From NCBI GenBank assembly GCA_002189035.1, contig NEEC01000009.1, positions 1,488,001 to 1,552,000 of the forward strand: 64,000 bases of DNA. The letters run 5' to 3'. The notes under the pieces were generated by a model. That model saw nothing but the letters and a program-made list of their open reading frames with translations. It was not told where the DNA came from and ran no database searches. The stretch is from Utricularia gibba. Taxonomy: Eukaryota; Streptophyta; Magnoliopsida; Lamiales; Lentibulariaceae. Of this stretch, positions 1 to 64,000 are shown piece by piece (within the stretch, counting starts at the first letter, position 1; every line of letters begins with the position of its first letter). The translations under genes were made by a program, and so were the position numbers.

Positions 1-643
1 AAAGAAGAAGCGATCTTGTGACCTGTCAGAGGAAATTGTGGGGCCGGGGCAGGGGCGTTGTGGGGCCTATCTGTCGGAAAAAAGAATCTCCAAGTCCACG
101 TGGCGATACACAAAATTGTTACTGCATGTGGAAGGTTTTACTGTTTGCTTGTGACAGTTGTTGATTTTATATATTTCATTTGTGGGACCCCCAAAAAGTA
201 TTTTCGGTTAAAACGCACTCCAACTCTGGGCTGCAGTGCCAATGGGCCGAAATTGGGCCTTGTTTTGATCCGATTAAAACTCATCAATATTTGGATATTT
301 TCGAGCTATAAATATAATTAATTAATTATTGTGAGTTTATGTGAGCTGAAAAATAAAAGATGCCAATTTTTTTACATGATAATTCCTTATTTGAATGATC
401 ATTTTAGTTCCATATTAATGTTGTTGAATTGCAAATTAAATTTAAATAATTATTTTTATTTTCATAATATATTTACTATGAATTAAATATATTGTAAAAA
501 TATATAGGACATGTTTTTTATTTGAATCTTTGATTCAAATTATATAGAATATAATCAATTTTAAGATTATGTGAATATAGTCAGTTTGAAATTATTAAAT
601 TATTTTGTGTGATAAATAAAATTAGAATGTAAAATAATAATAA

Positions 644-702
<59 letters not shown>

Positions 703-1812
703 TTAATATATTAAGCGATTATGTATTTTAGGGTATATGAAATATCATATATTACATAAATATATGATATAAGTATATTTTTAGAATATATGAAATATGA
801 ATAATATAATTTTTTTAAAGATTAATATCTTATTTAGTATTTGAAATATAGATTTGATAAATTTAATAATTTTTAAAGTTAATGGCGAAATCTGAATTTA
901 AATTTACTGTAGAATAACTAAAAAGTAAATATTCAAAAATTAGTCTGAATCATTACCAAAGATTAAGAAAACAGAACAACCTCATATTCAATTCAAAATG
1001 GGTTGAAATCGATTTTTCAAGTGAGTGCATGAAATCAGCTTCTTTGATTGTGCTATGTTGCACCCTTAGCTTATGATCTCGATCATGTAACATGTACATG
1101 TGCATGGGATGCATGATCAGTCATGAAGTAGCTACCAGCTCGTCGGTGATGAGAAGAGTCTGGATAAGGGAATGATGATGATGGTGTGTATGGGGTGCAT
1201 GTGACAATTAGTTGTGGGTGGGGCCGTCCATGGCCATGCCTCCTTTTGTAAATGATGGGTGGGTGTGGGGACCACGTTTTGTGAATCAAGGTGTCATTAT
1301 TGGGTGGTTCTGTCATCCATTTCAAGACATGAACAGCAGCTACAAGCACCCGTCAACCGCATGACTCGCTGCGACAAATGTTAATGATTTGTGTGTGAAG
1401 CCGCCAAGAAGTTGCAGTCTTTAAGAAAAATGAAGTTATCGGGGAATGGAAATCGTGCATTGAGTTGAATACAGGGTGATTAATTGGAAGGGGCATTCCC
1501 CTACCGTCGCTCTACCTGGGGTCACCGTACCGTGTTCCGGGAGGGTTGTCTGGCACCCCTTCTTGACTTGGGAAGGGCTGCGGCGGCGGAGCTACGGTCA
1601 GTGAAGGGGGTTGCGTGTGGGTGCCGGCGCCATTCCGTAGTGTGTGCAGGGAAAGGAAACTGATTTTGGGGGCGAAAAAGGCGCGCCATTTCTATTTCTT
1701 TAAGTGTAAAGGTAGAGGGAGGTAGGCTGTTCGTTGAAGCAACGCCATGGAATAAGCCGGAGGTTGTTTAAAAAGCAATCCCAGGAGAATTCTGCGGCGG
1801 ATTTGGAGGAAA
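1..1812. other. Intergenic and 5' flank of the beta-galactosidase gene
   Basis: No coding exon can be supported here. The first 1 kb is strongly AT-rich and holds a long TA microsatellite at about 648-699. From about 1,080 the base composition becomes more balanced, and this part probably carries the promoter and 5' leader of the beta-galactosidase starting at 1813. I see no clear TATA box at a convincing distance. Confidence 0.6.
648..699. repeat. (TA)n microsatellite
   Basis: Uninterrupted run of about 25 TA units inside an AT-rich intergenic stretch. It is a simple sequence repeat likely to vary in length between individuals, and it is a place where assembly length should not be trusted. 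Confidence 0.95.
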
Positions 1813-4800
1813 ATGGCTCAAGGGGATAAAATGTCGGCGACTGTATGTGTGATTGTGCTTTTGGGATGTGTTACGCAGTTCTCCGCTGCAGCCAACGTGA
1901 CGTATGACAACCGTGCGGTGGTGGTCGACGGCCGGAGGCGGCTTCTGGTTTCCGGATCCATTCATTACCCTCGCAGCACCCCTGAAGTTAGTCTTTTGTT
2001 GCTATAAAAATGAAAACTTGAGCTTCGATTATTGGTGGGTTCTTGATTCCCAATGTGAAACAGATGTGGCCAGATTTGGTTCGCAAGACCAAGGAAGGAG
2101 GTTTGGATGTGATTCAAACCTATGTTTTCTGGAACTTGCACGAACCTGTTAGAGGCCAGGTTACCATATTCCTTTTATCTTTCCCTTCATCACTAAAGAA
2201 GTCGAATTGAGGGGTTTGTGTTGAAATGCTTTTGGACTAATTCGTGTCATTGTGTAGTACGACTTTGAGGGAAGGAAGGATCTGGTGAGGTTCGTGAAAG
2301 TAGTTCAGGAAGCAGGTCTCCTGGTTAATCTTCGCATTGGACCCTATGTGTGCGCTGAATGGAATTACGGGTTTGAATCTACATGACTCTGTTGCTCTTC
2401 TTTGGTTTCAGCTGTGATGATACTGGGTATGAATCCTGTTTTCCTTTTCTTCTTATGAAGTGGGTTTCCCGTGTGGCTGCATTTGATACCAGGAATCGCA
2501 TTTCGAACTGATAATGAACCATTCAAGGTGGGTGATCATGTTCAATGTCTGCTCACTGAGTCCTGCAATTGAATGCTAGAAATATGGTGTTTCTTCTTGA
2601 CTTACAGGCGGAAATGAAGCGATTTACAGCCAAGATTGTGGACTTGATGAAGCAAGAAGGTCTGTATGCTTCCCAAGGAGGGCCTATAATTCTGTCTCAG
2701 GTGAGGAAGAGTCTTGTAATCCCCTGATTCTTTCAGCATTCTGGTAACCTTGTCTGGATTGTGTCCTTCTACCATTGCCAGATTGAAAACGAGTATGCGG
2801 ACATTTCTTCTCCTTATGGTAGTGCTGCAAAATCATACGTAAACTGGGCTGCATCAATGGCAGTGTCATTGGACACGGGTGTCCCATGGACGATGTGCCA
2901 GCAGCGTGATGCTCCTGATCCTATCGTATGTCAACTCATACTGGTTGTTGCTGAAGTCGATTCAAGGTGGGATGGAACAACTCATCTGCTCTTCTGTTTC
3001 GAATTCCTGCAGATAAATACTTGCAATGGGTTCTACTGCGATCAGTTCACTCCCAATTCCATCAAGAAGCCCAAGCTTTGGACAGAGAACTGGAGTGGAT
3101 GGTATGCATTTTGTGATTCCTTGATTCTGCTCAGAGTTTCTGAACGGCAGCATACCACCAGGTTTTCTTCCTTCGGAAATGCACGGCCATACAGGCCTTC
3201 TGAGGACCTTGCCTTTGCGGTGGCTCGTTTCTACCAACTCGGTGGCACTTTCCAGAACTACTACATGGTAACTAGACTCCCTCCTTTTACCTGTATTGTT
3301 CTGTGCAGCATTGATTCTGTCTTGAGATCCTTAGAAAGCTTTTCAACAGTACCATGGTGGGACTAACTTTGGGAGAACCTCCGGGGGACCTTTCATCACA
3401 ACAACTTATGATTATGATGCTCCAATTGATGAGTATGGTATGGAATTTCACGTCTAGCTTCAAGATTCTTAACCTGACCTGTTCTGTTGGGTTGAAGGCC
3501 TTATCCGACAGCCGAAATGGGGTCACCTTAGAGATGTACACAAGGCCATAAAGCTGTGTGAAGATGCATTACTTGCCACTGAACCAAAAACCACATCTCT
3601 TGGAACAAACTTGGAGGTGCTTGTCACTACGCCATTTTGTGAATCAGGCCATGTTTTTTCCTTTCATACAATATCCTGATTCCTGTTTCAGGCGACAGTT
3701 TATGAGACTGAATCAGGGCAATGTGCTGCTTTTCTTGCAAACACGGGAACAGAATCTGGCACGACTGTGAACTTCAGGGGCAGGTCCTATGACTTGCCTG
3801 CTTGGTCTGTCAGTATTTTACCCGACTGCAAAAATGTTGCTCTAAACACTGCTAGAGTATGCATCTCAAGACCATGAAATATTTCTTGTTTCTGCTCACA
3901 CTCTGCTAACATGCACGCATCATTCGGCAGATCAATGCTGTGTCCACCTTGACCAAGTTCATCTATCATCCTTCGAAAGTTGGCACTACAGCTATAGATG
4001 CAAGCCTCTCTGACTGGAGTTGGATAAAAGAACCTGTTGGAATTTCGACAGACGGATTGTTCACAAAGCATGAATTGCTGGAGCAGATAAAAACCACTGC
4101 GGATCACAGTGACTACCTGTGGTATTCTACGAGGTGAGAAATTCTCCTAAATCATCACTTTATCTACCAAAAAAATACCAGATCCTAAAATTTCTTCACC
4201 AGCTCAGCATTGAGACAGAAGATGGCCATCAGGCATCTCTTCATGTTGACTCCCTTGGCCACGTGCTTCATGCCTTTTTGAATGGGAAATTTGTTGGGAG
4301 CGGGAAAGGAAATCCAGGCAACATCAAAGTTTCGATAGACATTCCTGTGACTCTTGTTGCTGGAAGAAACCAGATAGATCTCTTGAGTGTGACAGTGGGA
4401 TTGCAGGTATAGATTCTGTGAGTGACAGTCTGCCATGTATTCTCTGATTTTTTTTTTTTTTTTTTTTTACTCCAATCTTGTTGATGCAGAACTACGGGTC
4501 ATTCTTTGACATAATCGGAGCAGGTGTTACTGGCCCTGTGCAGCTTAAAGGCCTGCAGAATGGATCAGCCATTGATCTATCCACCCAGGAGTGGTCATAT
4601 CAGGTCATACTCCTCAAGCTGGTTGTGTGCATATTAAACACGTGTCTAGAAGCCATGAATAGCTTTCAACTTTGGAACAACTGTCTTGTTTGATTCCCAG
4701 ATTGGTCTGGAAGGAGAAGAGCAAGGCTTCTCCAATGGAGGCTCCTCATTGTGGACAGCACAATCTGATTTACCAAAGAATCAACCTTTGGTATGGTATA

Positions 4801-5599
4801 AGGTAAGATTTTTCTGCTGGATGTACTTTCAAATGCAGTAAATCATCTGTTGCATCCTGCTCGATAGACTACCTTCGATGCCCCGGTGGAAGCAGCCCTG
4901 TTGCAATAGACTTCACCGGCATGGGAAAAGGCATAGCATGGGTGAATGGGGAAAGCATCGGGCGATACTGGCCAACAAACGTAGCTAGTAATGCTGGCTG
5001 CTCTGATTCTTGCAACTACAGAGGTTCCTATAGCTCCAACAAATGTCTGAAGAACTGTGGAAAGCCTTCTCAGCAGCTGTAAGACCCCAAGTGAATTCCT
5101 GATGATATGTATATATAAAACGATGGTCTTTTTAACTTTGTCTTCATTTCAGCTACCATGTCCCCCGGTCTTGGCTCAAGCCAAATGGAAACATCCTTGT
5201 TCTGTTCGAGGAAACCGGAGGTGATCCCACAAAACTAGCTTTCGCCACACGTGAAACGCAGCGCGTGTGTGCTGTGGTTTCTGAGAGCCACCCTTCCCCA
5301 GTTGAAACATTCATAGAAGAAAGGACAGGAGCAACAGGAGAATCTGGCCCTGTTCTTTCCATTGCCTGCCCTCAACAAAGCAAGTGATATCCAAATTCAA
5401 CTTCGTAAGCTTTGGAACCCCTCAAGGAACTTGTGGGAGCCTGAGCCACGGACAATGCAGCAGCGAAACCGCTCGTCCCATCATTGAGAAGACATGCCTG
5501 GGATTAAGAAATTGCAGCGTTAGAGTCTCTACAAGTCTTTTTGGTAAACCGTGCAGGGGAATCATGCACAGTTTAGCTGTCGATGCTTCATGCACATAA
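1813..5599 (+). CDS. BGAL8-like: Beta-galactosidase, GH35 family, BGAL8-like (multi-exon, two frame breaks)
   Basis: Secreted cell-wall beta-galactosidase that removes terminal galactose from wall polysaccharides. The first exon starts at the ATG at 1813 and gives a hydrophobic signal peptide followed by [16 protein letters not shown], the usual start of the mature plant enzyme. Successive exons read [21 protein letters not shown] and the GH35 signature [13 protein letters not shown], split by an intron at about 2701-2781, which holds the acid/base Glu. WTENWSGW near 3090 holds the nucleophile Glu. The last exon (about 5390-5596) encodes a cysteine-rich SUEL-type galactose-binding lectin domain ending DASCT. 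Two places lose the frame: the CCCC run at 4881-4884, after which the expected [16 protein letters not shown] resumes one frame over, and about 5371-5383, between ACPQQSK and [11 protein letters not shown]. Each is cured by one extra base, so I treat both as probable consensus errors rather than gene death. Arabidopsis BGAL8 is the closest match by memory. Confidence 0.9.
4448..4468. repeat. Poly-T tract in a beta-galactosidase intron
   Basis: Run of about 20 T residues immediately upstream of an exon (acceptor near 4489). It acts as an extreme polypyrimidine tract and is prone to length error. Confidence 0.8.
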
Positions 5600-6059
5600 G
5601 TCGTGTGTGACAGCAGTAAACAGACAGCAGAATATCAATAAACAAGAAACAAGAGTATGAGAGCAAAACCATGTATTATGAATTTGCTCTTCTTCCGTAC
5701 TGCGGTTTCTTGCTGAAGCACACCATATCAGATGCAAAAGTAGTATCTGATGGTGGTTTTACATCTATATCCGCAGGCCTATTTATCTCTGTGTTCACAA
5801 AAGTCAATCCACATTCCCTCTACATTTTTATGATCCCTGACTTTTGAGTCATTCCTCCAGGGGACCATAAATCTGTGTTTCGATGCAATTTCAACAGGAA
5901 GAAAAATATCAGCTTTCTAGCCTTAGGTGGCTGGAACTTCAACCAAGTTACCAATTTACACTTGAATACTCCTAGAAAATCAATCACTCATAAACGATGA
6001 AAACCAAGATGGATGTGGATAAGGAAACTTGCCGGGATCTGTAGAATACAGTTTTGCCA
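5600..6059. other. Intergenic, 3' flank of beta-galactosidase and 5' flank of ATL gene
   Basis: About 460 bases with no coding potential. An AATAAA-like element (caataaac) near 5637 could serve as the polyadenylation signal of the beta-galactosidase. Confidence 0.5.
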
Positions 6060-7084
6060 ATGTTTCAGACTTTTCCGGGAGTGTTAGCGGCGGTGGCGCA
6101 TCTCTCTGCTGGTGGTATCGCGGCGGTCCTGGTAGACTTTGACTATACTCACAACCCAACATTTCAGTCCGATAAGCAGCCGCAGTTGACCACTAAGGCT
6201 GTACCCTTCACCCTCCGATTGCGATCGTCTTGGTTGTTGTCGTTGCAGCACTATTTGCCTGCGTAACCTGTTGTATCTGCATCCGTCACCGCCGCAGATC
6301 CAATGTTTCCGTTGCGGATTTGCACACCGCCGCCACGCAGAAGTGTGGGCTGGGTCGGGAAGACATTGACGCGTTCCCAGCATTCTATTACTCTGAAGTC
6401 AAGGATCGTAAGATCGGGATGGGCGCGTTGGAGTGCGCCGTGTGCCTGATCGAGTTCGAGGATGCAGACAAGCTTACATTGTTGCCTAAGTGTGATCATG
6501 TTTTCCATACGGAGTGTATCGGCGATTGGCTAGAGCACCACATCACGTGCCCTGTTTGCCGATCGGATTTGACGGAGGCAGCGACGGACGAGATTACGAA
6601 GAATGATGAGAGCGGTTTTAGGCAAGGTGAGATCGCCTTACAAGTGGATGAAATTCAAATGGCGGACGGCGAAACCGTCGGAAAACAGAAAGCGTTCGAT
6701 ATGTCGAAGTTCAGATCTCACACCACCGGCCATTCTCTTGCGGTTTCCGGGGAGAATTTTGACCGATTCACTCTGAAATTGCCCACCGGAGTGAGGAAGG
6801 AGGTTATGAAGCGCTCTTCAATGAACCGAACCAGAAGCTCCGTCTCCGGGAAATCCGGCTTCAATGGCGAAAGTGATCGCCGCAGCGCAAGCTTTAACCA
6901 ATGGTTCCGGAGGTCGATGAAGTCAGATCGACAGGCCATTTTCACAAGAACGATTTCGATGTTTTCTCCGAAAGCAGAGACCGACGGCGGCGGTGGAAGC
7001 AGCGATTTCCGTGGTGGCGGCCGCGCGACCAGGAGAACTAAATCTCTTAAAATGTTGAACCGCCAAGACGTGAATGAGTTATGA
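6060..7084 (+). CDS. ATL31-like: RING-H2 finger E3 ubiquitin ligase, ATL31/ATL6-like (one frame break)
   Basis: Membrane-anchored ubiquitin ligase of the ATL family. The main frame shows [18 protein letters not shown] (transmembrane segment), a basic stretch, the GLD-like motif [13 protein letters not shown] and a RING-H2 domain CAVC-x15[10 protein letters not shown]10-CPVC with all eight metal ligands. The C-terminal part with [28 protein letters not shown] and a Ser/Arg-rich tail is characteristic of ATL6/ATL31, which in Arabidopsis act in carbon/nitrogen balance and defence (family knowledge). The main frame has no ATG upstream of the membrane segment: an in-frame TAA lies at 6194. The N-terminal part with an ATG at 6060 lies in the neighbouring frame and would join at the CCC run 6211-6213 if one C were added. 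The gene has no intron, as is usual for ATLs. Confidence 0.88.
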
Positions 7085-7273
7085 TCAAGATTTTAAAAAA
7101 TAGTATGTGATATGCCAATAAATTGGAAAATATTTAATATTTCCACACAATTACATTTTTAATGTTTATTTGGTGCATAAAAATCGAAAATAAAATACAT
7201 TATTTTTTAACACGGGTTTGGGGGGCGGTGACTTGAAATTTCCTCGTCAATACACCCTAAAAAATAGTCACCG

Positions 7274-10200
7274 ATGGACACCAACGATGCCGCCGGTTTA
7301 TCGGAAGTCGCCGTAACTTCTGCCTCTGGCGGCGCTGTTGAATTTCCAGAGAAGAGGAAGCGGGAATCGGAGACTGAGCCGAATGCCCAAGCAGATGCGG
7401 CTCCTCAGCCGCGTCATCCACTGTGGAAAACAAGCCTCTGTTCCTACTACCGGAGCAATGGGGGATCATGTCGTCATGGAGACTCATGTAGGTTCGCTCA
7501 CACCGAGGAGGAGCTCCGGGTACGGCCGGATAACACATGGGACCCGACTTCCGAGCGCGCTAAGAAGATGGCAAAGACGGAAGTGAATGAAGCGGAAGAA
7601 GAAGAAGCTGTTATGATGACGGAAGCGTTAGAGGAGGGAGGTAATTTTTCCGGCGGCTTGTCGAGATGTTTTGTCAATTTGCCTATGAAGTGGACTTCGG
7701 ATAACTTGAGGAACTTCCTTAACGAGAAGGTTGCAACTTCGCTTCTAAGAACGCATTTGAATTATGGGCACTTGACAATTTCTGGTGAATTGCTCATGAA
7801 TAGGATTGTTTGAACTATATTCTATCAATAGCCATTGTTATTGCTACAGGCGGTTCCCTTTGTGTCGGCCAAGAAGAAGAAGGGCATGATTGCTGGATTT
7901 GTTGCTTTTGAAACTGCCGAGCAAGCGAAGGCTGCGGCAGAAGTATGTATCTTCAATCACATTTTATTTCTAGGATTCACAAAATTGAGAAGTAGCTTTT
8001 TATCTCGTTGAATGTTCAGGAGCTGAATGGGACATCCATTGGCAATAACAGAACTTTGAAGGTTGCGGATGTTCTTCCACGATCATTCGAGAAAAATAAC
8101 AAAGTTACATTACCTCAGATGTCCAACCAGACCATAGAAGATCCATTGCCAGACAGCGATCCTGCTAGTTTAAAGAAGGATACCAACAATGATGAAGCTG
8201 AGTTCGATGATCTTAGTTTGGCTGGAAATTGTTCCATCTTAAAGGGTAGAACCGCCCGTGCTGTTGTGACTCCTCTTGCTGACATGCCCTACCCTGATCA
8301 ATTGGAACACAAGAAAAATTCTCTAGCACAATTGCTTAAAAAACTTGTTAGTAACTCCTCTGCATTTGATGAACCGATTTTACTTCTTTTACTCATTAAA
8401 TCTTGCACATAGTCTATTGGAATCATTACTTATGCTTTGCATTTATAGACTAGAAATGCTCGAAAGGCTTGTGGAAATGGTATCATACTTCCCGAGTGGA
8501 TCCAGAAATCTAGAGAAAGAGGTAACAGAGCTGAGTATGGAGCAATTTTATTATTTCTTGAATATTTAAACATGGTAAAGAAGCTGAAATGTCTAATAAT
8601 TTTTTCACCTGACTTGACTGCTGACATGTAGGCGGTCTTCCTTGTAACTTTGAGGGTATAATTGAATCACCTATTGTTTTTGGATACCGCAACAAGTGTG
8701 AGTTCTCAGTTGGACATTCTTTGGATGGAAAATGCACAGTTGGTTTTTTGTTGGGAAACTTCAGGTGATCTGTGGCTAACAAGAGTTTATGTTATTTAAG
8801 TTGTCTTCTAAAACCGAGAAATATGAGTATATGTTGTGCAGGGAGGGTGTCACAGCTGTTGAGGAACCAGTGAACTGTCCAAATGTTTCCCAAATTGCCT
8901 GCAAATATGCCCGCCTCTTTCAAGAATTTTTACAGAATTCCTGCTTTCCTATTTGGAACAGATTGAACAATACTGGATTCTGGCGCCAACTTACGGTACA
9001 TTTCATGAAATTGTAACAAAGTTGCAATATTGTCAAGTTTCTTCTTACACTATGGATTTTTCAGAATAAATGTTTGTGCGCTTTTAACTAGGTTCGTGAA
9101 GGCAGGAAACCATATAGCAACGTTGTAGATGGAGAACCTGTCATCTCAGAGGTCATGCTCATAGTTCAGGTATGCCTGCATTTTTTGCTTTGTTAAACAG
9201 CTGTCCAGTAGACTCACTCCAGGTATCATAGTTCTTTGCTTTGGGATAATCTCTGTGCACCATGTGCTTGCCGTTCAAAGATCTTCTTTGCTTTCTGAAT
9301 CCTATTCCGTTCCATCCAAAAAAAATCGTTCGGATATAGGTGTGCACAGTTGGCTTTGAGGAGACACAAGTAAAGGATGAAATCGAGCGCTTGAAAAATG
9401 CATTCTCTTTGGGATCTGCGGAAGAAACTCCTCATTTGCCTCTTTCAAAACTTGTGATTCAGGTGAGAATTTGAAAGCCGATAAGTTTAGGATTAAGATA
9501 CGTGTTATTTTTGTGCTACTACACTCTGCTGCTTCATCTCACCCTTTAGCTCCGCATTAGATTGTAGTCCCTTGATTGAATGAATCACAACAATTTAATT
9601 TCTTTCATAATTGTGCAGGATCATACTGGAATATCAAATGTGGCACCTTCTGACGCCAATCTCAGATACGTGTTCATCTCCAGAGAAGGAGACTCTGGAC
9701 TCAGTCTTGCTGATGATAGTGTTGAACCAAGAATTCATGATCATATTAGCAAACTGAGATTTTCCATCTCCCCATCTGCTTTCTTTCAGGTAAATCACAT
9801 AATCATATTTTTTAGAATTCGGGTAGTGTTGTCTTTCCCCAATAGCAATGAAAAAAAGATGGTTTCCTTGAATCACTCTATATTAATGCCTTTCGCCACC
9901 TCTCAGGTTAACACACTTGCTGCCGAGAAATTGTATTCTCTTGCTGGGGACTGGGTTGGCTTAGGGCCGGACACATTGCTCTTTGACATTTGCTGTGGCA
10001 CTGGGACAATTGGTGTTACGTTAGCCCATCGTGTTGGTATGGTAATGATTGAATGCTCACTTTGGGATCTTCCTTCACCCTCTTGCCCATTCTTCTTTGT
10101 CTACTGTGAATCTGATCGCTAAGATGATCCCACAGGTCGTTGGTATTGAAATGAACGCCTCTGCAGTTCTGGACGCTCAAAGAAACGCAGAGATCAACGG

Positions 10201-11000
10201 CACGAAAAACTGCAGATTTGTCTGTGGGAAGGTTGGCTTTCCTTCCCGGAGAATTGGAACATGTGTTAGGTCCCTTAATGTTTTCTCTCGTGTTACAGGC
10301 TGAGGATGTTATCGGTCAGCTGATGAAGCAGTATCATGTATCCCCTGCTCAAAATCCCGACAATGAACCGCGGGACTCCGGTGAGGCGGTTGACGGTGCT
10401 CCTGAGTCGGAGGCTAGCAGCCGCACCATCAATGGCTCGGAAAAGAATAGCAAGAGCGCGGAGGACGAAACCTGTTCGCCCCAGCAATTCAAAAACGTCG
10501 TAGCTATAGTGGATCCGCCTCGTGCGGGACTGCACCCCACTGTGAGTACCATTCTGTACCGTTTCGGTTTCATATCCCCCGGCATGACTAATCCTCGGAC
10601 GCTGCGATCCGAGTGCAGGTGATCAAGGTCTTGCGGACGCAGTCTCAGCTGAAGCAGCTCGTGTAAGTTGATCATTCTCATCCAATACACAATCTCTCCT
10701 CGCTCCAACACCCCATTGAAGCCATTCTTATGATCCAGCTACATTTCCTGTAACCCGGAAAGTCTGGTCGCAAACGCCATCGAGCTCTGCACGCCATCCC
10801 CGCCCGTCGACGACGGGGGCAATGACAAGAAGAAGAACAACAGGATGCGTGGATGGAAGAACATGACTGCTGCAAGTCTAGCCAGGCACCGTGCCAAGTC
10901 CATGCCCAACTCCGAGCCGTTCACCCCGGTGAAAGCCATGGCGGTGGATCTTTTCCCCCACACCCCACACTGCGAACTAGTCATGCTTCTCCAAAGGTAA
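7274..11000 (+). CDS. CCCH zinc finger tRNA (uracil-5-)-methyltransferase, TRMT2A/RumA type (AtC3H24-like)
   Basis: Predicted SAM-dependent methyltransferase making 5-methyluridine in tRNA. The start ATG is at 7274. A CCCH finger (C-x9-C-x5-C-x3-H, about 7438-7503) follows an acidic N-terminus. Then come an RRM-like stretch (LSRCFVNLPMKWTSDNLRNF, continuing with SAKKKKGMIAGFVAFETAEQ), the TRAM/RumA core (ILPEWIQKSRERG, FGYRNKCEFSVG, WRQLT, FSISPSAFFQVNT), the SAM-binding motif LLFDICCGTGTIG (about 9980) and VAIVDPPRAGLHP (about 10500). The catalytic cysteine sits in YISCNPESLVANAIELC (about 10741). The stop TAA is at 10998-11000. About 14 exons are recognisable. Arabidopsis At2g28450 (zinc finger CCCH domain protein 24) has the same architecture by memory. 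I saw no frame breaks. Confidence 0.9.
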
Positions 11001-11411
11001 CCAACCAATCCCTTCTACTCTGATGGATTCAGATAATCTACTTGTGCCCTTATTTAGATTCCTTTGAAATAAAGGGCTGTGGTGAAATTTGTGCTAGAGG
11101 GGCCTATACTTCTGAATATTTTCAAAACAGGCCTGTAGCATGGGCCTATTCATTGAAAAAAAAATTCCGAAAAAAAGTGTTGTATTAATAAAAAATGGAA
11201 GAATGCAACTCCTATAGCATCACTGAATTGCATCTCAGAAGTCTGAACCGACACGCAAAAAACATGAAGTAGGATATATGGGAATGTAAAATCTAACCGG
11301 CGGATCGGAAAGCGGACGGGAGTAAAATATGAATGATGTCATGTGTGTAGTAGTAGTGGTGTGAATCGAGAATCGAGCGACCTGCGTTGTGTCCTTGTTC
11401 TAGATGATGAC
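11001..11411. other. Convergent intergenic gap
   Basis: Tail-to-tail gap between the methyltransferase and the proline-rich gene. It should hold both 3' UTRs, and I see no other feature. Confidence 0.5.
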
Positions 11412-11848
11412 TCACCGACCGCCGTAAGTGTACTGCGACCGCCGGATATTCTCGCGTCTCCTGCGGTAAATCAAGAATCCTCCGACGATAACTCCCGCGG
11501 CTAGGATGACACCGAGACCTATCCCTGCCTTGCTCCCCGCGCTCATCTCATGACCGGAATCTGTATCATCCGCATTCGTGGAAGCGGAGCGGTTGAAGTT
11601 CCCGGCGTCGCAGACGGTGGGGGCGTTGGAGTCGGCGAGCCACTGTTGGCGTCAGATGGAGACAGAGAAAGCGGATCTGGCTGGGGATTGGGCGGGGAGT
11701 AAGGGATACGGCTTGGGGAAGGGGATTGGAGCGGCGCCGGGGACGGGGACGGAGAAGTTGGCACCGGCGGCGAATCCGCGGTGACAGCGAGAAGAAGGAG
11801 CGCGGAGAAGAGAAGTCCAACGAGCAGAGAGGCGGAGCGCGATGCCAT
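11412..11848 (-). CDS. Proline-rich small membrane protein, At2g28440-like (one frame break)
   Basis: The ATG at 11848 opens MASRSASLLVGLLFSALLLLAV, a clear signal peptide. A Ser/Pro-rich mucin- or AGP-like region (repeated SPSPSP and PTPTPPP) follows. The 3' part is in another frame and reads NFNRSASTNADDTDSGHEM, a membrane helix AGIGLGVILAAGVIVGGFLIY, and a basic tail RRRRENIRRSQYTYGGR with a stop at 11412-11414. The two parts join if one base is added somewhere in 11601-11650. The G5 run at 11619-11623 and the CCC run at 11601-11603 are the obvious candidates. The predicted product is a short type I cell-surface protein of unknown function with potential hydroxyproline glycosylation sites. 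A similar proline-rich protein sits next to the CCCH methyltransferase in Arabidopsis (from memory). Confidence 0.75.
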
Positions 11849-12401
11849 CGGATGCGAAACGAAGAAAATGTGAAGACGCAGCAGATTCGGTTGCGAAAAC
11901 CTGGAAGACACAAAATGCTCGCTCCACTTCCCTTCACCATTACGGCACACGTATATTTATCTTAAACTCGGTTGAAAAAAAAATACGAATCTTTTATTAT
12001 TTACAGTTTAACCACAATTCTTATTATTATTATTTTCTGGTCCTCATCCGACATCCATTAACCATTTTTTTACACTAATTTACTGAAAATGGTGAACAGT
12101 ATCTGAGGGTTGACTTGGGTCTTCTTAGTTAAGACATGAACAAGGTCAACTGAAGTGCCTAAATATCTGGGAATGAGAACATGCATTGAAAATTTGGGAG
12201 ATTCGAATCTGTAGGGGGTGGGTTTTCTTTGAACACGTGATCCAGGTCATAAGGAATGCCAGCAAGTTCCACCTTCATCCAACCGCCATCTCAAATCCAC
12301 AGTTATTTTTTTTTACTACTGTGATTAAGGAAAAAAAAACTAGGAGGTATGATCTTGAAACATCAGTGAACACAGTTAGATTCTCTTGGCTGCTTCCTTG
12401 T
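11849..12401. other. Intergenic, promoter side of the proline-rich gene and 3' side of the PDI gene
   Basis: Head-to-tail gap of about 550 bases between two minus-strand genes. It is AT-rich with poly-T/A runs (about 12005-12035) and holds no supported gene. Confidence 0.5.
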
Positions 12402-15341
12402 TCAGAGCTCATCCTTGGGAACGGGAGCTTCTCTGGGTTTCTCTCGTTGCAGTTTAAATGGGATTGAAGCGTGCTTCTTCAAGAACTTGTAGAGTTCCAC
12501 CACGGTTCGGTCTGTATCTACCGTGATCTACAGGTGAATATCCTCAGGGTGAGAGATCAAAACATCTGGAAAATAAGTATTCTTCTGAAGGGTGATGAAT
12601 ATGCTTACTGGATCAGAGCTTTTCTTTCCGGCGGGGAAGAACAAAATAGTGGGGAATCCATCAGGCTGCGTTGAAAACGCTCATTTTGAGATTGAAAACA
12701 GATGGCATGCCAAAAAGTATGCAAGTATGAAAGGCAGGAATGTGGGTACCTTGGCTCTTGGGTGTTCATTCGTTGTTCCGTCCATTTTTGCTATCACTAG
12801 GGATTCAATGCCATGAAGGTGTTTGGCTAGTTTATTGTAAGTTGGTTCCAGAGCTTGGCAATGTGAACACCAGGGTGCATATAACTAAAATTGGAGAAAA
12901 CAAGGGGTTCAAGAGATATACAGTGTTCCTTGTTTTCGCCAGATGATGGCATTGGTACCTCAAGAAGAACATCTTTGGACTCATCCAGCACAATGTCATC
13001 AAAATTATTGCCCACAACTACCTTGACATCATCATCATTCTACGTCCAATGGAAAAGGAGGAAATCAAGATGACTACCTTGATAGTTATCCTTGTAAAAA
13101 AAAAAAAACTGTATTACTCACTGTCTCAGGTATTGGATCTGATTTGTAAAAGGGCTTTAGACTATCTTCCAGGAAAGCATCTCCGAATGCCTGAACAAAA
13201 TTAAAAAAACAAAAAACGTATTTTTTCAAGGAAAGGTGACCTCATCCACACAAAAGGTGCAAATAAAGAACGATTCCAAATAAAAGGAGACAAAGGAGTT
13301 GTGGAACAAAAAAGTAGGCAACTAAGACATTTAAAGGAATCGATATGCTAAAGGAATGAGCTCAGAAATTCAAAATGTAACTCCACCTTGATTTTCTCCA
13401 CTGTAATATCTCCTTCCAGGAAGTACTTTTTGGTATCATCACCTGCCTCAAACCCCAAAATCTAGAAAAAAGTATTCAACGCTGGGATATCAGAAATCAG
13501 TTCTATGCAGTAGTTAATGAAAGGAAGTAAGTTGACTAGGAAGGTGAATGAATACTTTGGGATCATCTCCACTGACTCCAAAAAAATCAGCCACAGGCTT
13601 TCCTACTTCTTCATTGTCTACTTCAATATATACAAATATAAGCTGCAATAAAAAAAAAAAAAAACAGTGTTAGAGTTGTATAACCATGCTCCAGGGAACT
13701 TCAGCAAAAACTAATTCACATTTAAGTAAATGATGGCAGCAATGCATATGGCATTAGCGCAAAGCATGTGATGCAGCAATGTAACAGGGTTAAGCAAAAT
13801 CAGTTGCATTAGCATCCTTCTAGAAAATAGGCATAGTTACTCTACCTTTCCCTTAAAAGGCTTTGCTGCTTCTTGAAATGTCGTAAAGACTGGCTTTGAG
13901 TTATTTGATGAAGCAAACAGCAAAATCTGATGATAAAAGCATGAAGTGCTATAGATGTCACCATAAAAAAACATGTATAAAAATGTCCTACGCAACAAAA
14001 CACACAAAACATGAGTAAGAGAATGAAAATAAATTAGCCGTTAACCTGCTTCTTAATTGAGCTACCAAATATCAAAGCTGAACTTTCTCGAGTGAAAGTG
14101 GTCACTAAGGGAAGCTTGTTTGCAGAAACAAACTCAGCAATCAAAGCCTTCTTGAACAACCCATCTACACAAGCATATCAAAAGCAATCACCAAAATGTA
14201 AAACATTACCTAAAAGCATGAACTGGTAATACCACTCACCGAAGTAATTCACTTTCTCAGCCTCCTTCTTCAACAAGACCAAAGCTGGGCGTTTGACATC
14301 AGCTTCAAAGTGAAACATCTTTGCCACATTGAGGTTATCAGTTTGGTAAAATGTGACATCATTATCAAGCTTAGATGCAGCTGATAACTCGTCTGAATCA
14401 CGACCTGCAATAATTTTACATATTTACATGACTTACAGACAATTGCTCAATGAAAGAGTGCCCACCCCACACCATGTAGCATCAAGTTTTGGATTTCAAC
14501 ACATCGTGCAAGGAATTCGGATACTTACATACAGTATCTCGAGGAAGCCCAAAACAACTGTCGTTTCAGATGTCAACACTCTTTCTGCTTCCTCCGTAGT
14601 TGTTAAGTTCGATACGCCTGGCCCGATTTTCTTCCGAATCCAGGCTGTGATGGCATCTCTGCGTTTCCGATTAAAAAGAAAAAATCTCGAATTTAACTTA
14701 AATCAGACAAAACTGAAACTTTTCAGCATCTTTCAGCAGAAATGAGACCCCATTTAACACAAGGAAACAGCTCACTTGGTGCGTTGACCAGAATACGGCC
14801 TATGATCTCCATCAACGAAGAAGAACAGAGTAGGAAATCCCTGAACCTCATACTCATCAGAAAGCTCACTCTCTTCCGTGGCATCTACCTTAGCCAGTTT
14901 CACATTCTCCTCTTTCAGCTCCGTAGCAGCGCCTGCAAACTCCGGAGCCAAGGCCTGGCAATGCCCACACCATGGAGCATAAAACTCCACCAGTACATAC
15001 TTATTCTCGTCGACAAAATCGCTAAAATTACCGCTAGTCAGAACAACGACATCCTTCTCATCGATTTCCGGAACACCATCCGTATCCTCGGATCCGATAT
15101 CCGAATGGGCCTCGAGATCCTCGTAATTCTCATACTCATCATCATCCCCATCCTCAAAATCAGATTCCACACCGTCTTCATCACCGCCAGGTACGGCGCC
15201 CTGCGGCTCCGCCTCTTCGAGGAACCTGAGATCCTCGTCATCATCCTCTATTACTGCGCTCCCGCCGTGAGTGTGGTAAGGAATGAGGGAAAACACGAGC
15301 AGGAAGGCGAGTGTGAAGAGAATCAGACGAGCAGCCGCCAT
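12402..15341 (-). CDS. PDIL1-4-like: Protein disulfide isomerase, PDIL1-3/PDIL1-4 type
   Basis: ER-lumen oxidoreductase that forms and reshuffles disulfides. The ATG at 15341 is the first in frame and gives signal peptide [21 protein letters not shown] long acidic stretch rich in Asp/Glu follows (about residues 25-85), typical of this plant subgroup. The first thioredoxin domain has [16 protein letters not shown] near 14950. The middle b and b' domains are spread over many small exons (13050-14770). The second active site is built across an intron: the exon ending DVLLE at about 12973 joins [19 protein letters not shown] at about 12890. [13 protein letters not shown] follows near 12650. The last exon ends in APVPKDEL, with the stop at 12402-12404, so the KDEL retention signal is intact. 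The second active site reads CSHC rather than the usual CGHC. Confidence 0.92.
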
Positions 15342-15931
15342 GCTCACTGAAGGAAAGCCGAGATCCGCCACCGGGAAGACCTCAGAATTTTCTCCATTTA
15401 TAATTTAAATCTAATTTCCCGAAATGTACAATTTTTTACATTAAATTACTTTTTCCACAGTAAGAAAATGGAAAGGACACGACAACATTGTCACTTGATT
15501 TATGGTCAGAAATAAATTTGTAAACTTTAACATTGTAATAACACATTTTAATGCTTTTTAGAGATTTTTTTTTTATTTTCGATAACGAAAAATCACATAA
15601 GATCAATGCAACCGACAGGGTCATAGGACCAATGCAAGTATAATTAACTTTCTGTAACAAAAATTTAATGTATCAAGGGCGTGGGTACGCAGATCGGCAT
15701 TATTGCAAGTGGGCGCTAATTGCTAGGGTTGAAACCATCGGCGTCGTTTAATCAGAAGTCAATAACGCCGCCGCGCCGGCCACCGCGCTACATTTAAGGG
15801 ACCTCACTCGGCTATTAAAGAAAGTGTACTGCCAAGGTCTAGGCGAAAATTTCAACTTGGGAAGTCTAGAAAAAGGTATGAGAAACCAGGATACCGGTGA
15901 GTAGAATTGGGAAGTTTGAAAGCGTTCACGT
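15342..15931. other. Intergenic between PDI and RPL12
   Basis: About 590 bases between two minus-strand genes: the PDI promoter side on the left and the RPL12 3' UTR on the right. No coding region is supported. Confidence 0.5.
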
Positions 15932-16432
15932 TCAATCTTGAGGGATTTCAACGTCTCCGTCACTGATCTCTTGCTGCAAGTCCTTGGGATCCTTTCCGTC
16001 GACGGTGCATCCAACGGAAACACAAGTGCCAAGAATCTCCTTCACGGTGCCGCCCAAATCCTTGGCCATAGAACGGGGCCTCATCACCCTAGCGATGTCG
16101 ATCACGTCGTCGAGTGAAATATTGCCGTTGTGCTTGATATTCTTCGTTTTCTTACGATCGCGCTCGGGCTCCTTCAGCGCCTTGATTACTAGCGCGGCGG
16201 CAGAAGGAACCACGGTGACCTTGGCCTGACGATTTTGAACTGTGAGCTTGACGGTGACGCGAAGCCCCTTCCAGTCCTTGGCGGTTTCCTTAGCGATATC
16301 CTCCCCGATTTTTTTAGGGGAAAGACCTAGAGGGCCGATTTTTGGAGCGAGAGAACTGGCGGCGCCGACCTCACCTCCGGTCACACGAACAAAGACGTCG
16401 ACCACCTGCGTTGGATCGAATTTTGGCGGCAT
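15932..16432 (-). CDS. RPL12: 60S ribosomal protein L12 (uL11)
   Basis: Cytosolic large-subunit protein at the GTPase-associated centre, where it binds the 26S rRNA stalk base together with the P-proteins. A single intronless frame of 166 codons starts with [23 protein letters not shown]. The conserved motifs are [45 protein letters not shown] and the C-terminal [22 protein letters not shown]. Its length is normal for eukaryotic L12. The start ATG at 16432 is the only plausible one. It is divergent from the S40 gene, with about 340 bases between the starts. Confidence 0.97.
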
Positions 16433-16771
16433 TATTGAGGGTGGCGGAGGCCTGGGATTGTGAGAGTGGGAGGAAAATTGGCAGCCAGAGACCAGAGCGG
16501 ATTAGGGTTTGGTAAAAAGCTTGATCTCAAGCATGAGAGCTGGGCCGTATCAATGGGCCACACCGTTGGGTTACCATTTCTTCTTGAGGGCCCAACTTCA
16601 CAGTTTTAGTTATGGATACAATGGACAATTAAAAAAAAAGAAATCAGGGGAAATTGAAGTTGGTCATCGTCGTGCTGTCGTGAAGGCTAAGATGGAATTA
16701 AAGCGGAGTGAGGCGGAGGCGCAAACCAAAAAAAGACGAAAGACTTGAGAGAAGTGAGAACTACAAAACCG
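16433..16771. promoter_or_regulatory. Divergent promoter region, RPL12 (-) / S40 (+)
   Basis: About 340 bases lie between the RPL12 start and the first ATG of the S40 coding frame, so both genes must draw their promoters from it. The stretch holds 'gggcc' motifs at about 16543 and 16590 (tgggcc and gggccc, site-II-like elements common in ribosomal protein promoters). The ATG at 16692 opens a short frame that could instead be part of the S40 N-terminus. Confidence 0.45.
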
Positions 16772-17242
16772 ATGAAGCCACCGTTGGTCCATAACAAGTC
16801 AATGGCATTCGATGTAGACGATTCCGACGTCGTCCTCTTTAGCAGCGCCACCGCGGCCGCCAAATTGGTGATACATAAGCCAGTGATCAAGAATCAGCCA
16901 GCTTCGCTGCCGAGTAACGTACCGGACTCGTCGAAGATCCTGAGGCAAGAGGAAGAAGGAGAAGCGGCGGAGGAGTGAGAATGGATTTGAGGATTTAGAG
17001 GTGGTGGCGCAGGATGACCGGATTCCGCCGCATGAGTTTTTGGCTAGGGCTAGAAGTAGATTCGGACTGCCTCATCTTTGATGCAGGATGGCATTGGGAG
17101 GACGCACAATAGAAGGGATCTCAGCCGGCTTCGAAACGCGGTTTGGCAGAAAACCGGGTCGAGGACTAGCATTGGCCGGCCATATTATTTCGCTTTACAT
17201 TTTCAGCTGAATGACAAGGGAGAAAAGTATATAGAAGCATGA
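16772..17242 (+). CDS. S40/DUF584 senescence-regulator-like protein (frame-broken)
   Basis: Three successive frames carry the ordered landmarks of the S40 family. The first reads FDVDDSDVVLFSS and SLPSNVPDSSKILRQEEEG (16772-16975). The second reads GFEDLEVVAQDDRIPPHEFLARARSRFGLPHL (from about 16983). The third reads DGIGRTHNRRDLSRLRNAVWQKTG (from 17087). The family consensus V-P-D-W-S-K-I, PPHE-x-x-A and VGRTLKGRDLSRVRNAV is recognisable throughout. The breaks lie near 16976 and in the TTT run at 17077-17079, where one added T joins frames two and three. This is either a decaying gene or, more likely given the same pattern elsewhere, consensus error. The N-terminus is uncertain because the stretch from 16692 may belong to it. 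S40 proteins are small nuclear proteins linked to senescence (family knowledge). Confidence 0.7.
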
Positions 17243-17659
17243 AAATGTAGTAGGGCCTTTTGAAATTAAGAAAATTATATTCAATCGCCGCTTTTTAATG
17301 ATTTTTTTGTAATTTCATAGTGAGGTGGTCCCCAAATTTACCAGAGGGTGAAGCCCATTAAATTCCAGCCCAATAGAAGTTGGGCGTCATTAAAGGGCTT
17401 TTATTAGCGCGGTTCAGTATTGGGTGCGGTTAAGAGGCCCATTACATGGAGAGATGATGACAGTTGACACGTCAACGGAGCTACGGTTAGCAGGTAAACG
17501 TCGTCGTTTTGTTGTTGGCTCTCTTGCACGGCCGGCCGAAGCTGACACATGGTGTGGTGTCGCCTGTAAACCTAGCTCAGTTTTTCTCTTCCTTGGAGGG
17601 GCATTTAGTTGATGAAACGCAGTTTCTCCGTACTCGTCGTGTGATCATCGGATTTTGGA
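17243..17659. promoter_or_regulatory. Intergenic and 5' flank of MON1
   Basis: About 415 bases without coding potential. The GC-richer part from about 17430 probably contains the MON1 5' leader. Confidence 0.4.
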
Positions 17660-20600
17660 ATGCTCCCTCGCTCGCCTTCAACGTCGGGATCGTTGAACGG
17701 CGATGATCGGGGCTGCCTCGACGATATGGATAGGGAACGTAACCCCGATCCAATTGACCTTTCTCTGGACGCCATCGAGAACCAGCTGGCATCAATTTCG
17801 ATGTCTTCTCGTTCAAATGGAGAAAAGGTAGAACCCCCGGTGGAGCAATTGACCATTGGAAAAGCGTTGGCAAATGAAGAATTTGATCTGGATCGAGCGG
17901 ACGGCTATTACGCGGAAGAGGATGTGGATAGTGACTGTAATACCGAGCCTTCGCAGATGATCAAGGAAGCCTCCTCGTCTGTGAGAAACAATTTTGATGT
18001 TGATGAAGTTGATCCGCGGTGGAGCCCCAGCAGCAGTGGTTATGCTGCGGAGAGAGGGAGCACAAGCGGCGGCGATGAGATCAATGAGGACGAGGGGAGC
18101 CGAAGTGAGATCCGCCAGGTAGAAAAGGGAGAAGTTTATCGGCCACCCGAACAGTGGCTTTCTGGAAAACGCGGCGGCGATCAGGTTAGCTTGAAAAGGT
18201 TTTAAGATCGAGATTTAGCACAAATTTATGAAGTTTACTGATGACATATTTTATCGGATTGTGGAAAACTGAAAGGGGATTTTTAGAAAAGCTATCTGCC
18301 AGTGTTAAAGAAACAACGCAATCTAAATGTCCTGTAGAATGATGTCTGCATGTTAGCTGTTTTACATGTATTGATTTGAGTTATTACTGAGCTGCAGGAC
18401 GATGCTTCAATTGCGTGGAGGAAGAGAAAGAAGCACTTTTTTATCTTGAGTCATTCTGGGAAACCTGTATATTCCAGGTTCATATCCATCAATTTTTAAT
18501 TTATCAGGAAGGACACCATTGTTGTGTGAGAACTATATGAAGTGAAGATCTGTGTGAACTCTTTATTTAGATATGGAGACGAGCACAAGCTAGCTGGATT
18601 TTCTGCAACTTTGCAAGCTATCATCTCCTTTGTTGAAAATAAGTAGGCTGCCTCTATCTGCTATATGCATTGAGCGTTTCATTGCATGCAGTGTTATGTA
18701 GCTTACAAATAAACATATAAATTTCTAGGGGAGACAGGGTGAAATTGGTTAGAGCTGGTAAACATCAGGTGAATATCTATCTATTCGTTTGAGACTTTAT
18801 ATTTCATCATTCTTCCACTATTTATTCCTTAGGTGACTTTTTATTATTTAGTGTTGTCACATCCTAGTAAGGTATGAAAGATCATCTATCGACATTTCTT
18901 TGATGGAAAAGGTTTCAAACCGAATATGGAAGTTTAAAATGAGGAACATAATTTTAAAGATTCATGCTGATAATCTTTTTGTAACTTCTTTTTGCTTAAT
19001 TTTATTATTTGAACCTTATGTTCCAGATTGTTTTTCTCGTAAAGGGGCCATTATATTTGGTCTGCATAAGTTGTACTGGAGAAAATTTTGAAGCATTAAA
19101 GGGGCAGCTAGAGCTCCTCTATAGTCAGGTATATTGTCCCATATGTGGTTAAGACATAGATCCTGGTTCATTAATTGTATCAGGAATCCGTGCGTTGTCT
19201 ATTTTTCCTAGTTCAATATCAATCGCTTGTTGAAGGGATTCCTTTATCCTTTATTTTTTGAATGCAGATGATAGTGATTCTGACAAAGTCTGTGAATCGA
19301 TGTTTTGAGAAGAATCCAAAGTTCGATATGACTTCTCTACTTGGAGGGACTGATGTTGTCTTCTCTTCTCTCATCCATTCTTTCAGTTGGTATTTCCTTT
19401 GCTGCAGTGTTCATACTAAAGTAACGTAGGTTCACATCAGTTGTCTTCCTGACGATGGTGTTTTATCATTGTCCATTTTTGTTTTTGATATAGGAATCCT
19501 GCTACTTTTCTGCATGCATACTCTTGTATTCGCGTTCCCTTAGCAATACGCCAAGCTGCTAGTTCTATTCTTCTAGATGTTGCTAGTTCAGGAGTCTTGT
19601 TTGCACTCTTGATGTGTAAAGACAAGGTAATTGCTTACTTCTGCTCCTGTATTGAAAGTTAAGTCTTGGAATTTCTGAATAACTAGATTCATGAACTAAA
19701 TCGCATTATAGGTCATCAGTCTTGTTGGTGCCCAAAAAGCATCCCTTCATCCCGATGATATACTCCTGTTGGCTAACTTTATCACCTCTTCTGAGTCTTT
19801 CAGGTTAGTTGATTTTTCTTTCTTACAACTCTTGTGTGCTTCATTTGTGAACAGGGATTGAAAATGTGAATTCATATGTTAGAATTTACATTGAAACATG
19901 AGAGAGAATTAAGAAAGCATCTAGTATCCACCTTATGTTCATTGATATAATTTCGGAAAACATCTTTAATGTTCTTATCGGTGCATGCAGGACATTTGAA
20001 TCTTTCTCTCCAATTTGCCTTCCAAAATATAATCCCATGGCATTTCTATATGCTTATGTCCATTACTTTGATGTAAGTTGCAGTAAGTTCTAAGATGTGT
20101 CCTCTAGATTTTCATGGAATCAGTGCTCCACCAAATTGGCGGAGCAGTTGATCTTTATGTATTATTAGTTATTTCCTTTATTTCACTTTATATGATATTC
20201 ATTATACATCAGCTGACTGTGAACATTATATCTGATGGCAGATTGACACGTACCTGATTCTGCTCACTACTAGGTCAGATGACTTTTATCATCTCAAAGA
20301 CAGCAGGTACTGAGTTATTTTATCAGGAGAGGAATCGGAAATGAATCTGTCTACAAATAGAATATTTGTGAAATCTAGGGGTGAGGAATAAATTGACTTT
20401 GCTGCTCCTGCAATAGTTTTAAATATCAGATTGAATCCTGCTTTCACTTGCATCTTTAAGCGCCATTGGTGTTTTGGAAATATGATGCTTGTTTGATAGA
20501 AAGCCCCCTTTTGAGTTTCTTCTGCCAACCTGACCAGCATAGCTTATTGCCATGATTTATCATCAAAAGGAGACGTGTGCTGCATCTTACAGGATTCAAA

Positions 20601-21396
20601 TTGAGAGCGTTCTTCAGAAGTCAAATGTTCTGAGTGAAGTTCAGAGGTCATTGGTAGATGGTGGCTTGCATATTGAAGATTTGCCTGATGGCCCCTCTTC
20701 TAGTGGTGTAGCCACAACTTCAGTTCAACCAAGGGCTTCCGTGGATTCTGTTAGGGCAACTGCAGAAGCGTTTATTGGAATCGGTGGACCAGCTGGGCTA
20801 TGGCATTTCATGTACAAGAGCATTTATCTTGACCAGTATGTGTCTTCTGAGTTCTCATCACCAATCAACAGCCTGAAGCAGCAGAAGAGGTAACTGAGGT
20901 GCAGTTGTTTTGGAACTCTATATATTTCTCAACCTCATTGAGGCACTTCGATTTGTAGATTGTATCGAGCATACCAAAATATTTATATGACAATGCACAG
21001 TAAGGATGTTGGACCTCATAAAACCCAATTCAGAAGAGATAACAGTTACGGTAAGTTTGCTTTCCTGTATTGCAAGGTTGCATTTATTTTCCTTAATAAC
21101 TTCCTTGTACTTAGTTCCAGTCGGTTCACTCCCCTTATTTCCTGCTCTTTCATTCTCAGTTCTGCTATGTTGGGTCACACCAGATTTTGAACTGTATGCT
21201 GCCTTTGATCCCCTTGCTGACAAGGTTTAGATTACTTCTCCCACTTCTCTTTTCGACTGGTAATCCCGAGATGATCATGGATTCTTCCCATTTGTTGCAG
21301 GCACATGCTATAAAAGTATGCAACCGGATCTGTCAATGGGTCAAGGATCTGGAAAAAGAAGTTTTCCTTCAGGGAGCCAGCCCTTTCTCATGGTGA
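17660..21396 (+). CDS. MON1: MON1 / SAND family vacuolar fusion protein
   Basis: Subunit of the MON1-CCZ1 guanine-nucleotide exchange complex that activates Rab7/RABG3 on late endosomes and drives vacuolar trafficking (family knowledge). The ATG at 17660 starts an acidic, Ser-rich N-terminus ending in [16 protein letters not shown]. The conserved longin-type core then follows in small exons: [133 protein letters not shown]. The last exon, [25 protein letters not shown], ends SPFSW with the stop at 21394-21396. About 13 exons are present with no frame breaks. In Arabidopsis this is the single-copy SAND gene At2g28390. Confidence 0.93.
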
Positions 21397-24252
21397 TGGT
21401 AGTAGTAGTCACACACATTTTGTCCGGGGTGCGCCTATACATATCATTCTCCTATTTCCCCTCCTTTTTTTTTTCTTTTTCATAGTCCGGCTGTACTTTT
21501 CGCATGATGCATTTTCTAGCTGTTTACTTAACTGAGCTCTAGGGTACCGTACCACCTCCCCTCATCAAGCAGGCGCACTAGAAACTTTTGTACTACAATA
21601 TCTGGTCCGATCTCTCTACAGATCTTCACCACCAGTTGGGTGCATTCGTGTATTTTTGCATGTGATTTTTCTAGGGCTCAGGCATTGGCTCCAAGCAACG
21701 GCCACCCACCTCGCAGTGCCTCAGCTTTTCCAATACAATTGAAAAGACAGAGGGCGTGCAGATGTGTGGAAAAAAAAGGTGTTTCGTGTTCCAGCAGCTT
21801 CTGTCTGCACGTGTACCCAACAAGTAAAGTAACTTCACCCATCCCTCCTCCCCCCACCCCACATACTGTCTTCCATTCTATTCATCCCCCTCGGGAAAAA
21901 AGTAGACATTTTACTGCTAGTTTTTGTCCCAACAGCACCCCAACCCTCTCTGGGTCGGGTCACTAGGCACCCGGGTCACCCTGTTCTATGGAAATGTTGT
22001 CTTACTCTTTCCCCAGGTTTCAATTTTTGCATTATTTATGTATTGTTTTGATCGAAATTGGTATAAAATGCTACCTTGGAGGTATGTCGCGTAAAAGAAT
22101 GTAATTATTCTTGGTGCGTAGAAGGACATAATAATTATGTGATAAGTGTGATGGGCATTTATGGTATTGGTTGCGGATGCACCGTTTTACGAATGCCAAC
22201 AATATAATGCTTTTCATAGACAAGCAGAGGGGGTGACGAGGCCTTTAATTGTGGGGCCGGACAATAATGCCCCTCCTATTCCTCATGAAAGATCCAGGGG
22301 GAGTTTTAAGGAGGCAATAAGCATCTTCTTCTTCTTCTTTTATAGTTTTCATTTCAAATCCTGTCCCCCTGCGCTGCAAAAACGCACCCACTCATACACA
22401 AAGTACGTGGAAAGGGCGTCCCCTGATTCCCTGTAAAGGTGTATGACGTGCAACTAAATTTGAAAGTGAAAGTGAAATACTCGAGGGATGGTCTCATGAA
22501 TGGGAGCAGTGCAGGGGGTAAGTGATGTTGGGGGAGAGGATTTGAACAAACTTCCCTGTTCTCATGATAAAAGAGAGAATTTGACTAGCCTTGAATGTGA
22601 TGACGACTTCACAAGCAAAAGGGGTATGGGCTGGTTGAGAGGTACAACCATGTCTGCATTATTGTATGTATAGCTACATTGTCACCAATCTTTCGTACAC
22701 AGTGCCTCATCTCCTCCCCTGAACTGAATTGCTACCGTCTTGTAACTGGAGCAAGTATTATGCATTCATCAAGAATCATGATAATATTGCAGACTTGTGA
22801 AGACCTCCCTTCACTTCCCACTTCATGAGTTACTATTACCCTTCTTTGATCCTCTACTCGTCTGTATATTTTTAGAGTTAAATGTGGAGGATGAGATCAG
22901 GCAGAGGGAGAATGTTTGTAATAATGATGGTTCATGTGGTGGTGGGGATGAGATGTGAATGTGATTTGACAAAAGCTTAAGACGAAGAAGATTTACATGT
23001 AGAATGATGGGAAATGTGTGGGTGTGAGTTGTGGGCTGGGAGAAAGGGTAGCTTTGTTGTCACGGTACAACTTCTGTATGCAAGCAAAAATATGCGTTAT
23101 GTATTATACTATTGAACTTCATTAGACACCAGCATGCCATCTCCGAGCTCGATGGTTGGAATGATTCTTAGTGCGCAGTAAAGAAGGTTGCTGTTAGTGT
23201 GTTTTATGGTTTAGTGGGTGGGAAGTGGGAAAAGTGGAAAGTTGGTATTCACGCCACGGTGATGGTGCAGTGCAGGGGCGCTGTATGTGCACAGCGATTA
23301 GATTAGATGCAGCGGCCGGGCAGCCAGCCCAGCTCCTGGCTTTTGCCAGCTCCAGCAGCAGCAGCAGGGGTAGTATAAAATAACATAAAAAAGATGTCGA
23401 TTTCGGAGCTTTATACATCATTGAATGCGAAAGTTTTCCATTCCGTAGCTTGTGAATCCAACAGAAAAAAGAAAAGGCGCTTTCTTCCTTCTTTTCACTT
23501 CACTTGCTCCGCAACTTCAATCTTGTTCTACCTTTGTGTTTTCTGCTTTCGTTTTCCTGTCTTCACTTCAACTCTTGCAGATCCTCTTCAAGGGCGTCTC
23601 TTTTTTCCGAGAAATCATATGTTCGGTCATTGACTCTGCATAAGCTTCCCCATCACCCTCTTTTATGTGATCTTTGGGGTCTCCTTTTGTGGAAACTCAA
23701 ACCTGTGTGTCGATTTGAGGGAAAAAAACAGGGTAACCGAAGTACCGAGGAACGCTTGAAGCGAGTGTGGTGCTGGGTTACATCAAACAGGAAATCTGTA
23801 TTTAGATGGTTAGAGCAGTGTAAGGAATGAATTTAGTAGCTTTTGGAAGCAGTGGGCCTTTCGCGTGGTTTTTTGAGTGGTAGATTTTGTTCCCTCATTG
23901 GGTGAAAATTTGAAGCTTTGAGTGGATACTCAAAGGTTGTCTCTTGTGTGAGAAGAAGGGATAAAATGGGAGGCGAAAAAGGAGCAAATATCATTTTGTC
24001 AGTATGCATGCAAAGCTGCAGAGCTTTTGTTAAGCTTCCCTGTCTGCTCCCTTCTTGAAATACTCCAAGTTGGAGTTCATTTCTCAGCCATCCATCAAAA
24101 CCCTGAACGAAAATCTGCCTTATTTTCCGAATACTTCCATCTGATCCTTCTGGTTCGGCCGCGAGTTCTTTAGAAATAAGTGAACTTCATTCTGTATTTG
24201 CTGGTTTTCTGACCGAGAGTTTTGGAGGAATTTCTTTTCGGCTTCTGGAAAA
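21397..24252. promoter_or_regulatory. Long intergenic region and 5' regulatory/leader region of the HD-ZIP III gene
   Basis: Nearly 2.9 kb without a supported coding gene between MON1 and the REVOLUTA-type gene. The first few hundred bases should be the MON1 3' UTR. The short open frames here have no recognisable protein features. A TATA-like box TATAAAA at 23374-23380, followed by a CT-rich leader of about 850 bases with several upstream ATGs (for example 23394), fits the long uORF-containing leaders known for HD-ZIP III genes. The transcript start itself is inferred. Confidence 0.45.
23374..23380 (+). promoter_or_regulatory. Candidate TATA box of the HD-ZIP III gene
   Basis: TATAAAA sits in an otherwise GC-moderate stretch and is followed by CT-rich sequence continuing to the ATG at 24253. 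It would produce a leader of roughly 850 nt. No other comparably placed TATA element stands out. Confidence 0.4.
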
Positions 24253-27200
24253 ATGGCCATGGTGGCTCAGCAGCGCAGGGATGGCAGCAGTAGGAGCATT
24301 GATAAAAACATGGAAGCCGGAAAGTATGCCCGTTACACGGCGGAGCAGGTGGAGGCGCTTGAGAGAGTATACGCCGAGTGCCCAAAACCCAGTTCACTGC
24401 GCAGGCAGCAACTTATTCGTGAATGCCCAATTCTTGCAAACATTGAATCTAAGCAGATCAAAGTTTGGTTTCAGAACCGGAGGTGCTGGGAATATTTCCT
24501 TTTTTCTCCCGAAACCTTTTGGCTGTTGCTTTTCCCGACTCGTTTGTTCTGCATTTCAGTTAGTTTTTCTATTCACTTGTGGTTGCTTAGGCTGCATATA
24601 CTCTTCGAAACCCAAATTTCCATAATACATTGAGGAAATTTACGGTTTGCAACAAATGCAGGTGCCGGGAGAAGCAGAGAAAGGAATCTGGAAGACTTCA
24701 AACTGTAAACAGAAAGTTGTCCGCCATGAATAAACTATTGATGGAGGAAAATGACCGCCTACAGAAGCAGGTCTCGCAGCTTGTTTCAGAGAATGGACAT
24801 ATGAGGCAGCAACTGCACACCGTATGTCATGAAATGTTTTTCCTCAAAACATATTCTTTTACAGAAAGTCTCCATAACTGTTCCTGTTCCTGCTTTCTTA
24901 TCTTGAGTGCTATAGTTTCATCTGAAGGTTTCATTGGCTTAGTTCTGTATCAACTTCAATAAAATGGATAGATTTGCTTGAGTGTTACTCTCTTCGGAGT
25001 CCTTTTTCCCATCTTTGTAATATGTTGCTTAGCTTAGTTTGCCAGACTCAATGCCTTTACCTCAATGTTGCTGTTGAATTACCGCTACATTGGTTTTTCT
25101 GATTCTCAAGCCAGTCTTGATTTTTCTTCCTTAATTTTTCAAAAACGTGATTCACATATTCTAGTACCATCAGGCTTCTGGACCTGCTGGGGATGCAAGT
25201 TGCGAGTCTGCTGTAACTACACCTCAGCGTTCTATCAGAGATGCTAGTAATCCTGCTGGGTATTTCTCATCTCGTCTATTCCACTTGTTACCAAAAGTAT
25301 AATCCATATCAATGTAAATTCAGATGTTGAGGTTAACATTACATGGCGATTCCTTCTTTTGTAGACTTCTTTCTATTGCAGAGGGGACCCTGGCTGAGTT
25401 CCTTTCAAAGGCAACGGGAACGGCTGTTGATTGGGTCCAGATGCCTGGGATGAAGGTTTGATTATATAAAAATATGCAGCTCTGGACGAAGAGATGCAAT
25501 CTTTGAAATTTAACTAGTGCTGATAAATTTACAGCCTGGTCCGGGATCAGTTGGCATATTTGCCATTTCACAACATTGTGGTGGTGTGGCAGCTCGAGCC
25601 TGCAGTCTTGTTAGCTTGGAGCCGACCAAGGTTTACATAACTGAGGGTTCATAATTCATTGCCAGCTTGTTTGTTAGTTTGTTTACTGTTCAATTATGTG
25701 TGATGAACAGATCGTGGAGATTCTTAAAGATCGCCCTTCTTGGTATCGTGATTGTAGAAGCCTGGATGTCTTCACCATGTTTCCTGCTGGAAATGGTGGA
25801 ACAATTGAACTGTTGTATATGCAGGTTATTGATTAGGAAATTGTTTTTGGCTTAGGGATGGTTTTTTTTTCTCCATCTCTGAGGATTTCAAACTCCTTAT
25901 TTTCTTAGACATATGCTCCAACAACGTTGGTTCCAGCTCATGATTTCTGGACCCTGAGATACACAACCACCTTAGACAATGGCAGCCTTGTGGTACAGTT
26001 ATCTTCCAATTGCATTTTTGTTGTCCATGCTCTTTAAGGGCATTCTGCTGTGAAGTTGAAATGGCCTACATTTAATAACTCAATTCTGGTGTCCCAAGGT
26101 ATGCGAACGATCTCTTTCAGGCTCAGGAGCTGCACCAAATGGTGCTGCAGCTTCACAGTTCATAAGGGCTGAAATGCTTCCATCTGGTTATCTAATCCGG
26201 CCATGCGATGGTGGGGGATCCATCATTCACATTGTCGATCACCTTAACCTCGAGGTATTGCCAAGTCACAGGCTAATGTTTTAACTTTTTAACTCTAATC
26301 TTACTGACATCCTGTTTCAAGGCATGGAATGTTCCAGAGGTTTTGCGTCCTCTCTATGAATCATCAAAGTTCTTGGCTCAGAAAATGACAATTGCAGTGA
26401 GTACACTATGCATTCTTTCTAGTAAACGAAGTGCAGTAACATCCTTTAACTCGATGGGTTGCATAAAAAAATGAAGCTTGTTATGAAAATGTGCTCACTA
26501 GGCCCTGAGATATATACGGCAGATAGCCCATGATTTAAGTGGTGAGATAGTCCATACCATCTCCAGGCAGCCAGCGGTTTTAAGAACTTTCAGCCACAGA
26601 CTAAGCAGGTAGTTTTGCCTCACTTCCAAGCACCTAGTTCTGAAAAAATGTTTCAATGATGTTTATTTCATATCTTGGTTTTGTTCTACAGAGGTTTTAA
26701 TGATGCGGTGAATGGGTTTAACGATGATGGCTGGTCCTTGCTTACCTGTGCGGACACTGAAGATGTTGTGCTTGCCATTGGGCCAATGAAGAATCTATCG
26801 GCAACACAAAGGAGGATCTCACTTGTTGGTAGTGTTCTCTGTGCAAAAGCCTCTATGCTCCTTCAGGTGATTATCAACATTTCCTTTACTTATCTTTTCC
26901 ATTACTTTTCATCCATAGTCTGTTTGTGTATGCACAGAATGTCCCTCCAGCAATGCTAGTTCGATTTCTAAGAGAGCATCGATCTGAGTGGGCTGACTTC
27001 AGTATTGATGCTTACGTTGCTTCTGCTCTTAAAAACACATATGCCTATCCGGGTATGAGGCAGACTAGGTTCACCGGGAGCCACATTGCAATGCAGCTTG
27101 GTCATACAATGGAACATGAAGAGGTATATTTGCATCCCCTTTTGTCCCAGGTTCACAATTTATGCCGATGGCTAGTTAGTCAATATTTCTCTGGTTTTTT

Positions 27201-28522
27201 CATGCCATAGATGCTCGAAGTTGTTAGGCTGGAGGGACAACTGGTCAGTCATGAAGATGCATTTGTGTCAAGAGACATCCATCTCTTGCAGGTGTTCATG
27301 TAGTCAAATGGTTTTGCTGACACCTTATGCTATGAAACTCATAAAATTCTGTGGTTCCTGAGCTTTCACAGATGTGCAGCGGCATCGATGAGGATGGTGT
27401 TGGAGCTTGTGCTGAGCTCATTTTTGCACCTATTGATGAAATGTTTCCAGATGATGTGCATCTGCTCCCATCTGGTTTTCGTATTATCCCTCTTCATAAG
27501 AAATCAGTTCAGCTCCCTGCTCTGCTTTTCTCTCCTCCCTTGTTGCATTATCTTCCATAACTAATCATCTTTCATGCGTGGTATCTTTAGGATCTGTTCG
27601 TGCCTGATGAAACATTTGATTCGGCATCACGTTTGAAAGCAGGCTTAACCATGAGTAGCAACAGCACAAGCCCCTCCAATCGTTGCAGCTCCCGGTCTGT
27701 GCTGACAATCGCATTCCAGTTCCCATTTGAGAGCAGTTTGCAGGAAAACGTAGCTACAATGGCACGACAATACGTTCGTAGTGTGATTTCCTCGGTGCAG
27801 AGAGTTGCCATGGCTATATCACCAGCAGCCACCCGAACCAAGCTTTGTTTGGCCTCCCCAGAAGATGAAACACTTGCTCACTGGGTTTGCCAAAGCTACA
27901 GGTACCATTAAAACTGAATTGAAACAAGCGCTTTTTCTCTTCTTTCTTAGGTTAATCTGTTTCCTTGTCAGCTACCACATTGGTGCTGAGCTGCTGAAAC
28001 CTGAATCCGAGAGCAGTGATGCTGTTCTGAAAGCACTATGGCAGCACCCAGATGCAATTCTCTGCTGCTCTTTAAAGGTGCGATCTTTGCTTTTTCCTAA
28101 AACCACTAGATTTCAGTCACTAACCGTATGAATTCCTGTTGCCTGTCATACAGGCAGCCCCTGTCTACAAGTTTGCCAACCAGTCGGGATTGGACTTGCT
28201 GGAGACGACCCTCGCCTCCCTTCAGGACATCAAGATAGACAAGATATTCGATGATCTGGGGCGAAAGGCATTGTTCTCTGAGTTCCCCACGATCATGCAA
28301 CAGGTACTGAAACAAACTTGATCATGCATGCATCTGTTGGCTCATTTCAGCTAAACTCCCGGATGCTTTCAGGGATTTGCGAACCTGCCAGGAGGCATAT
28401 GTATATCAACGATGGGGCGGCATGCTTCATACGAGCATGCCCTTGTCTGGAAAGTCTTCACTGAAGAAGAAAATGAGGTTCATTGCCTAGCCTTCTCCTT
28501 CGTCAACTGGTGCTTTGTGTAA
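24253..28522 (+). CDS. REV: Class III homeodomain-leucine zipper transcription factor, REVOLUTA-type
   Basis: HD-ZIP III transcription factor controlling adaxial polarity, meristems and vascular patterning (family knowledge). Exon 1 (24253-24482) encodes the homeodomain with KVWFQNRR. Exon 2 from 24662 gives CREKQRKE and the leucine zipper. The START domain follows (LLSIAEGTLAEFLSKATGTA, VDWVQMPGMK, PGPGSVGIFAISQHCGGVAARAC) and then the SAD region. The last exons give the MEKHLA domain, ending HCLAFSFVNWCFV with the stop at 28520-28522. About 18 exons are recognisable, the usual number. Choices that match REV rather than PHB/PHV, ATHB8 or ATHB15 include TPQRSIRDASNPAG, VFTMFPAGNGGTIEL, TYAPTTLVPAHDFWTLRYTT and SLSGSGAAPN. 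An alternative in-frame ATG lies at 24259. The gene carries a miR165/166 site split by an intron (separate entries). Confidence 0.95.
25445..25455 (+). promoter_or_regulatory. miR165/166 target site, 5' half (exonic)
   Basis: The exon ends CTGGGATGAAG just before a GT donor at 25456. It provides the 5' 11 nt of the HD-ZIP III miR165/166 complementary site, encoding part of PGMK. The 3' half is on the next exon, so only spliced mRNA carries the full 21-nt site. Confidence 0.9.
25535..25544 (+). promoter_or_regulatory. miR165/166 target site, 3' half (exonic)
   Basis: The exon begins CCTGGTCCGG after the AG acceptor at 25533-25534. Joined to the previous exon end, it completes the miR165/166 complementary site within the START-domain codons PGPG. 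The intervening intron is 79 bases. Confidence 0.9.
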
Positions 28523-29048
28523 ATTCTGCAATCCTGAATTTGTGTTTGGCTCCTGTTTCGGTTTTGATCCTGTAGTAGTTGGCTTGGTTTTGTTCACACA
28601 GGTTTTGTATCTGTTGTATGTCATGTAAACGAACACAAATGCAATGGCACATGAGACTTGGTTTCAGATCGTCATAATTCTCATCATCCATTACCAACAG
28701 CAATCAGAATCAATAAGAGAAAACAAACCACACAACCTGCAGGAGTCTCAAGCTTACTCAGCTCTCTAAGTGCATGACAAGGCAAGACTAAGTTTCGAAA
28801 TGGGGTTTGAAAGAAAAGATACCTGGATGGTACAGTTAGCAGTGAGCTAAAGCTGCACAGATCTGCATGTCGAAAGGCTTGTGCTAAACAAATGCAGCCA
28901 TGATAGGCTTCACAGAAGTTCAAGTTCTCACCTGAATGGTTCGCCTCGTTCTGATCTGTGACCATTGGTTGCAATACCAACACATCATGTTAAACATCTG
29001 ACCTATCTGTTGCACACATTTCTGCAGCCTTTTGTACATCTACTTAAA
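28523..29048. other. Convergent intergenic gap, REV / ARF
   Basis: Tail-to-tail gap of about 525 bases holding both 3' UTRs. I looked on the minus strand for an extra ARF exon carrying a PB1 domain and did not find one. Confidence 0.5.
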
Positions 29049-30793
29049 CTATTCGGATCTAGATGAATCAAGACCCTGGCTTTCATCTCTCTGCGCTTCT
29101 AGAAGTTGATCAGATCCAAGTGCAGATGCAGGCGCCCGCATGAGCTCTGCTCTTGGTGAGCTTGTAGTAACTCCGAAATTTGACACTGTTGTGATGCTTC
29201 CATACGCTGCATTGGCATCTATATCTTCATTAGACTCGTGCACCTCAGCAAAGATTGGCTGCCCAAAAAGCAGAAACTGTGGAGTCCTCTGTTCACAGGG
29301 TTTCTCTTGCACCTTCCTAGAACTTCCGATGCTCAAGTTGCATGATACATTTTCCTTGTCATCCAACGTGGTCTTACTCACAATATCAACATTAGGACAA
29401 GGATGAAGATCAGCGCAGTTACTGGGGAACAACCCCATCTGGAATTTGTTACCATAACCGAGATCTGCAAGCATGGCTTGACCTTGCCTGGCTCCCTGTT
29501 TGCCAGAATGCATGTCATCTTCCGGAACGAACAGTGGATTGTTTGGCACCAACGGCATCCTTGCAAAAGAGGGTATTGGAATATCATGCTCAAATGGGAA
29601 ATCCAAACCAAAGGATGCTCGCAGCTTCTTCCTTTTCTCACAAAAGAGTGACAGAGGGGGAAACTGCACCCCTGATTTGATCTCCACTGACCAGGGGTTC
29701 ACACACTTCACATTCTGCAGACGTTTAGGCTCGTCCCAAGTAACCTACAGAAGCATGATTTAGAATGATCATTGCAAAAAGATTGAAAGAGGCTTAGTTC
29801 AGCTACCTGAAGGGATTTCCATGGCGAATCAGGCCATCTATGCGGGTCCTTGATTTCAAATGAGTTTACAGTTCCAGTAAACCAACTAACTTTAGATGTC
29901 TCATCAGTTTCCAATGCCATCTGGAACGTCATCCCACTACACCATTGAATCCTCATTGCAGCTGCCACAGACGAAGCACTAACACAAAACTCAGATGTGT
30001 TCGAGCGTGGATAGTATTCTACCTCAAATGGTTGGGAGCTAGCAGCCAAGTATGCGGCCTCAAGAACAGACTCAGGCCTCACTTTCCTGTCAGCAGTAAG
30101 GAGTTTACTATTTCTTTCATCAAACGATCCACCAAGACTGAAACTTTTTTTGGCCTTTCGAACTCCGATGAAAAGCTCTCCATTTTCTGCCCTGATGAAA
30201 ACTACGGAATCGCCAGCAATGAGACGCTTTTGGTTCACAAAATTGCTCCACCCTGTTGTCAGCAAGTGTCGCAGTGGCGTCCCACGATGAATGTGCCTAA
30301 ACTTCCAAGTCCCGCCATGCACATCTTTGCAGAAGATATCCTGAACTGGAGGATTAGCACTGTAATCCAGAGGAGGCAAAATTGTTTCAGCCAAGTTTCT
30401 GGGAACTGATAATCCTCCACCATTGTTGGCATCAGATTGTGTCAGTATCTTCTCAGAAGACATGCATTTGGTCATGTCACCACTTTGCATATCATTTGAA
30501 CCAAAATCAATGTTTTTTTCCAATAAGGGATCAAGGCGAATTATTGCATAAATCTCATCGCTTTCAGGGTTCACCAAATATCTTGCTGCGATGATTCTAC
30601 ATGGAATCATAGATGGAATATTTGGAAAACATCCAAAATCTACATCAGTAAGAGTATGTTCACCATGCCCTTGTGGAAAATAAAATACTTGCAAATTCTT
30701 GTGAGGAATCTTTATAATGCTGCCAGCTAAAACATGCCATATATCTCGATCTATATTTGTTTCTCTTCTTTTCATGCCTTCTCCGTTCTCCAT
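29049..30793 (-). CDS. ARF17-like: Auxin response factor, ARF17-type (ARF10/16/17 clade)
   Basis: Auxin-response transcription factor, probably a repressor. There are two coding exons: 30793-29807 (MENGEGMKRRETNIDRDIWH onward) and 29744-29049, separated by a 62-base intron, for a product of about 560 residues. The first exon has FYFPQGHGEHTL, the B3 DNA-binding domain (TQSDANNGGGLSVPR, FRHIHRGTPLRHLLTTGWS, LIAGDSVVF) and most of the ARF domain. The second starts VTWDEPKRLQNVKCVNPW and carries the miR160 site and QFLLFGQPIFAEVHES, matching the ARF17 C-terminus. There is no PB1 domain, as in ARF17. Differences from the clade consensus include Leu for Phe in GGGFSVPR and Leu for the first Arg of TPRRHLL. 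The Arg and Pro positions known to touch DNA in ARF1 are kept. Confidence 0.92.
29485..29505 (-). promoter_or_regulatory. miR160 target site in the ARF mRNA
   Basis: The plus strand reads TGCCTGGCTCCCTGT-TTGCCA across these 21 bases. This equals mature miR160 except at one position (miRNA position 16, T here versus A). The ARF is transcribed from the minus strand, so its mRNA holds the complementary target with a single mismatch outside the seed and cleavage site. It encodes GKQGARQ, the counterpart of the GMQGARQ peptide in ARF10/16/17. Confidence 0.92.
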
Positions 30794-31978
30794 CAGATAT
30801 GTTTTCCCCTAAAAAATCAAACAAAAATCCCATTGAGAGAATAGCATTCAAAAGCATGTATGAACCACCAAAGAATTGAATTACTAAAGAAGAATTGAAT
30901 TGATAATGAAAATCACCCAAAACCAATAAAGATAAACCCTTTTTTAGGTCATCTTTTTAGAATCCTAACATAAGAGATTTTGGAGTTTACCTTGTGAAAG
31001 TAGCTTATGAGAAGTGGGCGGTTATGAGAATTCAAATCTATCAAAATCTTATATTGTGTATAAAACATAATAATTCATCATTAGTTAAAGTATGATAAAA
31101 AATAAAACAGAAAAGACAAAATACATAATATGGATAATAATTAGAATTTAATTATTTAAATGAGAATACTAATTCCAAAAATCCATAAGAATGTTATATC
31201 ATACTTTAAAACAAAATATTTTCTCCCTAAGCAAAGTACGAGAGAGAGAGAGAAATCTGCTCGTGTTGTGTCTCTCTCTATTGGCAGTTGCGACAATCTT
31301 GGAAGCTGACGTTGTAACAGTGAGAAAAGATGATAGAGGCAACCAGGTGATGTGGTAACAGGAACTCGGACACTAGCTTTTGGTATGCTTTTCAGTGTCT
31401 TGCATGAGCCACTGGTTTCAAGAACTGAGTCTGGAAAAATCTGGACTCACAGAACCCCTCGGGATTAATATGCTGGAGGACATTTTTAGCTGGTAGTTCT
31501 TGACAACAGTCTGAAAACTTCACTAATCTTCAAAGGCTGGTTTAGCTACGGGAAAGATGATCAGAACAAAGCAGATAAAATCAATAATGATCACATAATT
31601 CTTCACACAAGCATGTAAGGTAGCATCCAGACATATCCCTCCGGAATCATTTTAGTGGGAGGAGCAGTATGCCCGACACGGCGGAGCAGGGGGAAACAGA
31701 AAACTACAGAAGAAGAGGGGTGGCCGCAATGGCAAGACAGGCGATGTAGAAATTTCATTTCATTTCATTTTCATCCTTTGTTTTTTCAAATTTTTTGTAA
31801 TCTTAAATTTAATATGTATGCATGTAACATTGCATTGTTTTGATCATACACTATAGGGAAAGCTGATGGTTCATGTTTCTAAAGAGAGAGAATGGCATCA
31901 TACATCCCATGGTACGCAGCTCTGTACTGCTGAAAACTAGCAATGCTTGTGGTTCACAGGAAACCGTTGTAGGGAAAG
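30794..31978. other. Intergenic, ARF promoter and GILT 3' flank
   Basis: About 1.2 kb. AT-rich near the ARF start (30930-31230), then a GA/CT-repeat patch at about 31240-31282 (gagagagag and tctctctct). That patch resembles GA-element promoter or leader sequence of developmental plant genes. No coding exon is supported. A minor frame at 31655-31843 shows no protein features. Confidence 0.5.
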
Positions 31979-33384
31979 CTAGAACCAGGGGTGTCCAGAG
32001 CGAATCAGGTTGGATGTTAACCTGGAAAGATCGCTCAGGAAGCCTTTTTTCAGCTTACTTGGAGATGGGTCTTCACAGGCTGATGGGACTGAGCTTCCCT
32101 TGTAAGCGTTGCAGATGTATGTTATGAAGTTTGTGTAGTCCTGTTGCACAAGACAATGAAATCATCAAAGCTCGATATTGACCCTATCCTGCTCATATGC
32201 AGGCTAACTTTCATTAGCTTCATCAAGGGATCAGCAACTTGATAGCAAGTTTTCAAATTGAGGCTGCTTGCTTCTGAAGGAACATGCATACTTACTTCAT
32301 ACAGTGGTTGCCCGTCTACAACCACCCAAGGCACATATTTATGGGGTGGTTGGAGTGCGTTTGTTTCTGCTGCATATTTGAGTTCAAGCTGCACAGAAAC
32401 GACTCGACTGAACATGTATCTGGTGAATTAATGTGAATCTGAAGGTGATTTGGGTAAGAGGTAGAGAAACAAACCTCTGTTCCTTGCCCACTTTTGTAAC
32501 AATCAGCAACAGAAGATGCATCCAGGCCAAGTTGCTCGAAACATGTCTCCCAGTAGGTGTAGTTGTGGTGATATACGAGGCTTTCCACACAGTAAATAAA
32601 TGGAAAATGCACATTCTGTAGAATTTGACACCAAGCAGTGTCAGCAATGACCTTTTACAGCGAAAGAAAACATCATTATCCAGAAAATGCTAACCACATC
32701 AGGCCAGGCATCAATGGCACAGGCCTCAACAGTATTCAAAAGGCATTCATTTGCTCCATGCTGCCAATAACAAGACATTAATATTCAGTTGAAAGCGAAA
32801 TATGTAGTGCAAACGCAACAAGGAAGAGACACCAAGCGAAATATAACATCCATGATGGTTTGCCTTTTAGAAAGTGACCAAGGAACGTAAATGAAAAGAC
32901 CACAACAAAACAGTGATCGATAAATAGACAAACGAATGAAGTTTGAACACATTTTTGCTTCTACTATTCAAAGAGAAAGTGCAGTTCGGCTAGCTCTCAC
33001 AAGATCCGTGATGGCTGTCAGCAATAAACATTAACTTCCCCTTTGTCCCAGGGCACCAAAATATATAACAAGTTTAAACAGAGCTGACCGCTCACAAAAA
33101 CTAACATAGAGGGTTAACTATAAAAAGACCTGGCACTTGAACTCATGGCTGCCAAGAAGTTTCGCATTGCCCCAGGGCACAAGATTCAGATCAACAACGT
33201 CAATCAACCCATTAGTGAACAACAAAGCTAAAGAATCGACAATAAATCCAGCACTGTAAGGACAAAGGCTTTCATAGTATAAACCAACAGAGACTCTACT
33301 GCATGAAATAGAAGAAACTAGTGATGCCAGAAGCAGCAACTGAAGATTCTTTAGGGAGCGAGAGCAAGCCATAGCAGAAGGCAT
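31979..33384 (-). CDS. GILT-like thiol reductase (proximal first exon plus shared downstream exons)
   Basis: Gamma-interferon-inducible lysosomal thiol reductase family, predicted secreted or vacuolar. Exon 1 (33384-33130) encodes MPSAMACSRSLKNLQLLLLASLVS (signal peptide; alternative ATG at 33372) and VGLYYESLCPYSAGFIVDSL, ending EFKCQ. Exon 2 (32760-32695) reads HGANECLLNTVEACAIDAWPDV. Then come NVHFPFIYCVESLVYHHNYTYWETCFEQLGLD (about 32520-32620), LELKYAAETNALQPPHKYVPWVVVDGQPLYE (about 32300-32395) and a last exon, DYTNFITYICNAYKGSSVPSACE, ending RSGHPWF with the stop at 31979-31981. The active site here is CPYS rather than CPYC, which lacks the resolving cysteine. The family features CQHG-x2-EC-x2-N and the C-terminal cysteines are present. 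Confidence 0.85.
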
Positions 33385-33618
33385 GGAAGTGGGAGTTCCA
33401 AGAATCGAAGATGAAGATATTTGGGAAAAATGGGTTCCAAGAAAACCCCCCAAAAATGCTCACATGTGTATCTTGTTAGCTCATCGTGGCAATTTTAATG
33501 TGTGCCACTAGTTCATATCCCATTGGTTGATTTCCCTAGAGCCAGCCATATCTTCCCAACTAAATCACGGAAAAGCAAGACAAACAGCTATGGACTATGA
33601 AATGAAACAGAGGAGTAC

Positions 33619-33855
33619 CTGACATTTGATGGTGCCGTCGGCAGCGATTTTTGCGTTTCCGTAAGGTAGTAGCTTCAGATCAGTGATTGGTGCGAGCCCG
33701 GAATCAAAGAGCTTGTTGAGGTAATTGGCGATGAAGTTGGAGCAATACGGGCACAGAGTCTCGTAGTAGAGCTCGAGGGTTACTTTGTCGCCGGTTTCTA
33801 CGGCGGCAGAAGAAACGACGATTGAGATAATGAAGAAGGCCCGAAAAACATTCAT
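33619..33855 (-). CDS. GILT-like alternative/distal first exon (CPYC form)
   Basis: An intact first exon with its own ATG (33855) and signal peptide MNVFRAFFIISIVVSSAAVE. It then reads VTLELYYETLCPYCSNFIAN and KLLPYGNAKIAADGTIKCQ, ending at a good CAG/GTAC donor. It is paralogous to the first exon at 33130-33384 but keeps the full CPYC redox motif. No second exon of its own exists in the 234 bases before the proximal first exon. The phase matches the shared exon 2, so it could be a mutually exclusive first exon of the same locus. Otherwise it is a 5' fragment left by partial tandem duplication. Confidence 0.75.
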
Positions 33856-34043
33856 GGCGCAAAAGCTCCACCTGTCCTTTCCTTCTTCACAGTCAGTTAT
33901 ATAGGCAATTTTTTCTACTAATTAAACGCGTTGGAGGCTAGGAATCCACGTAAACCAGAAAAATGTTTCGATGAAGAGAAAGTACAGACAGCTTCAAACA
34001 TAAAACCAGAACAAAAGAATGAAAGCACTTCTGTGGGATCCCT

Positions 34044-36007
34044 TTACACAGCAGAAACCTTGGATTCTTTCTCGGACAGAAGCGGTGTAGTATCTCTTTC
34101 TTTAGTCTGCAAGACAAACTAATGTGAATCAAAATCGCATCTTTTTCCATGTGTGTGGTGTTTGAAGTGTGGTGTATGAAAGTACTTATTCGTACATGAG
34201 CTAAAGATGAAATGTCAACGATCTGCTTCTTCTTTGCCTCGTTGGTGCAAAAATACGAGTACATTCCCATGCCAACAATGGCGATGAGAATCCCCATGAT
34301 GTTTCTTGCAGTGAAGGGATCATGGAGAAGAGTGTATCCAAATGCAAGAACAAGACATGTTTTCAGATGACCCAGAACCTGGTAAGTAACTGGGGAAGTC
34401 TTCCCGATCACTAAGAACGTGCTGAAGTTGACAAACACGGCGATCAAGCATGAAAGTATGATGAATCCCTGAATAAGGAAAACAGGAAAATCTTCATCTT
34501 TGAGTGACAAAGGAGCTCGCAAAGGCTAAAAGAAGGGGCTTTTTACCAAAACAACTGGAGAGTAGGTGAAGCCAAAGACGTTTTGTTTCGTGAGGCATTG
34601 ATCCACAACAGGGCCTGTCAAGAAGAGAATGGCAGCCTGAAATGGGGCTGATTGGTATAGCAGCTGTGTCGAGGAGACGCTGAGTTTCTTCTGTATCGTG
34701 TTGGTTAGCTAAAGCAGGGAAAAGAGCAAACGTAATGAGTGAGTCTAGTTGAGCAAACGACTGGCTTAACCTATAGGAATGATGCTTACGATTTGGCCAA
34801 CACAAGTTGTTATAATCGCAAGAAGGGATAAAACTGTTCCGACGAAGTTTAGCTGAAGATCGGTGACTGAAGCTATCCCAACTCCAAGAAGTAGGACAAA
34901 CAGAGAAAACTTGATCTTCTGGCTGCATCATTACCAGAAAAACAGATATCAGTCGTAAGCATGTTTCTTGAAGCAGAAAAGTAGGCATCTTAGTGACCTG
35001 AATTGTTTATTCAAGAAGAGTGTCTCCAGCAGAACTGTGAAGGGTATAATGGCGAGTTTCGTCATCTGAAAGGGAGAACAAAAACATCAAGAAAGATACA
35101 GTTGCTGCATCCAGCTCTCTAAGGAACAAAAAGTTATATTAGATCACGAACAAGGAAAATGATACAGCACTAGCAATCCGAAGTGCACCTTATCCCAACA
35201 CTTCTACTATTGGGATCTGGTATGAGAGTGCACCTGATAGAATCCGATGGAGTTAAATCCCAAGCTGAGGTTGAGAAGTCCTATTGAAACACCATTCAGA
35301 ATACCAAAAAGGAAGACTGTCCTCCTTTCGATCGGTTTATTTTCAAAGAAGTTCAAGCGCAACGCCACATGAAGGCTGCAGTACGTCACCATCAAGTGCC
35401 AACTAGTGAGCGTCGTTGCTGAGAGTCATAGTGCAAATTCCAATCAGCAAGCAGAGTAGCATACATGAGCATTTTCATTTCATACAGAATCAAAATCAAC
35501 AACCAGGTGTGATCAACTCTATCCAATAGTTAATTAATTTCTTCGACTGAAGTCTCTGATATTTCTCACTGAAAAATCAAAGATTTCTCCAACATACAAA
35601 TGATCCTCTAAAACAACAATTCCATAGAAGAAGATGATTCAAGATACTAAGGAACAGGTATGAAATAAAACTCTTATTATGAATACCAGCAGAATGACGG
35701 CTGATAATGAAACTAAATGAAGCGACCAGCGCGAAATCAGGTGAAAAGAAGCAAGCACTGTGTCTATACGGTTTCGAATTGGACGTTCTACGAACACGTT
35801 GTGAATGAAATGAGCAAGATTCATTACTTTTAAGACAAAATCAATGCTTTAGGAAGAAGACAGGAAAAGGATCAATAACGATTTACCAAACTGAAAGCCG
35901 AGATTACTCATGAGTGCTTTGTTGCAGATGACTATGGATACAGAAGACGCCACCGAAAGAAACAATGCCCCAACAACTCCCAACTGGAATCCCGACGTCT
36001 CTCCCAT
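34044..36007 (-). CDS. UXT1-like: UDP-xylose transporter (UXT1-like nucleotide-sugar transporter)
   Basis: Golgi/ER antiporter of the NST-KT/TPT family bringing UDP-xylose into the lumen for wall polysaccharide synthesis. The start ATG is at 36007 (MGETSGFQLGVVGALFLSVASSVSIVICNKALMSNLGFQF). Later exons give MVTYCSLHVALRLNFFENKPIERRTVFLFGILNGVSIGLLNLSLGFNSIGFYQ near 35240-35390. Further exons give QLLYQSAPFQAAILFLTGPVVD (about 34620) and GFIILSCLIAVFVNFSTFLVIGKTSPVTYQVLGHLKTCLVLAFGYTLLHDPFTARN (about 34300-34470). The last exon reads TKERDTTPLLSEKESKVSAV, with the stop at 34044-34046. About ten hydrophobic segments are present. By memory it is nearly collinear with Arabidopsis UXT1 (At2g28315). 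Confidence 0.92.
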
Positions 36008-37316
36008 CTTTTCCAAAACATCGAAACAAAAACAAGCAAAATAAGATAAATCACTCCTCAAAATCAATCTTTCCTTCATGGGATGGACCAATCACCCTAT
36101 CAAACATGGCGTTTACCATCAAAGCACAAAACCCACATACACAAACACGAACCACGATCACCATCATTTCATCGAACACACAACAACACAAGAAAATGCC
36201 CACCTTGTGCTGACCCACGAAAAATCCTGTGATCTCTCCCTCCCTCAGACAAAGAAATTGGAGGAGGAGATTCTACAAAAGGATTTGCCAGCCAGACGCC
36301 ACGGCGGCGGCAGTGGTGCAGATGGCGGGAGCGGAGCACGCCTAGTTGGCCATATATATCGGTGATAAAGAAACAAAGTCTTCTTATTGAAAAAGAAGGA
36401 CCACAAAGTGGAATCCTTTTTACGACCAAGTTGTTGAGGGTAAAACAACGTTCATCCTCCATCATCATCCAAAACTCCTTGCTACTACCGCCCCTTGCTT
36501 CTACAAAAAAAAAAACAAAAAAGAAAAGGTTAACGGCTACATCAAGCAACGCCCGTTTCTCACCAACCAAGATTTCATCACCTCATCAACTCAAACAGCG
36601 GGTGTTGTAGTGATTCACACGTTACAATGACTTCCAAAAAACAAAAAAAGACAAGTTATCATTGCATTTAATGTTGCCTTCATCATGTCTTCTGATGTAT
36701 GCCATAGAAATCTCGTCGTGAAACTCATCACCTCACATTGGCAAACACGAAACAGAAAGTGCTTTCTGCTTAGAGAGATTTCCAAAAGTGATTTTCTTCT
36801 CATAATTATCCGATTCATCAGAATTGACTTATAAGGATGAAATGTTGGTCGCTGTACTGGGTAGAGTGACTGGACGAGCCCGGCTTTCAACTTGGGCGGT
36901 CGGACCATTACTGTAGGAAGAGACTAGATCAGACCGCCCATGTTCTCGTCTCTTCCCCTTTCACTAGAACAAGGATGGCATCAAACATGTTTACATTCAT
37001 ACGCAAACAGACAGTGACCGAGATCTAAACCAGACTGCATAAGCAGACTGTTTATATATGAATGTTTGCATGCTCGAGTAGTTCTGCCGATGATTGGTTC
37101 AGAAAAAAAAGAATGATTAGCAGCTGATCACGAATCAGTAACCAGGAACTTGCATCTACATTCTGCACAACACCACGGTACGTACTCAAGATAGAGGATA
37201 CATGTGATCATATTGCTAACGAAGATGCTACACTGAGGGAACCAGAGAATCCTCCCTGCCAGTGCAACGGAGGATAAAGCAGGTGACAAGAGAATATAGT
37301 GTCAAGACTGGGGGGT
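36008..37316. other. Intergenic, UXT promoter and DUF707 3' flank
   Basis: About 1.3 kb without a supported gene. The first 150 bases upstream of UXT probably belong to its leader. The rest holds no RNA gene or repeat that I recognise. Confidence 0.5.
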
Positions 37317-40300
37317 TTACGGTCTCCTCTGTAGCTGAGAGATGTATGCCTTATCTGCACTCGCAAGGCGATCCTGGAAAAGGCCCCACTCGTGTTTGCA
37401 CCTGTCTCGTACCTGCACGGATGTGGAATACAATCAGCCAAATTGACGTGTGTATGGTGCATTGGATGAGAAGAAGCATCGAGTATTCACATACCCCTTG
37501 CCATGGGGGCCGTCCATTCTCAGTCTCACCCTGAAAAATTATCAACGAGAGGTGCAAGGGAACATGAGCCTGATAGAAATGAGTATTAATAGAAAGCAAG
37601 TCGATGATGCTGGCCGGACCTGGTTTCCCAAAGATGGAATTACTTGGTGAATGATCCACTGGGAATCCACTACGCCTATCTTTTCATGAGCAGGCTGCAG
37701 ATGAGTTATTTTTAATCGGCATAATGCTTGAATTCTTTTACCTAAAGTTAAGAGAGGGAAGCACGTGGAAAATGGTAAGTAGCCTGACCTCCACACATCT
37801 CCTCAATGCAAAATCCAATCCCCATCCGTGAACCAAGTCATTCTGTAGAATGAAATATGGCCAGAGTCATGTCCACAATCACGGGAAAAGATAAAGTCAA
37901 AAGAATAAAATGATGAGAAGTCATCATTTAATCGACAAGAACCACAATGGGAAATGTGAGAAGACGATCAACATGAACAACCTACCTGAATCATATGCCA
38001 CACACATCTCCAAGCATCCCGAGAAAACACGGGAGCCATAATTTCAACGAATCTGAACAGAAAAGGAAATACAAATCACAAAATTGCTGGTGAAAGAAAA
38101 GATGTGAAGCATTCAGCACGCAATCATAGGGATCGGTGCACCATAAGATTTCTCTGCTGAAGCTGTTGCATTGCTAACAAGAAATAAGGTGATTCTTTTT
38201 TTACTGCTCTACTCTTGTGCTTTTTACTTATGGAGACTAGAATTTTCCCGCACAAATGAGTAATGATACTCAACTAGGAGTAACCACATCTAGTGATCAC
38301 AAACTAACACTAACCCACAAAGATCAATTAATTCCAGTCAACTGCAATGGGAACATGAATACACATCTTTGAGAAAATGCCTAGAATAAAAGTAAGTGTA
38401 ACATGGGAGAGAGCAATACGCTGCACACGGTGGCAAATGTGGATCACTGCACCAGCCTGGTTTCTCCTCCGTTTCCCTGAGATAGATCAATTATGTAACT
38501 TACTCACAGGGAGGGAAGACGAAGACAATCCAAAATTAAATTACACAGCTTACTTGTGAACTTCCTTGTCCCCAAGCCTCTTTGTCATTTGCCATGTCAG
38601 CCCATTGTTCGGTTCGAGCCCTGGTTGAGATATCTCCAAACCATGTTTCCTTACTAATTCAATGTACCTAGCATCAAAAAGTGCAACACTCAGTTCAACA
38701 ACAACGTGATCAATCTTGAAAACATCGGATAGGGTAAAAGATGATAAGTACTTCTCAGCATTGAAATGCTCCACTCCAAGATCTTCATCCCAAATAAAAA
38801 TGTAATCATAAGCCGCTACAATATCTGGATGAAGAAATCGCTTTGCATACCACCTATAGGAAAAAAATGGATTAACCTTCAACTATATATGACAATTAAA
38901 AGGAGATGCAAGTGTTGTCAGTGTGGTCATAGGTCATTCAAAACCACCAAAACCTTTACCACTTTGTTTGCTTTCTAGCACTGACATGAACGGCATGTTG
39001 TGACCACTCAAATTCATCCCATTCACTCGTTTTCCCATCATAATGGAATAGTAGTATCTGAAAATCCTTTGAAAACTGGAACATAATGAAATCTCAGTAT
39101 TTGTAAAGGGTTAAAAGTAACAATAAACCAACTCCTGAAAATTTTCAAAAAATATGCATTACCTTCTTTACAGCCTCATTAATATTCCTCTTTTGTTCTA
39201 CACCCACGGTAAACGTCACTAGGTACTTAGGCTTATTCTTCAGATCCTGAACGTTCCAAAATATATTATCATCCAAAGTGAGCTTTTTTAATTAGAAAGA
39301 ACAACCATAAGGGGAGGAGCTTTAAAAGATATGTGAAACTAAAAGCACTGCTCCTATAACCCATGTTCTGCACTTCTTACCTGACTTGGCTCACCCCATA
39401 ACCTTCTTAAATAAAAATCGGATTCTGAGACAACAATTCCTGGAGGTAAAGACTCTGCACCACGTGGATTGGTAGGAACGAAAATCTGAAAAGACATCAT
39501 GTGTGAAGATCAAAAGCAAGGCTCGAACATTAGGATTGACGAAAAATCATCAGGTTGAGAGGTGCCACGCATTGGGAATCCGAAAATATAATCAAATTTC
39601 ATCCCATACCCCAATTTCTGCATAAAATATGGCAACTGACACTACGACACTGACATGGAAAACAGAACCAGAACAACAAAATGCCTTATACCATCAAAGA
39701 AACTGGGAAGAAACAAACAATTAATTAATTTATACATACTCAAAACAAATACGATACTAAGAACAAACTTGAGGACCAAAAAGGACAAAAGGAATAATCC
39801 ATCTTTGGCTAAACTTATTCAAGAACTACCATACCTGCACAAAACAAGGTGTTAAACACCTGCAAAACGTTACTCAAAAACTAGAGAGGGTCAAAGCACT
39901 GAAAGAGGCATGGTAATAAAAAAGCAATGAATAAGGCCACTGCAAGAGGTATAAGACAACATAGATTACCTTCGGTGTTGCAGGAGTGCTACCCGACCCA
40001 AGATTTTCAGGAAAACTGCGTCTAACATTGCGAGTCTCATCAGTGAAGGCCATGTCCAAAGATGACATTAGCCTTGAGGGTAGAGTAATCTGCACAATAA
40101 TAAAGAAATATAAATAAGAATGAACACATTGGAGGGAATCATACAAAATTTGCAACGCACATATGATATTGTCGCTTACCTTACTTAAAGTAACAGAAGG
40201 AAACGAGACCCCAACAAAGTACCCAAACACCATTCCCATAATAGTCGTAATCATGAGACGCACACCATCGTTTGACTTCTTAAATACCCCACTGCAGCAC

Positions 40301-40386
40301 ATAAAACGTTAATCCACGGTAAGGTGGCAAAATGGATTCCAGAATGTAAGCTGAACAAACCTGCGATGGGTGGTTCCCATTTTCAT
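37317..40386 (-). CDS. DUF707 family single-pass membrane protein (At2g28310-like)
   Basis: Plant DUF707 protein, probably a type II membrane protein with a lumenal glycosyltransferase-like domain. The biochemical role is not established. The first exon is short: ATG at 40386, or 40380, giving MKMGTTHR. It is followed by SGVFKKSNDGVRL, a membrane anchor (LMITTIMGMVFGYFVGVSF) and a stem. The DUF707 core shows NPRGAESLPPGIVVSESDFYLRRLWG (about 39400-39480), KYLVTFTVGVEQKRNINEAV (about 39170-39230), WWYAKRFLHPDIVAAYDYIFIWDEDLGVEHFN (about 38750-38850), GLEISQPGLEPNNGLTWQMTKR, WCVWHMIQ (about 38000) and PAHEKIGVVDSQWIIHQVIPSLGNQ (about 37640-37710). The last exon ends CKHEWGLFQDRLASADKAYISQLQRRP with the stop at 37317-37319. 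The DED motif in IWDEDLG may be the metal-binding acid cluster. Confidence 0.88.
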
Positions 40387-41421
40387 GAGGAAAACTGCTC
40401 AACTAAACCAAATTTGTGAGGCTCTGCCAAAGAATATATTGCATCTCTCACCTTCGCGCGCTTGTATCGATACTAAAACCTACGGAATCAAGTCTAGAGA
40501 CAATAAAATTTTAATAGGTTGTCCTGTTGGTGAGTTAAATCCAGCATCCGCATTCATTATTGTCGGTGGAAACCAACCATCGTGAAAAAAACAAGAGATT
40601 CAAATCCAAAAACAGCAGAAACAAAACTACACCGTAACCTAGTGGGAGTGAAATGACGAAAGACAGAAGAACCTCACCTTTGGATCTGCAACCCAGTACA
40701 GCCCAAATGATCTTAAGGTAAGGCGCAAGATGATCTGGGCCGACTTGGAACTCTGCAAAATAGTACTCCCTCAACAACACCCATCCAAATAGACAAATCA
40801 CAAGCAAAGAAACACAACTCGATTACAAATCACACAAAAACCCACGTTCCCATACCGCTTCTTGACCTTCTCAAAATACCATTGCAGTCATTCCCAGAGA
40901 AGCGCGTATGGATTCCCAAGAAATTCACCGCGTCGAAAGATGTAGAAGATCGTAAAACTCCCTGAAAATGATTAGCTGGGTAGGTTCCCCTGAAAAGAAA
41001 AAGAAAAAGAAAATTCCTTGTAGATATGACCGCATTATTTCTAGGGTTAAGGCCCGCTATCCTACATTTACCATTCAACCCTCAGTTTTATTACCAATTA
41101 AAATTGAAAAATAATAAACAACTCGTTTAAAATACATTTTTAATCTCAAATACATTTTATTACCATTTTTTACCTTCAGCTGACACGACGTTGAACTCCG
41201 GAGAAAACAAACCCCAAGGCGCATTTATGATTCATTTATTTGGTAGGTTTAGAATTTATATGATGGTGTATTACCCCCAACTATTTGAACATCGCACGTG
41301 TTTCATGCATAGAAATTAATATACAATAATTTAAATAAGGATTAAATTCATTAATAATATTAATTTCAATTCTACAAAAAATAATAAATAAATTAAAGTA
41401 TCGGAATCCCAAAAAGAATCC
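40387..41421. other. Intergenic, DUF707 5' leader/promoter and carbonic anhydrase 3' flank
   Basis: About 1 kb. The part up to about 41000 may contain a 5' leader intron of the DUF707 gene. The part from 41090 is AT-rich spacer. No coding exon is supported. Confidence 0.45.
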
Positions 41422-42668
41422 TCAGGAATGTAATTGGATTCGGCGGTCATGAAGTGGCTGGGTGGGTCTCGCGTTGGTCCCAGATTCCTAGATTAATAAA
41501 AAAACATTCAATAAATACAATTAATCGAATGTAATCAAAAACCCAAAAAGGTAATTAAAAAGGAGCTTACGTCATGGACTGCGTCACGAATCAAGCGAAC
41601 TTGTTCTCTTGTGACTGAACGTACCTGTGTTAAGAAATTAGAGTATTACTGTAAATTCTAATAATGATGACGTGGATAATGTGGAATGATGGGGCCCACC
41701 CTTCTCGAGATTGTCCAGAGGATATTCTGCGTGCATGGCGGGATGGTGAGGGATCCCAGGTATCGATAGTATCCTCGGCTTTCGAAGCGTATGGAATTAG
41801 GGTTTATTGTTTCTACGCCCCTTTCTGAGTTCATGGTGTCTCTCATCTCCTCCAAATCGCGCCTCATCTGAAGAGGATGGAATCCCTGAATGAGGTCATG
41901 AAGGAAGATTTTGCAGGGGAAAGTAGTGTTCTTGTTCTAGGAGTACCGTCCATAAGAATGGGTCGGGTTGTTCTCCGATGGCGTACAGGATTCCGATCAC
42001 GGCGGTGCGGTTGTTGTCGTCTTGATGCACCAAGTGGGCTTCCATATCGAACCTGGAAACCCAAGGTGTAAGTCTCATGAAAGTGTACACCGGTGCGTTT
42101 TGCTTTCATTTTTAGTTTTCAAGGGCGGATTTGTGTGTTTACCTACGGCCATTGATGGTGTGCTCGGAAGGGGAGTGCCAGTGGCACTGTTGCAGATGGA
42201 ACTCAGTCCCGTTGATATGAATATGCCCCGCGTCGCCAATCCATCGCACCTGGTTCGCATGCTCTGTTCATTTAGATAAGTTGCATGAGAAGAAAAGAAA
42301 AGTGGAAGATGAGTTACCATCATATCATGCCCTCTGTTGATGAAGGTAGCATTGCAGGCTCGATAGTCCCTGTTGATCCAAATAGGGACGGTTGTGTTAT
42401 CCACCCTCGGATCAATCAGATCGATCGGAGACTGCATCCGGCCGGAGTCACACGCCTTCCAATCCGGTTGAATCCTCCCCCAGTTCAACGGCCCATTTTC
42501 GCTTCTCATATCGTAGCTAAACCCCCTCTCGTCGTCTGTGGGATTTAAATTGGTTCACACTATACAATACTTGATTACCAAACAGGGAAAAAGCTTACCA
42601 ACTTCCTGAGCCATGGCGCAGCAGACGGAAACCAAGAAAACAAAGGCGAAAGTGCTCGACCTCATCAT
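41422..42668 (-). CDS. Alpha-type carbonic anhydrase (ACA family)
   Basis: Secreted zinc enzyme hydrating CO2 to bicarbonate. The ATG at 42668 (second Met at 42665) opens signal peptide [23 protein letters not shown]. Exon 2 has [24 protein letters not shown] and MQSPIDLID. The next exon has [28 protein letters not shown] with two zinc-ligand histidines. [10 protein letters not shown] (about 42030) supplies the third ligand. A short intron of about 79 bases (about 41953-41875) joins GEQPDPFLW to [12 protein letters not shown], then [20 protein letters not shown] (substrate-pocket TTPPCTE-like motif) near 41720. The last exons give [18 protein letters not shown] and [21 protein letters not shown], with the stop at 41422-41424. 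Arabidopsis ACA2 (At2g28210) is in the corresponding neighbourhood by memory. Confidence 0.9.
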
Positions 42669-43208
42669 GCAGAAAAGGCGTTTCTGTTCTTCCCTTGGAA
42701 CAACCGAACTCACCTGAACTGCGACGATGATTATGCGGCGATGCTGCCTTCACAGAGACGCCTTCGTTTATATAGAGAAACTCGTACGTACGGGCATACT
42801 TTTCAGGGAATGATGGAAGGGTCTGGATCACCGGAATCGCCTTTCCTGATGCTGATGGGCGCTGCCTGGGCTTGACCCTTCCTGCTGCTTTCAAAATGAT
42901 CGTTCACACTGAGCCATCAAAATTGGGATGCGGATGCAACTCGTCTCGTTTATATTATGAAAACAAAAGAATGAAAAAAACTAAGGAAACTATTCATTTG
43001 TTTTAAAATAATATATTTTGAATTAAGTCAAATTGATGTGGGAAATGACTTTTTTGACCAGTGAAATAAAGAAACGTGGTAAATGGTGGGGACAACAGCT
43101 AATATTCAAATGTCAAAAAAGATTTTGAATCGTTTTGATGTCCCTGATGTCACGGCTAGCGTCATAGTGGGTCCTGCTCCAACTATTTCATGATATTCTT
43201 GTTTTTTT
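42669..43208. other. Intergenic, carbonic anhydrase promoter and DUF547 3' flank
   Basis: About 540 bases between two minus-strand genes. AT-rich in the middle, with no supported gene. Confidence 0.5.
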
Positions 43209-45778
43209 TTACACAAGCACTAAATACTGAAAATCGAAATTATAAGGTATCTTCTGTATGCGCCGGCGGTGGTGTCCGTCCAAGCATTTAACCATGGATC
43301 TCCGGAGAGATCCGGATGCCGGCAGCTGTTGCACCACCCAGTTAACCAAAGACTCCTCGTTGCCGGAGAAATCGGGCATGTTCCGCCACAGGAGCTCGGG
43401 TAGGCCGATTCGCTTTTCCTCGGTTACAATTACGGCCGCTTGCAGGTAGTCGAGCTTTGATCTCTCCAGCTCTGCTGCGATACCTTCGGCTGTGTATACC
43501 CGAACTGCCGGAGATGAATGTGTACCGCAGCACAAGGCGAATTTGACGTTCGGTTCCAGTTTTTCAATTGCATGAAATCCGTGAACGTTTTTCTCTTGGT
43601 TCTTATTTCATAAAACCGACAGGGTAGTGATCAGTCAAAATGCTGTTGTTTATTCTTACCAGGAAGTGGGTTTTTTAACATTTGGACTCACCTTATCTTG
43701 ATGATTCTTTAAGATGATATGCTCGATTTCGGCAGCGTTAATGGTTTTTCCGCCTATGTTTATGGTTGCCTGAAATCGGTAGAAAAGGAGGAATGAAGAG
43801 TTGAAGTTGGATTCGTAGAAGTGAATAATAAGTATACTGTTGGAATTCTGCCTTCTGCATTGTAGCTTGCAGATCCTCCTGGCTGAAACCTGAGGGAGCT
43901 CCGTGTTGAAGGTATTCCTTCATGAAAAACAAATTCGTTTGGTGACAGATGAGTACAGCTAATCCTTTTATCATGGGGCAATTTAAAATGCCTCAGCAGA
44001 ATGAAAGAAATGCTGTACTTAGAAGGGCAAACTTGGCTTACATTCATGAGGCAAGCGTTGTAAATGTTGATCCAGAAGGCTAACTTCTTTTGATGATTCA
44101 ACGATCTTAAATCCAATTTCTGAAGCGCATCCATCGACATTCTGAAAATATAAGGTTCAAGAAGGATGACTTTCTGTAACTATAAAATGATGAAAGCTGC
44201 GGTGCACTGTCTACTTCGTTGGTACTCACCTTAATTTTTGTAGTAACAGTATTGAGCCGGAGTCCCCTATCCATTTCATGTCCAATGAGCTGGCTGTGTG
44301 TATCACCAAGTTTTTGTAAGGGCCAATATCCCTCAGTATTGATCTTTTCGAGTTGAAGGTTCCATACGGATCCTGCTGACTGGAGCTAGTACTTGAGTTC
44401 AATGGTGTGTCAAACCTGACGCTGGATGAGAATTTGGTGCTTCTGGTAATCTGGTGAGGCTTTTCCAACTCCGCAATCTTTGATCTCCGCAGAAGTCTTA
44501 CATAGATTAAGATCAGGAACTTCATTATGCTCTCAGATAACATGTTCGGAGTATATCTGCCAATGTTTTTCTCTTGAAAATTTTCCCTGGGAACCTGCAC
44601 CTGGGGAGAGAGTTCCATCATTCGTTCTCTCTGCGAAAACAAAGACCATCACAGATAAAGTTGAATATTTACTGTGCTATCCATATTCCAAAAGCTAGAC
44701 TCCATACACTGGATGTTGAATTCCTCCTTCCCTGCAACTCTGATGGTTGAGTAGAATTTATACTACTACTCGATGCGTTCTCATGATGAACTCCCTGTCG
44801 ATGAAACAAGCCACTCTTGTAGCGCAGGTCAGTTGATTTCACCACTTTTTTATCCTTCATGAAGTCGTTGATCCTGTATTCACCCTTGATGGCTTTGTCA
44901 ATGAAATGCAAGGCCTTGGTGTCGAACATCACATTGTTTTGACGCTGTATGCTGGGTCTGGATTCTTGTTCTTGTTCCACATGGCGTTGCAGCTGCTTGA
45001 TATGAATCTCTAACCTCGATATCTCACTCTCCACCTCAGCTAACTCTTCCAGTATTTTTCTCACCTGCTAATCACGATGAATCAAATTCTCCTCAGCTTT
45101 TTTTTCCTTAAGTTAGTGAAACATACTTTAAAGGTACTTACGTTTGTTGGGAGAAAGCTTGGTATGACAAAAGCACTGAAGTGGTTGCCTTGAAGTCTAT
45201 GGAGGAAATCTTTCACATACGTTTGAACTCTCTTTTCATTCCCAGACGATTGTTGTAGCTCTAAAACCTTTTGGTTTTTTTTCGTCTGTTCATCATGAGT
45301 TAGAATACAGCATCCCACCTTCTTTGCCTTGTATGCTTAAAAAAAATAAAGGGAAACTTGCCTCTATCTCAAGATCCTCCTTTTCCTTATGAACACTTGC
45401 TATCATGTTCCTTTCCTGCAGCGTCGAATCTTCGGGATCAACATATGATGGTACCTGCGGCAGTATATCTTCATTGTGTTCAACGCCTAGTGACAATATC
45501 CTGAAGTTTTGACTTTTGAAACTACTGACCATGTCATGATTTGCAATTCCAGTAGGACCACCAACAGGAGGCCTGCGCCAGAAATTGAATCTCCTCCGCA
45601 GTTTCTGAGGGATGGTGAGGTAGCTCCTGCTGCTGGTGGATCTTTTGAAATTACCTTTGGAGACCGATGATGACTTGGCACTTTCCGTGTCATCTATAAA
45701 CATGAGAGTGTTGGTGGGAGAGGAATGATGAGGAGAGGACGAGATGTATCCATCAATCCGAATTGCCATCGTCTCCAT
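43209..45778 (-). CDS. DUF547 protein with N-terminal MIP1-type leucine zipper
   Basis: Plant protein of the Lzipper-MIP1 plus DUF547 architecture. The role is poorly known, and some family members bind MADS factors. The start is METMAIRIDGYISSS at 45778. The N-terminal third is Ser-rich and basic (LTIPQKLRRRFNFWRRPPVGG). A coiled-coil region is built from several exons (HKEKEDLEIE, KKNQKVLELQQSSGNEKRVQTYVKDFLHRLQGNHFSAFVIPSF, VRKILEELAEVESEISRLEIHIKQLQRHVEQEQESR). The DUF547 domain follows (YKNLVIHTASSLDMKW, MSMDALQKLDLRSLNHQKKLAFWINIYNACLMN, LQHGAPSG, INIGGKTINAAEIEHIILKNHQ). FALCCGTHSSPAVRVYTAEGI and LPELLWRNMPDF close the domain. The frame ends FDFQYLVLV with the stop at 43209. No frame breaks were seen. 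Arabidopsis At5g60720 is the likely counterpart from memory. Confidence 0.87.
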
Positions 45779-46435
45779 GTCATCTGGTGGGTTGTTCTCT
45801 TCGCTTGCACTTGCAGCCTAGTATTAGGTGATGGATGTTGTTGCTCCTTGCGTTTGGTGACTTAAATAAGTTTTCTCATGTCTCATGGTTTACGATAACT
45901 TATTCAGGAAACAAGAAATCTGATTGGCGGCGGTGGTCAAAAGGAAAACTGGGAAAATAATATTGCTGATTCCGGATTTGGGTAATTAAAAAGTGATTAT
46001 ATTTAGTTGAATATTTTCCATGGTCTAACCTTCCATTACTCTGATACAACAATATGCTTTTGGCCCCTTTTTTTTTGCATCAAATTATATTTAATTGAAT
46101 TTTTTTAAAAGAAAGGCATTGAAGTTTAACAAACATACAAGAAAATAATGAAATTCGGACTCTGTGCAGTGCCTAGCCATCGGGTACTTCTAGAAATTTC
46201 TGGTAAGCACATCCTGGGAAATGTCTGAACTTTTTTTTCGCTGCCCACACAGTGTGTGCGAGCGTGACATGCTGTGCTACAGAAACACGTCGTCTGCGGA
46301 TGATTGGTTCGCCTATTGTTGTTGTTAAGTGGGTTGCCTCAGAAACTTCATACAGACAAAAGAGAGGCTATGTGCAATCGCTACTCAGTTCTAGAAGGAA
46401 AAAACTGCCTGGTTGGTTAAACTCTTTCTTCCTAT
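45779..46435. other. Intergenic, DUF547 promoter and ABCG 3' flank
   Basis: About 660 bases, AT-rich with poly-T/A runs near 46070 and 46230. Nothing coding is supported. Confidence 0.5.
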
Positions 46436-49400
46436 TCACTTCTTTTGGAATGTGACGAGACAGAAGAAGGCAACCGCTCGGCTAGCTACTCCCATAGCAA
46501 CAAGGTACGCCATGCATGGGTAATAGTGTGTTAGGTTGTAGCTTCTTTGTTTTAGCGCGCCACATCTCTGTATTAGCCACACACCTGAGTACCTGAGGGG
46601 AAAAAAATCGGATGCATCTTGAGGCAATACTTAGGTAGCTCAGAGGTCCAAACCTTAGGGATTGGTGTAACTGTCTATTTAAAGCATAGTGAAAGCAACG
46701 TTCTAACCTTTCTGCATTGGACAGTAGGAATGCTTCTAAAGCCCATTTTGTGTAGCAGAAGTCACCTAATTTGGTTATGAATGAATCCCCTTCTTGGTTG
46801 GCGATGAGAGTCAACACGACTGGTAGTAGTACTGACCACTGCAGGCAGAAACCAGAAGCATGTAAGCTTGCCTTTTTGTATAATTGGAGTTGTAAGGAGA
46901 TGGCTAAACAGAGCTACTGCATACCAGCTGTGCAGGCCCTGGCTCGAAGTAGATTGCAAGGACGTAAGCAATGCCGGTGACGCAGTACACAAGGCACAGG
47001 AGGACCAGGTAATTGTCGAAAATGGTGGAGCGGGGATTGTTGAAGAAGTAGAACATGGATAGATATACTGCTGGTTTTATGATGGTGTTGAAATGATCAA
47101 TAGTGTCTTTTGATAGGAAGTACGCCAAGCTGCTCATCCCGGACGCACTTTCTCTCCAGTAGTGCAACTTATCCAAGGAAAATGACCTTAAAGCAGATAT
47201 CTTGCAGAGCAGAGCTGTTTGTGATGTATAGACAACAAAAAGGGAACTTTGATTAGCACCAGACAGTACTACGGAATTGAAAGTGAATGTAGAAGTGCTA
47301 GATTGTAAGAGTCAAGACTTCTTCTACTTACAAACTGCGATCACAGTGTACATGTATCCTGTTGATCCAAAGGTTTCGTCGCTCACTTTTGCAAGCGTGC
47401 CAAGACAGATTCCAGCCAGTAGTAAGATCAAATAATCCATCGCTTGTACCCTTGCTTCTCGTAGTCTTTGCTTGCCCACCCTGCAGAAGAATGAGGAAAA
47501 GATGAGAATGATGAAAACATGAACAGGGAAACATATTTACCCACAACTGGTACAATTTATGTTCAGTGTCTTAAATTCCTGCGCAGGTTCCCACTTCTGT
47601 GAGATGACCGTACAGTTTCAAATGTCTTTACTTGGGTGAAATGGCTTGGAAGAGCAATGCATACCATAGAGAGTATGATGTTCTTCTACTTACTAAGTCA
47701 CATATCATGCTCAGGGACCTCTCAGAGACGCCTACCTTCCAACAAAATACTTGTATTGATGTGAGATTCCGGCGGTCTCTCGATTAGACAAGTCCGTTGA
47801 TTTGTGGAAGTTAAGCCGTAGGAGGTCTTTCTTTTGCCCAACATTAAACTTGACATCTCGCCAGAGATCACCAGCAAAAGATTTGCTAGTTTCTGAGGCA
47901 GCACCTGGGATGCCTCCAAGGGTTGAATCACCAGTGGAAGAAGATGCCACACCAGCAGAATCTAGCATGTCTGGTGGGACGGCATAGCCGTTATGAAGCA
48001 TCCATCGGAGAGGAAGCTCCTGGTATTTCACAGCAGAGGTTGAAGTAGGTTTCATAATTCCTTCCAAAATGTCAATGAAGTAATCTGGTGGATTAACCCT
48101 CTCAGGGACTGTGATCCCAAGGCCTGCAAAGTACTCCTCAACTTTCTTAACTGGTCCATGGTATACTGTCAAGCCACCTTTAGCCAGAAGTATCAAGTCA
48201 TCAAACATCTTGAACAAGGTGTAGCTACACACAAATCATGAACATCAGCGTGATGCAGCAAACATCATATTTTGGATGAAGATTCATATTTTATTGCAAG
48301 GTAATAGATACCTTGGCTGGTGGACAACCATGCATATGTTTACCCCTTCCAGAGCTTCACGACGAAGTGCTCTGAGTAGCAGAAGAGAAGAAGAACTGTC
48401 TAAGCCAGATGTGGGCTCGTCTAAGATCAACAGTGATGGCTCCATCACCATTTCTAGACCAACATTTACTCTCTTTCTCTGGCCTCCAGAGATTCCTCTC
48501 TTTTCAACTGTTCCTACCAGAGAGTCTCTTACATTCTGCAACCCCAATGCTTCGATTACTCGTTCCACCACCAACACTTTCTCTGGTTTGTCGAGCTCCG
48601 CTGAAAGTCTTGAAACATATAAAACAGTTTCAATGATGCAGATAAACCCTACAACTGAAACAACAAACCTCGTACCTGCATCTTGCACTGAACCACAGAT
48701 TCTCCTCAACTGTCAAGTTCCCATGCACTATGTCATCTTGAGGAACATAGCCGATGATCTTTTTATAGGATTGCATTGGCTCATCTTTCCCATTGATGAG
48801 GATTCTTCCAGTGATGTAGCATCCAGTTGCTTTTCCTAACAATGCAGAGAGAAAAGTCGTCTTTCCAGCTCCTGAGGGGCCCATTACAGCAGAAACATGG
48901 CCAGGTACCAATTTTCCGGTTACACATCTTAAAAGATGCTTGTTTTTACCCCTCAAAGTAAGAGTCAAGTCCTGGAAGAAAACTTCTATGGGCGGCCGGC
49001 TACAAATCTCCATGTCTGAAGCCATTGATATCACACCAGAGAAGGTCAAATTCTTGTGCTGTTCCTGAAGAGCCTTTTCCTTCTCAATTTGACCATATGC
49101 ATACTTGAAGATTTGGCTGCGTGTGTGAAGTTGTTTCCCCTTTGGGGCATTCTTCCTGAGATTCTTATCCCCTATCTCCAAATTGAACCCGTCTTCATTC
49201 TCTGGATTCTCCTCAAGATCACGCATCATTTTGGTTAAGTTGCTTTCCCTTTTTTTCTTCCCTTTAGGATCAGGCACTGGTGGTAATGCAGCATCTGATC
49301 CAGGCTTAGCTTGTCCAGTGTTCTTTGCTGTATCGTGTTTTAACGATTTTTTCCGGGAGAAAGTCCTTGAAAGCTGTGACTGAAGGCCACTTGCACCTTT

Positions 49401-51043
49401 CTTCGCAATATCCTTTGCAGATTTCCATCTCTCACGTGCCTGTGCTGTCTCCCTTGCACTTCGTGCAGCAGCTTCTCTTGATTTCGCTTGCCTCTTTTCT
49501 CTGGTACTCAGAACTTGGCCAGAGCAGTTGTATATAATCACCAGCACAAGAGTTATCCCAGCCTAGACCACAAGCTTATACTCAGTCTCATCCTTTCCTA
49601 ACATCAGACAAAACAAAGAAACGGCTGCAACTTACAAAAAACATGCCTCCATAGGCTGTGATGTTCTGATTTTCTGTTTGAGGCTCGCAGGTAGCTAACT
49701 GATAGCAACCTATAAAAGTGCAGCAAGTAAAAAATCCATAGAAGAAAAGACAGGAGCAGATATGCATATCCAACTTATCATGGAAAGCAAAGATAAGTAG
49801 AAGTAGACTGACTTGTTTGTTTAGTAGAACCAGCCCTGCAAAAATGTCTGCAACAAAATGTAAAGTTAGTTTTTTTTTTCTTTTTGCAGGTTCAAATGAA
49901 AAGAAATTTCAGCAATCCTTATACCCTTTTGTGCAGGGAATCTTCAGGGTGTTTGTGGGGCAATAAAATCCTGCAGAGCAAAATAACTCATTTCCACCCA
50001 AGAAATCAGCCCAAATGTCAGCACTTCCACATGTATGATTTGGTTGACCAGGTGGTAGCTGATACCGATACCTTGACACATGTAGAGTATCAAGCGCGGA
50101 GGATAAAATATCCATCAAAGATTCAAATTTGCTTACGGATCACAAACTCCGGTCGTCTTGTTTAGCTCGGACATCGGGCAGTATGATCCCAAGGGACAAG
50201 CTGAAAGAAGCAACAGATGAAAAGAGTGGAAACTGAAGTAGAGAAAGCAGAAGAAACTTACGTATCATGCAGGTGAGACCAGGAGGGCAGAAGAAACCGG
50301 CGCAACAGGGGCGACATTTCTGATCTCTAAGGGGGATATCCTTAGAGTTTTTAAGATCTACTTTGGTGTTTTCTTCAACACTACAAGCCCATCCAGGTTC
50401 ACATCCTGGCGGCCATTTAGATAAGTTGCAATTCTTGTTGGGTCTAACGAAAGCTTGACTCTTTGCACCCCCTGTTCCCGAATTGCTGATCATACTTGCC
50501 CCGTAGGACTTCACTTCTGCAGCAGTGCAGAGGCGCTGCACGGCGTCTGGGAGAAGACGAAGCAGACTGCTGTTAATGGGATAATAATATAACGTAACGA
50601 GAAGGCCATTTGTACCTCCATTGTCCTTGAGGCATTCTGACAAAAACTGGGTGTTCTTGGAGAAATTGAAAGCTTTATCCCATTCAGCATCCCTGGGGAA
50701 CGAAATCAATTAACCAATTTGACGGAACAAGAAATGAGGATTGGGATTTACATTTTACTTACACATCCCGGATGCAGAACCCCAGATGCTTCCTGATATC
50801 AGGGCCGAAGAAAACGGAAACATTACTGAAACGGTTGAAGAGCGCCTGCGAGAGAAGCTGTGCAGCGGCGGAATTCGCAGCGGCAGCCGCCGGCACTCTC
50901 GGGGGCCCAGTATCGTCTTCTTCATCCCCAATGTCATCGTCGGTAGCGGCATCGGTCTCCGACGCGGCAGCGATCACAAGAATCATGATCAACGGGAAAC
51001 TCCATGACAATTTCATGGCATTTCTTTCGATTTTCTTCTTCAT
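46436..51043 (-). CDS. ABCG28-like: ABC transporter G family half-transporter, ABCG24/ABCG28 subgroup
   Basis: Membrane half-transporter with an unusual long extracytosolic N-terminus. The first in-frame ATG is at 51043. The one at 51016 would also give a signal peptide ([23 protein letters not shown]). The N-terminal region is cysteine-rich ([45 protein letters not shown]) and is followed by a membrane helix ([14 protein letters not shown]). A long basic linker ([19 protein letters not shown]) comes next. The ATPase has Walker [10 protein letters not shown] (about 48870), Q-loop YVPQDD, signature [12 protein letters not shown] (about 48480) and Walker [14 protein letters not shown] (about 48410). 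The membrane domain begins after [23 protein letters not shown] and runs to [12 protein letters not shown], with the stop at 46436-46438. Closest by memory to Arabidopsis ABCG28 (At5g60740). No frame breaks were seen. Confidence 0.93.
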
Positions 51044-51418
51044 CTTTTCTGAACGAAAAGGAAAACTCCATTTTTTTCTTCTTTCGCCTTTCAATTGTCT
51101 CCAATGGCGAGGAGATTTTCATGGGGATGCAAAATTCGGACCGTTGGAACTGATTGTGTTTTCAGCTACTTCGCCGCCCAACGTCGACGACTGGTTTCGT
51201 TCTTCTTTTTTTTTCTTTTTTTTTTAAAATTTTACGTCATTATAGTTTTATATTAAAAAAATTGCGTCTTGGGGAGGGCTTTTCTAGAATCGTTGGAATC
51301 TTCTGGAAAACCCTCGCGCTTTATTACCCTACTTCTCCCACCATCTAATTGTCACTCTTTTGCCCGCATTCCGCTCCTTATCCGAAACCTCCGAGACCGC
51401 CCCTTCGCAGCAGCAACG
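51044..51418. promoter_or_regulatory. Divergent promoter, ABCG (-) / Cpn60 alpha (+)
   Basis: Only about 375 bases separate the two start codons, so the genes share a bidirectional promoter region. The middle holds a T-rich tract (51204-51250) and a TATATTAAA element at about 51249-51257 that could serve the plus-strand gene. Confidence 0.5.
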
Positions 51419-53968
51419 ATGGCTTCTGCAAATGCTATTTCCACTGCCTACGTTCTTCCTTCCCCTCTGAAGCGGGTAAGCATCCGGGTTTTCGTCAATT
51501 TTTTGGACATGTATTGCGAGTTTGTGGTTTTAGCTGATGGAATTGTGGGTTTTGGTGTAGGGTGGTTCGAGGAGTCGGGAAGTGAGTAGGTTTCAGCAAA
51601 GACGGACCTTTGACAGGAAGCAACCGAAAAATCAGTTCTCAGTGAGGGCTAGTGCAAAGGATATCGCGTTTGATCAGAAATCAAGGTCGGCAATGCAGTC
51701 GGGAATTGATAAGCTAGCAGATGCCGTTGGTCTGACTCTTGGCCCTAGGGGTAATTGTTCATCACCTTTGTTCCTTTTTTTTAATTTCTTTTTGTGCTCC
51801 CTAGCGCTTCAACCTGTGTTAAAAAATGATGTCGTTTGATTGTTCAGAGTTTTCGTTTACATTCCTTCAATCTGAAAAGGCTTCACGTCTAATGAATGTG
51901 ATTCGTTGTTCATCGACGGATGTGTGCAATTCTATGCAGGAAGAAACGTCGTCTTAGATGAATTTGGCACTCCCAAGGTTGTTAACGATGGGGTTACAAT
52001 TGCCAGGGCTATCGAATTGCCGGATGCAATGGAAAACGCTGGTGCTGCCTTGATTCGGGAGGTGAGTTGCTAAATGCTGTTTGAATACTGGACTGATTTT
52101 TTATGCTTCAAAGTAAGCACCTAAATGTGGAATTTTTATTCAGGTTGCTAGCAAGACCAATGATTCTGCCGGTGATGGTACCACTACAGCATCTGTGCTT
52201 GCCCGTGAAATCATCAAACTTGGACTCCTAAGTGTTACGTCAGGTGCCAATCCTGTTTCTGTGAAGAAGGGCATCGACAAAACAGTGCAGGGTTTGGTTG
52301 ACGAACTTGAGAAGAAGTCAAGGCCCATAAAGGGTCGCGATGATATCCAAGGTGCAGTGATCGCACACCGTTTCTATGTTACACCATTGTTACAGATCAA
52401 CTTGTTATGCATATTAAAGAAACTCTGTTATTTTACAGCCATTTCCACAATCTCTGCTGGGAATGATGAGAGCATTGGTGTAATGATTGCGGATGCTGTT
52501 GACAAGGTTGGGCCTGATGGTGTTCTATCCATTGAATCATCCTCCTCCTTTGAGACAACCATTGATGTAGAAGAAGGCATGGAGGTCTGTCTACATAATT
52601 TTTGTTCTTAGTACTATACGCTTGGCAGTCAGGGTATTTGGCGTGGCCTTTGATTGAAGTTTTTTTATTTTATTTCGATATTACAAATTATTTATAACGT
52701 GTTTCATGATATCTGTTCCTGCTTACAGATAGATAGAGGATACATATCCCCCCAGTTTGTTACAAACCCTGAAAAGCTGCTTGTCGAGTTTGAGAATGCA
52801 AGAGTACTGATTACAGACCAGAAAATTTCAGCTATCAAGGACATCATTCCATTGCTAGAGAAGACCACTCAGCTAAGAGCACCACTGCTCATTATTGCTG
52901 AAGATGTGACTGGAGAGGCCTTGGCTACACTTGTTGTGAACAAGCTCAGGGGTGTCCTGAATGTAGCTGCTATCAAAGCACCCGGCTTTGGAGAACGAAG
53001 GAAAGCTCTTCTTCAGGACATTGCCATATTGACTGGTAAGTTTAATGTTTCCTGACTGATTGTTTGAAGTTTCTGGATCCTTTATCATTGGAGTGAACTT
53101 TTTCAGGTGCTGAGTACCAAGCTGCTGATCTCGGTTTGCTGATTGAGCACACTGATATCGATCAGTTGGGAGTGGCAAGAAAGATAACTATCAGCAAGGA
53201 CTCAACTACAATCATCGCTGATGCTGCAACGAAGGATGAGCTTCACTCTAGGATTGCTCAGCTCAAGAAGGAGTTGTCTGAGACAGACTCTGTTTATGAC
53301 TCTGAAAAACTTGCTGAGAGAATTGCAAAATTATCTGGTGGGGTTGCTGTAATCAAAGTTGGGGCTGCCACAGAAACCGAACTAGAAGATCGCAAGCTAC
53401 GCATTGAGGATGCCAAAAATGCAACTTTTGCTGCTATCGAGGAAGGCATTGTCCCTGGTGGAGGTGCGGCTCTAGTTCACCTCTCAACTTACGTCCCTGC
53501 AATAAAAGAGAAACTTGAAGATTCTGATGAGCGACTTGGCGCTGATATTATCCAAAAGGTAGAGAGTTTCTTTCGGATTGATCAAATTTTCATTGCACAA
53601 CGGTGCTCATCTCCTATTCCTTTCGTGTGTTACCATATCTATAGCTCACGCAAACACTTCCTTTACAGGCGTTGATTGCTCCGGCCGCACTTATTGCCCA
53701 GAACGCGGGTGTAGAAGGCGAGGTGGTGGTGGAGAAGGTAAAAGCAGGGGAATGGGAATTTGGTTACAACGCCATGACTGACAAGTATGAGAACTTGGTG
53801 GAAGCTGGAGTCATCGACCCAGCCAAGGTGACCCGATGTGCTCTTCAAAACGCAGCTTCTGTCGCCGGAATGGTGCTCACAACACAGGCAATCGTGGTAG
53901 AGAAGCCCAAGCCGAAAACAGCCGCTGCTGCAGCTGCGGCTGCTGCTGCGGGCAGCTACTCTGTGTAG
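51419..53968 (+). CDS. CPN60A: Chloroplast chaperonin 60 subunit alpha (RuBisCO large-subunit-binding protein alpha)
   Basis: Plastid type I chaperonin subunit that folds RuBisCO large subunit and other stromal proteins in an ATP-driven ring with Cpn60 beta. The ATG at 51419 opens a Ser/Arg-rich transit peptide ([36 protein letters not shown]). The chaperonin core starts [32 protein letters not shown]. Hallmarks are [38 protein letters not shown] (ATP site), [38 protein letters not shown] and [35 protein letters not shown] follows. There are about eight exons, all in frame. Sequence choices match the alpha, not the beta, subunit. The C-terminal tail is unusual: KPKPKT, then ten alanines, then GSYSV, where the Arabidopsis tail is short and Pro/Ala-rich. 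Confidence 0.96.
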
Positions 53969-55150
53969 GCTCGTAGTCTTGGAGGATTTGAACATTTGAG
54001 TAGCAGTTTTGTATGGATTTTAACATTAGTGGGCTGGTGGTGCAACCTCCCGTTCCAGTTTCCCCTAGTAATAATTGATGCCTTCTCCTCTAGAGCATTA
54101 TCAACTCCACAGCACAGGCACCAAAAACTCATTCTCATGAAACTACTGCATGCTGACCCTTGATGAACCTCTGTAGGCAGTGAGGACACTGAGCAGAGGA
54201 GCTTGTCATGATGATGTTTTTGAAGGTTTTTGTTTGGAATCACTGAGCCACAGGTGGGATAAGAGTTTTGTCACTACAAAAAAGTGAATCAGAATCAATT
54301 TCATTTGTATTCGTTCATGTGGAGTTTATTTTGAACAGAAGCCAGAGGCATTCAATTACTAGTCCTTGTGTGCAGTCTGTGGGGCTCCTTATAGTACTGG
54401 TGTTTCAATCAGACTGCTTTCCTTCTTTCTTGCTTTTATGCACATTCTCCCTGCAAATGATGCTTCTCCTGGTTTCCTTTACTGAAGTCTCTAAAGTCTG
54501 GTGCAACGACTGTACGGAAAAGAAGAGCATCACAGAGGGAGGAAGATGATACCGAAAAGATCAGATCAAACCACAGCTTAACAGGCATCGCATTCATATT
54601 ACACACACAGTCATGATAATCAAGGCTCATGTCCCTTTTCTTTAACCTGTCCGACTGAAAGACTTTTGGCCTCAATAGGTGCACTTTGAGCAAAAAAGAA
54701 AAAGACAAAAAGCTCAATGCACGAAAATGACTATCTTTTAGTCCAAAGGGAATGTGAAACTCACTCAACACTGAGTTTTTGAACCCCCTTATTTCTCATA
54801 TAATTTGTGATTTCAAAACCAGAACTGTGTAGCTCATCTCACTCATGGGGTTCAAACGGATTTTCTCTCCCTACAAAGAAGCAGAAATACCAATAACCTA
54901 CAGATGCCCTGCCTGTGTTGCAGACTTCCAGTAATGAAAAGAAGCATCCTTTTGTCCCGAACCAGGTCAAAAACTTACTGGAGACATGTGATCTGCTTTT
55001 GGTAGACAACTGCATGAAGTCACGAGAACTAAATAGCAGTTCCAAACCAACAGGAGATCTGAAGATGGGAAGATTTCAAGGTAAGAAAACTGAAAAATAT
55101 GAGGAAAATGTGTACGCAGTAGCAACCATAACATCACAGAGACCTGACAG
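53969..55150. other. Intergenic, Cpn60 alpha 3' UTR and spacer
   Basis: About 1.2 kb with no supported coding exon on either strand. The first 300 bases should be Cpn60 alpha 3' UTR. Open frames on both strands here are short and featureless. Confidence 0.45.
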
Positions 55151-55592
55151 AAGAAACCATGATACCCAACATGGGGTTGAAGTTCGAGCTTCAGATCTCC
55201 CAAGAAAACATATGCACTGGGTCTCGACGGCTCGTGTAGGTAGCCGTTGATTGCTGATGCAGCATCATCAAGATTCTCACGATCTAACGGCTGCTTCTGA
55301 TCAGCATCGTCATCAGCCGTCTCCGGTTGTGTGAATCTTGAAGATGCTGCACCCGAAAGCAACGGCTTGCTCTTTCTGCTTCTTCATCCTCCTGAAAACT
55401 CACACACAGCAACAAGAAAGCAAAAAGGAAACATAAAAAGCAAGGATCTGACTCCATTCTCATTCTTTTTGCATGAACGAGACTTGAAAGTTTCTGATAT
55501 AAGCAAAAACTAGAAGAAGAACTCAACAGAAAAAACAAAAAAAAAAAATCAGAACCGGAAGAAGAGCAAGGAAGTAGGGTTCGGAAGCTCAC
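55151..55592 (-). other. Unresolved minus-strand transcription unit with coding-like stretches
   Basis: Two adjoining minus-strand frames look coding-like but do not make a complete gene. One has an ATG at 55463, giving MRMESDPCFLCFLFAFLLLCVS (signal-peptide-like), then EDEEAERASRCFRVQHLQ. The other, from about 55360 downward, reads SGAASSRFTQPETADDDADQ, then ENLDDAASAINGYLHEPSRP and SAYVFLGDLKLELQPHVGYHG, with balanced amino-acid composition but no ATG. TTTTCAG/GAGGATGAAG near 55395 could be an acceptor. I recognise no family. It may be a small gene with another one-base break, a gene with a missing first exon, or non-coding. Confidence 0.3.
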
Positions 55593-56289
55593 ACACCCAC
55601 ACCCACCCCCTGCACAAACTCCAATATATCCTTTTTCCTTACGAGGGCTCCATTTTTTTTAAGCTCTGTGACGTGATCTTTTTAGGTTAAATGGACACGT
55701 CAACTTGACAGTTAGATCTCTCGAGAGAATGGGATTTTTGCTTTTCTACACATTTTAATGACCCTTTTAATTCATATTTAGAATTTAGTATAAATCATTA
55801 ATAAACTCGACTTATTTTGATAATTTACGTAATTAATTCGTGAAAAAAAAATATTTGATAGTGTTTATAAACTCATGCGTGAATCACTAGCTAAATCAGC
55901 TAAACTTGCTACTCGAATAACTCTAATAATTTCAAAGCTAATACGTGCAACATCCCCCAACTTCACTTTTCCGTACATACGAACATCTAATCATATGATT
56001 TCAATATACTTATTCGAGTCTCCAAATATGAACATTGAGAACTAAGTATGTTTTATAATATAACCTATGGTCGTAATAAACACGTATATTAAACATAATA
56101 ATATTTTAAACATAAATTTGAAAAACGAATCTAGGAAATATCTTTTAATTATAACCATATACATTACATAAAAATAAATATTATAGCACATGCACACCTA
56201 ATGTGTGAGGTTTCTATTTTAGTGAGTGTGTAGCCCAGGATTTCCCCTTCTTTTATGGTAAATAGTCTATTCATAGAGTCGCCCCAGCC
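55593..56289. other. AT-rich intergenic stretch
   Basis: About 700 bases, mostly AT-rich from 55740 onward. No gene, RNA or transposon ends recognised. Confidence 0.5.
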
Positions 56290-56548
56290 TTGGAAACCCT
56301 AATTGAGCCTACATTTCCTCCCCGTGGTCCAACCCTTTCCTCGATCCGATCCGATCCGATCCGATCGGCGCCTCGCGTCGAGAAGTTGAGCTCTGCGCCT
56401 GCTTCCGTTTCAGTGCTTCTTGCTCATAAACCCTCCGATCTCGGAATCAACCGCGAGATGCCAATGCAATGCGTCGAACTCCGACGCGAATCGAATTCAG
56501 AATTCGAGCCACAGTTTGTACCTTTTTTACCCCCGCCGTGAAATCCAG
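56290..56548 (+). other. Candidate non-coding first exon (5' UTR) of KIN-beta-3
   Basis: GC-richer block ending at a good donor CAG/GTAGTT (56546-56554). A matching acceptor TCAG lies just upstream of 58524, 24 bases before the KIN-beta-3 start codon. This would make a spliced leader with an intron of about 2 kb. The short frame inside this block is not a recognisable protein. It contains a GATCC pentanucleotide repeat (about 56343-56366). Confidence 0.45.
56343..56366. repeat. (ATCCG)n pentanucleotide microsatellite
   Basis: About five tandem units of ATCCG in the candidate 5' leader of KIN-beta-3. Confidence 0.85.
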
Positions 56549-58523
56549 GTAGTTGGGATGTCACGCTTCCGTCAACCTCACAACTCACATCCTTTTGGGC
56601 CCATAAATCTTTATTATTATTATTATCATTATTTTTTGAAATTTTTGAATTTTCGTGCATTAGAATTGGAATTTTTTTTCTTTTTGTTTTAAGGAAGAAA
56701 TCGAATTTCGTTTTCTGTGTAGAAAAATAATTTTAATTGTATGATCCTACTGAGAGAAGGACGGGGAATCTGTCGCCATCAGGTGGGCCCCAGTAATTAG
56801 GGCTTGGGGGGTTAATGGGGTAAAAGAAATTTCTTTTTCATGGGAAATGTCTTATCTCGTTTTTGGACCCGGGAAACAGTGATTATTGGATTCACCTGAG
56901 AGGGTAGAAACTAGAAGGCCTGGGGATTGTGGAAGATAATGGGCCAATGGGCCGGGCCGTTCGTGTAAGTGAATAGTGGGCTGGGCTCTGGATGTAGTTG
57001 TCCAACTGTCACGAGGCCCGTTTGTTCCCACCGACCGCCTTTGGGTACATGCGTATATTTCTGAGAATCTGATGGCGGATTCGCGTAGGTGGAAAGTTGT
57101 AATGGTTGGAAGTTTCCGAAATTATTCTTTGTTTGTTGTCAGCAGCTGTTGAGGTAACGGCGCTTGTGGGTTCGGGCTCTCTGCTTTTGGTGGTTTATTC
57201 GTTGGCTTTCTATTTGGGGAGTTCCATTGCCGTATTCGAAGTGTGCGCTGAAGTTGGTTTTTGATGCTCTGTTGGTTGTTTCGTCAGTTTATTTATAAGA
57301 GTTGTTCTTCCTGTTACTGTGCATTTTCATTTACTGAGTTTCTTTTTTGTGGAGTTATGATGATGTTTGTGATACTGGCGGTAAAGAATGCGTTTCTGTT
57401 TTTTGAGATGAAACTATGGGATTCACTATGGGGGTTCATTTCTTGATTTCTTCACAAGTCGCATTCAATTCTGGCGATTCATTCATTTATTTTGGCATAT
57501 ATATCACCTGATGATTTTAATGGCGGCAATCTTTTTAGTTGGGATACATTAATGACTAAATCTTTGATCTCCCTGAGCATTAGTGGTACACGGTTTTCAC
57601 GTTGTTCTTGTGTGTCACCCATGTGCCTGTGTTTTCTGTTTATAGTCCAGGTAAGACGTGTTTTCTCAGGTCTTTCTGTCCAGTCTACCTAAGATGTGTC
57701 TTCAAATCCGAAATATGACTAAGGCTTCGACAAACTGGATAAGTTGCTGCATTTCAGCATGTATTGATAGCTGAAACACGGGATACTGGTGCCTAGACAA
57801 TTGCATGTATCATACATTACATTCAATGCGGGTGCGACGTATCCCGGGTGATGATGGTTGGAATTGTTGTCTACCCAATTCCTCTGTGAATTTGGGTGGG
57901 GGTCTTACTGTGAAAAATCCAAATTTCCATTTTGCACATTCGACCTCGAAAGGCCGAGTAATATTTGATTTGCACTTGTATATAGATACAAAGTTCCATT
58001 TTTTTAATGAATTCTAATGACAAAATTAATTGTCCACTTTATCATCGCAAACTCTTTTATGTTAGAGAATAGGGTTCTTTTTTCGAAGGGCTCCCAAGTT
58101 TTTTCGATTGCTCAATAGGTACTTGTGTTAAGTAAAACTTGAAGTTGATCCTTGAGGAATTTGTTGATATTGTAGGCCATATCGGTACCAGGTAGTTAAT
58201 CCCCTGATTTGTGAAGATTGAACTTCGTCATGTTTTGTTTTTGGATGGGTGGGTGTTGCACTGGCTGCAGTCTGAACTCCTGATGTAGTTCATCTAATAG
58301 TTTAACATCGGTTGCTACTAAATGAACATTGATCATTTCAGGTTATGAGATGTCCAGTTCTTGAATCTTGTTAGTGCCTATATGAATGATTTTTTCCCCT
58401 GAATGTTAGTTCTGAATCGATTCTTCTTATCTGTATTTTTTGTTGTTATCAACATCTTATGTCACTTCCCTTCTCCTGACGAAAAAAATATGGGGTCATA
58501 TATGTTTTTATTTTATGTCTCAG
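56549..58523 (+). other. Candidate 5' UTR intron of KIN-beta-3
   Basis: About 2 kb of T-rich sequence with no supported exon, bounded by a plausible donor at 56549 and acceptor at 58521-58523. T-richness throughout is what one expects of a plant intron on the plus strand. The boundaries are inferred. Confidence 0.4.
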
Positions 58524-58547
58524 ACTCTCGGTTCTCAGAATCCTGCA

Positions 58548-58960
58548 ATGAACCACCAATATGGTGAGAGCCAAGTAAGTCACGAGACAAGGCGATCAAT
58601 ATTCTTTCTTTCTTAAGAATCATTCTGACTAGCTTCTCTTGTTATTAGGATCAAGTGAGTGTTGTTGGGTTCGATGTTCCAAATTCACCTGAAGCAAGTT
58701 ACAACAATATGTATCCAGCAACTGATGACGATGGCAGAGAGCCCCCAGCTCTTCCCCCACATCTGGGTCACACGTTGTTGAACCTTCCTATTCCCAGTGA
58801 TCCGTGTGGACCACTCCCATCTCCTCCATATGTGAACATAAACCATCTCTATATCGAGAACAGAGAACCTCCAAGATCTGTGGTGTCACTCGGTGTCACA
58901 CATCGCTTTCGATCCAAGTATGTCACTGTTGTTCTCTATAAGCCCGTCACAAGACACTGA
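58548..58960 (+). CDS. KINB3: SnRK1 regulatory subunit beta-3 (KIN-beta-3)
   Basis: Plant-specific truncated beta subunit of the SNF1-related kinase 1 energy-sensing complex. Exon 1 codes MNHQYGESQ (ATG 58548, donor CAA/GTAAGT). Exon 2 from about 58649 continues DQVSVVGFDVPNSPEASYNNMYP. The C-terminal ASC domain follows: EPPALPPHLGHTLLNLP, YVNINHLYIENREPPRSVVS, GVTHRFRSKYVTVVLYKP, with the stop at 58958-58960. The product has 112 residues and lacks the glycogen-binding CBM48 domain of animal and yeast beta subunits, as is normal for KIN-beta-3. By memory it corresponds to Arabidopsis At2g28060. It is convergent with the HIPP gene. Confidence 0.95.
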
Positions 58961-59224
58961 AACACTTATCTGTAGCAGGTGATTATTAGCTCATGACAAA
59001 CCATGTTATGTTAGTGAAAGATGATTGTTCTGTGCAGTTCTGGTTCAGTAGTAGAAACTAGCCATAAAAAATACTGAAGTGATATGAATGCTGCTTCTAC
59101 TTGGTTATCTTCTTCAGACTTCAGCAGGGTGTTCCAATTTCAGGTCTCTAGCTTATGCCTTAGGTTGGGCATCAAGATCAAAACTTGAAAACTTGTGCGG
59201 TGTTCAACTGAACATGAAATCGCA

Positions 59225-60625
59225 TCACATAACACTACAGGAATTAGGGTTTTCGTCGCTGAACATCTGGGGAGCATGCAGGGAGTAAGGGTAATAGTAA
59301 TAGAACTGGTCTGCAGCGAAGCCTGACCCGTTAAGGATCGGGTGCGGGTGCGGGTGCGGGTGCGGGTGCGGGTAGATGAGATGCGGACCCGGGTGGTTCA
59401 ACGCCGGCTGGGGCGTAATCGGGTTGTGTTGATTCGGAGGCGCTCCTTTGGGCTCCACCGCTCCCCTGGCGACGTCTTTGCCTTCGCTGTTCGCCGGCCG
59501 CATTTGGTCTCCGCCGTTCTTCTTCGCTTTCTCCGCGCCGCCTCCTTTCTCCTTCTTTTCTGGTGCCTTTGGCGGCGGTAATATCTCGACGCTTTTCTTC
59601 ATGTGCTTCTTTAGGGACTCGGCCAATGCGTCCATGTCCATGGCGCCAATTACCGTCACCAGCTCTTTCTGCCGGTCGATTTTCATGTCCTTGAACCCTT
59701 TGCTTTTCATTATTTTCCGGCGGATTTTCTGGACACAGCCTTCGCAGTGTAGGTTCATCTTCATCACCGCTGTCGTCACCAGCTGAAAAATTTCAGAACA
59801 GTAAGTAGCGGTAATGTAAGCCAGATCTGTGAGGTAACCAGGGAATTACGTGCAGTGAGCGGAAATTGGAATTCGACAAAGACCGCCATTATTGCGTTTG
59901 CGAATATAGTACTACCAAACAGAGGCGCAGGATAAGGAAGAAGACGGAGCACGATAACAGAGGAAAATGGGCGTTCAATTGTAGTATGTACCTCCTTTTC
60001 TTCGACCTTGTTGCTGCTTTTGCTCTTCTTTACAACTTCGTTCTTACTTTTGCTATCGTTTTTCTGTTTCCCGGAGGTTGAAGAAGGTGTGAGTAGTTGG
60101 AATTTGATGTGGGTTTTCTCCTCCACGCACCGCCGGAGCTCCTCCGGTTCAACTTTTCCCATCACTGTGATCTTCTGGCCGCCAATGGCGGCTGAATCTA
60201 CACCTACAAATCCACCAAAATCACGCCACCCCAACTTCAGAAACCATGAAAATTACGAGCAAGAAACGCAGGAAAAGCTCTTCACCATCCAAAGTTCGAA
60301 CGAAGTTCAAGACATTGGAGCCACAGGCGTCGCAGTGGAAATCTGCCTTCATAACCACGGTAATGCTGCTGCTCTTGCACTCTCTTTTCATGCCATCTTC
60401 CTCCTTGGTTCCTCCACTGCTCTTCTTGATCTTCTGTAAGACCTAAACCCCATCCAAAACCCAGAACACAAAAGGCTTCACTTTCAACTCACCGCAAAAG
60501 TAAAAAAGAACGAAACCACTCACCGGCTTTTCTGCAACTTCCATGAACAAAGCTCTGAGCTTCGAAATGCACAGATTTAATTTATCAGGATCTGAAACCA
60601 AACGCTTCTTGGCGGTGGTTGGCAT
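59225..60625 (-). CDS. Heavy-metal-associated isoprenylated plant protein (HIPP) with two HMA domains
   Basis: Predicted farnesylated metallochaperone. The first exon starts MPTTAKKRLVSDPDKLNLC at 60625. The next carries the first HMA half, ITVVMKADFHCDACGSNVLNFVRTL (about 60310-60350). It joins in frame to DSAAIGGQKITVMGKVEPEELRRCVEEKTHI (about 60100-60200) and a Lys-rich linker. The last exon (from about 59779) carries the second HMA, AVMKMNLHCEGCVQKIRRKI, and a Lys/Pro-rich linker. A His-Pro run (PHPHPHPHPHP), a Tyr-rich patch and the CaaX box CSVM end it, with the stop at 59225-59227. Both CxxC metal sites are intact (CDAC and CEGC). Related Arabidopsis genes are At2g28090 and At5g60800 (from memory). 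Confidence 0.92.
59340..59373. repeat. Coding hexanucleotide microsatellite (GGGTGC)n
   Basis: More than five perfect six-base units within the HIPP last exon. Read on the minus strand they encode the His-Pro run. In-frame length changes would only add or remove HP pairs. Confidence 0.9.
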
Positions 60626-61424
60626 TGCAGGAGGAGGAGAACGGTAAAAGAACTTCCGGCGTCGCGGGCTTATCGATAACTTACAGTCGTGGCCTCGGTA
60701 GTGGGGTGGCTGTAAAAAAAAACCTCCCTTTAAATCTAAATACCTACGTGGCTTTTAGTTGGGCCTGGACTACCTTTTTGGGCCTCCAAATACATACATG
60801 CCTTTCTTTTTTTATTATTTCTTTAGTTTGAAAAATGTTTATTTCTAATTTTAAAGTTTTAAAATAAAATATTCCTATAAAACTCAATATTCATTAAAAT
60901 CAAGAATATTGGGCCGATTGCAAAGAGAATTTGGCTTTAAATGAGTCGATAAGCATTAAACGTGATTTGAGAATTAAAAACGTAATCAATGATGTTTTAA
61001 ACTAAAATCCATCAAAAGTGAAATATTCGGTGCTAATCTATCATTAATAAATTTTTATTTTCATACGTAAAATTTGGGAATTAAATATAATAATGAGGGA
61101 CTATTTATGTTATCTTTATTAAATATTAAAAACTAACCGTGTCAATTTTAAAAATGTTAGGGGTTGATATGATCAAGTACACACATTAAAACCTTTATTT
61201 GGCATAATTTCTTAAAAAAATCAATTTTCTAGAATTGGATATAAAAAATACAAATTGAAATTCTGCAAATTACAAATATTTCTAAATTTTTAAATTTTTT
61301 ATACCAATATAATAATACACTGTTCAAGCCGCAGACTCAGAGTGACTCTGCAAGGTACAGGTGACCGAAGTCACCGGCGTCAACGGCAGCACTAAACGGA
61401 ACCGGTTGCAGGGGTTGTTTTGCG
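60626..61424. other. Intergenic, HIPP promoter and 4CL-like 3' flank
   Basis: About 800 bases, AT-rich between 60780 and 61320. No gene recognised. Confidence 0.5.
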
Positions 61425-63679
61425 TCACATCTTCGATAGAACCTTTTCGATGAGTTCCCTTCTGAGTATCTTCCCTGATGCTGATTTGGGGACGGAGTTT
61501 ATAAACGACACCCTCTTCAGTCTCTTGTACGGCGCCACCTGATTGATACCAAGGAAATTTCAGAGATGGTCGCCGGCGTAGAACATGTCAAAACACAGTT
61601 CATGGCAGAATAGAAGGTAGTGATGGCGAATGTCCTCAAGTGCAAAACACAGTCTTTGGCATGTTAATGAAGCTTTGAGGACATGGGTTGTGGTGTTTCT
61701 GTTTAAAAATCTGGTCTTGGTTCTCGGGAACATTACCTGTTCTGCAATGAACCCCTTGACGCCTTCTTCGGTCAATGAACTTGCCGGGGAACGCACGACG
61801 TACGCGATGGGGACTTCACCCGCTTCTTCATCAGGAAACCTGCAAAGAATGATTGTGGTTTCAGGTCATTGGAATTGCCAATAGCCTCCAAGCTCGATTA
61901 TCGATCATGGCATCAGTTACTTGGGAAGCTATAGCAAAAGCCATTCACATGGAAAAACGCTGACGACTCACGGGATGACAACAGCGTCGAGTATCTCCGG
62001 GTGGGAGATGAGCAGCCCTTCAAGCTCCGCTGGAGCAACCTGAGGAGAAACCAGTTGAGTTTTGTGTGTGTAAACAGATAAATGGAATATTGAATCTGAA
62101 CTATCTTTCTCGTGCTTCCAACTTACCTGGAAACCTTTGTATTTTATGAGCTCCTTTATGCGGTCAACAACATAAAGCTGACCTTCGTCATCGAAGTATC
62201 CCAGATCTCCTGTATGAACCCATCCATGCTTATCTATCATGAGTTTAGTCGCCTGTTCATTGTTAAAATAACCTGCAGAAAGATGTTGGCATTCAAGTTT
62301 TCTTGCCAGGTGATACTTCAAATGGCTCATTTGCTCTTTGCAAGATTTGATTTTTACAGGATATAGTTAGAGAACAGATGGAGGTTTACCTGACAACATA
62401 TTTGGGCCACGCACACATATTTCTCCGACCTGGCCAGGAGGAAGGGGCTTCAGCTTGTCAATGCTCAATATTCTGCATTCCACTCCAGGAACAAGCGTCC
62501 CTGCAGAACCTGAAAATCGAGTCCCCATGTGTGGATTCTCAAGTGAGATGATACCACAGGTTTCAGTCATTCCATAGCCCTGAAAGATGGAGATCCTTAG
62601 GCTCAGAGAATGGTAAGCACATTGTACCATCATAGGAAGTTCATCTTATAGCTAAGCCTAGCTACCTGGCAAACAACAGCTTGAGGGAAGTTCTTTGCAC
62701 ACTCAATCATCAGTTCTCTTCCAAGTGGTGCAGCCCCTGATCCAATCATCTTCAAGGAAGACAGATTATACTTCTTGACTACGCTATTCTTAGCCAGTGC
62801 CAGTATAATCGGGGCACAACGAAGAGATGAGTCACCCTGTGTGCTTCCACTGCCTTTAACATGAGTTCTAAGTCGAACTTCGACATGGAGACAATTGCGT
62901 TGCCACGCTGCAGTTGTGCATACAGGATAACAGAGGCGCCAAAAACATGAAACATAGGCAAAGCACAAAGTAGAACGTTGTGCTTTTCCCCTGCTAGTTC
63001 TTGATCTACAGTAGCCATCAATGAGGAAGAAATGAAATTTCTGTGCGTAAGGATAACACCTTTGCTTTCCCCTGTGGTTCCAGAAGAGTACAATAACACG
63101 GCGGTGTCATCCTGCTTGATTCCATGAGAATTATCTATCAAATCAGCAGACCCTTCATTGTTTACAAGCTTGTGGAACGTAGTGATCCAAGGAATTTTCC
63201 CGATGGGCAGAATCGAATCCTTTCTGGAGCCCAGAATAATCACAGGCAAACCCAAATCTTTGACCTTAGGAAGTAAATTCTCTACAGTAATGACAAGCGT
63301 AGGCTTCGAGTTTTGAACCTGTTTCGATATCTCACCGACGGTATACATGGGGTTAACCGTGGAAACGATAGCCCCAATTGCAACAACGCCATAAAAACAG
63401 ATAGGAAACTGGGCAGAATTGGGGAGAAAAGAAGAAGAACATCATTTTTTTTGACGCCCAGTTGCAGCAATCCAACGGAAGCTCTGGCGACAACAGATTT
63501 GAACTGGGAGAAGGAAAAAACTTCACCAGTATCAAAATCTATAATGGCTGGCTTATCCGAGTAAGAGGATGAGTTTCTGAATAGAAACGAAGCCATTGAA
63601 AGATGGGAGTCCTTGGGGAACAAGACCGGCGGCCTCAACGATCTGTATACCCATCACGACCATACCCAGATTTCTCCAT
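61425..63679 (-). CDS. 4CLL7-like: 4-coumarate:CoA ligase-like acyl-activating enzyme, 4CLL7-type, peroxisomal (three frame breaks)
   Basis: ANL-superfamily enzyme that adenylates a carboxylic acid and transfers it to CoA. The ATG at 63679 gives [10 protein letters not shown], as in Arabidopsis At4g05160. Motifs in order are [54 protein letters not shown] (P-loop, about 63070), [69 protein letters not shown] and [15 protein letters not shown] (catalytic Lys). The C-terminus is SKM, a plant PTS1 peroxisome signal, with the stop at 61425-61427. The frame breaks at three short runs: CCC 63650-63652, GGGG 63421-63424 and GGGG 62811-62814. Each is cured by one added base of the same kind. All motifs are intact, so I favour consensus error over a pseudogene. 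Confidence 0.88.
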
Positions 63680-64000
63680 ATTCTTGGTTTCCCCGCCCCC
63701 CCCCTGGGAACTTCGTCGGGACTCCCCACAAGGAAGGTGAAGAGATTGGATTGGACTTCTCCACACAAGCAGAAGTTCCTCTCAGAAGGGAATTAAAAAA
63801 TAGTAATGCGAAAACTCCAGATTGATAGCATTAGGCCATTGACCCTTCCCCAGCCACTCAGTAATATGATTTACAATGCACAATGGTTGACCAACATAAT
63901 CTTACAGTCTCAAGAAGGATTTTTTATGTGATTATTACACGATACTCGTTCAACAACAATTGTAGAGTCTCGACCACACACTCGTGTACACATTTTCTGC
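63680..64000. promoter_or_regulatory. 5' flank of the 4CL-like gene
   Basis: Upstream sequence of the minus-strand ligase gene up to the window edge. It should hold the leader and part of the promoter. Nothing else is recognised. Confidence 0.4.

Follow-up and report, generated by a model that had tools for sequence, protein, structure and literature searches.

Why does a locus for GILT, an enzyme that cuts disulfides, carry two first exons in the Utricularia gibba genome but only one set of exons to follow them, and could both first exons be in use? In the window analyzed here (the whole stretch of 64,000 nucleotides), two intact GILT first exons, a distal one (D) and a proximal one (P), stand in tandem upstream of a single set of exons 2-5, all on the minus strand. 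Exon D (33855-33619, minus strand) begins with an ATG and a signal-like hydrophobic N-terminus, continues into a CPYC redox half, is open for 79 codons, and ends in KCQ followed by a phase-0 donor, CAG/GTACTC. Exon P (33384-33130, minus strand) is similarly built, with its own ATG, signal-like hydrophobic N-terminus and CPYS redox half, 85 open codons, and a final KCQ followed by the phase-0 donor CAG/GTCTTT. The spacer between them (33385-33618, minus strand) comprises the start of the D intron and the presumed promoter and leader of P; a short inverted repeat, GTGGCA...TGCCAC, occurs within it at 33486-33508, upstream of the P ATG.

Beyond P lie the 369-base intron 1 of the P form (32761-33129, minus strand) and the shared exons, referred to here as the tail, which are all on the minus strand, all in phase 0, and each of a length divisible by three: exon 2 (32760-32695), with the acceptor TTATTGGCAG, which starts with HGANEC and completes the CQHG motif; exons 3 (32615-32475) and 4 (32388-32296), homologous to exons 3 and 4 of the C496 gene described below; and exon 5 (32140-31979), which carries the stop codon. 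At the 3' end of exon 2 there are two possible in-frame donors, GTG/GTTAGC, used here, and GAT/GTGGTT, three bases earlier. D plus tail would be 232 amino acids long and P plus tail 238, both free of internal stops: as read from the sequence, either first exon spliced to the tail is a complete GILT. The range given in the initial annotation, 33130-33855, covers both first exons and leaves the tail outside, at 32760-31979, where the text of that annotation also has it; its description of one downstream exon set in matching phase is confirmed. The neighbors share one orientation, in the order transporter-like gene, D, P with its tail, and ARF-like gene. The upstream neighbor (approximately 36.0-34.06 kb, stop at 34063) is nucleotide-sugar-transporter-like, and the downstream one (29708-30793) is a B3-domain ARF-like gene.

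Are both first exons really parts of GILT genes? Against the Pfam GILT model (PF03227; cut-off 22.4 bits), D plus tail scores 107.6 bits and P plus tail 103.6 bits, each over 103 residues and both above the cut-off. The resemblance of the first exons themselves is not due to chance, since D alone reaches 46.7 bits (E 4.4e-12) and P alone 42.3 bits (E 1e-10); P also matches human GILT 6nwx (E 3.8e-4). These matches and the open frames bear out the earlier proposal of two paralogous first exons, each with its own ATG, signal peptide-like start, redox half and phase-0 donor after KCQ.

The hallmarks of plant GILT/OSH1 proteins are a signal peptide, a CXXC redox site, a CQHGX2EC motif and ten conserved cysteines (PMC7017176). 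D plus tail shares all of these with PtOSH1 of poplar and At1g07080, At4g12870-12960 and At5g01580 of Arabidopsis: CPYC supplies the CXXC active site, all ten conserved GILT cysteines are present, and the motif CQHGX2ECX2NX4C is found as CQHGANECLLNTVEAC, which arises across the junction of exons 1 and 2 with either first exon. The locus differs from these plant relatives in that two competing first exons share one tail, and in that the P form has CPYS, with the second active-site cysteine lost. The P form accordingly lacks the CXXC site; it has nine of the ten conserved cysteines, the resolving cysteine being the one missing, and two others in its signal-like N-terminus. CPYS is a CXXS variant, of a kind known in insect GILTs. 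In mosGILT, a natural CXXS GILT of mosquito, serine likewise replaces the second active-site cysteine (PMC6060088, PMC10775533); the recombinant mosquito protein showed no reductase activity, and a CXXS mutant of mouse GILT retains reduced activity (PMC6060088). By analogy with the impaired mouse mutant and the inactive mosquito protein, the P form may act weakly, serve for trapping, or have no catalytic role. One difference is that mosGILT is the product of a separate gene, whereas the CXXS protein here would be one of two forms from a single locus. Searching the literature for plant GILTs with CPYS, and for printed plant GILT peptides, yielded nothing usable.

Where might a first exon without a tail have come from? 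Protein and Pfam searches of the assembly (100.09 Mb in 516 contigs) found three GILT first exons: D, P and one at C496:166623-166874. The last belongs to the only other complete GILT gene found (within C496:163500-171500), which has five exons and a CPYC site and is flanked by PRA1-like and profilin-like genes, surroundings that we take to resemble the Arabidopsis OSH1 neighborhood. The same searches found two intact GILT tails, those of P and of the C496 gene, and one decayed fragment on C1 (C1:7652000-7653600, minus strand), a 5'-truncated copy in which parts of exons 3-5 are left, exons 1 and 2 are gone, a frameshift has occurred and splice sites have been lost. This fragment was considered as the missing tail of D and rejected: its DNA is 73-79% identical to the C496 gene, of which it is a decayed copy. 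No relatives were found in viral contigs or prokaryote genomes.

D and P are 44-47% identical in protein, compared with 44% for D and the C496 first exon and 51% for P and C496; in a 54-codon core of the three, silent sites are saturated (pS 0.79-0.95) and pN is 0.33-0.38. The divergence of D from P is thus about that between separate GILT genes, which suggests that D once headed a separate GILT paralogue of considerable age. The idea that part of P was duplicated recently was rejected on these same identities and saturated silent sites, and the alternative raised in the initial annotation, a partial tandem duplication leaving a dead 5' fragment, does not fit two exons as diverged as separate genes. 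Some presumed likenesses may be read as leads only: ITDLKLLPYGNA in D to the Arabidopsis At4g128xx-129xx group, and VSVGLYYESLCPY in P and HKYVPWVVVDGQPLYEDY in the tail to At1g07080.

If D once headed a complete gene, is anything left of its other exons? No match for exons 2-5 belonging to D was found in the 100-Mb assembly, which has stretches reading N where a missing match is not proof of absence, and no GILT exon 2-5 remnant rose above shuffled controls in the spacer, in intron 1, or in the 5' or 3' flanks. A 24-base repeat between intron 1 and P, also considered, is within chance expectation. The missing exons were probably lost by deletion, to which this compact genome is readily prone, although deletion as the cause is inferred. 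Losses of this kind have parallels: the upstream transporter gene has three more copies (on C213, C321 and C328, with identities of 86, 77 and 75%), and no GILT was found in the neighborhoods searched around them, a pattern that agrees with duplication followed by gene loss. Given these copies without GILT and the truncated copy on C1, whole and partial GILT loss appears to be common in this genome.

Taken together, the similar identities among the three first exons with their saturated silent sites, the three first exons set against two intact tails, the absence of an exon 2-5 remnant from spacer, intron 1 and flanks, and the loss or truncation of GILT elsewhere in the genome argue that D represents the promoter and exon 1 of an old tandem GILT paralogue that lost exons 2-5, an origin that we regard as likely. 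One point against it is that an ancient, UGT1-style duplication of the first exon alone would equally give an old, tail-less D. The locus would then never have held a full second gene, and would have had a variable first exon since deep in the angiosperms; this would account both for the missing trace of a D tail and for the good preservation of D. We consider it distinctly improbable: the divergence of D equals that among whole GILT genes, and the presumed likenesses, of D to the At4g128xx-129xx group and of P and the tail to At1g07080, would place D in a lineage with full tails. Less probable still is an assembly artefact in which a D tail has been collapsed into that of P. The contig spans 3.45 Mb, with D present once, and identical tails would be odd behind heads that are approximately 50% different in DNA.

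Is D itself still fit for use? It has no stop and no frameshift, retains its donor and all GILT hallmarks, and scores higher than P against the Pfam model. A TATATAA box at 33897-33903 (minus strand), 48 bases upstream of its ATG, is a candidate core promoter; TATAWAW occurs at -90 to -25 in 1.0% of first-order-resampled upstream sequences, and no TATA box was seen ahead of P. This undecayed state (open frame, Pfam score above that of P, donor, TATA box at -48), and the fact that D plus tail would form a complete GILT with ten cysteines, lead us to favor, at a little better than even confidence, the explanation that D is the head of an old paralogue which lost its own tail and was captured by its neighbor, P with exons 2-5.

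A substantial competing possibility, to which we give somewhat less than an even chance, is that D is a dead leftover: the tail-less head of a paralogue, too young to have decayed and without useful product, whose short transcript, if there is one, ends early or is destroyed. (Read through unspliced, D meets a stop seven codons after KCQ.) Codon models of the three sequences, which are saturated, speak partly for this: a D branch that is neutral throughout comes out worse by approximately 2 log units, and a neutral tail of up to approximately 0.4 substitutions per codon on D costs less than 0.5 log units. Since such a tail costs almost nothing, a recently dead D is compatible with the data, and D could have been silenced recently, dead but young; truncated GILT copies do occur elsewhere in the genome. 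At 73-79% identity to the gene it derives from, however, the C1 copy has already shifted frame and lost splice sites, whereas D keeps its reading frame, donor, TATA box and a Pfam score above that of P.

How might capture by the neighbor have come about, if it did? The proposed sequence of events starts with an old GILT paralogue standing in tandem upstream of, and in the same direction as, the gene that is now P plus exons 2-5. Loss of its exons 2-5 would have put the D promoter and phase-0 donor directly before that gene, so that a transcript begun at the D promoter would run through D and its donor, across all of the P region, and on into the tail. Since a first exon such as P has no need of an acceptor, the natural next acceptor for such a transcript would be that of exon 2: the transcript would skip P, joining the donor at 33619 to exon 2 at 32760 and encoding a CPYC GILT with the full ten cysteines. 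The CPYS form would come from the promoter of P itself. That some transcripts do join D to exon 2 seems to us nearly, though not quite, an even bet. Two AGs inside P (33348 and 33339, minus strand) would keep the reading frame if joined to the D donor and could compete, giving a double-headed protein with two redox halves.

A hypothetical switch between dithiol and monothiol forms by alternative promoters would be physically possible, since D combines a TATA box with an intact donor and P requires no acceptor as a first exon. Is such a switch maintained by selection, with two promoters giving the CPYC dithiol form (from D) and the CPYS monothiol form (from P) in different tissues or under different conditions, as in a UGT1-like locus? 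The matching anatomy and phase of the two exons, the TATA box of D and the freedom of P from any acceptor would all suit it, as would the reduced or altered activity of CXXS GILTs (PMC6060088, PMC10775533). We nevertheless consider a selected, functional switch between the D and P forms unlikely: D transcripts might splice to the in-frame AGs within P and so encode a double-headed protein in frame, and a CPYC form is already supplied by the C496 gene. The same doubt attaches to the fuller account, in which one locus makes two GILT forms by promoter choice, CPYC through an exon captured from a dead paralogue and CPYS natively, a UGT1-like redox switch thus having been made by gene loss as the genome shrank.

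The closest parallel in arrangement is the vertebrate UGT1 cluster, in which tandem first exons, each encoding a signal peptide and an N-terminal half, are in phase with one shared exon set (PMC1885805). D and P present the same features: at least two first exons, homologous and coding, follow one another in tandem, and their donors are in phase with one shared exon set. First-exon choice of the UGT1 kind would be physically ready here, because a transcript from the D promoter would next meet the exon 2 acceptor. The differences are that there are only two first exons, very old relative to each other, and that the probable origin is by loss of a tail, not by exon duplication. In plants, mutually exclusive (type I) first exons have been described in rice and Arabidopsis, and alternative first exons of some type occur in approximately 5.9% of expressed rice genes (PMC2174465). 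If both are used, the unusual feature of this locus is that the two first exons encode homologous catalytic halves, in an arrangement that probably arose from the loss of one gene's tail.

What the locus means depends on the splicing of D. If D is not joined to the tail, it is what remains of a gene, a relic still young, in a genome that is shrinking. If it is spliced to the shared exons, the locus would show clearly, on a small scale, how variable first exons can arise: when a tail is lost from one of two tandem genes, the neighbor adopts the promoter and head left behind. One plant would then also offer a comparison of a single tail with either two cysteines or one in the active site.
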